From: a virus
DNA length: 44,176 bases
Reading direction: 5' to 3' (one strand)
Virus record (IMG/VR): IMGVR_UViG_3300028802_000031
Coordinates: 1-44,176 of that record
Positions within the stretch are counted from its first letter, which is position 1, and the number at the start of each line of letters is the position of its first letter. The position numbers and the translations under genes are program-made. A model generated the notes under the pieces. That model had not been told where the DNA came from, made no database searches, and was given only the letters and a program-made list of their open reading frames with translations. Of the stretch, positions 1 through 44,176 are shown piece by piece.

Positions 1-126
1 GTGCGCGAGTTCACCACTGGTAGGAACTGTATGTTGGCGGTCGACGAGTCAGTACAAATCAAAGGGCACAATACCCTACAAACCAAAGCTGTGCTCGACC
101 TTATCAGTATGTTTAAATATCGCCGC
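1..126. repeat. Left copy of 126-bp terminal direct repeat
   Basis: Bases 1-126 are identical to 44047-44172. The repeat lies wholly inside a helicase reading frame that is open across the junction. This is what a circular assembly overlap looks like, so it is most likely the mark of a circular or circularly permuted genome rather than a biological terminal repeat. Confidence 0.93.
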
Positions 127-1068
127 ATATTGTCCGGGAAGCCAGTCGTACAAGGACCACATGACCTTTGGGCTCAGATGCGCGCTATCGGCGCGATTAA
201 TATGAAATACTACCCATTCAAGACTACTTTCTGCCGGATGGGCGGATTCAAGGGCAAGAAAGTGATTGGCGCTCAGAATGAGGAGATCCTTGCCGGGTAC
301 ATCGAGAAGTTCATATTCCGGGCGTCCAAGAAAGATTGGACCGACCTGCCGCCCAAGATGTACACTTCCAGGGAGTATACTCTAACCCCCAAGCTGGCGG
401 CCATGTATAAGTCCATGGAGGATGACTTTATCCTTTGGATTAACGAATCCGAAAATGTGGCCGTGGATGCCTTCATCACCAAATACATAAAGCTGGCCCA
501 AATCCAATCTGGGTTCATTATTCGGGAGAATGGCAAAGTAGAAGAATTGGTACCCCCGGAAGAGAATCCGCGGTTTACCCTAGTGAAAGATATAGTGGCG
601 GAAGTGCCGGGTAAGGTGATCGTGCCGTATGTTCACCGCTACACCCTTAGCCTGCTCCACCGAGCCCTAGCCGAATACAACCCCGTGCACATAAGTGGCG
701 GGATGGAAGGTCACGAAATACAGCGCACCAAGGACACGTTCAACAACGACCCCAGCTGTCGAGTTATTCTAATACAGTCCCGAGCGGGAAAGTACGGGCA
801 CACACTTCTGGGCGGACAAGACCCCGCAGACCGTTGCAGCACAATGATCTTTGCAGAAAATAGCTATTCGTTAGACGACCGCTCTCAAATTGAGGATCGA
901 ATGCATCGACATGGGCAGACAGCGGATAGCTGTCTTTATATTGATGTATGGGGCACAAGGCTAGATCATAGGACAACGCTGGCTCTGCAAAATAAAGAGT
1001 CAATAGCCCAAGCAGTATTCGCTTACTTCGGTAAGCGTCACTCATCGTGTTCTTCGATCAACCCCTGA
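1..1068 (+). CDS. SNF2-type DNA helicase, C-terminal part (continues from 43702-44046)
   Basis: This is the C-terminal 355 residues of a superfamily 2 helicase; joined in frame to the 115 residues encoded at 43702-44046 it gives about 470 aa. The Walker B-like motif reads DESVQIK (joined residues 130-136), where SNF2 proteins have DEAH followed by K. Near the end is motif VI, DRMHRHGQ (joined residues about 414-421), with its arginine finger. Compact SNF2-like helicases of this size are common in phage replication modules next to a VRR-NUC nuclease and a PolA polymerase, as here. They are thought to remodel DNA during replication or recombination. The stop lies 31 bp inside the convergent ejection-protein gene. 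The GTG at base 1 is not the true start. Confidence 0.88.
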   Translation: MREFTTGRNCMLAVDESVQIKGHNTLQTKAVLDLISMFKYRRILSGKPVVQGPHDLWAQMRAIGAINMKYYPFKTTFCRMGGFKGKKVIGAQNEEILAGYIEKFIFRASKKDWTDLPPKMYTSREYTLTPKLAAMYKSMEDDFILWINESENVAVDAFITKYIKLAQIQSGFIIRENGKVEELVPPEENPRFTLVKDIVAEVPGKVIVPYVHRYTLSLLHRALAEYNPVHISGGMEGHEIQRTKDTFNNDPSCRVILIQSRAGKYGHTLLGGQDPADRCSTMIFAENSYSLDDRSQIEDRMHRHGQTADSCLYIDVWGTRLDHRTTLALQNKESIAQAVFAYFGKRHSSCSSINP

Positions 1069-2135
1069 CGGCCAGCTTTCACAAGCTGATTGGAGCGTCT
1101 CGCAGACAGCACCCCCTGGTATTTCGGCGTGCCCGTAACAGCGCGGCGTAAGTCTTCGACATCCGCTCGAGTTCCACCGACCGATGCTCGTTTCAGAGTA
1201 GCCCCGGTTGCTGCCAACGCCGCAGGGGCGAGAATAGCTGCAGCGGGATGAGCAAATCCCCCACCGATAGAACTAGCGGCCAGCGCTACTTTATCCGAGG
1301 CCATATCGCCCAAACTACGAGTTAACTTAGTAGCTGGGTCTTCGCTTACTACCTTCTGTATCAATGGCCTAATTTCGGGGGACACCTTGTCCGAATGTTT
1401 CCGTAGAATCCCCTCCATGGCATTCCGAATATTATCCTGATAGGCCAACGGCCCGCCGGTTTGAGCTTTCGATTCCGCGACGTTATTAGCGACACTTACA
1501 CGGGCTGCCAGTGTCGGGTTCTTGGGCAAGACCGTTCCGCCGACATCTGGAATAGTATCGTCAATTCCCCGAATAACCTTGCTAGCTTTGTTCACAGCCG
1601 GGCGTAATACTCCCATAACTGCTCCACCGATCCCGCCGCCCGCTGCTCCCACCCCGACGCCCTCGCCAACGGGCTGGTCGCGTAGCGCCGCCTGCGTCCC
1701 GCCGACAGCACCGCCCTCCAGGGCCGACAGCACCGGGTTTATAGCGCCGCGCGCCATTGGTCCACCGCCCAATACGCTGGCAATCTTAGGTACCGCAGTA
1801 GGAAGTCTGGATGCAGTAAGTAGATTTGCAGCTGTTCCGGCTAGCCCCGCTCGATTTGCATACGACTTAGCTTCCGACGTAATGTCGGTGCCCATAATGC
1901 GATCCATAACCTGGGGAACACCCATCGCCTCAGAAGCTGACATCGCTAGATCGCCCGCCGCCATAAACGGCTTCGCCCATTCGGGTGCCGCATTCCCCTC
2001 CTGAATACGAGTAGCATTCAGCTGCTGTTGATGGAACTCCTGAGCATCCCTCGCAGCCTGAGCCATGTTAGCGGCTTCGACCTTATACTTCTTGTCGCCG
2101 ACGAAAACTTCAAATTCTCTGGTATCGTCAGCCAT
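1038..2135 (-). CDS. Putative internal virion / ejection protein, 365 aa
   Basis: This is the last gene of the leftward virion operon. It starts with ATG after AGGAG, 3 bp downstream of the previous stop. The N-terminal 30 residues look like a small folded domain (FEVFVGDKKYKVEAANMAQA). The rest is rich in Ala and Gly, with several stretches able to form hydrophobic or amphipathic helices (roughly residues 95-175 and 280-310). That composition is typical of podovirus proteins that leave the capsid with the DNA and line a channel through the cell envelope. No catalytic motif is visible. Its 3' end overlaps the convergent helicase gene by 31 bp. The ejection role is inferred from position and composition, not from a recognised family. 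Confidence 0.6.
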   Translation of the reverse strand: MADDTREFEVFVGDKKYKVEAANMAQAARDAQEFHQQQLNATRIQEGNAAPEWAKPFMAAGDLAMSASEAMGVPQVMDRIMGTDITSEAKSYANRAGLAGTAANLLTASRLPTAVPKIASVLGGGPMARGAINPVLSALEGGAVGGTQAALRDQPVGEGVGVGAAGGGIGGAVMGVLRPAVNKASKVIRGIDDTIPDVGGTVLPKNPTLAARVSVANNVAESKAQTGGPLAYQDNIRNAMEGILRKHSDKVSPEIRPLIQKVVSEDPATKLTRSLGDMASDKVALAASSIGGGFAHPAAAILAPAALAATGATLKRASVGGTRADVEDLRRAVTGTPKYQGVLSARRSNQLVKAGRQGLIEEHDE

Positions 2136-2138
2136 TGG

Positions 2139-3788
2139 TCACTCCTTAGGAACTTCTCGCACCTTAACGCCGCGCTTAGCAGGAGCAGCTTTCGCTTGAT
2201 CTGCAGTCAATTCGGCGATTCTTTCCTTCAAGTCCTTCTGGTATCTAGCTGCGTCGCCTTCGTTCTCGTACTTATTTTCGGCCATCACCATCATTTGTGC
2301 CTTGAGCCGAATGAGGGACTCCTTCAACTGAGCCGTGCTCTGGAAGGGCGTAACGTCGGCGATTGTAGCCGCGAGCATTTTGTTCTCAAAGTCCGAAACG
2401 TTACCCAGAGCAGCCCCGCTTTGTGAAGCTGCGCGCATTTCGTTCAAAGCCGTAACAGTCGCCTGGGAAGTGATAGTTTTCAGATTAGCATCCAAGGTAT
2501 CCCAGGACATACCGCCCAATGGCAGAAGTGTCCTTGCTACCCGCGATCCAACCCCAGATGCCCCAGGAGCGTCAGCATTTACTAATGCCTTATCGACAGC
2601 AGCACCAACTGCGGTAGACGAAATGGTGGCAGCAACTCGAGCCTTGTTCTCCTTCTTCTGCCGCTCAATTTCTTTCTGCTGCAATGCGGCTGTCTGCTCT
2701 TCCGTGTGCTGAATACCAGCCTCAACTTTCTTGCTAAGCACGTGCGTCCTCGGCTTGCCGTCCTCAAAGATTCTGACCTTACCATCAGGGTTCCGAATGT
2801 AATCCTCCCCTTCGGGTAATTTCGGGAAGTTAGTACCATCCGCAGACACGTTGATTTCCGTCTTCGGATGCTTGTATTTGGTGAGGAATTCCTCCGTTGT
2901 GATAGGCTCCAAACCTTTAGCTTTGCGCTCAGCATTGATTGTATCTCTCAGAGCCAAGTCGGTCGCGGCGGGCTCTGCGCGCTTCACAGTAGACAACCAC
3001 TGCTTCATATCCAACTGTTGCTCAGGCGGACGGCCCGCGTTATATTTATCCAGTTCTCGCTGATCATCGGTGGGCTTCAATCCGCCCTTAGCCCTTGTTA
3101 CTTCTTCGCCGTGCCTATTGAAGAATATAGTGTCGCCGGTGGCGTCATCCTTGACGTGCGTAAGGCCCTTGGTTGCGAAGTTCTGCAATACTTCGTCGAG
3201 CTTGCCAGATGCTTCCAGAGCAGCGATGGTTTCCGGTGTAAGCCTGTGCTCCTTCGCCAGCGCTGGTAGAAGTTTCTGACGCAGCGCACGTTGTTGCATT
3301 TCTGTATTTTGCTTCTGGAAATTGATAATATCCGCAGCGGACAGCCCCATCTTGCCTTTCTCTTCCTGACCGGCAAGACCGATCAGAGCGGTGCGAGAAG
3401 CCTGGTAAGGCGAAAGGCCAGCAGCAATCAGCGAAAGCCCCGAGTCCAACGATCGGGCGTTCTGGTTCTGCTTCATCAATTCGATATACATGTTCGCCAA
3501 ATCAGGCGGCGATTGCGTAACCGTGGGAACCGTCCCCGGAGGCTGTGGGTTAGTTACCGGAGACGGAACCCCCACAGGAGGCCCTGGAGGGGCTGTCGGG
3601 GCTTGGGCCTGTGCTTGTGGAGCCGGTGGTTCAGCAGGAGCAGCTGGCGGAAACGGGAATGATCCAGACTGCAGATGCGGGATAGCACCTTCTGCTACTC
3701 CCGTTGGGGCAGCAGCGAATGCGCCCGGAATAGCCGTGCTTGGGTCTTGCCCCGCCTGTAAGGCGGCGATCAATTCGGCAATGTTCAT
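2139..3788 (-). CDS. Putative ejection / internal virion protein, 549 aa
   Basis: The start codon overlaps the upstream stop as ATGA, so translation is coupled. After a short N-terminal segment there is a Pro/Ala-rich linker (about residues 45-95), then a long, charged, mostly helical region. Residues about 430-480 contain a pattern (LNEMRAASQSGAALGNVSDF) that I recognise from phage proteins encoded beside tail and ejection genes. I see no lysozyme or transglycosylase active site. The best guess is an internal protein released during DNA delivery, working with the two flanking genes. The family assignment is from memory and only moderately sure. Confidence 0.6.
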   Translation of the reverse strand: MNIAELIAALQAGQDPSTAIPGAFAAAPTGVAEGAIPHLQSGSFPFPPAAPAEPPAPQAQAQAPTAPPGPPVGVPSPVTNPQPPGTVPTVTQSPPDLANMYIELMKQNQNARSLDSGLSLIAAGLSPYQASRTALIGLAGQEEKGKMGLSAADIINFQKQNTEMQQRALRQKLLPALAKEHRLTPETIAALEASGKLDEVLQNFATKGLTHVKDDATGDTIFFNRHGEEVTRAKGGLKPTDDQRELDKYNAGRPPEQQLDMKQWLSTVKRAEPAATDLALRDTINAERKAKGLEPITTEEFLTKYKHPKTEINVSADGTNFPKLPEGEDYIRNPDGKVRIFEDGKPRTHVLSKKVEAGIQHTEEQTAALQQKEIERQKKENKARVAATISSTAVGAAVDKALVNADAPGASGVGSRVARTLLPLGGMSWDTLDANLKTITSQATVTALNEMRAASQSGAALGNVSDFENKMLAATIADVTPFQSTAQLKESLIRLKAQMMVMAENKYENEGDAARYQKDLKERIAELTADQAKAAPAKRGVKVREVPKE

Positions 3789-4474
3789 CCGTAAGGTCCG
3801 CGTGTTAGAGTAAGACCTCTATTTCGCTTCTGCAACAATTGGGCCATCATTGTTTGTGCAGCTTGTGCCGCAAGCCCGGCAGTCGGGTCTACTGCCGTAG
3901 GCGAAATCCTGGCAGCCTCCGCAGCAACAGCCGGATTAACTCTTGGAGTGATCCCCTTAGATATATCGTCCAATCCTTTAGTAAAATCATTGTCGCCGCC
4001 CTTCTTAGTCAACGCTTCGGCTGCTTTTTCAGCCATGGTCTTTTCGACTACCTCAGGCGGAACAGGCGCGGGGATCGAATCAGAAGTTGGCGGAGGCGGG
4101 AAAGCATAAGGGACCGGTGCCGGTGGCATTTCGTCCGGAAGTGTTGGCCTCGGCGGAGCCGCTGGCATCGCCGCCGGAATCGATGTGGGAAGCATGGGAT
4201 TGTAGGACAGCGATACCCCCGGAATGGGGCTATCCGCTTGCCTAGGAAGGTGTCGATCGAATTGGGTATTATCGATGGGCACAATCGATGGCGGCAAGCC
4301 CTCCGGAGCCCGGTTGATAGATAATCCGCGCGCCAATGCCTGCCGCTGGCGCATAATGTCCATCGCAGTGATCTCGGGGCCAGTTCGCGCACCGGCCTCA
4401 AGTTCGGATGGCGTCGGATCGCGGCCGAGAATGTCTCGCATTCTGTCGACTAAGCGACGGTCGAAATCACTCAT
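3785..4474 (-). CDS. Pro/Ala-rich virion-region protein, 229 aa
   Basis: It overlaps both neighbours by 4 bp (ATGA at each junction), which places it firmly in the coupled ejection operon. The first 45 residues are charged and helical. The middle (about 75-150) is strongly Pro-rich and probably disordered. The C-terminal third is helical with Ala-rich stretches and ends in a basic tail (RNRGLTLTRGPYG). I do not recognise the family. A linker or scaffold-like internal virion component would fit its place between a chaperone-tailed protein and a large ejection protein. Confidence 0.6.
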   Translation of the reverse strand: MSDFDRRLVDRMRDILGRDPTPSELEAGARTGPEITAMDIMRQRQALARGLSINRAPEGLPPSIVPIDNTQFDRHLPRQADSPIPGVSLSYNPMLPTSIPAAMPAAPPRPTLPDEMPPAPVPYAFPPPPTSDSIPAPVPPEVVEKTMAEKAAEALTKKGGDNDFTKGLDDISKGITPRVNPAVAAEAARISPTAVDPTAGLAAQAAQTMMAQLLQKRNRGLTLTRGPYG

Positions 4475-5535
4475 GACAGAACCTCCATAAGGTTGTTGAT
4501 GTCAACAACCCTGTGCTTGCCTACCTTCTTAACGGCGCTCGGATACTTCTTCTCAATATCCTGCGCCATTGGGCCGATTACTTTCGGATACGTCTTAGGA
4601 TCGCCTTTGTAGCGGTAAGCGTAAATCGGAATACCAGCCAGCGGGTCCTTCCCAATCTTCTTAATATCCGTCTTGGCTTCCCTATCCGAGAAGATACCCA
4701 TAAGCCCTGGTGCTGCCTTCGCACCGCCCAGCAGAAGTGTAGCCCAATCCGTTGGCAACTGCTCTGCTGTGCTGGTCTTGTTGCCAATTTCGGTCTTACC
4801 ATAAGGCGACATGCCCAAAGCAGCCAGCCGAAGGTTCAGCTGTTCGACGGGGTAGTTCCGTGCCTCTTCGAACTTCGCTCGCTCCGCATCCAGCACCTTC
4901 TGGCGTTGCGCCTGCTCTTGGCCGCCCGCGCCCAACAGTGCCGTTACGTCAGCAAGTCTGGAACTTTGCTTTTGTCCAGCGGCTGAAAGCAGACCTGTTG
5001 CGGCTGGTAGCCATTTCCCACGGTCCGCGAGAGCAGTTTGGGTTGCGGTGTCGAATCCTGCAGATCGAAGCTGTGCTGAGAGGTCGCCGATTTTCTTTGT
5101 GCCTTCGGCGCGCGTAACCGCGCTCTCAATTCCGTGACGTGATCCTCCAAAGGCTCTCGCCGCTCTAGCCGAATCCGTAACACCGAGCAGATTCCTGTCC
5201 AAAGATTCATTAGCATTCCGGATGGCATTGGCTTCGACCTCCCCGCGATACGGATTTAAGAACTTGTTGATGTCAAGCTCACCGGTAGCATTTCGCAGAG
5301 CGGCAGTGGCTTCATTGTATAGCGGATCTTCGCCACCGATGCTGGCCACAAGCTTGTCCCAGGCTGATTGGGTCATCCCCGATGTGCCAGCAACGGTTTG
5401 ACCCCCGTATTGCTGCAGGGGCTGCCCTGATATTTGCTTAGCAAGCTCGTAGTTCTCTTTACCTCCCGCTTCTACCCAAGCAGGGAGTTGAGTTTGCTTT
5501 ACTTCCGAAGCTTGTGCTGGTTTTCCACCGCTCAT
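4471..5535 (-). CDS. Virion protein with C-terminal S74 intramolecular chaperone domain, 354 aa
   Basis: The ATG at 5535 overlaps the upstream stop as ATGA, so I prefer it to the longer frame opening at 5601. Residues 1-270 are helical, Gln/Ala-rich and resemble internal or tail-associated phage proteins. The C-terminus carries a peptidase S74 domain: SDREAK (residues 283-288), with Ser and Lys spaced as in the family's self-cleavage dyad, followed by an aromatic segment and GPMAQDIE (321-328). In known cases this domain trimerises, helps a beta-helical fibre fold, then cuts itself off. Here the preceding part is not an obvious beta-helix and the gene sits among ejection genes, so the client is unclear. 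The domain is a strong call; the role is inference. Confidence 0.75.
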   Translation of the reverse strand: MSGGKPAQASEVKQTQLPAWVEAGGKENYELAKQISGQPLQQYGGQTVAGTSGMTQSAWDKLVASIGGEDPLYNEATAALRNATGELDINKFLNPYRGEVEANAIRNANESLDRNLLGVTDSARAARAFGGSRHGIESAVTRAEGTKKIGDLSAQLRSAGFDTATQTALADRGKWLPAATGLLSAAGQKQSSRLADVTALLGAGGQEQAQRQKVLDAERAKFEEARNYPVEQLNLRLAALGMSPYGKTEIGNKTSTAEQLPTDWATLLLGGAKAAPGLMGIFSDREAKTDIKKIGKDPLAGIPIYAYRYKGDPKTYPKVIGPMAQDIEKKYPSAVKKVGKHRVVDINNLMEVLS

Positions 5536-5894
5536 GGCTTTAAATCCTTGGAATAGAGCGTTCCTGCCTTCTGCCAGCCGGGGGTGTGAATACCCCACCA
5601 ACCGTCGCGACCCGTCGCCGTTAGCATGTCGGCATTCTGATCTTTAGCGAATTGACAAACCACCTGCTCCAGCATGAGCATGTCCTTAATTTCACCAACG
5701 ACACACAAAACATCAACCGATTTCTTTCGCGGCCATTGGTGTACCCGCGTAATAGCCCAACTCTTACCGAACACGTGGCCTTGCATTTCGCCAGTCATAA
5801 GTCCCTTGTCGATGTCATCCAAAGTATAGCAACCGCCCCCGTGCAACAGAGCACGCTCCATCTTGTGCGCCATCTTTGGGTCCGTAATTATCAT
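5532..5894 (-). CDS. Conserved small virion-module protein, 120 aa
   Basis: ATGA overlaps join it to both neighbours. The protein is compact and mixed alpha/beta, with a conserved-looking core (FAKDQNADMLTATGRDGW) and a C-terminal GWQKAGTLYSKDL. The position and the Gly-Arg-Asp-Gly-Trp segment are faintly like acetyltransferase-fold (GNAT-like) proteins in podovirus virion modules, such as T7 gp13, but no acetyl-CoA motif is clear. I would call it a conserved phage protein of unknown role, possibly an assembly factor for the ejection complex. Confidence 0.6.
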   Translation of the reverse strand: MIITDPKMAHKMERALLHGGGCYTLDDIDKGLMTGEMQGHVFGKSWAITRVHQWPRKKSVDVLCVVGEIKDMLMLEQVVCQFAKDQNADMLTATGRDGWWGIHTPGWQKAGTLYSKDLKP

Positions 5895-6094
5895 CCAGTA
5901 GACACCAGAGTTGCACTTATCACGCCCGAGTCATTCACTTTTATTTCATATACTTTCTTGCTTGGTGAGTATAGAAGCACTGCCCTATTCGCCGTGATAG
6001 CGCTCAAGCTATCCCGTTTAATCCTATCTATTTCGCTCTGCCAATCGGTGAAAAACCGATTCATTTCCTGGTCGGCGAAAGTAGGCTTTCTCAT
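5891..6094 (-). CDS. Small virion-module protein, 67 aa
   Basis: Coupled by ATGA overlaps to the tail-hub gene upstream and the 120-aa gene downstream. The first 35 residues are predicted helical and charged (FFTDWQSEIDRIKRDS), followed by a short beta-rich half (KVYEIKVNDSGVI). The helix-plus-beta layout suggests a small connector or tail accessory. No family is recognised. Confidence 0.55.
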   Translation of the reverse strand: MRKPTFADQEMNRFFTDWQSEIDRIKRDSLSAITANRAVLLYSPSKKVYEIKVNDSGVISATLVSTG

Positions 6095-7608
6095 GGCAAC
6101 TTCTTTCCCCGTGGCTTGATGTCAAACAAAATGGGGCCTACCGTGCTCCAATCTGTATTCTTAATCATATCGATGCGCAAGCGAACATCGCGCGCTGTCT
6201 CTCGGATGTCGACCCACCCGTATTCGTTTATCGTTCGTTGCGGCGAGTACTTCTCATTAGATATAACGGTGCGATCATTTATCATCGCCAGCCGAAATGC
6301 TAGGGCGGTCCGATCCCCTGCCACTTCCGGTAGCAATTTCGTGATCGTATTCATCCTCTCGCCATCCATAGCGTTTAGGGTTTGTGACTCCAAATACGGC
6401 AGATAACGAGCCTCGGGGTAGTTGAACCCTGTCTCGTGCTTCCACACCTTGACGCCATCCGACATCATCGGGTATTGGTCATTGCCGTATGTATTGCCAC
6501 ACGTTCTGGACAAATAGCCGGACATCCAGATGAGTGGCTTAGCACGGTAATCCAGCGCCGCATAACGAGTAGCCTCCGTACCAAGGCTCTTGTCTACCCA
6601 GAACCACCATATTTCGCCCCTGACGAGCATGTTCACGGAGTGCGATGCTTGCACGGTCCGCTGGAAATCCATGTTCTCCGAGATGAGATCCCAGATGGGG
6701 CACGGCATAATATCCGCCATCGAGCCATTGTATAGCCAGAACCCCTCCGATGAAATCCATACAATTCCCTCCGGGATCGACGACATCGAAGCCGCGCTGA
6801 TCGGAATTGGTATCTTTCCGATCGGCTTGTATCGGTACACGTAAGGCAGACCGATCCATTCGACAAAGAAGCTCATCGCCGGAGTGTGAACCGAAATGCC
6901 CAGGGAGGAAGAATGAGCGGCTACGATTGGAGAGAACGGATCAACCGTGTACATTCCGGCTGTGTTCAACGGATCGGCAAAGTCCCAATCGTTGATATCC
7001 TCTTCGCTGCACCACCCATAGTCGGCAAAGTTGCCCGCCATCTGGAACAGCATGACGTGGTGCTCGGGAGTAACCACGAATTGACGATTGTTGATAGGAG
7101 CACCGGTTACTGCTACAAGCGGCGTCGCTGGAGTCGTCGGCGACCAGATAAGCAGGCGGCCATCGTAGCTGGTCATAACCAGCAGGTCTTCGCCCCAATT
7201 GTTGATGGACCAAGCGGGGGAGAATTTCTGCAGGGTCGAAATGCCAGGCCGGGGAGTTCCGTAGGTGTCTTCCCCATAGTCCAATTCGCCGTAACCAGCT
7301 TCGACACCGCCGACAGGGGGAATTCCGCCCGCAGGAGTAATATCCAGAAGCGTGCCGCCTGTATCGATGTAAACATGCTGCTCGCACAAATAAGCGGTGT
7401 ACAGAATGCCAGATGTCGCGACCCACCGATGCATTGCCCGGCAGCGAGAGGCGAATGCCGTGGGGTAAACGATCTGCTCCCAACCGCCGCAAGGCTTCAA
7501 TGTGGTGCCATCGTCCCAGCGCACAAGGTTGCTGTCCCGCCAGTTTGCTATCTTGGCGGACTTCGCTAGGAGGGTTGTTACACCCGGTGGGAAGTTTACA
7601 CCAATCAT
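6091..7608 (-). CDS. Tail hub / nozzle-like protein, 505 aa (P22 gp10-like role)
   Basis: A 505-aa beta-rich protein dominated by Trp/Tyr/Asp strands of the type found in phage beta-propellers (for example YGWCSEEDINDWDF). It starts MIGVNFPPGVTT and continues into a repeated-strand architecture. Proteins of this kind and position, between the fibre genes and the ejection genes, form the tail hub or nozzle that plugs the portal of short-tailed phages, as P22 gp10 does. The start shares its A with the upstream stop (TGATG). The assignment rests on length, composition and neighbourhood; I cannot confirm homology by search. Confidence 0.65.
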   Translation of the reverse strand: MIGVNFPPGVTTLLAKSAKIANWRDSNLVRWDDGTTLKPCGGWEQIVYPTAFASRCRAMHRWVATSGILYTAYLCEQHVYIDTGGTLLDITPAGGIPPVGGVEAGYGELDYGEDTYGTPRPGISTLQKFSPAWSINNWGEDLLVMTSYDGRLLIWSPTTPATPLVAVTGAPINNRQFVVTPEHHVMLFQMAGNFADYGWCSEEDINDWDFADPLNTAGMYTVDPFSPIVAAHSSSLGISVHTPAMSFFVEWIGLPYVYRYKPIGKIPIPISAASMSSIPEGIVWISSEGFWLYNGSMADIMPCPIWDLISENMDFQRTVQASHSVNMLVRGEIWWFWVDKSLGTEATRYAALDYRAKPLIWMSGYLSRTCGNTYGNDQYPMMSDGVKVWKHETGFNYPEARYLPYLESQTLNAMDGERMNTITKLLPEVAGDRTALAFRLAMINDRTVISNEKYSPQRTINEYGWVDIRETARDVRLRIDMIKNTDWSTVGPILFDIKPRGKKLP

Positions 7609-8780
7609 CAGTAAAGCTCTTCGATTAGAACAACGCCAGAACCGCCTGTTCCACCACCACCTGTTCCGCCATTGCCAATGGTAACAGTGTAAACCTGACC
7701 CCCTGAGACATTCATTTGAAATTCGACGTATTCGCCAGCGCCGCCACCGCCTCCGCTAGAAGTCACGTTAGAAGTTCCGCCGCCGCCAGCACCCGAATTG
7801 GCAGTAGCTGACTGCCCAACAACGCCGCCTTGCTGAACGCCCTTACCAGCGCCGCCCCAAGGCCCCGCTCCACCGGCTCCACCACCTTGACGCAAGTTAA
7901 GTAATTGACCGCCAGCAGCACCACCGTTGCCATTCATCCGGTGAATGTATATAGCTGTACCACCATTTGAGCCACCAGTTCCACCATCTCCGCCGCCATT
8001 GGAGTTAGTGCTAACAGCACCGCCTCCGCCGCCACCAACAGCAGAAATATCATGGAATACAGTAGAACTACCGGCGTTACCAAATACGTCACTAGAGCCA
8101 CCACCACCGCCGCCTCCGCCACCAATCATTCTACAAAAAATTCGGCGGCAACTAGCAGGAACAGTATAATTGCCGGAAGCAGAAATTACTCTCCGCGTCG
8201 GCAATGTGCCGCCGCCGGTAACAGGAACACCACCAACAGTGAGCGAAGAAACTGCCGCAGCGCCAGCATTAACAGCGCCTAAAGTGGTAGTTCCGGTGAC
8301 GCCAAGCGTACCGCCAATAGTAGCGGCACCAGTAACAGCAAGGCTAACGCCTGACAACGTAGCAGAAGCTTGTATATTTACACCAGACACATTCCCGGAA
8401 GCTGCGAAGCTGGCTGCTGAAACAGCGCCAGTCATCACCATCGTAGTACCTTCTAAGGCACCTGTTGGCTTGATCTTGCCCGTTACAGTAATGTCCTTGG
8501 CTATCGTGACGTTATTCGGTATAATAATGTCGCCGGTCTGCCGATTAATCGAAATAGGGTTGTCCTGGGCAATTCCGGCGTTGTTGTAGCGCGTAATGAA
8601 AAATGGCCCAGCGATGCTTGCTGGATTCCCGTCCCCGAGGGTAAGGGTCCATTGAGCAGTGTTGCTCAACACGTTGTCAAGCTTATCCATATTTGAATTA
8701 AGCTTGTTGCCCCACGAATTCGAAGAGGCACCAATCTCAGGCTTTACTAAAGCCAGTTTTGGCGTTACGGTGTCGGGCAT
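7608..8780 (-). CDS. Tail fibre-like protein with Gly-rich tip, 390 aa
   Basis: The N-terminus (TPKLALVKPEIGASSNSWG, then KLNSNMDKLDNV) is a tail-attachment module repeated at the start of the 740-aa fibre gene at 10324-12546. The middle (residues about 85-190) is made of short beta repeats of the kind that build trimeric fibre shafts (VTGAATIGGTLGVTGTTT). The last 190 residues are extremely Gly-rich, with runs of eight or more Gly, like the polyglycine-sandwich adhesin tips that bind receptors in some T-even phages. Start: ATG after GGAAAG, 3 bp past the upstream stop. Likely a host-recognition fibre. Confidence 0.75.
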   Translation of the reverse strand: MPDTVTPKLALVKPEIGASSNSWGNKLNSNMDKLDNVLSNTAQWTLTLGDGNPASIAGPFFITRYNNAGIAQDNPISINRQTGDIIIPNNVTIAKDITVTGKIKPTGALEGTTMVMTGAVSAASFAASGNVSGVNIQASATLSGVSLAVTGAATIGGTLGVTGTTTLGAVNAGAAAVSSLTVGGVPVTGGGTLPTRRVISASGNYTVPASCRRIFCRMIGGGGGGGGGSSDVFGNAGSSTVFHDISAVGGGGGGAVSTNSNGGGDGGTGGSNGGTAIYIHRMNGNGGAAGGQLLNLRQGGGAGGAGPWGGAGKGVQQGGVVGQSATANSGAGGGGTSNVTSSGGGGGAGEYVEFQMNVSGGQVYTVTIGNGGTGGGGTGGSGVVLIEELY

Positions 8781-8783
8781 AGT

Positions 8784-9470
8784 TTACTTTCCTTCTTCGA
8801 CCTCATCGCCATCGTCTGACATTTCGGCTAGTTCTGCCGCTGTTGGAGGCGGCCGTCTGCGAATCATCCTACCGAACGTGGCTTTCGCCGCACCAACACC
8901 CAGCAGCGGCAAGCCTTCCTGCGATCTGATCCTATTCTCATGATTGAACAGGATGGCAAACTGCTCATCGGTGATGGCGACGACGGCGACCTTGTCGATG
9001 TAGCCGTCGAGCACGCCAGCAGGAATCGGGCGCAGCTGCGGATAATATGCTCCAAGCACCACACCGAGATCAAACTCTGTCCCGATCTGCGTTGGTATCC
9101 CGCCGCTGGCCTTCCAGGCAACGTAATCTGGATCAGCGACCGGCACAAAGTCATTGACCTCGTTGGTGCTGTAGACATCTGTCGTGCTGCCAGCGACAAC
9201 CCAGTACCAGTTGAACGGATCGTATGCGAGCGGCTGCGTGACGATGATGTTCTCCGCCAAGAGCTGCGCCGCAATCACAGGTTCCTGCGCCATCTTAGTG
9301 ATCTCCGCTGGCGTCGCCTGTCGCAGCGACATTTCATCTTCCGCGAGGACCTGATCGATCCTCCAGAAATCCACCATGAACGTCTCGCCCGGGACCAAGT
9401 CCCAGCCCTCTTCGACGGCACGGGCTCCAACGTAGTTCCCTATTCCGTGCGGCGTGATTGCGAACTTCAT
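8784..9470 (-). CDS. Unknown protein of the tail-fibre cluster, 228 aa
   Basis: Lies between two fibre-type genes. I prefer the ATG at 9470, which shares its A with the upstream stop, over the ATG four codons earlier. The sequence is a mixed alpha/beta domain with a Tyr/Trp/Pro-rich centre (YDPFNWYWVVAGSTTDVYS). An acidic, probably disordered tail (AEMSDDGDEVEEGK) follows an Arg/Pro-rich stretch. I do not recognise it. A fibre assembly factor or a fibre-associated adaptor is possible from context. Confidence 0.55.
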   Translation of the reverse strand: MKFAITPHGIGNYVGARAVEEGWDLVPGETFMVDFWRIDQVLAEDEMSLRQATPAEITKMAQEPVIAAQLLAENIIVTQPLAYDPFNWYWVVAGSTTDVYSTNEVNDFVPVADPDYVAWKASGGIPTQIGTEFDLGVVLGAYYPQLRPIPAGVLDGYIDKVAVVAITDEQFAILFNHENRIRSQEGLPLLGVGAAKATFGRMIRRRPPPTAAELAEMSDDGDEVEEGK

Positions 9471-10324
9471 CAGAACACCCATCCGTTGACGTAGATATAC
9501 AATCCTCCGAAACCTACACTGCTGTCATAGACATAGTAGCTGACCTGCTGCGGGGTCGACATCAACAGCGCACCGATTGATCCGTATATTCCACCGCCAT
9601 CAGCGACTTGCGCGGTGCCACCAAAGCGATACGATCCGTACACTGGCGTTACGCCACTGCCAGCGGCTGCAACGACGCCAGTAATCCCGTTTGTCAAAAT
9701 CCCGCCACTAGAAAACGCAGCGGCTCCAAGAACTGCTTCGCGAGCGTTCGGCGGAACAAATGCCGCCAGCGAGACGGGTGTGTGGGCCGTCGCCTTTCCG
9801 GCATTTAGCGCAATTCTTTCAAATTGCGAGACGCTGTTGCCATTCTGTACGAACACAATGAAGTTGCTTGATGCGTCGTTGTAGACCGCGCCGATCAGGC
9901 CCTTGTAAGTGTAGCCACTCGGCAGCGTCGGGGCGGTGAGGCTCGCCGACAGCAGGCCCGACACCGTTCCGTCGGCCTTGCCGATCGCCCAGATGTGATA
10001 CCAAGTCGATGCCGCCTCTGAGCCGGTGTCGAGGCCGTTAACCCCGCTGGTCGCGATGTTGAGCGTGGCGCTGTATGGCGCAAATCGCTTCGACGCCCCA
10101 TTGCTGTCGAACAGCGTGAGCGCATCAGCCGCGGAAGTGATGGTTGAGACCGACAGAAAATATTGGTTCAGTTTCTCGTGTGGCGTAAGCCCCTGGCTCC
10201 GTCGCGGCAACAAGCCATCGCTGCCGACGATGGTCGCCGACCCCAACACCCACTTCTCGCCGTCCCAGGTGTAAGCACTAAAGACCTGTCCAGGTGTCGG
10301 AGAACTCGGAAAGTCAAATGCCAT
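9470..10324 (-). CDS. Tail fibre / receptor-binding family protein, 284 aa
   Basis: The N-terminus FPSSPTPGQVFSAYTWDGEK is a familiar phage tail-fibre attachment pattern (Pro-x-Gly-Q, then Tyr-x-Trp-Asp-Gly). The remainder is beta-rich with Gly/Ser/Ala repeats and ends in GLYIYVNGWVF, which looks like a C-terminal knob strand. It is translated in tight coupling with the 740-aa fibre before it and the 228-aa gene after it. Most likely a secondary fibre or an adhesin contacting the host surface. Confidence 0.65.
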   Translation of the reverse strand: MAFDFPSSPTPGQVFSAYTWDGEKWVLGSATIVGSDGLLPRRSQGLTPHEKLNQYFLSVSTITSAADALTLFDSNGASKRFAPYSATLNIATSGVNGLDTGSEAASTWYHIWAIGKADGTVSGLLSASLTAPTLPSGYTYKGLIGAVYNDASSNFIVFVQNGNSVSQFERIALNAGKATAHTPVSLAAFVPPNAREAVLGAAAFSSGGILTNGITGVVAAAGSGVTPVYGSYRFGGTAQVADGGGIYGSIGALLMSTPQQVSYYVYDSSVGFGGLYIYVNGWVF

Positions 10325-12546
10325 CAGACGTACTGACCCCCCGAAGCCGTAGGCGTTGCGTGCGCAGCATTCCCAGGTAGATAAGTAATACCAGCGCCCG
10401 CTACAGCAATTACACCATTCTGCACAACCGAATACCTAGCCCCGGTCGCCGTGCCACTGAAAGTCATATTGGGCGCATCGTAGCGGCCCTGCTCATTGTA
10501 ACAATATGCCTGCGTCCAATTCGGCGATCCAGAAATGGCAACAATGCAACCACCTGAAACCACGCAGCCAAGACCGGTCAGATAAATGTGGTATGGGCTA
10601 GTTCCGACGATCTTATAGTGTGTACCTGTATTGATGATGCCGCCCTGATCGCATTGCAGCTGACCAACGCCACACGCGCCAAACCGCATTCCGCTGGTCG
10701 CGTCGCCAGCAAATACCACCATCGCGCCTTCGGTTGAGCGCAGACCGTAGCCAGATGTTGAGCGGATTTCGAAAGCCTGCAGCACCACCTTGGTGCCGCG
10801 ACCTGTGAAGCGGGCAGTTGTGCCAGTCGGAGCCACAATGACCAGCGCTGGATTGGCAACATTGCCCTGAATAGTGATGTCGCCCGCGCCAACCTGCGGC
10901 GACGCCTGAACGAATTGCTGCGCGTAAGTGCCATCAGCCAGTTTGATAGTGACAGCCTTGCCGCCGATGTCGAGCGTCCCGTAGACAACATCGAGTGCCT
11001 TCTGAATAGTCGCAAACGGAGCACCAACAGTAAGCCCAGAATTGCTATCGCTGCCGCCCGATGCAGCAACAAAATAGTCACGGTTCGCCGTCAGCAGTTC
11101 TCTCGATACGCCGGTCGCCGCCTTCGCCGCTGCGACCCATTGTGAAGAACTGCCGTCATTATAGCGGATATATAGTTGACCAGTATCTGATTCCCACCAC
11201 AGCATTCCATCGGTAGGACTTCCAGGGGGCGTGTCCGAAACAGTAGCTCCGCCCGCGCCGCCTCCAGCCGGATCCGCCTTCCAGCCTTTCACGCCTGAGC
11301 CATTAGTGCCGTAAACCTTGTTAGCACCGGGCGCTGCGGCATCGCCCGACAGTAAGATTCCGTTCGCATCGTTGGTGATGGATGACAGCGAGGAATACAG
11401 AATGTTGATGACGGCATCAGCCGCAACGCCGTGATCGTTGGTGACGAAGATCTGTCCGCTCTGCCCAATTACTGCTCGCAGCGCCCAGGTGTCCGGTGCA
11501 GTTCTGACGGCAAATCCAGTACCCGTCAACGCAGCGATGGCAGTCAGATCAGAATCGAGCGCACCGCCAGCCGGGTCTGCCTTCCAACCCTTCACGCCAG
11601 CGCCGCTGGTCCCGTAGACCATGTTGTTGCCGGGTGACGTGACATCGCCCGACAACTTCAAACCTGACGCATCATTAGTGATCGACATCTGCAGCGGAAC
11701 ATCGACAGTCGGATTGCCGCCAACGCCATCACCAAAGCCTACGTTAGCCCGCCCGGCAGTCCCTGCAATAAACCGCAGCGCCCAAGTATCTGGAGCAGTA
11801 CGAGCGGGGATTCCAGTACCAGTCAGCGCCGCAATAGCAGTCAAGTCAGGGTCTTCATTTACAGTGAACAGCGCATTGTCGCCGTGGGTCGCGTCATTGT
11901 TAGTGACAGCGATGGCTAATTTCGAATTAGCGCTGCGGAGCTTTAAATTAGTTGCGCCCGATGACGCAGCTGCACCAGTGTCGCCCGACACCGATGTATA
12001 GGCATCTGGTAACCCGCTTCCACCACCTGTTCCGGCGTTAAGCGTATCTCCGGACATCGAAAGATTAGTGCCGAGCGTAATTTCTCTTACAACCGTTCCA
12101 CCGACTGTTCCGCGACCCAACAAAACTGATGCCGCAGAAACATTTTGCATCTTCGCGTAAGTAACGACAGCATTGTCTATCGTCCAAACAGACCCACTGC
12201 CGCTAACAACTATGTCACCCTTATCACCATCGGTAACACCGCCACCACCATTCGCTGCAGCTGTAATACGACCATCAGCATCGACTGTTAGATTGGTATT
12301 GGTATAGCTTCCCGCTGCCACTCCTGTTGCAAGAAGTTCCGTGGGTCCAACAGCACCGGGAGCAATGGTTGGGCTTGGATAAGTACCGACTAAAGAACCG
12401 CCAGCAGGACCGGATGGAGGCGTACCAGCAGCAATAGCAGAATCTAAAGTATCCCAATTGGTGTTTAGCTTAGCGCCCCAAGTATCGTCCGAATGGCCAA
12501 CTTCTGGCTTGATCAATCCTAAATTAGGAGTGGTTGTGTCAGCCAT
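10324..12546 (-). CDS. Large tail fibre / tailspike, 740 aa, with internal duplication and beta-helix-like C-terminus
   Basis: Three regions are visible. Residues 1-40 are the attachment module ([19 protein letters not shown]) shared with the 390-aa fibre. Residues about 225-425 contain a duplicated unit of about 95 aa beginning [12 protein letters not shown] and ending [12 protein letters not shown]. The last 250 residues have the [15 protein letters not shown] opening and periodic hydrophobic/Gly pattern of pectin-lyase-like right-handed beta-helices used by tailspikes. No depolymerase catalytic residues can be assigned by eye. It is probably the main receptor-binding or capsule-targeting protein. 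The start directly follows the upstream TAG. Confidence 0.75.
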
Positions 12547-12747
12547 CTATATTGTCACCGGGTTCCAGACTTCGCCACTTGGAACTTCTGGCTGGATACA
12601 ATCAAACCCCGGGGGAGGACTCGAAATGGGAGCCCATATTTCAACAAGGCTCCCAGGCGGTATTGGTTCCCACGGAGGTTGAACAGCAGGGCTGAGATCG
12701 TAAGTGCTAGCACCATACTTCCCTAGACCATATTTGCGCCCAGCCAT
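12547..12747 (-). CDS. Small Pro-rich tail-module protein, 66 aa
   Basis: The ATG at 12747 follows GGGTGA, formed by the end of the upstream gene. The N-terminus MAGRKYGLGKYGASTYDL is a short Tyr/Gly pattern also seen at the start of phage tail proteins. The rest is Pro-rich and probably extended, with two Cys-free hydrophobic patches. It may be a small linker between adaptor and fibre. No family is assigned. Confidence 0.55.
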   Translation of the reverse strand: MAGRKYGLGKYGASTYDLSPAVQPPWEPIPPGSLVEIWAPISSPPPGFDCIQPEVPSGEVWNPVTI

Positions 12748-12751
12748 TCGG

Positions 12752-13390
12752 TCACCCAAATGTCTTGCGGCGAACTTGCATCAACACAGAACCGCTAGCC
12801 CTGTCGATCTTGTGGGCATCGTTCATCAAAACAACAGCCCGAGTAACTTCCTTGTCCCAAATGGTGCCCCGTTCGTCCTCGATAGCATACAGCGAAGCAA
12901 TGTGAAGAATCTTCAAAGTATAAACACTGGTGTGGTATACATTGATCCAATTATTGACATCATCAGTCAGCGGGGGAATATCTTGGTAGTAAGTAAGTTC
13001 GACGGCCAATCCTGGGGTGGGCGTTACTTCACCCACTATCATATAATTGCCCAGAACAGTGTAACGCTTCTTCCTGCTGTTAAACGGCGATGCGGGAGTA
13101 TCCGACCACTCCGGATTATAAAAATCATCCGGCGTATTATACCGGAGAGTAGCTCCTCCTGGAGTTATGCGGGCAAACCGAATCTCCTGCCAGTCCAGCG
13201 GAAGTCTTACACGATCCTGTATAAGCGTGCAAGTATCTATCTGGATCATATGCTTGACACGAAGAACATTCGAAAGCTGCTCTTCGGCCATGCGAATCCA
13301 GCTGGTCACAACAGGGTCCGGATAAACATCCGAACCGATCGCTAACCAACCACGAATTTCGGTACATTTATCGGATAGGAATCCGGTCAT
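12752..13390 (-). CDS. Head-tail adaptor protein, 212 aa
   Basis: An alpha-helical protein starting MTGFLSDKCTEIRGWL, with the pattern of phage adaptor proteins that dock under the portal: an N-terminal helical repeat (VVTSWIRMAEEQLSNVLRVK), a beta insertion around YTVLGNYMIVGEVTPTPG, and a C-terminal helical bundle. It sits downstream of the capsid genes and upstream of tail genes, as expected. The ATG overlaps the previous stop as ATGA, so I reject the upstream TTG at 13411. This resembles the adaptor of SU10-like podoviruses, in keeping with the capsid type, but the match is by pattern only. Confidence 0.7.
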   Translation of the reverse strand: MTGFLSDKCTEIRGWLAIGSDVYPDPVVTSWIRMAEEQLSNVLRVKHMIQIDTCTLIQDRVRLPLDWQEIRFARITPGGATLRYNTPDDFYNPEWSDTPASPFNSRKKRYTVLGNYMIVGEVTPTPGLAVELTYYQDIPPLTDDVNNWINVYHTSVYTLKILHIASLYAIEDERGTIWDKEVTRAVVLMNDAHKIDRASGSVLMQVRRKTFG

Positions 13391-13695
13391 TTGCCAACCC
13401 GTCCCGGCCAAATCCTAAACGCGGCATTATCTGGGTCGTCGAGCCACTTGGCCCAATCCTTGGCGTCCCATTGCTCGCGAAAAGATCGCTCCGCGACGGA
13501 AACTGGCACTCCACGCGCCAACAGTTTGTTGGTAGAACGCTGTGGGTGTAATTCCCTCATGACCTTGTTGTTCTCTACAACCTGGGTCATGTCTTGTTCG
13601 GTGTAGATGTGGACCGTTAGAGGATCGTCATCTTCCCAAACCGCAGTACGCTTTATAGCGCCGTCATCCCGATACGTAACTTTCCGTTCGGCCAT
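13387..13695 (-). CDS. Conserved virion-module protein, 102 aa
   Basis: A small acidic/basic mixed protein ending DAKDWAKWLDDPDNAAFRIW, followed by a basic tail, of a kind often found between capsid and adaptor genes of podoviruses. The function is unknown. Its ATG coincides with the -10 box (TACTAT) of a promoter. RNA from that promoter cannot include this start, so the protein must come from longer transcripts. The ribosome site is weak (AAGGG about 10 bp upstream). Confidence 0.6.
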   Translation of the reverse strand: MAERKVTYRDDGAIKRTAVWEDDDPLTVHIYTEQDMTQVVENNKVMRELHPQRSTNKLLARGVPVSVAERSFREQWDAKDWAKWLDDPDNAAFRIWPGRVGK

Positions 13696-13722
13696 AGTAG
13701 CACGCCCTTAATCAGCTGTCAA
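13694..13722 (-). promoter_or_regulatory. Sigma70-type promoter (TTGACA-17-TACTAT)
   Basis: The -35 TTGACA is at 13722-13717 and the -10 TACTAT at 13699-13694, preceded by GCGTGC as in the other promoters of this genome. The predicted start is near 13687, so the RNA would serve the adaptor and tail genes downstream. It lies between the decoration/DUF-like genes and the adaptor. Confidence 0.7.
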
Positions 13723-13741
13723 GTACAGATAGTATATTCAG

Positions 13742-13882
13742 CTACTTACGGCGAGCTTTTTTCTTGTCAGCTTGATTGAACTCCTTGGCAACCTTCACCG
13801 GGATGCCGACCTTCTTAGCGAATTTCGGATCATGAGCCGCCGCAGCCATCGTTCGTCTTTGCTTCGCAGATTTAGAAGGCAT
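13742..13882 (-). CDS. Small basic phage protein, 46 aa
   Basis: The reading frame starts MPSKSAKQRRTMAAAAHD and ends KKARRK; it is preceded by AGGAGAA 5 bp upstream of ATG. Short basic proteins starting MP(A/S)KS(K)xQ(R)R, with the phrase HDPKFAKKVGIPVKVAKEF, recur in many phage structural modules. Their role is unknown; DNA or capsid-interior binding would suit the charge. It is confidently coding because of the family-like sequence and good ribosome site despite its size. Confidence 0.75.
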   Translation of the reverse strand: MPSKSAKQRRTMAAAAHDPKFAKKVGIPVKVAKEFNQADKKKARRK

Positions 13883-13891
13883 GTAGTTCTC

Positions 13892-14185
13892 CTATTGGCT
13901 GACGAATCCTAGTGAAGCAAATATGGCACTTGGCGCTCCAGCAGCAACACTACCTCTTACAGTGGAACCTGATGGTAATTGTACATTGAGCCCACCGCCA
14001 ACAGTCATAGACGAACCGGGAACGTCCACGTAAGTGACACCATCAGGGCCTAAAATTTGTAATTTAACCGTAGCGCCGCCGAAAGTACCGCAAGCGATGT
14101 ATAAGTATAAACCCCCCTCGCCCACAACCACAGGGGCACCAGTTGTTATCCCAACATTGCTAAGCACCGGCAATGATAGTTGCAT
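13892..14185 (-). CDS. Putative capsid decoration protein, 97 aa
   Basis: A beta-rich, Gly/Val/Ser-rich protein encoded directly after the major capsid gene, with a strong ribosome site (GGGAGG). It is a single domain with alternating hydrophobic strands (GGLYLYIACGTFGGATVKLQ) and almost no charge, as expected for an outer-capsid decoration or cement protein. A terminator lies between it and the major capsid gene, so its level may be set by read-through. Decoration is inferred from position and composition. Confidence 0.6.
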   Translation of the reverse strand: MQLSLPVLSNVGITTGAPVVVGEGGLYLYIACGTFGGATVKLQILGPDGVTYVDVPGSSMTVGGGLNVQLPSGSTVRGSVAAGAPSAIFASLGFVSQ

Positions 14186-14204
14186 ATACTTTCCTCCCTA
14201 TGGT

Positions 14205-14233
14205 AAAAAGACCCACCCCCTTTCGAGGGTGGG
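14205..14233 (-). terminator. Intrinsic terminator after the major capsid gene
   Basis: On the minus strand a 7-bp GC stem (CCCACCC/GGGTGGG; plus-strand 14212-14218 and 14227-14233) with an 8-nt loop is followed by TCTTTTT (plus 14205-14210). It lies 20 bp past the capsid stop and 20 bp before the next gene, and should reduce transcription of the tail genes relative to capsid. Confidence 0.85.
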
Positions 14234-14252
14234 AGTCCACTTCCACGTGAGA

Positions 14253-15251
14253 CTAGGTAATAACGGCGCCTTGCTTGATGCCGTTAAAGAGAATGTGCGC
14301 GAGCGGATTGCGCATTTCAACACCCCACTCGGCGAGAATCATGCGAGTCTCGGCGTCGCCGATCTTCGCGATCTGGTACGACCGGAAGTTCCGGAAGAAC
14401 GCGGTAGCCAAGAAATCAGCGTCGAGAATCAACGCCGTATCCGACGGCATCCACCTCGACGGCATCACCTTGATGCGACCGAAATCGGTGGCGATTACGT
14501 CCACCGTTGCCACCACTTCCGTCTTGCCAACCAGCACTTGGGAGATATTGCGACCTTCGAAAGTGCTGACTGTCCGTTTGATAGCGGGCGGAACAATAAA
14601 ATTGTCCGGAGACGCACCGTTGGTGTACGCCTTCTGCATCGCATCGCCGACCATTGCCTCGGTGAGAGCGACCTGCGAAGCACCCGCAACAGCAGCGAAT
14701 GCATCAGTAGCAAGGGTCGGAAGGCCAGCAGTGACAGTTCCTGGAGCGATGGCACCGGCGACTGCACCGAGACGATCCTTCGCGCGGCCGAGCCAATGGC
14801 AGATGGCTTCGGTCTTGCGGGGAGTACCCGGATCGGCACCGTCATCGCGGGCTTGCCTGGACGACATAATGGTCTCGATGTCCGACTTGAGGATCTTCGA
14901 GGCCATCGCCATCTGGTGGCCCATTTCGGAGCCCTTGCCAGCGGCGTCAGATGCTTCCTGCGAACCCGAGACGGTGGCATCGCGCTTCGAAATCTGCGCG
15001 ACGTTCGTCAAGCGAACAGTCGGAGTGGCCGCCGAACGCGCGAGCTCGAAACCTTCGATCTGGGCGTTGTTCGGATCGACGTTCGGCAGGTTTTCGGTCT
15101 GCCAGTCGAATGTCCGATTCTTCGCGTTCCTCCGGCGAGACATCGAAAGGATCGGTGTATCGAACGGGTCGATGTTGTAGATGGAGTTCGAAAGGTCTTC
15201 GCGGTTACCCTTCGCCTGATAGGTGGTATAAGCACCTGTGATGATAGGCAT
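14253..15251 (-). CDS. Major capsid protein, SU10/DUF5309 type, 332 aa
   Basis: The N-terminal signature (YQAKGNREDLSNSIYNIDPF, then TPILS) and the following Trp-Gln-Thr-Glu-Asn motif match the DUF5309/SU10-like major capsid family, an HK97-fold shell protein. Length (332 aa) is usual. It has the N-arm, a long helical spine region (residues about 110-150) and the C-terminal beta segments (MILAEWGVEMRNPLAHI). It lies 5 bp downstream of the scaffold gene with AGAGGAT before ATG, and is followed by a strong terminator. It forms the icosahedral head. Confidence 0.85.
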   Translation of the reverse strand: MPIITGAYTTYQAKGNREDLSNSIYNIDPFDTPILSMSRRRNAKNRTFDWQTENLPNVDPNNAQIEGFELARSAATPTVRLTNVAQISKRDATVSGSQEASDAAGKGSEMGHQMAMASKILKSDIETIMSSRQARDDGADPGTPRKTEAICHWLGRAKDRLGAVAGAIAPGTVTAGLPTLATDAFAAVAGASQVALTEAMVGDAMQKAYTNGASPDNFIVPPAIKRTVSTFEGRNISQVLVGKTEVVATVDVIATDFGRIKVMPSRWMPSDTALILDADFLATAFFRNFRSYQIAKIGDAETRMILAEWGVEMRNPLAHILFNGIKQGAVIT

Positions 15252-15256
15252 GAGAG

Positions 15257-16393
15257 TTATCCTCTTGCAATGATCTGATCCATTACAACGGCAGCGTCTT
15301 CGAGACTGCCGGTGCGATTGAGTCGCTTCATTGCCGAGCTAACTCCCTTCTGGGCCGTGCGCGACTTAGCGCTTCCCGCCCCCGGAGGTATCGGCTTCGC
15401 CTGATGGCGTACAACCGGCTTAGGCTTCGCAGCCATCATCCGGTCATATTTGGATGCTTTCAGGAGGACCATAAGCATCCGACTGTCGTACACTTGCGAC
15501 AGTTCCTCCTCGGAGAACCCGGTAGAAAGCGCGGTCTTGCGCATCGACTGCAAGTCCTTTGCCTTCCTCTTAGGGTCCGTCCAGTGTTTTCGATTGGCTG
15601 AATCGAATTTAGCAGCCTCCTCCTCAGCGAAGGCCGCCATCTGATTGATGTTCGACTCGTTCATCTTCTTGGCCGCATCGTCCATCTGCGTCTTGATCGC
15701 AGCCTTGAACGAGTTGGCCTTCTCGTAATACCGTTGCATCTCCCGCGCGTGAACTGGGTCCTTCTTGAACTCATCGTCCCAGTTGGGCTCAGGTGGAATG
15801 AGCGCTTTCATGTGCTCTTCCATCTGCTTAGCAATGGTCATCGAGTATTCATAGTTCTGAACAGCATCACCGGCAGCCCGACGAACGATCTTCTTCGCCT
15901 CGTCAAGCTGATTCATCCGCTGGTGGAATGTCTGGGTCCGTACGTAACCCTCGAGCGCCTCTTTGATGGTTACTTTGGCGGGTTCACCGTCAACGGTGAC
16001 CTCTACTTCCCGCGAAAGAAGGGCGGCTTCTTCTTCGTCATCAGGCTCGTCATCGGGGGACTCGTCCCCATCGTCATCCCCATCGGGGGTTTCATCTTCG
16101 TCATCGGACTCATCGGAATCGTCGTCTTTCCGATCTTTTGCGTCTCTGCGCTCAGAATCCCCTGTATCTTTCTTGGCTTTTTCAGACTTGCGGCCATAGA
16201 GAAGCTCCTCAATGTCGTCGTCGTCGCCACCACCCTTCTCGGGGGATTCCTCGTCGACTTCTAACTCGCCGACATTACGGAATATCTGTTCCGCTGGGCC
16301 TGAATCCGGCTTCGGCGGCTTAGCGGCCGATTTGCCAGGTTCTGCATTAATTACGGCATCGAATGCCGCAGCAGCTTCATCCAAGCCTGCCAT
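15257..16393 (-). CDS. Capsid scaffold protein, 378 aa
   Basis: Encoded between portal and capsid genes, the usual scaffold position. The N-terminal half is extremely acidic (long Asp/Glu/Ser runs, residues about 60-125) and must be disordered. The second half is helical and coiled-coil-like (residues about 150-300, including VRTQTFHQRMNQLDEAKKIV). The C-terminus is short, basic and helical, as in scaffolds that bind the inner capsid surface. No protease triad is seen. A promoter inside the preceding gene probably gives extra transcript for scaffold and capsid. Confidence 0.8.
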   Translation of the reverse strand: MAGLDEAAAAFDAVINAEPGKSAAKPPKPDSGPAEQIFRNVGELEVDEESPEKGGGDDDDIEELLYGRKSEKAKKDTGDSERRDAKDRKDDDSDESDDEDETPDGDDDGDESPDDEPDDEEEAALLSREVEVTVDGEPAKVTIKEALEGYVRTQTFHQRMNQLDEAKKIVRRAAGDAVQNYEYSMTIAKQMEEHMKALIPPEPNWDDEFKKDPVHAREMQRYYEKANSFKAAIKTQMDDAAKKMNESNINQMAAFAEEEAAKFDSANRKHWTDPKRKAKDLQSMRKTALSTGFSEEELSQVYDSRMLMVLLKASKYDRMMAAKPKPVVRHQAKPIPPGAGSAKSRTAQKGVSSAMKRLNRTGSLEDAAVVMDQIIARG

Positions 16394-16401
16394 TATATCC
16401 C

Positions 16402-16707
16402 CTATTGTGTCTTTTGATGACGCCTTACGCGCATCTTGTGATCCGTGATGTATTGTTCTAATTGATTACGGATATCCCGAACTGCCTTCATAGTAGCATG
16501 CGCCGTGCTAGCTGTCAAGCTACCCACGTCAGCATTTAATAATGTTCCTATGGCTCTAGAATATACGTCGTTGACCGCAGAATTGAAAACTGGGTTCTGC
16601 AGCAGAACCTGTGCTTCCGCCGCCCTATCATCAGCTTGCGCGTCACTGATTTGGGGAGACTGTCCCGTCGGGGGCAATAGGTGTAGGGGGTTCTGGTTCT
16701 GATCCAT
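16402..16707 (-). CDS. Small head-module protein, 101 aa
   Basis: I choose the ATG at 16707 (GGTGGA 6-8 bp upstream, inside the portal gene) over the GTG three codons earlier. It overlaps the portal reading frame by about 65 bp. The N-terminus is Gln/Pro-rich and disordered, followed by helices (AEAQVLLQNPVFNSAVNDVY). Small proteins with an NPVF-type helix between portal and scaffold occur in several podoviruses. The function is unknown. A promoter for the downstream scaffold and capsid genes lies within this gene. Confidence 0.65.
   Translation of the reverse strand: MDQNQNPLHLLPPTGQSPQISDAQADDRAAEAQVLLQNPVFNSAVNDVYSRAIGTLLNADVGSLTASTAHATMKAVRDIRNQLEQYITDHKMRVRRHQKTQ
16490..16518 (-). promoter_or_regulatory. 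Internal promoter for scaffold and capsid genes (TTGACA-17-TACTAT)
   Basis: -35 TTGACA at 16518-16513, 17-bp spacer, -10 TACTAT at 16495-16490. The sequence is nearly the same as the 13722 promoter. It sits inside the 101-aa gene and reads toward the scaffold and major capsid genes, whose unit is closed by the terminator at 14205-14233. Confidence 0.7.
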
Positions 16708-18850
16708 GTGTTCCACCCATTAATTGCTGTGCATAAGGCGGAAGTGCCAACGGCCTTTCGGGCGATGCTATCGGCGTATTTTCCGACTCGAATTCTTCCT
16801 CGTCGACATCCACCGCGAACTGCGCTTCAATCTTCGCAGCGTCCAGAATACCCTTGACGATCATTTCGTCACGGCGGAAGTCATCGTCGACACGAAGCTT
16901 GCGATCCGCGAAGTTAGACTTCGAAATCTCTGTCGCCATCTTGACGCGGTTCTTCTCCATTTCCGACTGAGCGAGGAGCGTCGCGGCATCCGGCTCTTTC
17001 GGAGTCTCTGCGATCTTCTTAACAGTTGCTTCGTCGATCTCGCGGTAGTAACGCCCGACATTTTTGACATTCGCAATAGCCAAGATGTCCGTGAGAGTAT
17101 TTCGGAACTCCTGAACGCCGCAGAGCGGGTTCTCAACGCCGAATTGGGTCATGATGGCCGTCTGCGTCTGCTTCACATCCTGCAGAACCATCAGCCGGGT
17201 CATATCCGAGCCCTTCCCTAGGGTCGGATTAATCGAAATGCGCATGGTGGGGTCGAAAGTAGATGGGTTGACTGTCTCCCACTTGCCTCGAAGCTGAATC
17301 GTGCGCTCCTGATTGGGGTGAGCAACGATCTCGCGCAGAATACCCTTGAAAAGCTGCTTCATGCCGGTTTCGGCAAGTATCCGAGCACACAGTTCGATGC
17401 GTTCCTGCGCCCCTTGGACAATCGCATCAATTCCGGTGACATTCGTGGACTGCAAAGCACGAGGATCGAGACCCTTTGAGGCATCTCCAATCCCCGTCCG
17501 TTGCTGCCGGAGCTTCTCCATAACCTCGAACATACCGAAAACTGGCTGGCCGACGAACTGGTGCGTAATGGACATCACGGCATCCGTGGGAGAACCCGTG
17601 GTGCGAATGGGAGCGCCGATTTCGTCGTTCAGAACATCATCGGCATTCGTGATGGTCTGGTTGAATACCGTCCGAGGCCAGATGGACTGCGCGAGAGAGT
17701 CCAGAGAGCCCCGAAGCATGTTCGTCTTGATGACTTGAATATCCTTCACCAAATCGGCAGGCGTATCACCAACCAGAGTATGAGGCTCAGGATCAGGACA
17801 CCAGACAGCAAAATTCGCATATTCAACGATTTCGTCATATATGATGTGGTGGTTGTCACCAATCGTGTGGATTTCTCTGAGTTCATCGATGCCATCTCCA
17901 TCCTTGTCGATGCGGATAAAGTAGCACCCGTAACGAACGTCAAGAGCGTCCGTTATATCCCCAGTATCTAATCCACGATTCCGAAATAGGCGGTCAGTAG
18001 AATAATTATCAGGAGAACTATTAGAGTACTCAAGTATCTCGTCAATAGGATACCCCATTTCCACCAGGTTAGACATCGGAACCATCTGGTCGTGGCCGAT
18101 AAGTGGCGCACATTCTACATCACGAGCCTTCCGGGATACTCGGAACTCGTCGAGAGGCACCGACATAATCTTAACTAGCGGCTTGGATTCCGTGTAGCGA
18201 ACCCGCAGCGTAGCAAGCATATTCGGAATGAACGGGTGACGCTGATGCTCGAGTACTTCCACCGTCGGATTCTCGCTGACGAGCATCTGAATTTGCTCGA
18301 TGGTCACATTGGAGAATTCCTTCTCCTGGACCGTCTGCGAATTGTCCGTCCACCATCGCGTGACGCCAGTCTTGCAGCGGAGAGCGTCCTTAATGATATC
18401 GTGGAGGATAAGGAAACCTGGGTTATCCTCCCACAGCACATAATTGATATAATCTGTGCACTGTTTTGCGGCTTCTTCCTGCCCTTGATGATTGGGGACA
18501 CAGTTAGCAACGCGCTCAGAAGATGTGAAGATTCTAATAAGGGAGGGGAGAATGGCCATGACGGTATCTCGAAAATCAGTCGAGACTGCCGTTGACTTCC
18601 CTTCGCCTTCTGTAGCCGGTATTTCGCCGTAGAAGTAGTTAAGATTTTCATCGCGATCCGGTCCCAACACTTCTTCTTCAAACGACTTGGAGTCGTCGAT
18701 CATCGTACGAATTACAGCATCATACTCGTCGATTTCTTGCTCGCCCGTAACTGGCCCGCGATCCGAAGCGGAACCCACCACGCCGTTATCGAATAGCCGC
18801 TCGAGCGGAAGGACCTCTTCCATATTAGGAGTGGGGGTTACGACGTTCAT
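16643..18850 (-). CDS. Portal protein, 735 aa
   Basis: A large protein placed directly after the large terminase (ATGA overlap, 18847-18850). It has the layout of podovirus portals: an N-terminal helical region with a YFYGE segment and Trp-Trp motif near residues 165-175, a central beta-rich stem region, and a long C-terminal helical part (residues about 560-690) able to form the crown/barrel. The C-terminal 40 residues are Pro-rich. Twelve copies would form the DNA entry channel and bind terminase. Length matches the larger P22-like or SU10-like portals. No internal frameshift is seen. Confidence 0.85.
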   Translation of the reverse strand: MNVVTPTPNMEEVLPLERLFDNGVVGSASDRGPVTGEQEIDEYDAVIRTMIDDSKSFEEEVLGPDRDENLNYFYGEIPATEGEGKSTAVSTDFRDTVMAILPSLIRIFTSSERVANCVPNHQGQEEAAKQCTDYINYVLWEDNPGFLILHDIIKDALRCKTGVTRWWTDNSQTVQEKEFSNVTIEQIQMLVSENPTVEVLEHQRHPFIPNMLATLRVRYTESKPLVKIMSVPLDEFRVSRKARDVECAPLIGHDQMVPMSNLVEMGYPIDEILEYSNSSPDNYSTDRLFRNRGLDTGDITDALDVRYGCYFIRIDKDGDGIDELREIHTIGDNHHIIYDEIVEYANFAVWCPDPEPHTLVGDTPADLVKDIQVIKTNMLRGSLDSLAQSIWPRTVFNQTITNADDVLNDEIGAPIRTTGSPTDAVMSITHQFVGQPVFGMFEVMEKLRQQRTGIGDASKGLDPRALQSTNVTGIDAIVQGAQERIELCARILAETGMKQLFKGILREIVAHPNQERTIQLRGKWETVNPSTFDPTMRISINPTLGKGSDMTRLMVLQDVKQTQTAIMTQFGVENPLCGVQEFRNTLTDILAIANVKNVGRYYREIDEATVKKIAETPKEPDAATLLAQSEMEKNRVKMATEISKSNFADRKLRVDDDFRRDEMIVKGILDAAKIEAQFAVDVDEEEFESENTPIASPERPLALPPYAQQLMGGTHGSEPEPPTPIAPDGTVSPNQ

Positions 18851-20199
18851 CTCGCTCTCCTGCGCGGCCCATTATCCATCCGCTTGAGATTTCTCTTCAA
18901 CGCGCCCTGCCCGATGCCGATGATGTTAGTTCCACCAATCATCGGCTGAATCATGTTCATCGCCACACAGCCAACTCGCATAGCGTCAGCAGCATGAGAT
19001 GCCCAGTTATGTGCCGGCAATCCGCTTGGACCACGATGGTAGTTGCGCAGCGCCATAAGGCCTGCTTCTGTGCGCACCTTGTCGAACCACATCGTACGAA
19101 TTCGAGCGCGTGTCGCATTAATCCCATCTTCCACCTTATGATTCGGGCACACAAATATATTTGGAAGCATCCCCTCTAGAACTTCTTTACGCGCCACACC
19201 TGTTCCAAGCTCGCGCTGTTTAATATCGTGAGGGAGTATGTGACAACCGTAGGCATAGGGTTTTGCCTTGATCTGAGCCACATAGTGTTCGAGACCCTTT
19301 CCGGTATTCTGGTAGTAATCGAGGACGTGCAATTCTCTCCCGCAGAACTGCATGAACCAGATCGCCATTTCGTCGTCGATACCGAGGTCCCAGGCGGTAA
19401 ACACGAGCGCATTGGGATCATAAGGAACTCCCGTGATTTGACCCCCAGTTGCGCCGCCAGTTCCCACCGAAATGTCGTTGATCACTTCGCCGTAAAAGCT
19501 GCCTTCCACCGGCGCGTCGAATGAACACATCATTTCGCGGGCGAACTCGTCCGCCGTCATATCTTTCGTCATTTCCCGGACTTCTTCCGGGTCCAGCGCA
19601 TCGGTTTGCGTCACCGGTATGCTGAATATATCCCACTTGTTCTTTTCGTTGTCTTGCTCTTTCTCGGCCCGCTTCTTCAATTCGTGGAAGTGGTCGTCTC
19701 CGTTTGACGTGCCAGATATAACCGCCCATCCTTGATAATCAGCAAGACAAGGCCGAATGACACTACCGAGCATACTAGGATTAAGCAGAGGATACTCGTC
19801 AGCAACCACTCCATCGAAGTATAGACCTCGCATTCGCTCATAGGCCGCACTTCCTCCGTAGAGGTTAATCATAGACCCATTCGAAAGAATAACCTGGAGG
19901 TCGCCTTCCACTACCTTCCGATTGGGTAGGGGTTCCGTATAGTGCTTCGCATACCCCCAAACGAGGTCTTTCGCCTGCGCGAATGAGGGTCCGATATAGG
20001 CGTAACGCGGCGGAGGATATGCCCGCTTATTCTCGAGCGCCTTCCGAATAATCTGATTACACAGCGCGACCGTTTTCCCCGCGCGCCTGTGGGCGACAAC
20101 GAATATCCAGCGGGCTACAGAAGCGTGCAGCGCACGGAAGTGTATCCTCGGCGTGTAAGGGATGGTTATCCGGGGTGGTTCTGCAGCTTCCTCAGCCAT
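18847..20199 (-). CDS. terL: Terminase large subunit (TerL), 450 aa
   Basis: An ATP-driven DNA packaging motor with a nuclease. Visible motifs: Walker A AHRRAGKT (36-43), Walker B VVADEY with Asp-Glu (131-136), coupling motif SGTSNG (162-167), first nuclease Asp in FTAWDLG (D271), HD (324-325), and a late Asp in HAADAM (about 405), consistent with an RNase H-like nuclease. Length (450 aa) is normal. It lies downstream of the small terminase, two short genes apart, and is coupled by ATGA to the portal. Confidence 0.93.
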   Translation of the reverse strand: MAEEAAEPPRITIPYTPRIHFRALHASVARWIFVVAHRRAGKTVALCNQIIRKALENKRAYPPPRYAYIGPSFAQAKDLVWGYAKHYTEPLPNRKVVEGDLQVILSNGSMINLYGGSAAYERMRGLYFDGVVADEYPLLNPSMLGSVIRPCLADYQGWAVISGTSNGDDHFHELKKRAEKEQDNEKNKWDIFSIPVTQTDALDPEEVREMTKDMTADEFAREMMCSFDAPVEGSFYGEVINDISVGTGGATGGQITGVPYDPNALVFTAWDLGIDDEMAIWFMQFCGRELHVLDYYQNTGKGLEHYVAQIKAKPYAYGCHILPHDIKQRELGTGVARKEVLEGMLPNIFVCPNHKVEDGINATRARIRTMWFDKVRTEAGLMALRNYHRGPSGLPAHNWASHAADAMRVGCVAMNMIQPMIGGTNIIGIGQGALKRNLKRMDNGPRRRAR

Positions 20200-20265
20200 T
20201 AGCAGCCTTTACATATGTCTCCGGGTCGAGGAGGAGCCCCAGGAAGAGGGGGGAATTGACTTTCA

Positions 20266-20484
20266 TCAATGAAAAGGGTTACGGAACCCCCCGCCTCCCC
20301 CTGCGAGCGCTGTTATAAGGGCGATAAGAGCCAGTAGCAGAACTATCACCCATACACCTTGCTTCACCTTCTGCGGGATCGGCATTATGAACTGCTCGAT
20401 CACCCAGATCGCCAGATACACAATGCCACACAGAATTATGAGCCCTATGAGGAACCATAGGACCGAAATGGCGATACCAGTCAT
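20266..20484 (-). CDS. Small two-helix membrane protein, 72 aa (holin candidate)
   Basis: Two clear transmembrane segments (residues about 5-31 and 43-61) are separated by a short charged loop (PIPQKVKQG), followed by a Gly-rich tail. It has a strong ribosome site (GGAGGGGG). The pattern resembles small Thivi_2564-type membrane proteins of phages and bacteria. Being the only clear two-TM protein in the virion arm, it could be a holin, but no endolysin is found beside it, so lysis is only a guess. Confidence 0.65.
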   Translation of the reverse strand: MTGIAISVLWFLIGLIILCGIVYLAIWVIEQFIMPIPQKVKQGVWVIVLLLALIALITALAGGGGGFRNPFH

Positions 20485-20493
20485 TGCCCCCTC

Positions 20494-20760
20494 CTATTTA
20501 GGAGTAGTGGCCGCCTTCACCGCCCACATCGCCGCGTCTTCGTAGTGGGTTTGGGCCAGCGAAACCAACCGGTTCATCTCGTTACTCTGGTTACGCAGCT
20601 GCTCACAAAGGTCGATAAGGTCTGCGGTCTGCCGCTTGATCTTATTCACGACCGGATCACCGCCCGGATTGAAGTTTTCCCGCACGCGATGAGCCCCTAA
20701 GGACCCGTCGTGCATTTTCCCGAGATATTTCTCGTCAACTTGCGTTTGTTCCTGGGTCAT
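20494..20760 (-). CDS. Acb2/Tad1-like hairpin protein, 88 aa (anti-CBASS/Thoeris candidate)
   Basis: A small, fully helical protein with VRENFNPGGDPVVNKIK (26-42) followed by a helix ending ATHYEDAAMWAVKA-like (the actual string AQTHYEDAAMWAVKAAT is at 69-85). Short phage proteins with an N-terminal NP-x-Gly/IK helix and a C-terminal (E)xx(M)WAVKA helix belong, as I recall, to the Acb2/Tad1 hairpin family. Its members form hexamers that soak up cyclic oligonucleotide or cyclic ADP-ribose signals and so block CBASS or Thoeris defence. It overlaps the small terminase gene by 26 bp, with GAGGTG before ATG. Family membership is by memory and moderately sure. Confidence 0.55.
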   Translation of the reverse strand: MTQEQTQVDEKYLGKMHDGSLGAHRVRENFNPGGDPVVNKIKRQTADLIDLCEQLRNQSNEMNRLVSLAQTHYEDAAMWAVKAATTPK

Positions 20761-21232
20761 TTATCACCTCACCCTCTATGTCCTTGTTGCTGTCCCCGAA
20801 TTGCTGCCCGTCCTGCCACTGCACAATAATGGTGCCCCCAGCCGAGTTTTTCAGGCTCAGCGAAGGGGCACCACCCGTCCCCCACCCTTTGGACCTCCCT
20901 ATGTTTGTTAGCACGAATCGGGACATTGTGTCCCGCCGCGATGGGTCTTGCTCATCCAAGAGTGCATCTAGAACGTTGCTTTCCGCTATGTCAACTAACC
21001 TATCAGCTGCTTCTTGCATTTCAGCGGATAGGTAAGGTGACTTCTTAACGAAATTGCGGAGCCGAATGCTAGTGGTCTTTAGCAACTGAGCCGCTTTGCT
21101 GACGTTTCCGTTCGCCATCCAAAGCGCAGTGCGGCATTCCTCTATGTCCAGTGGAAGTTCGGTTGGCCGCTCTTTGTACGGCATGGTGGGAAGTGCCACC
21201 AAGTCGTTGGGAATATGGTCGTCATCTGCCAT
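20735..21232 (-). CDS. terS: Terminase small subunit, 165 aa
   Basis: First of the packaging genes. Residues about 33-62 (WMANGNVSKAAQLLKTTSIR and the next helix) form a helix-turn-helix of the type that recognises packaging sites. A helical oligomerisation region (SAEMQEAADRLVDIAESNV) follows, then a flexible C-terminus likely to contact TerL. A promoter (21266-21238) ends five bases before ATG, so its RNA would begin at or within about one base of the start codon, and the gene may be read from a leaderless message. DNA-binding specificity cannot be read from the sequence. Confidence 0.75.
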   Translation of the reverse strand: MADDDHIPNDLVALPTMPYKERPTELPLDIEECRTALWMANGNVSKAAQLLKTTSIRLRNFVKKSPYLSAEMQEAADRLVDIAESNVLDALLDEQDPSRRDTMSRFVLTNIGRSKGWGTGGAPSLSLKNSAGGTIIVQWQDGQQFGDSNKDIEGEVINDPGTNAS

Positions 21233-21237
21233 TCTTT

Positions 21238-21266
21238 ATCATAGCACGCACGCGCGGGCGTGTCAA
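21238..21266 (-). promoter_or_regulatory. Promoter for terminase and head operon (TTGACA-17-TATGAT)
   Basis: -35 TTGACA at 21266-21261, 17-bp spacer ending GCGTGC, -10 TATGAT at 21243-21238. The predicted start falls at about 21232-21231, on the terS ATG. Confidence 0.8.
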
Positions 21267-21378
21267 GATAGCAGAATATAGGGTGGACGCTCGACGCGCT
21301 GGGAGGGTGAAGAGCCGCGCGCTGACCAGAGTCAAATGTTGCGGGGAAGGCAGCCATCCGAGCGTCCTAACCGAAACC

Positions 21379-21795
21379 TCACTTAGTACCCGAATGCGGG
21401 GTTGCTACCGGCGCTTTCGGGGCCGTTGGAGTCGCAGGAGCACCCGACCGTGCCTTCGCGATTTCGTGCAAATCCGGCACATGCGGGTCTGGGTTCATGT
21501 GCTTCGTGATGGGTGCCCCAGATGGTGTCAGGGCTTCTTCTGCCGAGGCTGCCTTCGCTCCGACGACGCGCGCATAACTGCCGCCATCCTTCGGCATTTC
21601 TTTGACCGCCGCTCCGGTGGGTGTTCCGTTCTCGTCCAGCTTCACCCAGCCGACTTCGCCCACTCCGAGATCACCGGCAATAGCGTGGATTTCCGCCACA
21701 GTGAATGGCTCTTCCACCGGTTGCTGCTCCGCCGTAACAGGCGGATTCATGTTATTCGTCGTCGCCGCTCCTCTAACTTGTCCGCCTGCCGCCAT
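21379..21795 (-). CDS. Unknown protein paralogous to the 183-aa gene upstream, 138 aa
   Basis: It has a good ribosome site (AGGAG, 8 bp before ATG). The core GDLGVGEVGWVKLDENGTPT (about 41-60), followed later by ALTPSGAPITKHMN (89-102), aligns with GDLLPGNFGWLPLDSAGKPS and ALVTPAGGPLNDKMN in the next gene upstream, so the two are duplicates. The tail is Pro/Ala-rich and disordered. Lying between the control region and terminase in the virion arm, they are probably minor structural proteins. No known family is recognised. Confidence 0.6.
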   Translation of the reverse strand: MAAGGQVRGAATTNNMNPPVTAEQQPVEEPFTVAEIHAIAGDLGVGEVGWVKLDENGTPTGAAVKEMPKDGGSYARVVGAKAASAEEALTPSGAPITKHMNPDPHVPDLHEIAKARSGAPATPTAPKAPVATPHSGTK

Positions 21796-21817
21796 GCTAT
21801 TACTCCTTTGCTAGGTT

Positions 21818-22369
21818 CTACTCTGCCGCTGTGAATGTGAAGCTCTGGGGTGCTGTCTCGCCCAATTCCGTCCGCACGACTACGGGGTATGCGCCAGGCG
21901 TAGAAGCTAGACTTGGCTTTACGACTGTCGTCACACTGGTTGGGCTTATGAATGTTGTCGGCTCTTCTCCGCCGTTGAATATGATTTTGCACGTCGGCGA
22001 AAAATTAGTCCCCGTGCACGTAAGTACCAAATCCGCCCCGCCGATTACCGCCGTCGCAGGCGAAATGCTAGCCAGAGTTGGGGGTGCCGTTGGCTCATTC
22101 GGCCTTGCGGGTATATACAACCTATCCGAATTGGCATTCATTTTGTCGTTTAGCGGGCCGCCAGCTGGCGTAACCAGCGCATCTATATTCAGGTTCGGCT
22201 GGAATGAGGCGAACACCCTCGCCACCGCCGTTTGTATACCGGGGAAGGCTAAAGTAGCTGGCCCGGATGGCTTCCCAGCCGAATCCAATGGTAACCAACC
22301 GAAATTACCAGGAAGGAGATCGCCTATTTTGTCGTCGTGAGGGCCTACATATTGCGTCGGAACTGGCAT
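21818..22369 (-). CDS. Ig-like (IPT/TIG-type) domain protein, 183 aa
   Basis: The first gene of the leftward arm. I place the start at 22369 (MPVPTQYVG), because the earlier ATG at 22393 lies inside the -10 box of the promoter and cannot be in its RNA; GGAGG sits 5 bp before 22369. Residues 1-75 match the 138-aa paralogue downstream. After a Pro-rich linker, residues about 92-183 form one immunoglobulin-like IPT/TIG domain (PTLASISPATAVIGGADLVL, then CTGTNFSPTCKIIFNG). Such domains decorate phage heads or tails and may bind host polysaccharide. A surface role is inferred. Confidence 0.65.
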   Translation of the reverse strand: MPVPTQYVGPHDDKIGDLLPGNFGWLPLDSAGKPSGPATLAFPGIQTAVARVFASFQPNLNIDALVTPAGGPLNDKMNANSDRLYIPARPNEPTAPPTLASISPATAVIGGADLVLTCTGTNFSPTCKIIFNGGEEPTTFISPTSVTTVVKPSLASTPGAYPVVVRTELGETAPQSFTFTAAE

Positions 22370-22391
22370 TGGGACCTCCACTGTATGCTTC

Positions 22392-22421
22392 ATTATACCA
22401 CGCGCGGGGGGCGTGCGTCAA
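22392..22421 (-). promoter_or_regulatory. Leftward promoter (TTGACG-18-TATAAT)
   Basis: -35 TTGACG at 22421-22416, 18-bp GC-rich spacer ending GCGTGG, consensus -10 TATAAT at 22397-22392. The -10 overlaps an ATG (22393), which forces the true start of the first leftward gene to 22369. Confidence 0.85.
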
Positions 22422-22530
22422 GTAGGGGGAATCGACGTACGGGAAGACTATCAAGCGACGCGCGAGGACTTGTTAACTTGAGACTACCGCATACGCAAAT
22501 TGAAAAACATTTTGCGTCGAGCGCGGGTCC

Positions 22531-22559
22531 CGCTCCGTTGTGCAATGCACAACGGAGCG
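22531..22559. repeat. Perfect 14-bp inverted repeat with 1-bp centre
   Basis: The left arm CGCTCCGTTGTGCA (22531-22544) and right arm TGCACAACGGAGCG (22546-22559) are exact reverse complements around a single A. It lies midway between the two divergent promoters. The short centre favours a protein-binding operator or origin site over an RNA hairpin. Confidence 0.9.
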
Positions 22560-22644
22560 TCGGGGGGAGTTCGAAGCATGCGCGGAACGCAACCTTGCCC
22601 TGCGTGTCGCGCATGGCGAAGCTGTTGTGGCACGGCGCTTGCGT

Positions 22645-22654
22645 GTTGCGCAAC
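22645..22654. repeat. 10-bp palindrome GTTGCGCAAC
   Basis: A perfect palindrome 60 bp upstream of the rightward promoter. Related half-sites (GCGCAAC) recur at about 22675-22700. It is a possible operator. Confidence 0.6.
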
Positions 22655-22713
22655 ATCGCGATAGGCAAGCAACGTGCCAACCAGCCATGCGTCGTGCGCA
22701 ACGTCGCCATGCC

Positions 22714-22742
22714 TTGACAACGACCTCGCGGCGTGGTACGGT
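22714..22742 (+). promoter_or_regulatory. Early rightward promoter (TTGACA-17-TACGGT)
   Basis: -35 TTGACA at 22714-22719, 17-bp spacer ending GCGTGG, -10 TACGGT at 22737-22742. It drives the first rightward gene at 22798 with a leader of about 50 nt. Confidence 0.8.
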
Positions 22743-22797
22743 TGCGGGTGGCGACGGGGCGGCAACCAGCAGCCCGGCCAGAAACGGAGCAACGAAG

Positions 22798-23217
22798 ATG
22801 GAAGACCACAACCAAGAAGTGCAGATCGACGCCGAAGTTGCAGAGGACAACGCAAAGCGCAACTCGTGCGTGCAAGTCGCCTACAAGACACGCTACGCCG
22901 AACGCGCGGTCGCCGCAGGCACCAAACGCAAGGCCGCGCAGCGCTCCTGCTGGGACTGGCTGGCACAAACGATCGCTGGCGAGTGCCTGGTCGGGAAGGA
23001 CCGGATCGACATCGACAAGTTCCGCGCCCTGCTCGTTGCCAACGGCCTCGAGGAGAAGCCGTGGTGGAACACCAGGACGAAGGGCTGGGAAGGCCGGTTC
23101 CGGATGTCCGGTCGCCTCGCCCTCCAGCGGGTCGTAGCCGAAGCGGGCGTTCTGCTCACGACAGACGGCGACGAGCTGGTTCCGCCCACCGAGTGGGTGG
23201 CGAAGCACACGCACTAG
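22798..23217 (+). CDS. Phage-specific paralogue family member A, 139 aa
   Basis: The first early gene. A four-member family in this genome shares an RxxWDWL-like helix, an ID(I)DxFxxLLxANG segment and the box KGWEGR(L/F)RM(S/T)GR followed by LxxxV. Here these are CWDWLAQTI (about 51-59), IDIDKFRALLVANGL (about 70-84) and TKGWEGRFRMSGR (about 93-105). ATG follows ACGGAGC at a normal distance. The fold looks helical with a basic, Gly-containing box that could bind nucleic acid. I recognise no characterised homologue. Expression from the first early promoter suggests a take-over or regulatory role; this is inference. Confidence 0.75.
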   Translation: MEDHNQEVQIDAEVAEDNAKRNSCVQVAYKTRYAERAVAAGTKRKAAQRSCWDWLAQTIAGECLVGKDRIDIDKFRALLVANGLEEKPWWNTRTKGWEGRFRMSGRLALQRVVAEAGVLLTTDGDELVPPTEWVAKHTH

Positions 23218-23223
23218 GGCGAA

Positions 23224-23259
23224 ACGGGGCGAAAGCCCCGTCCACCCGTTCTGCGGGTG
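23224..23259 (+). other. Two tandem RNA hairpins
   Basis: ACGGGGC-GAAA-GCCCCGT (23224-23241; 7-bp stem with a GNRA-type tetraloop) is followed at once by CACCCG-TTCTG-CGGGTG (23243-23259). There is no T tract, so they are more likely RNA stabilisers or processing signals between the first two early genes than terminators. Confidence 0.7.
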
Positions 23260-23286
23260 CTGACGAGCCCAACACAGGAGACGAAA

Positions 23287-23487
23287 ATGGACGAAATCGC
23301 TCGCTACATCGCAGTTGCCAAGTGGGACGAAGACAAGGTGTGTGCCTACTGCGCAACAATCGAAGAGATCGCGAAACTCGTTGGTGCCGATCGTTCGGAC
23401 ATCCACTGGTCGCTGAAACGCTGCGGACGCTGGGACAGCGAAGATCGAAAGTGGGTCGTGATCGACCAACACCAAGAAGAGATCTGA
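23287..23487 (+). CDS. Small early protein, 66 aa
   Basis: The ATG at 23287 has AGGAG 7-8 bp upstream. The sequence (IARYIAVAKWDEDKVCAYCA) is followed by a helix-turn-helix-like stretch, TIEEIAKLVGADRSDIHWSL, and a C-terminal KWVVID strand. This could be a small DNA-binding regulator, but the motif is short. It follows the two hairpins and precedes its own downstream promoter. Confidence 0.6.
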   Translation: MDEIARYIAVAKWDEDKVCAYCATIEEIAKLVGADRSDIHWSLKRCGRWDSEDRKWVVIDQHQEEI

Positions 23488-23496
23488 GAAAACCCC

Positions 23497-23525
23497 TTGA
23501 CACGAGCCCCGCCGTGTGGTACGGT
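23497..23525 (+). promoter_or_regulatory. Early promoter (TTGACA-17-TACGGT)
   Basis: TTGACA 23497-23502, spacer ending GTGTGG, -10 TACGGT 23520-23525. It serves the genes at 23549 and 23710. Confidence 0.8.
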
Positions 23526-23548
23526 GGGGCACAACACAGGAGCAAAAC

Positions 23549-23713
23549 ATGGAACACCCAGCAACCAAGGCGCTGCACGAAATCGAAGCGGAAATCGACG
23601 AACTTCAACAGGCGCTTTTCGCGCTGATCGACAAGCACGGGCGCGAAGCAGTGGAAATCGCCTTCGAGCAAGTGATCGAAGTGGTGAAAGCAGAACAGGA
23701 GCAGAACCAATGA
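23549..23713 (+). CDS. Small helical early protein, 54 aa
   Basis: An acidic, fully helical protein (EIEAEIDELQQALFALIDKH) with heptad-like hydrophobic spacing, probably a short coiled coil. CAGGAG precedes ATG. Its stop overlaps the next start as ATGA. The function is unknown. Confidence 0.65.
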   Translation: MEHPATKALHEIEAEIDELQQALFALIDKHGREAVEIAFEQVIEVVKAEQEQNQ

Positions 23714-24012
23714 TCAAGAACTTCTCATGGCTTGGCTTGTATGACGAAACGGACGACGACGGCTTCTACGTGCAGGGCGAACTCGCCTTCGCAGCAGAAC
23801 GCAAGATCCTAACAGAAATTGGCGCTCCGGACGTGGAACTCATCGAATTTCTATCAATGGAACCCGAGGATCGAGACGATTCGATGTTCACAGCGAACGT
23901 CACTGAACGCTTCGCAGCCTGGGCGAAATCCAAGCGCATAAAATGGGAGTTCAGTCCCGCCATAACGGAACCGGTCGAGAACGGCGAATCGAACCTGGTT
24001 TACTACGACTGA
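23710..24012 (+). CDS. Acidic early protein, 100 aa
   Basis: ATGA-coupled to the preceding gene. It is a small mixed alpha/beta protein rich in Asp/Glu (YDETDDDGFYVQGELAFAAE), with a central helix and a C-terminal basic-aromatic strand (SKRIKWEFSPAI). High acidity in early phage proteins often marks DNA mimics or inhibitors, but nothing specific is recognised. Confidence 0.6.
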   Translation: MIKNFSWLGLYDETDDDGFYVQGELAFAAERKILTEIGAPDVELIEFLSMEPEDRDDSMFTANVTERFAAWAKSKRIKWEFSPAITEPVENGESNLVYYD

Positions 24013-24082
24013 GAAGTGGCGCGCGGGGCGTAAGCCCCCACCCTCTACGAAGCGTTTCATCGGACGCTAGGCGAAACTGGAC

Positions 24083-24111
24083 TTGACAAGCGGCAGACGC
24101 TGTGTTAAAAT
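24083..24111 (+). promoter_or_regulatory. Early promoter (TTGACA-17-TAAAAT)
   Basis: TTGACA 24083-24088, 17-bp spacer, TAAAAT 24106-24111. The next gene's ATG is only 6 nt past the -10, so the message should be leaderless. Confidence 0.8.
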
Positions 24112-24117
24112 GGACGC

Positions 24118-24306
24118 ATGAACATAGAAACACACGTCGCCATAACACGAAAGCGGGACGGGGCCGAAACTGTCAGCAACGTGCGATACGCTTCGTACAT
24201 CACAAATCAAAAAGTGAAGGATATAATTGAACTCATTGAACGCGGGGGCGGACGTGCGGAATTTAAACACTACGTGGTGCAAGTAGTTCGTTACACGTGG
24301 ACTTAA
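24118..24306 (+). CDS. Small early protein from a leaderless message, 62 aa
   Basis: There is no ribosome-binding site. The ATG is six bases beyond a good -10 box, so transcription should start at the A of ATG. The sequence (MNIETHVAITRKRDGAETVS...) has an N-terminal beta strand, a helix (NQKVKDIIELIERGGG) and a C-terminal strand, suggesting a small alpha/beta fold. The function is unknown. Leaderless genes are tolerated in alphaproteobacteria, which fits the proposed host. Confidence 0.6.
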   Translation: MNIETHVAITRKRDGAETVSNVRYASYITNQKVKDIIELIERGGGRAEFKHYVVQVVRYTWT

Positions 24307-24460
24307 CACGCCATACGCGTAGCCTCTTCGTTCCCAGGTTGCCGAGCCTGCCGCGTTCGACACACCGGCCCCCGGACGCAAGCTACAATAGACCCCTACC
24401 TCTCTCCCTGCGTGTATCAATTTAAAGGTGTTAAGTTTAGTAGTATGGGAAGAAAGAGAA
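24307..24460. other. Short gene-free stretch between convergent genes
   Basis: Between the 62-aa gene and the terminator of the minus-strand paralogue I see no gene, promoter or tRNA. The only structure is the hairpin that begins at 24461. Confidence 0.5.
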
Positions 24461-24492
24461 CCAGGGATTCGGGTATGAACCCAAGCCCCTGG
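24450..24492 (-). terminator. Terminator for the minus-strand paralogue gene
   Basis: On the minus strand CCAGGG-GCTT-GGGT-TCAT-ACCC-GAAT-CCCTGG (plus 24461-24492) folds into a 6-bp outer and 4-bp inner stem split by a symmetric internal loop. It is followed by the pyrimidine run TTCTCTTTCTT. It lies 12 bp beyond the stop of the gene at 24505-25122. Confidence 0.65.
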
Positions 24493-24504
24493 CTTGTCAT
24501 TCGC

Positions 24505-25122
24505 TTACCCTTTCGCCTTGTACTTCTCGGCCCATTCGGCGGGCGCTGTTACTGGCCCTTCCGGGAGGTACAATTCGCCTCGATTTGCTACGACTTTCTG
24601 CAGCGCCACTCTTCCAGTCATGCGAAGTCGCCCTTCCCACCCTTTATTTCGGTTGCTCCATTTCGCGTGATCGATTTCATTCGCCTCCAGCAGCGTGAGA
24701 AAGTCGTCGATGTTGATCTTTCCCTTTTCGTTGAGGCAAACGCTAGCGATCTGCTGACTAAGCCAGTCCCAATTCGACCGCTTGGCCGCCTTGTGGTTGT
24801 GACCATTCGCCTGCGCGTTTGCGATGTACTTATCCTTGTACTTCGCTGCGACGACCGTAGAAATCTTCTTCTCGGCCTCGCCTTCCACCTTCACATCATC
24901 GGGAAGAGGGTGTGCTTCTTCTAGTGGAACCAAGGCAACCACCGGTTCCGCCTGCACTTCCTGCTCGATCATTTCGGTTACGGCAGCAAGCGTCTGCGCC
25001 GCCACTTCCGGAGGGATCACTTCATTCGCCACTTCCTCGCGGTGTTCCGATTCCCGATTCGCCTCGTCCTCGATTCGATCGATTCCGAGTTCCGCCGCCT
25101 GCTTCTTCCTGCGCTTAGCCAT
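24505..25122 (-). CDS. Phage-specific paralogue family member B, 205 aa, on the opposite strand
   Basis: The only minus-strand gene inside the rightward arm, with its own promoter and terminator. I choose the ATG at 25122 (GGAG 7 bp upstream) over the frame opening at 25197, which overlaps the promoter. Residues 1-90 are a charged, helical N-terminal extension (starting MAKRRKKQ). Residues about 95-205 are the family domain: KYKDKYIANAQANG, SNWDWLSQQI, INIDDFLTLLEANEI, NKGWEGRLRMTGR and a LYLPEG-type end. It is most similar to member A. Separate antisense transcription suggests different timing or autoregulation. The function is unknown. Confidence 0.72.
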   Translation of the reverse strand: MAKRRKKQAAELGIDRIEDEANRESEHREEVANEVIPPEVAAQTLAAVTEMIEQEVQAEPVVALVPLEEAHPLPDDVKVEGEAEKKISTVVAAKYKDKYIANAQANGHNHKAAKRSNWDWLSQQIASVCLNEKGKINIDDFLTLLEANEIDHAKWSNRNKGWEGRLRMTGRVALQKVVANRGELYLPEGPVTAPAEWAEKYKAKG

Positions 25123-25168
25123 TCTGATCTCCATTCGCTGTACCGGCCGGACCAACCGACCGTACCCA

Positions 25169-25197
25169 ACCCTACCACGCCAACGGCGCTGTGTCAA
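25169..25197 (-). promoter_or_regulatory. Promoter of minus-strand paralogue (TTGACA-17-TAGGGT)
   Basis: TTGACA 25197-25192, spacer ending GCGTGG, -10 TAGGGT 25174-25169. It has the same architecture as the rightward promoters, in mirror orientation. Confidence 0.65.
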
Positions 25198-25258
25198 CCC
25201 CCCTTATGATCTTCTGTGGTATAAACTTACATTCTGCAGCGAGAAGATTGAAAGACAC

Positions 25259-25287
25259 TTGACAGGGCCGCTCGGGTGTGGTACAAT
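25259..25287 (+). promoter_or_regulatory. Early promoter (TTGACA-17-TACAAT)
   Basis: TTGACA 25259-25264, spacer ending GTGTGG, TACAAT 25282-25287. An ATG lies 6 nt past the -10, as at the 24118 gene. Confidence 0.8.
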
Positions 25288-25293
25288 ACGCAT

Positions 25294-25329
25294 ATGGGCA
25301 ACACCGCCCCCACGGAGCACAGAACATGA
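25294..25329 (+). CDS. Leaderless 11-codon leader peptide (tentative)
   Basis: ATG at the predicted transcription start encodes MGNTAPTEHRT and ends in TGA overlapping the next ATG (ATGA). The spacing to the -10 is identical to that of the leaderless 62-aa gene. It may couple translation into the 50-aa gene. It is too short to judge by coding statistics. Confidence 0.4.
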   Translation: MGNTAPTEHRT

Positions 25330-25478
25330 AAATCTCGAAGCAGAACGCGCAAGCAATCGCAGACCTTCTGTCCCTTCTGATGGACTACATTCGATCGGAC
25401 GAAAAGGGATCGCCAGCGATTATGCGGCATGCGGCGAATCTCAAGGCCCTCATCGAACTCAGATTATGGGAGGAGTGA
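25326..25478 (+). CDS. Small helical early protein, 50 aa
   Basis: Starts MKISKQNAQAIADLLSLL. All-helical, with a basic middle (DEKGSPAIMRHAANL) and an acidic end. GGAG lies upstream at the end of the leader peptide frame. It is followed one base later by a small membrane protein. No family is recognised. Confidence 0.6.
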   Translation: MKISKQNAQAIADLLSLLMDYIRSDEKGSPAIMRHAANLKALIELRLWEE

Positions 25479-25583
25479 ATGGCCAAGTTCACTTGGTTGT
25501 GGATCGAAACGCTGTTCGAGATTGTTTGTATAGCAGCATTCATAGCGGCGGGAATTGTCCTTGCGGTGCTGTTATTCGGCTGA
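25479..25583 (+). CDS. Single-pass membrane peptide, 34 aa
   Basis: ATG immediately follows the upstream TGA, with GGGAGGAG just before it. After an amphipathic start (MAKFTWLWIETL) there is one transmembrane helix (about 13-33, FEIVCIAAFIAAGIVLAVLL). It might modify the envelope or assist lysis; nothing specific is known. Confidence 0.6.
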   Translation: MAKFTWLWIETLFEIVCIAAFIAAGIVLAVLLFG

Positions 25584-25598
25584 ACACGGAAAGGGGGA

Positions 25599-25627
25599 TT
25601 GACAGCGATCCCCCGCCGTGCTACCAT
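25599..25627 (+). promoter_or_regulatory. Early promoter (TTGACA-17-TACCAT)
   Basis: TTGACA 25599-25604, 17-bp spacer ending CCGTGC, -10 TACCAT 25622-25627. It drives the Zn-binding protein gene at 25672. Confidence 0.7.
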
Positions 25628-25671
25628 GTATCCAGCGCACACCGCGTGCGCGAACTAGACGGAGCAACGTG

Positions 25672-25866
25672 ATGCCAACCAGAAGGTATGATTACAAGGT
25701 CTGCACCTGCGGGTCGGGGCTGCAATCATCGTGGCAGCACGACGCGCGGGGCATAGAACTGTGCCGCACCTGCATTAAGTGTCACGACATGAAGATGCAG
25801 CGTTACCGCCGCGACGTTCTAACTGACCAGAACTACCCGACAACGGAGCAAATCGATGAAGACTGA
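25672..25866 (+). CDS. Small Cys-rich, probably Zn-binding protein, 64 aa
   Basis: Cys pairs CTC (residues 11-13) and CRTCIKC (about 31-37), with His residues between and after, suggest a zinc ribbon. The C-terminal part is basic, then acidic. ACGGAGCAACG precedes ATG. The gene overlaps the next by 11 bp. Small zinc proteins in early arms may bind DNA, RNA polymerase or host factors; the specific role is unknown. Confidence 0.65.
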   Translation: MPTRRYDYKVCTCGSGLQSSWQHDARGIELCRTCIKCHDMKMQRYRRDVLTDQNYPTTEQIDED

Positions 25867-26065
25867 GCCAGAACAGGAGCATTTCGCTCAGTGGAACGGC
25901 GTTCGCATCAAACTGCAGGGCAACGTCGAATACGAAGAGCCAACGCTAATTCCAGCGCCGAACCCGGTGGAACGGCAGATGGACAAGCTAACCACACTCA
26001 TCTTCATCATAGGGTCGATCATAATCGGCGTGCTAATCGGCATCGCTAATATAGGTGGCGAATGA
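25856..26065 (+). CDS. Single-pass membrane protein, 69 aa
   Basis: The N-terminal 40 residues are soluble and acidic (EPEQEHFAQWNGVRIKLQ). A transmembrane helix (about 47-66, TLIFIIGSIIIGVLIGIANI) ends the protein. It overlaps neighbours on both sides (11 bp and ATGA), so it belongs to one small operon with the Zn protein and the next membrane peptide. Possible envelope or lysis-regulatory role. Confidence 0.6.
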   Translation: MKTEPEQEHFAQWNGVRIKLQGNVEYEEPTLIPAPNPVERQMDKLTTLIFIIGSIIIGVLIGIANIGGE

Positions 26066-26160
26066 ACGAGGCAATCATCTTCATAGGCGGCCTTTCGGTT
26101 GGCCTCATGATCGGAATACTCACCGTGGCGTGGCTTATACTCAGGGAGCAGAGCAAATGA
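26062..26160 (+). CDS. Membrane peptide, 32 aa
   Basis: ATGA-coupled to the 69-aa membrane protein. It is almost entirely one transmembrane helix (IIFIGGLSVGLMIGILTVAW) with a charged REQSK tail. The two could act as a pair. Confidence 0.55.
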   Translation: MNEAIIFIGGLSVGLMIGILTVAWLILREQSK

Positions 26161-26216
26161 GCTGCACCAGCACAAGGCTAGCACAGTTAGACCTCAATCC
26201 CGAGGCACCACCTTAA
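26157..26216 (+). CDS. Possible 19-aa micro-ORF
   Basis: ATGA overlap with the previous stop opens a 19-codon frame (MSCTSTRLAQLDLNPEAPP) ending 10 bp before the next gene. It could be real or merely a coupling device. Coding status is unproven. Confidence 0.3.
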   Translation: MSCTSTRLAQLDLNPEAPP

Positions 26217-26226
26217 GGAGGAAGTC

Positions 26227-26724
26227 ATGGTTGTACGATCAAAGAAGACTAGACCTTCTAGACTTGAAAAGCATGCCAGTCAAGTGAACTTCAACAAGAA
26301 GGTTAGGTGTTACGTCACTAAGCAGATGATCGAAGACGCCAAGTGCGGCGACCCCAATAAGTGCATGATTAAGCTGGCAGTTGCGAAGGGAATCAACGGC
26401 CCAGGTTTGTACATCAAAGTTGATTCTACTGGTGTAGCAATTACTAGGAGAAATGACCGCAGGGAAAAGGCATTCCTGCCCAGGGTAGTAGTAAACAACA
26501 TGGTTAGATTTGACAACAACAAAGAATCGGTGACACCGTTCTCCTTCACCCTCCATTTCATTCCTACCACCAGAGTGAGCAAAAGCTCTGCTGAGCGCAA
26601 GGCGCAGGTCAACGCCGCGCGCCGCAAGCGCAAGGAAAACGGCCGCCCCGACAAGAAGTACGACTTGCATACCCGCGTGAAGGGGCTGGCTGTGTCACCC
26701 CAACTGCTTGAGGAGGTTGGATGA
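26227..26724 (+). CDS. Basic early protein, 165 aa
   Basis: Preceded by a strong AAGGAGG site. The protein is strongly basic at both ends (MVVRSKKTRPSRLEKH, and RRKRKENGRPDKKYD near 137-151). The centre is beta-rich (GLYIKVDSTGVAITRRN), which suggests a nucleic-acid-binding protein. Two Cys occur in a CGDPNKC motif (40-46). No known family is recognised. It is translationally coupled (ATGA) to the 61-aa gene after it. Confidence 0.65.
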   Translation: MVVRSKKTRPSRLEKHASQVNFNKKVRCYVTKQMIEDAKCGDPNKCMIKLAVAKGINGPGLYIKVDSTGVAITRRNDRREKAFLPRVVVNNMVRFDNNKESVTPFSFTLHFIPTTRVSKSSAERKAQVNAARRKRKENGRPDKKYDLHTRVKGLAVSPQLLEEVG

Positions 26725-26906
26725 GCGAATCGCCAGTGAAAGTCATGGCAAGGAGATTCAGCGAGGAGTTCCAGCATGCTGAGGCGATGGAACACGTCGA
26801 CAGGTACATTTTCCTGGCTGAGCCAATCCCGTCCGCCCACGAATTTTGGGTGGCTGTCAAAGTTGAGTTGCTGATCCGCAATTCGGTGAAGCAAACAACG
26901 AGGTAG
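26721..26906 (+). CDS. Small early protein, 61 aa
   Basis: ATGA-coupled to the basic 165-aa protein. Mostly helical and acidic at the front (ARRFSEEFQHAEAMEHVDRY), with a hydrophobic C-terminal half (EFWVAVKVELLIRNSV). It may be a partner of the preceding protein. A terminator-like hairpin follows 30 bp later. Confidence 0.6.
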   Translation: MSESPVKVMARRFSEEFQHAEAMEHVDRYIFLAEPIPSAHEFWVAVKVELLIRNSVKQTTR

Positions 26907-26936
26907 GCTGCGTTCTGCTCCGTTCGCAGTCTGCAA

Positions 26937-26985
26937 GCCCCGGTGGTCCTTCAATCCCCATTCGAGTGCCACCGGGGCACCCTTT
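26937..26985 (+). terminator. Hairpin terminator candidate
   Basis: A perfect 10-bp stem, GCCCCGGTGG (26937-26946) with CCACCGGGGC (26969-26978), spans a 22-nt loop and is followed by ACCCTTTC. The T tract is weak, so termination may be partial or Rho-assisted. It closes the 26227-26906 pair. Confidence 0.6.
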
Positions 26986-27016
26986 CGGAGCGTGTAGAGT
27001 ACAAGGGAGAGGTGAA

Positions 27017-27349
27017 ATGTTCAGAATAACGTTTATGACAGATGATAAGAGGTTGGCTAAATCGTTAAAGGCGCTGATTGGGCTGTCCGCTGGATCGCCC
27101 GAAATTCAGCCTATGCACAACGCTGCCCTCGCAGAGGACGGGACCGTGACAACGCCAGGGCCAATCGACCACGCCGAGTTCTTCGGTAGGTTCCAACCGA
27201 ATTTTAGAACCAGCGAAGTGATGGCTGAACTCAAGAAGGATAACCGTCCGGCACATACTTCCACCACCGCCAAGGTGATCAATGAGGCAATCAAGCTCAA
27301 GTTGATCAAGCGCACCGGCCCAGGTCGTTACGTGAGGTTAGTGAAATGA
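27017..27349 (+). CDS. Winged-helix-like protein, 110 aa
   Basis: ATG at 27017 has GGGAGAGGTG upstream. The N-terminal half contains a conserved-looking strand-helix pair (FRITFMTDDKRLAKSLKALI). Residues about 62-110 look like a winged helix: TSEVMAELKKDNRPAHTS, then AKVINEAIKLKLIKRTG, then a wing GRYVRLVK. It overlaps the HTH gene after it by ATGA. Probably a DNA-binding regulator acting with that gene, inferred from fold pattern only. Confidence 0.6.
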   Translation: MFRITFMTDDKRLAKSLKALIGLSAGSPEIQPMHNAALAEDGTVTTPGPIDHAEFFGRFQPNFRTSEVMAELKKDNRPAHTSTTAKVINEAIKLKLIKRTGPGRYVRLVK

Positions 27350-27615
27350 AAATGTACAAGAGCTACTCATTCCGCAACAAGGACCCGGTTATCGACGAGT
27401 TGCGCACGATCATCGATGACGAGAAGGCCAGGACCTCAGAAATCGTGAAGTCTTCTGGGGTCAGCTATTCGACTCTGTACAACTGGTTCAAGGGCAAAAC
27501 CAAACGCCCGCAAAGTGCCAGCATCGAGGCTGTGGGCCGTTCGCTTGGATACAAGCGCACATGGCAACAAATGAACGGGGCGTTTAAGAAGACGCCGAGG
27601 GACTCGAAAGGTTAA
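27346..27615 (+). CDS. HTH transcriptional regulator, 89 aa
   Basis: ATGA-coupled to the preceding gene. Residues about 28-62 form a Cro/CI-type helix-turn-helix (TSEIVKSSGVSYSTLYNWFK), with the recognition helix around STLYNWFKG, followed by SIEAVGRSLGY, a usual third helix. It lacks any oligomerisation domain beyond 25 C-terminal residues. Candidate operators are the inverted repeats at 22531-22559 and 31327-31347, but the link is unproven. Confidence 0.7.
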   Translation: MKMYKSYSFRNKDPVIDELRTIIDDEKARTSEIVKSSGVSYSTLYNWFKGKTKRPQSASIEAVGRSLGYKRTWQQMNGAFKKTPRDSKG

Positions 27616-27629
27616 CCAAAGGAGCATAA

Positions 27630-28184
27630 ATGCTAGGGATTGGCAGAAAGAAGGAGCCAGTTATGAGTGACGAACAGGATAACGCAAAGACAATGAGCCC
27701 GAAGACGGCCGAAATACTCGATAACATCGTGAGAACCAACGAGCGCGTGCAAGAATTGGAACACGAGAACGCTATGCTTCGTGCTCGCGACGCCGAAACG
27801 ATGCGCGAACTAAGGTTCATAAAGAAACAACTGGAAATATGCGAAACTAAGCGCGACATGTTCCAGCGCCACGCCGTCGCATTGTTCACTCGGTTGGTGG
27901 ATATTCTGCCGCAGATGCAGAATTACGTTAAAATGATTAGCAACGCGCTTGCTGACGCTAGGGAGGAAGCGCTGAGCCCAGTTCATATTGTTTCCCCCGG
28001 CCCAATTACCCAAGAGATGCAAGACATAGTGGAGAAGATTAATGACGAGAGAGGAACTCCAGCTGGTGCTGTGGAAGGCGAGGAGGATGCAGGAGGCCCT
28101 CCGAAAGATCGTGTACAAGATCGACGTCGAGGCGAAATTAGAACCAAGCCGAGTATTACAAGAAATCCGGACGACAGCAACTGA
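27630..28184 (+). CDS. Coiled-coil protein, 184 aa
   Basis: Starts after AAAGGAG. Residues about 20-105 form a long coiled coil (ILDNIVRTNERVQELEHENA..., RELRFIKKQLEICETKRD). Residues 105-135 are helical. The tail from about 137 onward is low-complexity, Gly/Asp/Arg-rich (RGTPAGAVEGEEDAGGPP). The tail lies over a second reading frame at 28042-28209, which may explain its odd composition. The function is unknown. Confidence 0.65.
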   Translation: MLGIGRKKEPVMSDEQDNAKTMSPKTAEILDNIVRTNERVQELEHENAMLRARDAETMRELRFIKKQLEICETKRDMFQRHAVALFTRLVDILPQMQNYVKMISNALADAREEALSPVHIVSPGPITQEMQDIVEKINDERGTPAGAVEGEEDAGGPPKDRVQDRRRGEIRTKPSITRNPDDSN

Positions 28185-28209
28185 GGCGCTAATCGTAAAG
28201 CGGGGTTGA
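28042..28209 (+). CDS. Overlapping small helical protein, 55 aa
   Basis: Lies out of frame inside the 3' end of the coiled-coil gene and runs 25 bp past it. GGAG sits 7-10 bp before ATG. The product (MTREELQLVLWKARRMQEAL..., IVYKIDVEAKLEPSRVLQEI) has a well-formed amphipathic helical pattern, better than the low-complexity tail encoded in the other frame. Its stop (28207-28209) is inside the -35 of the next promoter. I think it is coding, but conservation is needed to prove it. Confidence 0.5.
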   Translation: MTREELQLVLWKARRMQEALRKIVYKIDVEAKLEPSRVLQEIRTTATEALIVKRG

Positions 28210-28234
28210 CAGCGCCGCGTACGCGTGGTACGAT
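28206..28234 (+). promoter_or_regulatory. Promoter (TTGACA-17-TACGAT)
   Basis: TTGACA 28206-28211, spacer ending GCGTGG, TACGAT 28229-28234. It drives the ParB-like gene and the two coupled genes after it. Confidence 0.8.
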
Positions 28235-28257
28235 GGATGGTAGACACAGGAGGGTCA

Positions 28258-28737
28258 ATGATACCGTTCAAGACGATCCCCAAGGGGACGCAAATCTACA
28301 CCTGGATCAATGAGGAGACAGGTGAGAACTTCCACATCCACACGCCGAAGCTACGCGACTGGATCGCGAAGCAGGACTTACACGGCAAGCTAGAAATATT
28401 GCAAACCCGCGTGCACGAAGAAATCGCAGCCGATTTCATGCGTGTTAATTCGGTTAGTCCAGAAAGGATAGTGCAACTTGCTACAGAAGCCATGCTGGGA
28501 AAGCGAAAGCTGGACCCCATCATATTCTGCGAGCGAGGAACATACACCAACGGCGAGCCGGACGTTATGCTGGTCGACGGGCACCACCGTTACATGATAT
28601 TCGCTATCGCAAAGATACCGATGATTCCGTGTTACGTGCTCAAGCCCCGCCAATGGATGCCGTTCAGGGTGATTGACGCGCCCGATCTGAACATCGAGCA
28701 GCTGGCACGAATTCCGCTGATAGAGAGGAACTACTGA
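28258..28737 (+). CDS. ParB-like nuclease/CTPase-fold domain protein, 159 aa
   Basis: ATG at 28258 has CAGGAGG upstream. Residues 106-112 read VDGHHRY, preceded by a KLDPIIF strand and followed by helix AIAKIPMIPCYVL. This is the core of ParB/Srx-fold domains (usual form DGxHR). Stand-alone versions in phages may bind DNA, cleave it, or act as nucleotide-dependent switches. No HTH domain of chromosomal ParB follows. It is followed by two coupled genes of unknown function. Confidence 0.72.
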   Translation: MIPFKTIPKGTQIYTWINEETGENFHIHTPKLRDWIAKQDLHGKLEILQTRVHEEIAADFMRVNSVSPERIVQLATEAMLGKRKLDPIIFCERGTYTNGEPDVMLVDGHHRYMIFAIAKIPMIPCYVLKPRQWMPFRVIDAPDLNIEQLARIPLIERNY

Positions 28738-29021
28738 TGCAGATCATCCTGGACAAGAATACACACCTTACGCACGACGCGTTGGGTAACATTCACATCA
28801 CCCGCCCTTCGATCACGGGGCGGGTGGCTTCACACATGATCAAAAACCCCCAATACGATCTGTTCGACATCGCGCGGTGGTTGTACCGCCGAATTCTACG
28901 GATGGATAATTCGCTGGTGCAGGTCGAATTTCCTAACATGAGCGAATCTGACCGCGAGTTCCTAATGACAGGAATTACGCCGCAAGAGTGGAATGACATA
29001 TTCAAGGAGGAACGTGTATGA
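28737..29021 (+). CDS. Unknown early protein, 94 aa
   Basis: Its ATG shares an A with the upstream TGA, and its stop overlaps the next start as ATGA. The first 35 residues are beta-like with two HIT-type phrases (GNIHITRPSITGRV). The rest is helical (DLFDIARWLYRRILRMDNSL; SESDREFLMTGITPQEWNDI). Translational coupling places it with the ParB-like and HTH-containing proteins. No family is recognised. Confidence 0.6.
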   Translation: MQIILDKNTHLTHDALGNIHITRPSITGRVASHMIKNPQYDLFDIARWLYRRILRMDNSLVQVEFPNMSESDREFLMTGITPQEWNDIFKEERV

Positions 29022-29731
29022 GTAACGGCAAGCAGAGAATCAGCGAAATGCTCGGTAAGATGGACCCTGATGCAAGGGTGGTCATTCAGGGCATGCTCGT
29101 GTCTAACGACGTGGACTTCGAGTCCACCATTGGCGAACTAATTCCTAAAATAGGCAACCTGAAAGGTAGCAAGGAGGAACGCATCGCCCTCCTCAAGCTT
29201 CTGTACGTGGACGGCAACAAATTCGCTCCTAAGCTGGACTTCGAGAAGCGGTGCCAAATCCTCGCCCTGAACCATACTGGTATAACGCGCGAAGCGCTGG
29301 CCAAGATGTACAACGTGGACAGGCGAACTGTTACGCACATCTGCAATCCGCTGTCGCATAACTATAAGAACGTGCGGGAACACGAAATTGGGCTGGGAAC
29401 GGAACGATTCCGCAAAGAATACCTCAACGATACCCTCATTAATCAGGCGCTGGCATTTCGCCAGGAGAATGAAAAGGAAGCGAATAAGAACAACAAATTC
29501 GCTAAGATGAAAGAAGGAATCCACGTCGTAAAGACTGCGAACTGCGAGTACGAACACCGTGTTATAATTGGCTGGCGCGAAGACGAGGGTGAACCGGGTT
29601 GGTACTATAAGGATATGGACGGCAACTTGCCCGATCGATGGCTGTGTTCCGACGACGAATCGATGAAGACCAGTCAATCTTGCTACATCGCTATGCTCAA
29701 GGAGATAGCTGACAAGCTAAACCCTACTTGA
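29018..29731 (+). CDS. HTH-containing protein, 237 aa
   Basis: ATGA-coupled to the preceding gene. Residues about 87-110 form a helix-turn-helix (TREALAKMYNVDRRTVTHIC), with the DRRTVTHI recognition helix typical of Hin/Trp-type regulators. The C-terminal part holds a mixed domain rich in Glu/Lys and aromatic residues (RVIIGWREDEGEPGWYYKDM). Likely a phage regulator of middle or late genes. The family is not recognised further. Confidence 0.62.
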   Translation: MSNGKQRISEMLGKMDPDARVVIQGMLVSNDVDFESTIGELIPKIGNLKGSKEERIALLKLLYVDGNKFAPKLDFEKRCQILALNHTGITREALAKMYNVDRRTVTHICNPLSHNYKNVREHEIGLGTERFRKEYLNDTLINQALAFRQENEKEANKNNKFAKMKEGIHVVKTANCEYEHRVIIGWREDEGEPGWYYKDMDGNLPDRWLCSDDESMKTSQSCYIAMLKEIADKLNPT

Positions 29732-29756
29732 CAGGCGGCGCGGACCGTGCTATAGT
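29728..29756 (+). promoter_or_regulatory. Promoter (TTGACA-17-TATAGT)
   Basis: TTGACA 29728-29733, overlapping the previous stop codon; spacer ending CCGTGC; TATAGT 29751-29756. It serves the genes from 29774 onward. Confidence 0.8.
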
Positions 29757-29773
29757 ATTCATGGGAGGCCACC

Positions 29774-30034
29774 ATGAGTAAGTATAGAACAGTATTTCTA
29801 GTTCCGACTAAAGTCGTGGACATAGCGGAAGAATTCAAAATTACGACCGGGTATCAAACTAGAACACCTCACAATCCGGGGGAGTTCGAACATCCGGTGT
29901 ATAAAACGAGCCAAGGGTGGTTCGTACTATTCGAGGGGTCACGTGAACGACTATTCGTGGGGGACAGCAAGCCAGCCGACTTGAACATCGGGGATAAAGT
30001 CATGATAGCTGTCATGAAGGAAATAGGCAAATGA
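29774..30034 (+). CDS. Small beta-rich early protein, 86 aa
   Basis: GGGAGG precedes ATG, only about 12 bp from the predicted transcript start. It is a beta-rich fold (YRTVFLVPTKVVDI; GWFVLFEGSRERLFVGDSK), ending in a charged helix. The SKPADLNIGDKVMIAVM segment resembles an OB/SH3-like strand set. The function is unknown. ATGA overlap with the next gene. Confidence 0.6.
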   Translation: MSKYRTVFLVPTKVVDIAEEFKITTGYQTRTPHNPGEFEHPVYKTSQGWFVLFEGSRERLFVGDSKPADLNIGDKVMIAVMKEIGK

Positions 30035-30915
30035 GCGTTCACCATTCGAAGCTAAAGCAAGCGATGCAAATCGGCTGCTACGTAAGTATGACGCCCGACA
30101 AGGGGGTGCGCATCTTCTGGCCCGAACGTTCGGTTGAGCTATTCGCTCCTACCGTCAACGACGCGTTGGAGGAAATGCGCGCGGTGCAGAGCATACTTCG
30201 CATGTCCCCCGACTATAAAGTTATAACTGCAACTACGATGCTAGTTACTGTGCTGAATGAGCAGCACAAACAAATGGTGGGGACGCCAGCCCTTCCCACT
30301 GACATTCTACGCATGATGGAGGCGAATGAGCATGGATGGGAAGAAGCATGGGCAGCAGAACCCGAAACGAAAGACGACCAGTTTCATGTACGTGGAGTAC
30401 CAAAACGAGGCGGGGAGGCTTATAACGAGGGGGTTCCAGCTGCCGATTGTCCTTACCCTGACGGAAGCCCCGAAGCGGACCAGTGGAATGACGAGTGGGA
30501 CAAAGCCGCCGATGCGGAGGTAGGCGACCGAAAGGCCGACGGAATTGGGTCAGTCGTCACCAACCGATACCGCGCGAACTATGCCGAGGCGGGTCACCCT
30601 TCGCATTGTGGGGACGAGTTGGCTGTAATGCTCAACAGCATCTGCAATAACAAGGCGGGCACAAATCTCGAGCTATTCGAGGCGATCTGCGCGGCGAACG
30701 GGGTCAGCCTCGCCAAGTACAAGCGCGACACCAAGGGCTGGCAAGGACGCTTGCGGATGACAGGGCGAAACCTGCTAGCTAAGAAAGTACGCGAGAACAA
30801 GGGCAGCTTGACAATGCCGCAGAACATATGGCCCGGGTATTACCAACTCAGTCAAGAGTGGGTGGATCAAGCGACGGTGAAGTATAAACCAAAGCGGGGA
30901 CAAGATGACACTTGA
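30031..30915 (+). CDS. Paralogue family member C with Rmf-like insert, 294 aa
   Basis: Three parts. Residues 1-115 are an N-terminal domain of unknown fold (PDKGVRIFWPERSVELFA...). Residues about 127-160 (AYNEGVPAADCPYPDGSPEA, then DQWNDEWDKA) resemble the Rmf/CrpP ribosome-modulation fold: A-x-x-x-G, a C/NPY motif and W-x-x-x-W. Residues about 175-290 are the paralogue domain: NRYRANYAEAG, NLELFEAICAANGV, TKGWQGRLRMTGR. It is the longest family member. If the Rmf-like part is real it could target ribosomes. Coupled by ATGA upstream and overlapping the next gene by 11 bp. Confidence 0.68.
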   Translation: MSVHHSKLKQAMQIGCYVSMTPDKGVRIFWPERSVELFAPTVNDALEEMRAVQSILRMSPDYKVITATTMLVTVLNEQHKQMVGTPALPTDILRMMEANEHGWEEAWAAEPETKDDQFHVRGVPKRGGEAYNEGVPAADCPYPDGSPEADQWNDEWDKAADAEVGDRKADGIGSVVTNRYRANYAEAGHPSHCGDELAVMLNSICNNKAGTNLELFEAICAANGVSLAKYKRDTKGWQGRLRMTGRNLLAKKVRENKGSLTMPQNIWPGYYQLSQEWVDQATVKYKPKRGQDDT

Positions 30916-31288
30916 AGAAGAGCGCAAACTATATATTCACGATTCGGCTGGTATCAACAGGTATGCCGATGCCATAGTAAGTGTGTTGAAAGATGAAGGC
31001 GATGCTGCACCGGCTGCTTACATGGCAATTGATATTGTATTCAGGCGATTCATGCAATGGATTCATTCCTCACAGGAATTAGGGGTGGATCCTGAATTAG
31101 TGCGCGGCGCAACCATCAACTTAGCAAGCATCATGTTGCTTGAGCTTTCGAATCGGGTGCAAATTCACGTTGATGGAAAGACCCTAAACTCAGCCGAATG
31201 GGCGAAGGAAATACTAGACGAGCTTAAGGCTGAGTTACTGATGGATTTGGCTCAAGTAGAGGCAAAAAAGCGTGCCACCCGCCAGTAA
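30905..31288 (+). CDS. Helical unknown protein, 127 aa
   Basis: Overlaps the paralogue C gene by 11 bp. Almost wholly helical, with heptad-like spacing (INRYADAIVSVLKDEG; ATINLASIMLLELSNRVQIH; AKEILDELKAELLMDLAQ). The C-terminus is basic (AKKRATRQ). No motifs are recognised. Strong RNA hairpins follow directly. Confidence 0.6.
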   Translation: MTLEEERKLYIHDSAGINRYADAIVSVLKDEGDAAPAAYMAIDIVFRRFMQWIHSSQELGVDPELVRGATINLASIMLLELSNRVQIHVDGKTLNSAEWAKEILDELKAELLMDLAQVEAKKRATRQ

Positions 31289-31300
31289 CCGCGCCCCAGC

Positions 31301-31383
31301 TGCCGCTACCGGCCATGTCACCGTGCCACGGCGTACCGTACGCCGTGCGGTGGCCGGGACCCCCAGCTACTGATATAGCTGGG
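31301..31383 (+). other. Structured intergenic RNA region (two hairpins)
   Basis: CACGGCGTAC (31327-31336), C, GTACGCCGTG (31338-31347) is a perfect inverted repeat, which can extend outward with bulges to CCGGCCA/GTGGCCGG. It is followed by CCCAGCTA-CTGATA-TAGCTGGG (31362-31383), an 8-bp stem with 6-nt loop. There is no U tract. It could be an operator, an RNA processing site, or a regulatory leader for the gene at 31427. Confidence 0.7.
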
Positions 31384-31426
31384 CCATAGCACGCCCACGG
31401 CGTATAGCATGCCACAGGAGAACAAC

Positions 31427-31669
31427 ATGCAATTCGAAGTAGTGGAAAGAGTGTTCCCAGACCAACCAATGTGGGGTGCTCGTAGCGGGCCGATGACTTT
31501 CATCATTACACGGGATGATGGCAGATTTTCGGCTAGTGTCAAACTTGCCACGGCTGTCCCATTCGATCAAACCCGAGTAGACATAGGAGGCGGATACCAA
31601 GCATTCGCAACACTGGCAGAAGCACAAGACGCGTGTAGGGCGTTCGTCAAACAATGGAAACACAACTAA
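31427..31669 (+). CDS. Small unknown protein, 80 aa
   Basis: ATG at 31427 follows CAGGAG, so I prefer it to the ATG at 31409. It is a beta-rich N-terminal half (MQFEVVERVFPDQPMWGARS; TFIITRDDGRFSASVKL), then a helix at the end (LAEAQDACRAFVKQWKHN). No family is recognised. It follows the hairpin region without a visible promoter. Confidence 0.6.
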   Translation: MQFEVVERVFPDQPMWGARSGPMTFIITRDDGRFSASVKLATAVPFDQTRVDIGGGYQAFATLAEAQDACRAFVKQWKHN

Positions 31670-31681
31670 CAGGAGTAGGGA

Positions 31682-32062
31682 ATGCATAAGCTGGAAGACA
31701 AGTACGTCGACGAAATGAGTGCCGCCATCGTCGAACTGAACAAGGTGGGCGAGCAGATCGAAGTCAAGCGCGACGAAATGAGCGACAAGATGGCCGAGTT
31801 CAATCAGATCATGCAGAACTACAACAACATGTTGAAGAACGCGGATGCCGTTCGCGACAAAGTGATTGAAGCTATGCACAACTTCCTCGACAACCAGCCC
31901 ACGGCTTGGGTCGACGGCGAGGCTGGCGCGAAATACCTCGCGTGGCGTGACAAGTGGCAAGAAATCGATCTATCCGAAGTGCCGTTGCTCGACGACCCCG
32001 AACTCATCGACTTGTTCCACGCTGCTGAATTGGAGGATTTGCCGTACGAGCCCGAGGACTGA
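31682..32062 (+). CDS. Coiled-coil early protein, 126 aa
   Basis: Residues 1-70 form a long helix with coiled-coil periodicity (KYVDEMSAAIVELNKVGEQI; EFNQIMQNYNNMLKNADAVR). The second half has a W-containing segment (AKYLAWRDKWQEIDL) and an acidic tail. GGAGTAGGGA lies upstream. The function is unknown. It is the last gene before the primase-helicase promoter. Confidence 0.6.
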   Translation: MHKLEDKYVDEMSAAIVELNKVGEQIEVKRDEMSDKMAEFNQIMQNYNNMLKNADAVRDKVIEAMHNFLDNQPTAWVDGEAGAKYLAWRDKWQEIDLSEVPLLDDPELIDLFHAAELEDLPYEPED

Positions 32063-32087
32063 ATACCCTGAATATACTGAAACGATC

Positions 32088-32116
32088 TTGACAGGCAGGC
32101 CGCCGCGTGGTATGGT
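32088..32116 (+). promoter_or_regulatory. Promoter of the primase-helicase gene (TTGACA-17-TATGGT)
   Basis: TTGACA 32088-32093, spacer ending GCGTGG, TATGGT 32111-32116. The leader to ATG is about 85 nt and contains a strong hairpin. Confidence 0.8.
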
Positions 32117-32141
32117 AATCTCTGCACTGCCCCTGTGCAAC

Positions 32142-32185
32142 GGCTGCGGCGAGGATAAAGGTCGGCCGACCTCCTCGCCGCAGCC
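32142..32185 (+). other. Structured 5' leader hairpin of the primase-helicase gene
   Basis: A perfect 13-bp stem (GGCTGCGGCGAGG at 32142-32154; CCTCGCCGCAGCC at 32173-32185) encloses the palindrome AGGTCGGCCGACCT (32159-32172). It lies between promoter and ribosome site (AGGGGG). It could stabilise the mRNA, be a protein-binding regulatory site, or mark a replication start. Confidence 0.8.
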
Positions 32186-32206
32186 ATCCCCGGGGCCAGG
32201 GGGAAA

Positions 32207-34744
32207 ATGGAACTTATCAAGGGTGGCTATTCGTTCAGCACGACCGACGAGCGAATCGTAAATCAGCAACGTTCCATCACCACTCAAGTTAACAACAATT
32301 TTATTCAAGTAGGCGCTACCTTCTTGCAAGTGGCGGCTAAGAATCCATTCGACTCCGATTGGTTCAACAAGAAATTCCGAGACACTAACCTTCAAAGTTG
32401 GATCGACAATCCCGAATACAGGCAGTTGAACCTAGGCTTCAACCTCCAATTCGGTTGGCTTGATGTTGACATTGACTCCGAAGACCCGCGCTATAATCAG
32501 TGTGTATTCAAGGCCATGAATTTCCTTGGCGTCGACACACGATTCGCATTTGGGCGAATGTCACGCCAAGTCCCTTCCCACATCATGGTACAGCTAAACG
32601 ATACGGACCTTGCTAATTATGATGAAATGAAGGCATTTGAGCCGAAGGGGTTTAAAATAGGCGATTATAGGTTTAAGTCTGAGCTTCGCTCGATGGGACC
32701 GGCTATTAACACATCAAATGCAATTAAGCAAGCACGTCAAACTGTGGCACCGGGCAGTATTTATGCCCACAAGACTGAGCCAGGTAAGTATGACATTTCG
32801 GTGTGGTATGATAAGGACAGTAAAGTAGCTACTTCGATAGGCGAAATAGCAGTTACTACCCCGCGCAGGACTTCGTTTGAAACATTAATAACTGGCATCG
32901 CATTCGGCACATTTCTGTATATAATTCAGCCTCATTGGGTTGAGGGCGGAAGACAAAGCTTAGCAATCAAAGTAGCTGGTTGGCTTGCTCGTTTGGTGCG
33001 CGAAAGTCATGGTATAAACGAGAATGACTCGGTATCGCGCGGCACTTACTGTCCGATCGGCAAACCAGAAACAGCCGAGGCGATGATCGAATTTGTGTGT
33101 GCGGAAACGGGCGACCCCGAAGCTAACATGAGAAAGCGCACATTCCGCGACGCACTGAGAAAGCTAGAAAACAATCCCGACGCTCGTATTCCAGGCTGGC
33201 CTGCTCTAGAAGCAGATATAGGAACCGAGCCGATGTACGCCCTCCGCGCTGTATTTATGCCGGGTGTGGACGTTTCACCTTTAACAAAGATGGCCGATTG
33301 CTACATATTCGACGATACCAACGATAGGTATGTTGATAGAGAGCGATTCATTACTATGCTGTCTTTCAATCACACCAAGGATGAATTGGAGCGCAGACAC
33401 ATCAATGACTTTATAGAGATAGCGGGTAAGATGAAACCTCTATTCAGAGTATTTGAAACATCGCCGCTACGAAGGCGAATTAGTGGTAGTAATCTATACC
33501 CAGACTTCCCACCGGGGTCTATCATTCGCGTAACACGCGGCGGTGATATAGTTCCAGATGATGAAGATGCTGAGCCTGGAACTGTCACTATGTTCAACAC
33601 GTGGCGCGGCTGGCCAATCAAGCCGACTAAGAACTACAATCCAGCACTAGGGGCGAAATGCCGCGAAATGATGGAGCAGTTGTTTAAGTATTTGTGTAGA
33701 GACAATCCAGCACAGATTAATTGGCTTATGGAGTGGATCGCGTGGACCGTACAGCACCCGGGGCAGAAGCAGCAAGTGGCACCTGTATTCGTCGGAGGAC
33801 AGGGTGTCGGCAAATCATTCTTTGGTAACACATTCCTGGAACAACTATTTCAAGACCAACACGGGTTGGCATCCCCCAAGATTTTAGAGGGTACATTCTC
33901 AGTTGAGCCATTCATCAATAAGATGTTTGTATTTATAGACGAAGCTAAATTTCATAGCGAATCTGCTACAGACGAAATTAAGAAGCTAATTCGCAACGAA
34001 CGAATAGGAGGGGCAGAGAAGTTCCAATCCGCAAAGAGTTACCGAATTTTCTCGCGGGTTATATTCGCCTCAAATCGATTCGACATGAATCTCGGACAAC
34101 AAAACATACAAGATCGCGCTTTATTTTATATCAAGACATACGATAAAGACTACCTTAAATTGGGCGAGGCTCAGTTTAAAGATTGGGCAGTTACTATCAA
34201 GCCATTCTTCGATGAGTTCAACGCGCTACTAATGCGGCGGGATGTTAAAGAACATTTCATGCACATTTTCAGCACAATAGAAGTAGACCGCCACACATTA
34301 GAAAATACTGCTTTATCAAGTAGCAACGACAAGGTTATCATTGAGTCAAATATGACATACCCAAGACGAGTGGCTAAGGCAATCATTGAAGAGGGCCGCA
34401 TCTGGGAAGATTTGGATTTATCCGCCCCATTCACTCAATCCCAATTCAATGAGCGAGTATCTAATATTTGTGACTCGATGCGCATCAGATTTGTCCAACC
34501 AAGGGAAGTTATGAAAGAATTGGATGACGCTGGTCTTATTGAGCCATTCACCTCTGACAGGAGAATTATGTTCAGATTTAAGTACAAGATCGGTACCGTA
34601 ACTGAGCAGTTTGGGTTGGCCATTGGTGTTAAAATGACCCCTTCGTTCGTATTCGACGCTGATGATTTCGGCGAGAACAAGTCAGAATTCATAGGGGCGA
34701 AGTCGTGGCGCGGTAATGCTAACCGAATGCGAGGAGGTATATAA
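32207..34744 (+). CDS. Bifunctional AEP primase / SF3-type helicase, 845 aa
   Basis: The N-terminal third is an archaeo-eukaryotic primase-polymerase domain. DVDID (86-90) carries the metal-binding acids, SRQVPSH (119-125) the basic/His motif, and a QTVAPGSIYAHK segment (178-189) the usual third motif. The C-terminal half (DUF5906/D5-like) is a superfamily 3 helicase: Walker A GGQGVGKS (about 528-535), Walker B FIDEAKF (about 575), sensor ASNRFD (about 620). It would unwind and prime phage DNA for the PolA polymerase. The size is normal for this fusion. Codon use is more AT-leaning than its neighbours. Start: AGGGGG before ATG, after a structured leader. Confidence 0.85.
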   Translation: MELIKGGYSFSTTDERIVNQQRSITTQVNNNFIQVGATFLQVAAKNPFDSDWFNKKFRDTNLQSWIDNPEYRQLNLGFNLQFGWLDVDIDSEDPRYNQCVFKAMNFLGVDTRFAFGRMSRQVPSHIMVQLNDTDLANYDEMKAFEPKGFKIGDYRFKSELRSMGPAINTSNAIKQARQTVAPGSIYAHKTEPGKYDISVWYDKDSKVATSIGEIAVTTPRRTSFETLITGIAFGTFLYIIQPHWVEGGRQSLAIKVAGWLARLVRESHGINENDSVSRGTYCPIGKPETAEAMIEFVCAETGDPEANMRKRTFRDALRKLENNPDARIPGWPALEADIGTEPMYALRAVFMPGVDVSPLTKMADCYIFDDTNDRYVDRERFITMLSFNHTKDELERRHINDFIEIAGKMKPLFRVFETSPLRRRISGSNLYPDFPPGSIIRVTRGGDIVPDDEDAEPGTVTMFNTWRGWPIKPTKNYNPALGAKCREMMEQLFKYLCRDNPAQINWLMEWIAWTVQHPGQKQQVAPVFVGGQGVGKSFFGNTFLEQLFQDQHGLASPKILEGTFSVEPFINKMFVFIDEAKFHSESATDEIKKLIRNERIGGAEKFQSAKSYRIFSRVIFASNRFDMNLGQQNIQDRALFYIKTYDKDYLKLGEAQFKDWAVTIKPFFDEFNALLMRRDVKEHFMHIFSTIEVDRHTLENTALSSSNDKVIIESNMTYPRRVAKAIIEEGRIWEDLDLSAPFTQSQFNERVSNICDSMRIRFVQPREVMKELDDAGLIEPFTSDRRIMFRFKYKIGTVTEQFGLAIGVKMTPSFVFDADDFGENKSEFIGAKSWRGNANRMRGGI

Positions 34745-34768
34745 TATTCAAGCTACACTAAGGGGGGA

Positions 34769-34797
34769 TTGACACCAAGTCCCAGGTGTGGTATGAT
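34769..34797 (+). promoter_or_regulatory. Promoter (TTGACA-17-TATGAT)
   Basis: TTGACA 34769-34774, spacer ending GTGTGG, TATGAT 34792-34797. It drives paralogue D, which ends in a strong terminator, making a one-gene unit. Confidence 0.85.
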
Positions 34798-34835
34798 CGG
34801 TCGCATCGGGTATGACCCCATAACAGGAGAGAGTA

Positions 34836-35246
34836 ATGAGTAACGAACAGACTGCTGCGCCGACGGAGCCGAAAGTAACCAAGTCTATCGTTCCGTCCAA
34901 GTATTCCGGCCGCTACAAGAACGGCGGCGAGGATGCGCTCGCGCAATTCATCAAATCGCAGTGCACCGACAAGGAAGGGTTCAACTTCGACGACTTCTTC
35001 ATGCTGTGCGAGAAAAACGGGCTGCCCCCCGAGAAGGTTGAGCACTACAAGGGGCAGGTTTCCGAGAGGCGGCACGGTGCCGAAGGACGCGCTCGCATGA
35101 CCCTCCGGAACATGCTGGCGACCATCGTTCGCAAGGAAGGCAAGGCGATCGGCCTCGACGGTCAAGAGTACGAGGTCAGCCTCCCGAAGCCCGCTCTTAC
35201 TGGCGCGGCGAAGGAAGCTGCCGAAGCGAAGGCCAACGCAGCCTAA
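34836..35246 (+). CDS. Paralogue family member D, 136 aa
   Basis: CAGGAGAG precedes ATG. The most divergent member of the family: SKYSGRYKNGGEDALAQFI (about 20-38), FNFDDFFMLCEKNGL (about 48-62) and a shortened box GAEGRARMTLRN (78-89) where the others have KGWEGRLRMTGR. An Ala-rich C-terminus follows. It is alone between a strong promoter and a strong terminator, suggesting high, separately controlled expression. The function is unknown. The conserved basic Gly-Arg box may contact nucleic acid. Confidence 0.72.
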   Translation: MSNEQTAAPTEPKVTKSIVPSKYSGRYKNGGEDALAQFIKSQCTDKEGFNFDDFFMLCEKNGLPPEKVEHYKGQVSERRHGAEGRARMTLRNMLATIVRKEGKAIGLDGQEYEVSLPKPALTGAAKEAAEAKANAA

Positions 35247-35274
35247 AGCCCAGCCTGTTGAAGCTGTGTTGGTC

Positions 35275-35324
35275 GAGGCGTCGGAAAGCCCCCCAAGGTA
35301 CTTCCGACGCCTCACCTTTATTTG
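35275..35324 (+). terminator. Intrinsic terminator
   Basis: A perfect 12-bp stem, GAGGCGTCGGAA (35275-35286) with TTCCGACGCCTC (35302-35313), has a 15-nt loop and is followed by ACCTTTATTT. It is the strongest terminator on the plus strand and closes the paralogue D unit. Confidence 0.85.
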
Positions 35325-35334
35325 GAAGATTTCG

Positions 35335-35520
35335 ATGACCGAACTTGATAAAGCTATGGACGAAATAGTTGATTATATATTCGACGAGTTTGATGATTAT
35401 ATTTGCGTAACCCGGAACGAGTATAACGTAACCAATAAGCAATTACTTGCTATGAAGGCTCAAATTCGCATGGAAATAGCTAGAATTCTTTCTCGACACG
35501 GGGTATTAAAGCCATATTGA
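35335..35520 (+). CDS. Small acidic helical protein, 61 aa
   Basis: Starts at ATG 35335, just past the terminator; the longer frame from 35266 would run through the hairpin. The sequence (MTELDKAMDEIVDYIFDEFD) is acidic and helical, then NEYNVTNKQLLAMKAQIRME, a basic helix. AT-rich relative to neighbours. The ribosome site is weak (GGAAG). Its stop overlaps the next -35. Confidence 0.5.
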   Translation: MTELDKAMDEIVDYIFDEFDDYICVTRNEYNVTNKQLLAMKAQIRMEIARILSRHGVLKPY

Positions 35521-35545
35521 CAGCGGTGCCGCCGTGTGGTATACT
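35517..35545 (+). promoter_or_regulatory. Promoter of the replication genes (TTGACA-17-TATACT)
   Basis: TTGACA 35517-35522 (over the previous stop codon), spacer ending GTGTGG, TATACT 35540-35545. It transcribes the genes at 35589 and 36080 and, through a leaky hairpin, the polymerase. Confidence 0.85.
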
Positions 35546-35588
35546 CAACATACTGCCCAATCCAGGGCAGGTGCAATGAGTAGCGAAC

Positions 35589-36080
35589 ATGAAGCAGGAA
35601 ACTCTAATAGAGCTAGCGAATGTGTGCGCCCTCCTAACCAAGGTGGTTGGGGACGTCCGCGATCAGACCACGGAGGCGGTCGCGACAACTGATCACATCG
35701 TGGTGATCAAGCACTACGACGACCTCCGCAAGGCCAATGCCCTCATCAAAGAATCCCGCGAGGCTCTCAGCCAACTCGAAGAGCGGCTGTCCCGGGAATT
35801 CGTGCCGGACGTTATGCGGCACAACAAAGTCAAAAGCATCACCGTCGAGGGGGTCGGCCGCGTCAGCCTAAGCTCGCGCTGGTCGGCCTCTATGCTCGAC
35901 AAGCAGATGGGGTTTGAATGGCTGCGAAGCAACGGCCACGGTGGCGTCATCCAAGAAACCGTGAATGCTCAAACCCTTGGCGCGCTAGCGAAGGAACTGA
36001 ACAACGACGGAGTGGACCTTCCGGCTCCGACATTCAGCACAAGCATCATGACGTACACAAGCATCACAAAGGTGAAATAA
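35589..36080 (+). CDS. Conserved phage replication-module protein, 163 aa
   Basis: An N-terminal coiled-coil region (about 1-75; DDLRKANALIKESREALSQL) is followed by a C-terminal domain. That domain's ending (NAQTLGALAKELNNDGVDLP, then a TSITKVK tail) I recognise from a widespread phage family (I believe DUF7173). Members usually lie next to ssDNA-binding or recombination proteins, as here. The ribosome site is weak (GAG). It shares its last A with the next ATG, so the two are made together. Confidence 0.65.
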   Translation: MKQETLIELANVCALLTKVVGDVRDQTTEAVATTDHIVVIKHYDDLRKANALIKESREALSQLEERLSREFVPDVMRHNKVKSITVEGVGRVSLSSRWSASMLDKQMGFEWLRSNGHGGVIQETVNAQTLGALAKELNNDGVDLPAPTFSTSIMTYTSITKVK

Positions 36081-36913
36081 TGAACGACGTAGCAAAAACT
36101 AATGATCAACTGCCTGCTCACCTTGCTCAATATAACAAGGGCAGGATCGGCAACATCGACTCTTCGGATCGCGTCATCCCGAGGGTTAAGCTAATGCAGG
36201 CGATTTCGCCGGAACTCGTGGAATTCCCGGAAGCGAAAGCCGGGCAGTTCTGGCACACCATCGGCCAGCAGAATCTAGGCCCCGTCATTCGGGGCGTCCC
36301 GATTGTCATTGCTAAGTCCTACGTGTTGTGGGCACCGCGCAACGACGACAGGGGCATTCTGGCTCGAGCACGCGACGGCATTCATTGGGAACCGGCAGAT
36401 GCCGAATTCACGGTGAAACCCAAGGGCGCACCGAACCCGATCACGTATCGGACCGCAAAGACCGTAGCCGAAAGCAAGCTGGATCAGTTCGGAACTTCGA
36501 TCCCGGGCGATGCCAATTCGCCTCCGGCTGCGAGCCTAACCTACAACATGATGTGGTACTTCCCGGACTACCCTGAACTGTCACCATCGATCATCATCAA
36601 CACGCGGTCCGCTGTGAAGCCCATGCAGAAACTGCTGTCAAGGATCGACTCCAAGTCCGTCGCGCACTATGTTCAGGCGTACGATATCGGCGTGGTGCAG
36701 CAAAAGGGTCCCGAGGGTCCCTACTTCAACTTCACTTACACGGGGGCGGGATTCGCCAGCGAAGATGTAGCGCCGATCACCTCCGCCTTCTATGAGCAAT
36801 TCGCCAAGGGCGGTTGGGTTGCGAACGACGAGACGACCGAGGAAGAGCCCGCCGCACCAGCGGATCGGAACCCTCCCCGGCAATTCGACGAGGCTACAGC
36901 CGGTAAGTTCTGA
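36080..36913 (+). CDS. Conserved phage replication/recombination protein, possibly ssDNA-binding, 277 aa
   Basis: ATG at 36080 overlaps the preceding stop. A beta-rich central region (GPVIRGVPIVIAKSYVLWAP; AASLTYNMMWYFPDYPEL; YFNFTYTGAGFA) is followed by a disordered acidic tail (TTEEEPAAPADRNPPRQF). A folded core plus an acidic tail just upstream of the polymerase is the layout of phage ssDNA-binding proteins. I cannot identify an OB fold by sequence, so the function is inferred from tail and location. Confidence 0.6.
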   Translation: MNDVAKTNDQLPAHLAQYNKGRIGNIDSSDRVIPRVKLMQAISPELVEFPEAKAGQFWHTIGQQNLGPVIRGVPIVIAKSYVLWAPRNDDRGILARARDGIHWEPADAEFTVKPKGAPNPITYRTAKTVAESKLDQFGTSIPGDANSPPAASLTYNMMWYFPDYPELSPSIIINTRSAVKPMQKLLSRIDSKSVAHYVQAYDIGVVQQKGPEGPYFNFTYTGAGFASEDVAPITSAFYEQFAKGGWVANDETTEEEPAAPADRNPPRQFDEATAGKF

Positions 36914-36935
36914 CATACGCCCCGGCTGTCAACTA

Positions 36936-36972
36936 GAGGGCGGGCTCTGAACACCCGGCCCGCCCTCATTTT
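36936..36972 (+). terminator. Hairpin between the SSB-like and polymerase genes
   Basis: A perfect 10-bp stem, GAGGGCGGGC (36936-36945) with GCCCGCCCTC (36958-36967), is followed by ATTTT. The short U run suggests partial termination, which would lower polymerase expression relative to the upstream genes. Confidence 0.7.
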
Positions 36973-36981
36973 GGAGTGTGA

Positions 36982-38775
36982 ATGGAGCAAGGAATTGACC
37001 CGGGATTGGCGCTGCGCATCGTAAGCGACGATCACGAAGCCATAGCATTCGACACCGAAACCACCGGGATAACGGTGAAGGACAAGGTGTGCGGTTATGT
37101 GATCACCAACAATACTCATTCGCTGTACTGTCCTGTCCGACACGAAGCAGGGGGGAACATACCCGATGCTGGGCAATTCGAACTTTCTCTTAATGCGGCT
37201 TTCAGAGATCGAGGCCGCCATGGCTTCCGTACCGTGGGGCATAACCTTGGCTTTGATCTTCGCATTTGTCTTAGGCATGCTGTTAGCCTTAACGGACCAC
37301 TAGAAGATACGATGATCAACGAGGCGATCATCAGCGACATAACACAAGGATACAGCCTCGAAGATTGCTGCGCGCGGCGAAAATTGACGCTCAAGAAGGG
37401 TAGCGAGGTCTACGCGGAACTAGCGCGACGATTCGGTGGATTGCCTGATCGCAAGCAAATGAAGAACTTTTGGAGGCTCGAAGGTGATCATCCAACCGTG
37501 GTCGAGTACGCAACCGGAGACGGAATCTCCACCCTCGAACTTTGGGCTGCCCAACAACCTATTCTGGATGGAAACGACCTACGCCGTGCATGGCGTTTGG
37601 AGTGTGAGTTGCTTCCGTACGTGGCTCGAATGCACCACCGGGGCCTTAAGATCGACCCCGATTACTCAGGAAGAGTTGTACAAGAAATAAACGAGGCCGT
37701 GGCCGAAAAGAGCAAGGTATTTGTGCCCGGGTTCAATGTTAGGTCGCCGAAAGCAGTGGAGCAACTGTACCGAGTGAACGGCTACCAGGATCAACAATTC
37801 GCCCGTACCGATAGTGGTGCTATTTCGTTCACCGAAAAGTGGCTGGCCACCAACGAAATTGGCGGCGCTATTCTCGGGGTCCGCAGACTGGAGAAAGCAC
37901 GTGACAGCTTCATCACCCCCCTCATCGATACACATAATATTAACGGACGAGTTCACCCAATTCTTAACCAATCCAAATCTGACGACTATGGAGTTGCAGG
38001 TGTCAGGTTCTCATGCTCTGACCCTAACCTTCAAGCCTTCCCCAAGCGTAACATCGACGTTGGCCGTGTCGTACGACGACTTGTTGTGCCTGATCAAGGA
38101 TTTGTTATTGAAGAAGCAGATGCTAAGCAACAAGAACCCCGCCTCTTCACACACTATTCAGGCGATCCTGCACTACTTGACGGATACCGAAACGGAACTA
38201 TGGATATCCATGATAGAGCCTCCCAAATCCTCAGCTTAGATCGCGACACCGCTAAGAGGATGTCGATGGGGATGCTAACCATGATGTCTCCGCCCACCCT
38301 CGCAGGGCACATGCGTTGGTCACTGGAGCAAGCGCGCGATGCTCACCGAGCGTTTCTTACGGACGCGTTCCCTGATATTAAGAAATTTCAGGATACGGCA
38401 GTATCGGTATTCAAGAGGCGGGGCTATGTCAAAACTATCCTCGGTCGCAGGGCGTATTGCGACGATCCCCGGTTTGCGTACCGTGCAGTCTCAAGGATCA
38501 TCCAGAATGTCGGCGGCGAACACATCAAACTCTGCATCCTCCGCGCGTGCCAATACGAAGATGCATACCCGGATGATCTACAAGTACTACTTACTATCCA
38601 CGACAGCTTACTGTGGCAACGAAATCCAGCGCACGATCCGGGGCCTATCTTACGATCGATTGAGGGTGTTGCCCAGGAACTCGAACTTGCTGTTCCAATA
38701 CCATTCGGCTTAGGTAGCGGCCCCACTTGGGCTCATGCCTCGTACGGCGATAAAATGGATACTTATGATGAATGA
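36982..38775 (+). CDS. PolA-family DNA polymerase with 3'-5' exonuclease, 597 aa (DpoZ candidate)
   Basis: The replicative polymerase. The exonuclease domain is intact: DTETTG (24-29), HNLGFD (87-92), YATGD (176-180). The polymerase palm keeps motif A Asp380 with Glu385 and Arg387 (DAKQQEPR; the usual Tyr-Ser is Ala-Lys). Motif B is unusual: K425-RMS-M429-G-ML-T433-M, so the Phe/Tyr762-type and Tyr766-type positions (E. coli numbering) are Met and Thr. Motif C is HDS (540-542) instead of HDE. Since purZ and mazZ lie 3.4 kb downstream, a Z-using DpoZ-type enzyme is likely, but this cannot be told from sequence alone. Confidence 0.85.
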   Translation: MEQGIDPGLALRIVSDDHEAIAFDTETTGITVKDKVCGYVITNNTHSLYCPVRHEAGGNIPDAGQFELSLNAAFRDRGRHGFRTVGHNLGFDLRICLRHAVSLNGPLEDTMINEAIISDITQGYSLEDCCARRKLTLKKGSEVYAELARRFGGLPDRKQMKNFWRLEGDHPTVVEYATGDGISTLELWAAQQPILDGNDLRRAWRLECELLPYVARMHHRGLKIDPDYSGRVVQEINEAVAEKSKVFVPGFNVRSPKAVEQLYRVNGYQDQQFARTDSGAISFTEKWLATNEIGGAILGVRRLEKARDSFITPLIDTHNINGRVHPILNQSKSDDYGVAGVRFSCSDPNLQAFPKRNIDVGRVVRRLVVPDQGFVIEEADAKQQEPRLFTHYSGDPALLDGYRNGTMDIHDRASQILSLDRDTAKRMSMGMLTMMSPPTLAGHMRWSLEQARDAHRAFLTDAFPDIKKFQDTAVSVFKRRGYVKTILGRRAYCDDPRFAYRAVSRIIQNVGGEHIKLCILRACQYEDAYPDDLQVLLTIHDSLLWQRNPAHDPGPILRSIEGVAQELELAVPIPFGLGSGPTWAHASYGDKMDTYDE

Positions 38776-38932
38776 CGAACTCAATCGCAAGCGGCTGGAA
38801 TGGATGGCCCAAGCCAAGAACGGCGATATGTTCCCGCGAAATCTGTTCGGTGGCGACAATAATTGGGCGGCAGCAGTAAGTGAAGCCGCATTGTGGGCGC
38901 TAACCGAAATAGATAGATTGAAAATGCAATGA
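38765..38932 (+). CDS. Small protein overlapping the polymerase end, 55 aa
   Basis: Starts at ATGATG (38765 or 38768) inside the last codons of the polymerase gene. Helical, with a mid segment (MFPRNLFGGDNNWAAAVSEA, then ALWALTEIDRLKMQ). The pattern resembles short phage proteins of unknown role. The start is uncertain by one codon. Confidence 0.55.
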   Translation: MMNDELNRKRLEWMAQAKNGDMFPRNLFGGDNNWAAAVSEAALWALTEIDRLKMQ

Positions 38933-38944
38933 ACGGAGGCAGCG

Positions 38945-39175
38945 ATGCCAAAATTACTTGCAATAGCGACAGTGCTAGCAGTAAGTACCTGTACAGTTCG
39001 CGATGGGCCAGCTGTGGAAGAACCAGTATTGGAGGGATTGCGCCCACAGTTCGTGTGCCTAGTCTATACAAATTCTGGTGTTTGTGCTCGCAGCGAATGG
39101 CGTTGCAGCCGTCCATTGATGCTAACTCACGCCGACACAGGAAGACCGAGATGCATTATGCCGGGAAGCGAATAG
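38945..39175 (+). CDS. Exported small Cys-rich protein, 76 aa
   Basis: GGAGG precedes ATG. The N-terminus (MPKLLAIATVLAVSTC) is a signal peptide ending in VSTC, which could be an atypical lipobox. Four more Cys follow (FVCLV, GVCAR, WRCSR, PRCIM), allowing two disulfides, as expected in the periplasm. No family is recognised. It is the first of three predicted exported proteins in a row. The overlapping longer frame from 38929 is rejected. Confidence 0.6.
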   Translation: MPKLLAIATVLAVSTCTVRDGPAVEEPVLEGLRPQFVCLVYTNSGVCARSEWRCSRPLMLTHADTGRPRCIMPGSE

Positions 39176-39234
39176 AGTACACGGGGATGCCCTCCCTCGT
39201 GCACGACCCCACCTTGAGGGCGAAGGAAGCATGC

Positions 39235-40005
39235 ATGCGCAAGTATGTAGCTGCAGCGTTGCTGGCGCTGATTGCACTACCAGCACAGGCCGATAATATC
39301 GACCTGTTCGCAGTAACAGGGAGCACCAGTGCACTTACGCTGGTACTTGCCCCACCCCCTGGAAATCAACCGCAGAACATTCAGTGCTTGATCTGCGGCA
39401 CGAACCAGCCGGGGCAACAGGGGGACTTCGGCTACAACAACTACGCCCAAACTGGCAACGCGACCTCGTTCATCGAGTTCTCGTCGTCAACTGTTGGAGC
39501 CAAACTGGACCAGAACGTCATCGGGACCGGCTACAATCTGTCGTTCCTGCAGACGTACTTGCTGTCTCAGAATGCGTTGAACACCGCCGGTGCCTTCTCA
39601 ATCGGTATCGACGTGAACACTGCGACTGGCGCAGGGCCGGAGGTTTTGGAAGCCTTCGTCATTCTGAACCTGACGCAGATGACCGTGATTGCCCAGTATT
39701 CGTTGTTCGATCCGGGTGGCACAGCTTTGCCAACCTTCAACAATGGTACTGGCTTCCCGGACTATCTGTTGACCAACATCCAGTTGGATCGCGGTGACAT
39801 CGCAATTGGCGATCAGATCGTGTTCGCCGCGCGGTGGAGCAATGCTTCAGACGGTGCCGAGAGCTTCTTTCTTGTGCCGAATGTGGCAGCTGTCCCCGGC
39901 CCTGTCGTGGGCATGGGGCTGCCGGGTCTCATCGTCGCGATGGGCGGGCTCATTGCCCTCGCGCGTCGACGCCGCAACCACAACAGCGTTGTAGGCGCTG
40001 TCTGA
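39235..40005 (+). CDS. Exported protein with PEP-CTERM-like C-terminal sorting tail, 256 aa
   Basis: ATG at 39235 (GGAAG upstream) begins a clear signal peptide, cleaved after AQA (about residue 19). The mature part is Asn/Thr/Gly-rich and beta-like, with one CLICG pair. The C-terminus has VPGP (220-223), LPGL (229-232), a hydrophobic helix and RRRR (244-247). That is the order motif - helix - basic cluster of PEP-CTERM/VPEID-type sorting signals, and of similar tails I know from Bradyrhizobium-like bacteria. It should be anchored in or sorted through the host membrane. A phage gene of this kind is unusual; probably host-derived and envelope-modifying. Confidence 0.7.
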   Translation: MRKYVAAALLALIALPAQADNIDLFAVTGSTSALTLVLAPPPGNQPQNIQCLICGTNQPGQQGDFGYNNYAQTGNATSFIEFSSSTVGAKLDQNVIGTGYNLSFLQTYLLSQNALNTAGAFSIGIDVNTATGAGPEVLEAFVILNLTQMTVIAQYSLFDPGGTALPTFNNGTGFPDYLLTNIQLDRGDIAIGDQIVFAARWSNASDGAESFFLVPNVAAVPGPVVGMGLPGLIVAMGGLIALARRRRNHNSVVGAV

Positions 40006-40012
40006 CAACAAT

Positions 40013-40035
40013 GGGGAGGGCGACGAGCCCTCCCC
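40013..40035 (+). terminator. Hairpin after the sorting-tail protein gene
   Basis: GGGGAGGGC (40013-40021) and GCCCTCCCC (40027-40035) form a perfect 9-bp stem with a 5-nt loop, 8 bp past the stop. There is no T tract, so it may act with Rho or protect the upstream RNA's 3' end. Confidence 0.6.
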
Positions 40036-40110
40036 GCCATCATCGCAAACAGTCAGGTGACAACCGCGACGGAACTAGACCGCCGCACAACCTCAAAGAG
40101 GATAACGCTA

Positions 40111-40347
40111 ATGATCGACGATATGCACGGGATCTACACCCACGCCAGCGAAGCCTACAAGGCTGGCGAACGCGCGGGGCGGTGGGACTACTGGCGTTCA
40201 CTCCGGGGCGTGCTTGGCTGGATCAGCGTCAAGTATGAGAAGGATCAGAGCGAACTCGGAACCCGAGGCTTCCATGTGGCGGAGGAGTGCATGGCCGCCG
40301 CCCGTGAGCTTCGCGAGAAGATCGATGCCGAGCGCCAAACCGTTTAG
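40111..40347 (+). CDS. Small helical protein, 78 aa
   Basis: ATG at 40111 has AGAGGAT upstream. It is helical throughout (YTHASEAYKAGERAGRWDYW; AEECMAAARELREKIDAE), with a Trp-rich centre. No family is recognised. It interrupts the exported-protein cluster and is presumably cytoplasmic. Confidence 0.58.
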   Translation: MIDDMHGIYTHASEAYKAGERAGRWDYWRSLRGVLGWISVKYEKDQSELGTRGFHVAEECMAAARELREKIDAERQTV

Positions 40348-40446
40348 CGTTAAGACCGAGTGCGGTTAACAGTCAGGCAGGGATAAAGATGGCAGAGGAA
40401 ACGTATTCAACAGAGGGGCCGGTCTGCCCTCACAACGGAGAGCGAA

Positions 40447-40719
40447 ATGAAAACTCTGATCGCACTACTTCTCACGACGACAGTAGCCGTGGCACAACCA
40501 CCATTGGATTTTATGTCCCCGATAATGCCAGAATTTCGGATGCCAACCACCATTCCGTGGACAGAGAATGGCAATGTTCTGGGCACGGCGACCACAACCG
40601 ATGGCAGCGTTGTCTATCTGCGCGACAAGAAGGGCGTTCACATCGCCACTGTCGTAATTAGGAATGGCCATCGAATAATCCTCGATCCCAACGGCAAGCC
40701 GTTTGGTGCAAAAGAATGA
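40447..40719 (+). CDS. Exported small protein, 90 aa
   Basis: ACGGAG precedes ATG. The signal peptide MKTLIALLLTTTVAVA is followed by a short Pro/Met-rich linker and a beta-rich domain (GNVLGTATTTDGSVVYLRDK; GVHIATVVIRNGHRIIL). No Cys. The third predicted secreted protein of this cluster. Its stop overlaps the Zn-finger gene as ATGA. The function is unknown; a periplasmic inhibitor or envelope modifier is possible. Confidence 0.65.
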   Translation: MKTLIALLLTTTVAVAQPPLDFMSPIMPEFRMPTTIPWTENGNVLGTATTTDGSVVYLRDKKGVHIATVVIRNGHRIILDPNGKPFGAKE

Positions 40720-41105
40720 TTCGGTATGTCAAGAAATTCAAGCGCCCACCTCGGATAAAGGGTGCTTGCGGGTGCAGAGGGTGCCAAAACCCAGTTATGG
40801 CGCGCGGATGGTGTTACGAGCATCACCCCCGCTGCGACATTTGCGGTGAATTGTCCCATGCTCGAAATAAGTGCAATCGGCACTACCTCGAATGGTACAC
40901 AACTGGCGACCGGAATTTGAAAGTTCCGAGAACGCAGAAGAGACATAAATCACAGCTGCCAACATGCACCGAAGAGGGGTGTGGCAGGAACACGATAGCG
41001 CGTAACATGTGTATGAAACACTACAAACAGTGGCAAAGAGAGGGGTTCAAATGCCTTACCGTCCCGGCGACCCAACGAGAGAGGTCGAAGCACGAATTGA
41101 AGTAA
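40716..41105 (+). CDS. Zinc-finger protein with two Cys/His clusters, 129 aa
   Basis: Cluster 1: C18/C20, C23, C33, H36/H37, C40, C43, C53, H56. Cluster 2: C84, C89, C99, H102 (CTEEGCGRNTIARNMCMKH). The second repeat is the DNA-recognition element often attached to phage HNH endonucleases, but the HNH core itself is absent. So this looks like a stand-alone or degenerate form, or a DNA-binding accessory. Basic residues are plentiful. It is ATGA-coupled to the exported protein before it and overlaps the next gene by 55 bp. Confidence 0.65.
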   Translation: MIRYVKKFKRPPRIKGACGCRGCQNPVMARGWCYEHHPRCDICGELSHARNKCNRHYLEWYTTGDRNLKVPRTQKRHKSQLPTCTEEGCGRNTIARNMCMKHYKQWQREGFKCLTVPATQRERSKHELK

Positions 41106-41269
41106 CCACAGCAAAAGCATACCTCATAGAACCAACTATGGGGAGAGTAGCGCAGACTTGGTTGCCCAAGTCGCAAGTGGTCGGAATGACAGAAGCAGAT
41201 GAGAATGGTTTACGGACATTCACCGTAACAGAGTGGTGGTATGATCGAGCGGAGTTGAGCGATGATTAA
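41051..41269 (+). CDS. Small unknown protein, 72 aa
   Basis: ATG at 41051 (AGAGGGG upstream) opens inside the Zn-finger gene in another frame; 55 bp overlap. The product (MPYRPGDPTREVEARIEVTT; AYLIEPTMGRVAQTWLPKSQ) is beta-rich and plausible, with an aromatic end (VTEWWYDRAELSDD). The stop overlaps the next start. The function is unknown. Confidence 0.58.
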   Translation: MPYRPGDPTREVEARIEVTTAKAYLIEPTMGRVAQTWLPKSQVVGMTEADENGLRTFTVTEWWYDRAELSDD

Positions 41270-41423
41270 GTATAAACTGCAATGGAAAAACTATTCCTGC
41301 GCATTCGACACTTGGGAGGAAGCCGCCCAAGACGCTATAGCATTGAAGGTAGGCCGCTGGGTAAACAGCCACGAATTCGTGCTCGACTGGCCCGCAACTA
41401 TAAAGGCTATACACGATGAATGA
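41262..41423 (+). CDS. Small unknown protein, 53 aa
   Basis: Overlaps the previous gene by 8 bp and the nuclease gene by 8 bp. GGAGTTGAGCG precedes ATG. The sequence (MIKYKLQWKNYSCAFDTWEE; AAQDAIALKVGRWVNSHEFV) has a strand-helix-strand pattern. It is in a tightly packed nuclease operon, so coding is likely. The function is unknown. Confidence 0.58.
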   Translation: MIKYKLQWKNYSCAFDTWEEAAQDAIALKVGRWVNSHEFVLDWPATIKAIHDE

Positions 41424-41805
41424 GGCCACAATCAAGCGCCGAATGGTTAAGTCTATTCAGGAAGCGATGGGCTACGCTCGCCGCATTGAGGATCAATTCG
41501 GTGTGGGAATAATGGACACCATTCTCATCCCGGTTGGCCTGCCCGTATTTTTCGCCGAGGTTAAGATCATTCGGGGTCCCACATTCGGCCCAACACCCAG
41601 ACAGTTTGAGGAACTGCGAAGAGTGAAATTCGCAGCAACGCCGAATGACCACGCTATTCCCATCATGATTGGGTGGCGCGACAACACGTACTACTTCCAC
41701 CCGCCAGCCGAAAATATCGACCCCCGGGACTGCTTTTCGGTGACGACGACCGAAATGTCCTTCAACGACCAACTGTGCCAATACTGGTACTCAACGAGGA
41801 AATGA
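41416..41805 (+). CDS. VRR-NUC-type nuclease, 129 aa
   Basis: A PD-(D/E)XK fold nuclease. Asp34 in GIMDTILIP, then FFAEVK with Glu48-Val-Lys50 (the catalytic E-x-K), and GPTPRQ (58-63) with the Gln of the VRR-NUC family. Stand-alone VRR-NUC proteins of about 100-130 aa are common in phage replication modules beside SNF2-like helicases, and are thought to process branched DNA. This length fits. It is packed into the purZ-upstream operon. Confidence 0.82.
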   Translation: MNEATIKRRMVKSIQEAMGYARRIEDQFGVGIMDTILIPVGLPVFFAEVKIIRGPTFGPTPRQFEELRRVKFAATPNDHAIPIMIGWRDNTYYFHPPAENIDPRDCFSVTTTEMSFNDQLCQYWYSTRK

Positions 41806-42146
41806 TGAAAAAGCCAGCACAAACAAGACCAGTGGATGTTGCCGAACCCACGGAGACTACCGCGCAGAGCACGCTGAGAGCGGCGCTGGAGCAAGTATCA
41901 ACCAAGAACCGAGTTCACGGCGACACCGATCCATTATTTCGGATGATCGCCGAATTGTGGTCTATCTACGTATTCCACGCCAACACGGTCCGCCCAGAAA
42001 TTACTGTGTCGCCGCACGATGTAGCGCAACTTATGGTTCTACTCAAGATCGCTCGATCCGTTTACGGCTATTCAGCCGACAACTATGTAGACGAAGGCGG
42101 GTACGCGGCATTGGCCAGCCAGTTTAGAACGAGGGAGCCCGAGTAA
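41802..42146 (+). CDS. DUF6378-like protein, 114 aa
   Basis: Starts at ATGATG (41802 or 41805) with ACGAGGA upstream. The sequence phrase NRVHGDTDPLFRMIAELWSI, then ITVSPHDVAQLMVLLKIARS and DNYVDEGGYAAL, matches my recollection of the DUF6378 family found in many phages. The helical layout recalls MazG-like nucleotide-binding bundles. Its place directly before the purZ promoter makes a nucleotide-metabolism role possible, but this is not established. Confidence 0.68.
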   Translation: MMKKPAQTRPVDVAEPTETTAQSTLRAALEQVSTKNRVHGDTDPLFRMIAELWSIYVFHANTVRPEITVSPHDVAQLMVLLKIARSVYGYSADNYVDEGGYAALASQFRTREPE

Positions 42147-42165
42147 TGGGACTCCGAAACGAGGG

Positions 42166-42194
42166 TTGACAGGGACTGCGGGATGTGGTATCAT
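42166..42194 (+). promoter_or_regulatory. Promoter of purZ-mazZ (TTGACA-17-TATCAT)
   Basis: TTGACA 42166-42171, spacer ending ATGTGG, TATCAT 42189-42194, about 20 nt before the purZ ATG. The nucleotide-modification genes thus have their own copy of the common promoter. Confidence 0.85.
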
Positions 42195-42212
42195 GAGACA
42201 TGGGAGTGAGTG

Positions 42213-43292
42213 ATGAGACTATTCGAACCTCTAGGCGTACACTGCTTGGTGGATGGCCAGTTCGGCTCCACCGGTAAGGGTGCCCTCGCCGCTTGGCTGG
42301 CGCTCCGCGCGTGCGAAGATGGCTACATAAATCATTTTAGCGGGTCGATCTACAGCGGAGGCCCCAACAGCGGGCACACTTGCTACTATGGCGACGAGAA
42401 GATCATCCTGAAACAGCTGCCAACATTCGGAGTGTATGCCGCCAAGCTTGGGTACCCGGTGCCGATATATCTTTCTGCCGGGGCAATTATCGATCGGGAC
42501 TGCTTGAGAGTGGAAGCCTCCCTACACCCCCAAGTTCGCATCTTCGTTCACCCGAATGCTGCCATCGTAACCGACGAGGATAAGAAGGCGGAGGAATCTG
42601 GCTCTATAGCGGAAGTAGCGGGTACAAGGTCTGGTACGGGAGCAGCGCTCGCGCGGAAGATAATGCGGGAGCCCAAGGCCATCGCCGTCAATTCGCTTGG
42701 TCGGATAGCCGAAAATGTGGTGATACAAGAGCACCGGATAAAACCCGACCGGAATGCCTACTTCATGGAAGTGGCGCAGGGGTTCAGCTTGGGGATCAAT
42801 TCACAATTCTATCCGAAAGTGACCAGCCGGGAATGTACTGTAATGCAAGGGATGGCGGATGCCCGCCTTCCTGCCCGGTCGCTCGCCAAGGTTTACATGG
42901 CTGTCAGAACCTACCCCATTCGGGTCGGCAATGTCGACGGTCATTCTAGCGGAGAGTGGTACGTAGATCAAGTGGAAACTAATTGGGAAGCTCTGGGCCT
43001 ATCACCGGAGCGAACCACCGTAACAAATCGTGTGCGGAGGGTTGCCACGTTCTCACCCATGCAATTCTTCGAGGCAGTGCGCGCCAACGACCCCGATTGG
43101 GTGTTCATAAGCCACATGGACTATCTGGGGCAAGCAGCTGGCGACATGCTAGTCAAGGAGTTGAATAACTACTCCCATCAATTGGGCATAGGTTTTGGTA
43201 TCATAGTTGGATGCGGACCCAAAGTCAGCGAAATAACCGTCATAAAGGACCATAGCAACTATGGCAACAACTATCGAAATGAAGGTACCTGA
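42213..43292 (+). CDS. purZ: PurZ: 2-aminoadenylosuccinate synthetase, 359 aa
   Basis: A PurA-like GTP/ATP-dependent ligase. In PurZ enzymes the substrate is dGMP plus aspartate, giving the precursor of 2-aminoadenine (Z). Visible: P-loop GSTGKG (18-23), where bacterial PurA has GDEGKG, so the catalytic Asp is Ser19. This Ser is a PurZ mark. Also His55 in NSGHT, GTRSGTG (137-143), VAQGFSL (187-193), YPIRVG (234-239) and TTVTNRVRRV (268-277), all in PurA order. Length (359) is that of viral PurZ rather than bacterial PurA (about 430). Start: ATG 42213 after GGGAG, rather than GTG 42210. It overlaps mazZ by 32 bp. Confidence 0.92.
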   Translation: MRLFEPLGVHCLVDGQFGSTGKGALAAWLALRACEDGYINHFSGSIYSGGPNSGHTCYYGDEKIILKQLPTFGVYAAKLGYPVPIYLSAGAIIDRDCLRVEASLHPQVRIFVHPNAAIVTDEDKKAEESGSIAEVAGTRSGTGAALARKIMREPKAIAVNSLGRIAENVVIQEHRIKPDRNAYFMEVAQGFSLGINSQFYPKVTSRECTVMQGMADARLPARSLAKVYMAVRTYPIRVGNVDGHSSGEWYVDQVETNWEALGLSPERTTVTNRVRRVATFSPMQFFEAVRANDPDWVFISHMDYLGQAAGDMLVKELNNYSHQLGIGFGIIVGCGPKVSEITVIKDHSNYGNNYRNEGT

Positions 43293-43584
43293 TTCGATCG
43301 ATAAGTTCAGCACGTATCTGTATGAGTTCTTCGACCTCATGCTGCATAAGCTGGACGTCAACAGCCACAAGGATACCCCGAGCAAGGAGTCCCTTGGGCG
43401 GATCATGGAACTTCTGCTAGACGAAGTGGTAGAGTTCGAAGACCAGCTAAAGGAGGATAAATTCGACCTCAATTCGCTGGTAGAACTGGCGGATCAGGCG
43501 AACTTTTCGTTCCTGGCCTTCGTTGCGCTGCGTAAAGATGGGGTGGGTGATGACGATCCGAAAGGTGACTCTAAACTTGGATGA
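43261..43584 (+). CDS. mazZ: MazZ: MazG-like nucleotide pyrophosphohydrolase, 107 aa
   Basis: An all-helical MazG-type enzyme. The metal-binding motif is DEVVE (54-58), followed after 16 residues by E75-x-x-D78 in LVELAD, fitting the MazG pattern E-E-x-x-E ... E-x-x-D. In Z-phages MazZ cuts dGTP (and dATP) to monophosphate, giving dGMP for PurZ. It overlaps the end of purZ by 32 bp and has no strong ribosome site, so translation is probably coupled to purZ. Function is inferred from motif plus neighbour; specificity cannot be read. Confidence 0.78.
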   Translation: MATTIEMKVPDSIDKFSTYLYEFFDLMLHKLDVNSHKDTPSKESLGRIMELLLDEVVEFEDQLKEDKFDLNSLVELADQANFSFLAFVALRKDGVGDDDPKGDSKLG

Positions 43585-43714
43585 AGAAGCCTGCAAGTGG
43601 TTGGAGGAAGTGTACGGGGAAACCTGGAAGCAGCGAATGGAGCAGCACATCCTCAATGAGGTTAGGCTGCGGAGCCGTGACGCTTTAAAGATGAGGGAAA
43701 AATGGGACTACTAG
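43550..43714 (+). CDS. Small RHH-like protein, 54 aa
   Basis: ATG at 43550 has GGGGTGGG upstream and opens inside the end of mazZ (35 bp overlap). It starts with a strand (TIRKVTLNLDEEA) followed by two helices (CKWLEEVYGETWKQRMEQHI; LNEVRLRSRDALK), which resembles a short ribbon-helix-helix DNA-binding protein. Its end overlaps the helicase start by 13 bp. No family is assigned. Confidence 0.55.
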   Translation: MTIRKVTLNLDEEACKWLEEVYGETWKQRMEQHILNEVRLRSRDALKMREKWDY

Positions 43715-44176
43715 AAGTTCAAAAGAAGGGGCTGGAGGCCGGGATGGGGAAGCCCGGCTTCGCCTACTACATGGACATGGGCCTCGGCAAAACATTGCTG
43801 ACGCTAACCGAATTCTTGGAATACGTGAAACAGGGCGAAGCTACCCGGATGGTGGTTATCTGCCCCAACAACTTCAAGACTGGCTGGGTTGATGAAATAG
43901 TAAAGTACAACCTGAACGTTCACCCGTTCGTTTTCAATTCCGGTGCCGATTATGAGAATAGCCAGTTCTTGAAGACTAAATACCAAAAGCCACCCGTGCT
44001 TATCGTGAACTACGAGGCAATACGTAAGAGTGGTGTAAAACATTTTGTGCGCGAGTTCACCACTGGTAGGAACTGTATGTTGGCGGTCGACGAGTCAGTA
44101 CAAATCAAAGGGCACAATACCCTACAAACCAAAGCTGTGCTCGACCTTATCAGTATGTTTAAATATCGCCGCCTGC
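43702..44176 (+). CDS. SNF2-type DNA helicase, N-terminal part (continues at base 1)
   Basis: Starts at ATG 43702 with GAGGGAAA upstream. It encodes the helicase's first lobe: a Q-motif-like start (MGLLEVQKKGLEAG), Walker A MGLGKT (residues 26-31), motif Ia CPNNF (about 55), and NYEAIRKS (about 102-109). After residue 115 the frame is identical to bases 1-126, so the gene continues at base 1 and ends at 1068. The last four bases (44173-44176, CTGC) do not match ATAT at 127-130 and break the sequence there, which looks like a contig-end error. Confidence 0.88.
   Translation, partial: MGLLEVQKKGLEAGMGKPGFAYYMDMGLGKTLLTLTEFLEYVKQGEATRMVVICPNNFKTGWVDEIVKYNLNVHPFVFNSGADYENSQFLKTKYQKPPVLIVNYEAIRKSGVKHFVREFTTGRNCMLAVDESVQIKGHNTLQTKAVLDLISMFKYRRL
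44047..44172. repeat. Right copy of 126-bp terminal direct repeat
   Basis: Identical to 1-126; bases 44173-44176 differ. See the left copy. Removing one copy gives a genome unit of 44,046 bp. Confidence 0.93.

Follow-up and report, generated by a model that had tools for sequence, protein, structure and literature searches.

Exosortase sorting is known as a cellular system, and exosortase is the known factor for tails of the PEP-CTERM type. In the PEP-CTERM and VPLPA-CTERM systems (exosortase, EpsH family; Haft 2006, PMC1569441), the substrate has a signal peptide, a Thr/Asn-rich secreted core low in basic residues and, at its C-terminus, a short motif, a single helix and a basic cluster. No report of phage-encoded PEP-CTERM proteins was found in the open-access literature. 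The phage protein of 256 amino acids described here shares all of these features, and relatives of it bear PEP or VPLPA motifs. It differs in that its own motif, VPGPxxGxGLPG, is unmodelled, its gene is carried by a phage that has no exosortase, and the enzymes of bacterial genomes with VPGP tails are short and missed by PF09721. Judged from sequence, it also resembles the Llp lipoprotein of T5 and the Cor lipoproteins (PMC9586334). Those are small phage proteins that are exported and affect the envelope of the infected cell; they have, however, no C-terminal sorting tail.

The window, that is, the whole stretch of DNA analyzed, is a viral record in IMG/VR, 44,176 bases long, from a soil-type phage. 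Its structural arm encodes an SU10-type portal and capsid and a terminase, and its replication arm a primase, DNA polymerase A and a PurZ-type 2-aminoadenylosuccinate synthetase. Contamination of the contig by host DNA is ruled out, as portal, capsid, terminase, polymerase and PurZ lie on the same 44 kb. No integrase is among the Pfam matches of the phage. The nearest isolate is Ochrobactrum phage vB_OspP_OH, with which the gene order is shared (polymerase 60%, PurZ 53% identity) and which is virulent (PMC7139368). The interval between polymerase and nuclease holds one small ORF in vB_OspP_OH, whereas in the window it holds about 2.6 kb of accessory genes, with those of the three exported proteins among them. 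The features of this region are as follows.

36982..38775, plus strand: DNA polymerase A, left flank (60% identity to the vB_OspP_OH polymerase).
38945..41269, plus strand: accessory block, limits approximate (from comparison with vB_OspP_OH).
38945..39175, plus strand: 76-aa small protein, exported or a lipoprotein; C-terminal cysteines conserved (one homologue, signal rule).
39235..40005, plus strand: 256-aa exported protein of a phage family, with a C-terminal sorting tail of the VPGP type (relatives, purifying selection).
40057..40347, plus strand: 96-aa ORF within the accessory block, no relatives found.
40447..40719, plus strand: 90-aa exported small protein (homologues beside the tailed-protein gene).
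41416..41805, plus strand: nuclease gene, right flank (named by synteny with vB_OspP_OH; 57% identity to the relatives L041 and L022).

Several genes elsewhere in the window deserve mention. Downstream of the nuclease lie a DUF6378 protein (41673-42146; PF19905, E 1.1e-17), the PurZ-type synthetase (42210-43292; phrog_1211, E 1.8e-51) and, after it, a gene at the position of the vB_OspP_OH pyrophosphohydrolase (43261-43584). From PurZ and the gene that follows it, adenine may be replaced by 2-aminoadenine (a Z-genome) in this phage. On the minus strand, 20497-20760 encodes a small protein in which an Acb2/Tad1 hairpin domain is recognized (PF24729, E 6.3e-12); judged from its sequence, it is likely a sponge against CBASS or Thoeris signalling. 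One of the 45 window proteins matches a PHROG named phosphofructokinase (phrog_474, E 5.2e-17).

A sequence-only reading had proposed three signal peptides within 1.8 kb between the polymerase and nuclease genes, and all three ORFs were confirmed, all on the plus strand. Signal peptides were called by a simple in-house rule that asks for a basic n-region, a hydrophobic h-region, a cleavage site with small residues and a Shine-Dalgarno-like sequence upstream. By this heuristic all three ORFs pass and only one other start does so in the whole 44,176 bases, both strands included; with three of the four signal-peptide-like starts within 1.8 kb, the cluster is therefore not due to chance. The 76-aa ORF is the weakest of the three, with a single homologue (47% over 49 aa; L020:9072-9332, minus strand), and its signal could be of the Sec or the lipoprotein type. 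Homologues in eight other contigs, in each directly 3' of a tailed-protein gene, indicate that the 90-aa ORF is a real gene. When present, the 90-aa homologue is found 51-442 bp downstream of the tailed-protein gene (9/9, including the window), and its recurrence as the downstream partner suggests that the two proteins work together in some phages. None of the three exported proteins has a significant family in Pfam, NCBIfam or PHROGs, where the best E-values (0.08-0.3) are at chance level.

The 256-aa protein, which ends ...VAAVPGPVVGMGLPGLIVAMGGLIALARRRRNHNSVVGAV, has the VPGP...LPGL motif, hydrophobic helix and RRRR cluster that the same reading had pointed out. Its parts are as follows.

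39235..39291, plus strand: N-terminal signal peptide MRKYVAAALLALIALPAQA, heuristic, predicted cleavage after AQA (residue 19).
39292..39888, plus strand: beta-sandwich core domain, residues 20-218 (AlphaFold2 pLDDT 86, pTM 0.77).
39361..39399, plus strand: most conserved core stretch GNQPQNIQCLICG, residues 43-55 (alignment of 70 sequences).
39892..39933, plus strand: sorting motif VPGPVVGMGLPGLI, residues 220-233, at the predicted membrane edge (sequence, 22 tails).
39922..39963, plus strand: C-terminal hydrophobic helix, residues 230-243 (helix 230-252 in the AlphaFold2 model).
39964..39975, plus strand: RRRR basic cluster, residues 244-247 (sequence).

The tail thus reads VPGPVVGMGLPGL, then helix, then RRRR, with the motif VPGP-VVGMGLPGL, and shows the tripartite C-terminus (motif, single helix, basic cluster) of a PEP-CTERM-type substrate. 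In the AlphaFold2 model, built with 70 aligned sequences, the C-terminal helix is separate from the beta-sandwich core, and by heuristic and model the protein has a signal peptide and no membrane helix besides the C-terminal one. The core contains 9.0% Thr, 9.0% Asn, 6.5% Ser, 1.5% Lys+Arg and 1.0% Cys; it is Thr/Asn-rich and poor in basic residues as in PEP-CTERM proteins, with Cys slightly above the 0.4% given for these (PMC1569441). The protein has VPGP and matches no curated model of strict PEP-CTERM (PF07589/TIGR02595) or VPLPA-CTERM (TIGR03370). It has neither the GlyGly of GlyGly-CTERM (rhombosortase) nor the Cys of MYXO-CTERM (myxosortase) before the helix, and no model of these matches either.

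Structure searches with the core returned weak jelly-roll, lectin and carbohydrate-binding-module-like matches (Z no higher than 6.5, Foldseek E no lower than 0.027), and Foldseek against viral models gave no match with E < 0.001. The core aligns with carbohydrate-binding modules and legume lectins, which are beta-sandwiches, at VIA-align Z 4 to 6.5, but has no sequence similarity to them. Values of Z < 8 are common between unrelated beta-sandwiches, and the modeled matches are not enough for naming a function.

A single-sequence scan of IMG/VR gave 14 relatives of the 256-aa protein and an alignment-based scan at least 218 contigs with relatives, of which 80 were fetched. No relative was found in 50,697 phage records. 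The sequence-only reading had held that phages rarely carry such tails, which stands for deposited phage genomes (0 of the 50,697) and fails for uncultured phages. A tblastn search of phage and plasmid records with the whole protein and with the tail found nothing, although the low-complexity filter may remove the tail query. Family members share a signal peptide (a similar one precedes the core in 68 distinct relatives with a readable start) and the core motifs GNQPQNIQCxICG, NNGTGFPD and DGxxSFF; across 70 sequences C51 and G55 are invariant and most other positions of residues 43-55 nearly so. The cores are conserved under purifying selection, with pairwise dN/dS between relatives of 0.04-0.16. 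The 256-aa ORF is a real gene because it is kept in relatives, shows this low dN/dS and has a confident predicted fold. The phage family it belongs to is undescribed.

Neighboring genes are mostly not common between the relatives, and the gene therefore moves between unrelated phages. It is nevertheless retained, at the same place, in the syntenic relatives L022 and L041, most of whose backbone proteins share 55-79% identity with those of the window. As their tailed genes sit on other branches of the family tree than the window copy, the copy at this place has been replaced. Outside phages, 84,980 bacterial and archaeal genomes yielded three distant relatives (28-33% identity), all with VPLPA-type tails and all in genomes that carry EpsH. 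They belong to the Comamonadaceae, and at least one of their genes lies in an ordinary chromosomal setting. The bacterial L097 protein had no viral relatives in a scan made for them.

On the same core, the tail classes VPGP, PEPxSL, PEPxxWxMM, VPLPA and VPLPAVG are found in different phages. The VPLPA- and PEP-CTERM tails of relatives occupy the same place as the VPGP tail, which lends good support to the proposal of an exported phage protein with a surface-sorting tail of the PEP-CTERM type; TIGR03370 (VPLPA-CTERM) matches two of the relatives, with a best E of 4.7e-6. In a tree of the cores alone, class changes over all classes number at least 13, against 26.6 when shuffled, and VPGP changes at least nine times by strongly supported branches, the tree having some long branches that leave single placements unsure. 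In pairs of different class the cores are 66% identical and the tails only 30%, whereas in pairs of the same class at equal core identity (66-67%) the tails are 56% identical. The same tail set and the same kind of switching recur in another phage family, unrelated to the first and represented by at least 131 loci.

Within a phage, on the other hand, tails agree. Two or more tailed proteins are encoded at 19 independent loci, and at 18 of them all tails are of one class (permutation P 5e-5). Without the loci picked for VPGP, 13/14 agree (P 1.4e-4); among these are loci that pair VPLPA with VPLPA or PEPxxWxMM with PEPxxWxMM. The discordant phage (L065) is likely a pattern artefact, as its second "tail" is without a proper helix and arginine cluster. 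Some pairs within one phage (L280, L338) are nearly identical in the tail; copying of tails within a phage is thus a likely route, which also treats the tail as a module. Taken together with the conserved core and the switching of tails, the agreement within phages is most simply accounted for if the tail must fit a host factor. The tail behaves as if it were a module matched to the sorting enzyme of the host, and since exosortase is the known factor for such tails, the phage would export proteins for host sorting.

No Pfam or NCBIfam model matches the VPGP tail. A DNA pattern for VPGPxxGAGxPG was found in at least 120 viral contigs, and in 83 of the 83 viral ORFs read the motif is C-terminal. 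Twenty-four of these belong to the family of the window protein; the others fall into about 11 further families, several of which have at least two members. In the VPGP tails aligned (n = 22), V, P, P, G, G, P and G are invariant. The further families (L122-L197, L264-L342) are secreted, with tandem pairs in L126, L127, L140, L166 and L188, and none has a known function. The core of one of them matches the FxDxF PEP-CTERM family NF038126 (E 2.8e-10), a match below the curated cut-off and outside the family of the window protein. No exosortase was found in 50 viral records; the enzyme must therefore be the host's.

Similar tails do exist in bacteria. In 385 genomes of one proteobacterial class, VPGPxxGAGxPG in its exact phage form does not occur. 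With a slightly wider pattern, three proteins, all secreted and tailed, were found in 2 of 199 genomes of one order (G985 and G1014). In the family of G985 the tail is present in 1 of 20 genomes, so that it is not a family trait. A single-sequence tail search of 299 Pseudomonadota gave four marginal matches, of which that in G150 alone was verifiable, and this genome has two more VPGP-tailed proteins, with VPGPLEGVGLPF. A tail profile search gave marginal E-values alone and was set aside. The bacterial versions end GAGLPxL or EGVGLPF, unlike the phage motif.

The enzymes of these genomes escape the usual model. PF09721 occurs in 46 of 200 genomes of the order of G150, with no visible link to VPGP, and it misses all the VPGP genomes, from which they had seemed to be without exosortase. 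The broader TIGR04178 (exosortase/archaeosortase) overturned this, with one or two exosortases above cut-off in each of the three (G985, G1014, G150; L236-L240). These candidate host enzymes are divergent: they have about 280 aa, are 24-31% identical to the first of them, retain the proposed Cys/Arg/His triad, have a CSSxxN motif in those read, and fit no named NCBIfam exosortase subfamily above cut-off. The exosortase gene lies between two VPGP-tailed ORFs in G150 and amid apparent polysaccharide genes in G985 and G1014. Eight of the order's 199 genomes carry the class, and both tail-bearing genomes are among them (Fisher P 0.0014, a value that is supportive only, the exosortase model A4 having been built partly from tail-bearing genomes). 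Two more carriers (G980, G954) have a secreted, IPGPVPG-tailed protein a few kb away, and divergent exosortases were also recorded in G962, G897, G881 and G247. The link between this class and VPGP rests on three genomes. Both this co-occurrence and the concordance of tail class within phages favor the PEP-CTERM-type reading of the tail.

The gene, its signal, tail and predicted fold, the conservation and tail switching, the concordance within phages and, in few genomes, the co-occurrence of VPGP with exosortases form the observed basis for the following proposal. The 256-aa protein would be made during infection and taken across the inner membrane by its Sec signal. The C-terminal helix and RRRR would then retain it in the membrane with VPGPxxGxGLPG at the periplasmic edge, where a host exosortase, probably of a divergent class, would cut the motif, and the beta-sandwich would pass to the cell surface or the exopolysaccharide. 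That these three steps jointly make the protein a phage-encoded substrate of exosortase-type surface sorting by the host we regard as likely; both cleavage and surface location are inferred. In a fourth step the surface would be altered during infection, most likely by masking of a receptor or polysaccharide, and neither later phages nor the phage's own progeny would then be wasted on a doomed cell. Such anti-superinfection masking is our first choice for a phage of virulent type, held tentatively, and a change of the matrix would come second. The earlier suggestion of a superinfection block or an exopolysaccharide change remains plausible.

The 256-aa protein might instead be cargo of benefit to the host under infection or lysogeny: a matrix protein, borrowed from bacteria, that alters biofilm or exopolysaccharide. 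The distant VPLPA-tailed relatives in Comamonadaceae, one clearly chromosomal, and the weak lectin- and carbohydrate-binding-module-like matches of the core would fit this, and one bacterial PEP-CTERM protein changes bound exopolysaccharide and floc formation (PMC9850573). However, the lack of an integrase among the Pfam matches and the virulence of the nearest isolate (PMC7139368) make a lasting host benefit unlikely for this phage, and relatives were found in 218 viral contigs against 3 bacterial genomes, in two scans of unequal sensitivity. We consider this explanation unlikely.

Alternatively, the tail could be an inner-membrane anchor only, the uncut protein acting in the periplasm, where it might, for instance, keep out the DNA of a second phage. 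A signal peptide, a C-terminal helix and arginines suffice for anchoring, and PF09721 exosortase is missing from the VPGP-tailed genomes. Some superinfection-exclusion proteins work periplasmically, and T5 Llp binds its receptor from the periplasm (PMC9586334); small proteins encoded beside the replication genes of a virulent phage could likewise act from there with no need of sorting. A plain anchor, however, requires no motif, yet about 12 unrelated families have VPGPxxGAGxPG, almost without variation, at the membrane edge. Moreover, other known sorting motifs take the place of VPGP, one class for another and in agreement within a phage, and TIGR04178 does find exosortases in VPGP-tailed genomes. 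Anchoring alone is thus, in our judgment, quite improbable. That the proteins are virion or lysis components merely bearing a signal peptide is very improbable indeed: some phages do export lysis proteins, but these genes lie among replication genes away from the structural arm, their neighbors vary between phages, no structural or lysis PHROG matches, and we know of no lysis protein family with class-switching sorting tails.

Returning to sorting by a host exosortase, we think it somewhat probable that VPGP-CTERM is a sorting signal not described before, that its reader is a class of short exosortases still without a name, and that many unrelated secreted proteins of uncultured phages use it. 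These phages would exchange whole tails according to the enzyme of each host, as a general route of remodelling the surface of the infected cell. If so, a sorting signal and an enzyme class missing from curated libraries would be exposed. Tail class would predict enzyme class and give, from sequence, a clue to the hosts of many uncultured phages. Phages would be systematically writing exosortase substrates, with class switching in step within a phage, and the sorting system would be a target of phage biology.

Follow-up and report, generated by a model that had tools for sequence, protein, structure and literature searches.

The purZ locus and its genome

The window, by which we mean the whole 44,176-nucleotide viral stretch from IMG/VR record IMGVR_UViG_3300028802_000031, carries on its plus strand a 359-aa purZ gene (42213-43292), for which the ATG at 42213, with GGGAG 6-7 nt upstream, is a likelier start than the alternative GTG at 42210. 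The product contains the P-loop GSTGKG (42264-42281, +; context VDGQFGSTGKG), in which Ser19 replaces the catalytic Asp of PurA; this site is Ser in 91 of 91 phage or contig rows and Asp in PurA. The protein matched PHROG_1211 (PurZ) with an E-value of 1.8e-51 and the NCBIfam PurZ model NF038379 at 4.5e-64 and 216 bits, which falls short of the 300 bits that the model strictly requires for naming, as compared with 120 and 61 bits for the PurA models. In the PDB the best matches were phiVC8 PurZ (8.5e-44) and S-2L PurZ (4e-40), with archaeal PurA at 2e-16. In a tree built by a quick search with SH-aLRT support only and one PurA sequence as outgroup, the protein grouped with phage PurZ, apart from PurZ0 and far from E. 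coli PurA. The original prediction had taken Ser19 as the mark of a PurZ-type enzyme and had proposed a phylogeny against PurZ and PurA; profiles, structures and tree all agree with it, and the protein is filed here as a predicted PurZ. Its NSGHT motif (42366-42380) has Ser in 71 of 74 PurZ proteins resembling that of Ochrobactrum phage vB_OspP_OH (OH-like PurZ) and Ala (N-A-G-H-T) in the other PurZ and PurA examined; this Ser/Ala position is a dGMP-pocket residue.

The 3' end of purZ is overlapped by 32 nt by the gene of a 107-aa protein (43261-43584, +) carrying ExxE...ExxD, the MazG-motif protein that had been predicted there. Single-sequence searches with this candidate against Pfam, PHROGs, NCBIfam, PDB and phages gave no match. 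It could be aligned with OH gp33, phiVC8 p26 and ZP6 gp22; eight residues are invariant, including those of ExxE and ExxD (E55, E58, E75 and D78 being invariant across the window, phiVC8, ZP6 and OH), and a profile of the four proteins matched the MazG-like PDB entries 2p06 (1.8e-4) and 2yxh (0.0097). Comparison of MazZ-2 with MazZ-1 by hhalign gave a probability of 1%, and the family assignment therefore rests on the phiVC8-type alignment. The product is a MazZ-2-like member of the MazG superfamily, with a predicted dGTPase activity.

Directly upstream of purZ lies a DUF6378 protein (41805-42146, +) that is kept there in relatives: it adjoins purZ in 67 of 73 loci and is near or upstream of it in 70, a linkage almost as tight as that of mazZ to purZ. 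PurZ, DUF6378 and MazZ-2 are conserved near the OH-like polymerase in dozens of IMG/VR contigs, and DUF6378 may be a hitherto overlooked component of the Z (2-aminoadenine) system. Its identification as a MazG- or DUF5664-like NTPase found no support, the AF2 model being a helical bundle with no convincing Foldseek/VIA-align match. Burkholderia phage Bm1 and Vibrio phage K300 have weak DUF6378 relatives close to their clusters.

The promoter predicted before purZ corresponds to a TG-extended TTGACA-N17-TATCAT site at 42166-42194 (+) that matches 11 of 12 consensus positions; it is a consensus match only, and the window has about ten TTGACA-N17 sites in all. Promoter-like TTGACA-N17-TAnnnT sites were noted at 24083, 25259, 25599, 28206, 29728, 32088, 34769, 35517 and 42166 on the plus strand and at 21266, 16518 and 13722 on the minus strand. 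One domain occurs in several scattered copies (22798-23208, 30031-30903 and 34845-35156 on the plus strand and 24894-24514 on the minus strand), related to OH gp04, gp15 and gp23, and a probable HNH endonuclease (40716-41105; PHROG 2.7e-9) lies between polymerase and purZ. Among OH-like Z-phages, many have a gene whose product terminates in a canonical PEP-CTERM sorting signal (L027:8247-8912, L117:7655-8395, L133:7517-8434, L025:7969-8709 and others), with matches to PEPxxWA-CTERM NF035944 at 6e-11 for L027 and to PF07589 at 1.2e-7 for L117; such a protein stands between polymerase and purZ in 12 of 116 loci, some of them from overlapping records. The window protein at 39235-40005 has a similar VPGP...RRRR tail and no PEP-CTERM HMM match, and a brief literature search returned no account of PEP-CTERM proteins carried by phages.

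Bases 1-126 recur without mismatch at 44047-44172, and three of the four terminal contig bases deviate. This is a contig-end overlap of about 126 bp, and the genome is complete with a unique length of about 44,046 bp, so that the absence of a gene can be assessed. An SNF2-type helicase gene (43702-44176, +) runs on across the junction into bases 1-1068 (+), a remainder that includes the repeated bases 1-126. The SU10-type virion named in the original prediction was recovered in a Pfam scan (SU10_portal 1.5e-161, SU10_MCP 1.2e-83), and the same kind of scan found no nucleotide-pool enzymes among the 47 other ORFs of the window. The closest relative, in keeping with the probable alphaproteobacterial host named in that prediction, is phage OH (Wolominvirus OH; NC_070933; PMC7139368), with identities of 54% for terminase, 74% for capsid, 60% for polymerase, 53% for PurZ and 49% for primase, the last at the primase-helicase (32207-34744, +; OH gp22). 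Synteny is nearly genome-wide, OH itself carries purZ-mazZ-datZ, and the window shows the Wolominvirus-like combination of head genes of SU10 type with a gene order like that of OH. The description of OH makes no mention of 2-aminoadenine (PMC7139368), and OH was named in 2021 by Czernecki et al. among the MazZ-2 phages carrying datZ, mazZ and purZ (PMC8342488). The suggestion of a distinct new lineage of Z-phage was accordingly dropped: the lineage is already known, a Z system having been predicted earlier for its nearest cultured relative.

A search of prokaryotic genomes for relatives that would name the host gave no close one, and the prokaryotic side of the PurZ search gave only distant PurZ in contigs of metagenome-assembled genomes. 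Eight PurZ-bearing contigs (L154-L161) are binned into bacterial genomes of this kind; five also carry datZ, and they are therefore probably phage contigs inside bins.

The donor-base pocket of PurZ

In S-2L PurZ the donor adenine is held by N305, F306 and Q308 (PMC8342488). The pocket of the window protein reads S300-H301-x-D303 (43110-43121, +), with an Asp as in PurA and PurZ0; most PurZ read N-F-x-N/Q, and T-K/M-x-D is the reading in E. coli PurA and two PurZ0. The Asp is present in 35 of 74 OH-like PurZ, and in a tree, again from a quick search, built without the pocket columns 33 of these 35 fell inside one nested clade (34 rows, SH-aLRT 95), indicating that Asp was regained within ATP-type PurZ. 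Since the window PurZ is nested in the PurZ clade, its own Asp looks like a later reversion. PurZ0 reportedly uses GTP and, because of Asp303, the window enzyme is predicted to use GTP rather than ATP as donor. The donor preferences appear reversed in the results of PMC12884076, the introduction of which gives ATP for PurZ. Comparison of DutZ, DUF5664 and MazZ-1 with the window gave chance-level matches only.

The PurA-like pocket, together with the occurrence of auxiliary purine genes in phages, would fit an adenylosuccinate synthetase of PurA type that raises the supply of ordinary adenine nucleotides and leaves the DNA normal. We regard this as highly improbable, given the Ser found in place of the PurA Asp in every phage or contig row, the scores of PurZ models and structures far above those of PurA, and the adjoining MazZ-2.

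The datZ position and the DNA polymerase

In OH, datZ lies between mazZ and the helicase; at this position the window has a 54-aa ORF (43550-43714, +), hereafter the slot protein, in the place that datZ takes in OH and in the relative L003; AF2 models it as a single helix. A ribbon-helix-helix regulator was considered for it and, in light of that model, not adopted. An HMM of 11 phage DatZ proteins found no datZ in the cyclised window, with L003 and OH the only matches (1e-54), and tblastn with the DatZ of S-2L, phiVC8, OH and L003 gave only chance matches to the window, the controls having worked. As the triad of datZ, mazZ and purZ that defines a Z-cluster (PMC8342488) lacks one member in this closed genome, we do not file the locus as a complete Z-cluster.

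Scans of IMG/VR gave 76 loci when run with PurZ and 78 when run with the polymerase. The purZ-helicase interval could be read in 63 relatives, a count that includes near-duplicates and metagenomic contigs that may be fragments: 31 had the slot protein without datZ, 29 datZ without the slot protein, three neither and none both, so that datZ is missing there in 34 of 63. A further 13 large purZ-bearing records (37-45 kb) have no datZ anywhere, and six controls contain it. On the PurZ tree the datZ state changes 8-9 times, at least four of them on well supported branches. datZ is retained both in L003, closest to the window by PurZ, and in L061, closest by polymerase; the loss or swap in the window therefore looks recent. 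The pocket-Asp subclade is also the one with many datZ losses; coupled evolution of the two traits was considered and rejected, independent pairs giving no support.

One consequence could be mixed virion DNA, in which Z replaces only part of A, perhaps enough of it to block restriction. Apart from the missing gene itself, in a complete genome and in many relatives, this would accord with the lower substitution seen for the S-2L system in E. coli when datZ or mazZ was omitted (PMC8342488) and with the insertion of some A by phiVC8 DpoZ at physiological dATP (PMC8599892). We nevertheless think it somewhat unlikely, as the polymerase itself may be selective enough and as selection on purZ, mazZ-2 and the polymerase in datZ-less pairs is still strongly purifying (omega 0.09-0.20, 0.04-0.23 and 0.05-0.11, respectively). 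Slightly less probable again is a substitute for DatZ, whether the slot protein, DUF6378 or a host dATPase. The mutual exclusion of slot protein and datZ across the 63 loci and the tight linkage of DUF6378 to purZ speak for a substitute, but the slot protein is 54-70 aa long, is modelled as one helix with no enzyme fold, and is missing from three datZ-less loci, and DUF6378 also occurs in datZ-positive phages and has a model that matches no known enzyme.

The PolA-type polymerase predicted 3.4 kb upstream is present as a family A DNA polymerase with a 3'-5' exonuclease (36982-38775, +). It scored 244 bits with the NCBIfam DpoZ model, short of the naming cut-off for DpoZ, versus 164 bits for ordinary Pol I. 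Its Thr433 (codon 38278-38280, +) corresponds to Tyr766 of E. coli Pol I and is Phe in DpoZ. In the E. coli enzyme Tyr766 is in contact with the steric gate, and replacing it by Ser makes replication less faithful. Among 117 polymerases of the clade this helix O residue is Thr in 115, Ser in OH and Asn in L139; outside the clade it is Tyr in seven non-Z polymerases and Phe in ten DpoZ of both groups. The features characteristic of phiVC8-like DpoZ are Phe in helix O and three polymerase-domain insertions (PMC8599892), of which the window polymerase has insertion 1 by length and lacks 2 and 3; because of Thr433 and these two missing insertions, its sequence indicates that it is not a canonical phiVC8-like DpoZ. 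In quickly searched trees, with SH-aLRT as the sole measure of support, the polymerases formed a third, separate clade beside DpoZ-1 and DpoZ-2 (SH-aLRT 100); by the AU test this clade may or may not be sister to DpoZ-2.

The 46.5-kb relative L139 has the same polymerase-nuclease-helicase order and lacks purZ, mazZ, datZ and DUF6378; it offers a natural control for Z-phage studies. We rejected the idea that Thr433 marks Z use specifically: Asn occupies this site in L139, which has no purZ, and a helix O without its aromatic residue does not therefore prove that Z is used. L139 is also what a decaying Z system could lead to, with datZ lost first and the remainder going. Such decay is most improbable here, since the window genes are free of stops and frameshifts and open frames with low dN/dS persist in many datZ-less pairs; the low omega values of purZ, mazZ-2 and polymerase also speak against it.

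The predicted Z pathway and its relation to known systems

Our preferred reading, held with considerable though not complete confidence, is that a virulent, SU10-like podovirus related to OH makes dZTP and puts it into its DNA, with dATP excluded in some way other than by DatZ. MazZ-2 would convert dGTP to dGMP, and PurZ would join dGMP and aspartate into N6-succino-2-amino-dAMP with a nucleoside triphosphate donor, predicted to be of the GTP type; host enzymes would then yield dZTP, as established for phiVC8, and the PolA-type polymerase would insert it opposite T. With no dATPase DatZ in the genome, dATP has to be kept out by other means, whether by the polymerase, by PurZ/MazZ flux or by some further factor. 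Synthesis and incorporation of dZTP are likely, and the virion DNA most likely contains Z. Against this reading stand a polymerase without the phiVC8 DpoZ hallmarks, the preference of which for Z is only predicted, the missed NCBIfam cut-offs for PurZ and DpoZ, and the Asn of the L139 polymerase at the same site. The original prediction of a Z-DNA system was the right reading, given PurZ, the MazZ-type protein, the SU10-like virion and the kinship with an alphaproteobacterial phage; a replacement of A by Z throughout the DNA cannot be assumed, because datZ is missing from a complete genome.

As defined, the Z-cluster has three genes, with DatZ removing dATP, and the repeated absence of datZ from intact genomes in which purZ, mazZ and polymerase are still selected is a natural experiment. 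It opens the question of how polymerases pick Z over A, with Thr, Ser or Asn for Tyr or Phe in helix O and two phiVC8 insertions fewer, and that of why most PurZ use ATP when one clade went back to Asp. The triad serves to make Z-DNA in bacteria, and a version without the dATPase would be of practical interest too. More tentatively, the lineage may be a widespread environmental one of Z-phages that have no dATPase, a third type of Z-polymerase without the helix-O aromatic residue, and a PurZ reverted from ATP to GTP.

Compared with the Z-clusters of phiVC8 and S-2L, the window shares a PurZ with Ser and a MazZ just downstream of purZ, of the MazZ-2 type as in phiVC8, but it has no datZ, NSGHT in place of NAGHT, and the pocket S-H-x-D in place of N-F-x-N/Q. 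Its polymerase resembles phiVC8 DpoZ (DpoZ-2; PMC8599892) in being a family A enzyme with an exonuclease domain, the motif C HDS and a position near purZ, and differs in having Thr433 where DpoZ has Phe459, in an identity of only about 28% and in belonging to another clade. With the PurZ0 of Arthrobacter and Gordonia phages the window protein has in common the donor-pocket Asp and the P-loop Ser, whereas it is nested in the PurZ clade. OH shares gene order, virion module and the DUF6378-purZ-mazZ-2-helicase arrangement, but retains datZ, lacks the slot protein, and has the donor pocket N-F-x-N and Ser in helix O, where the window has S-H-x-D and Thr. What is new relative to these known systems is the complete genome without datZ, the third polymerase clade and the S-H-x-D donor pocket.
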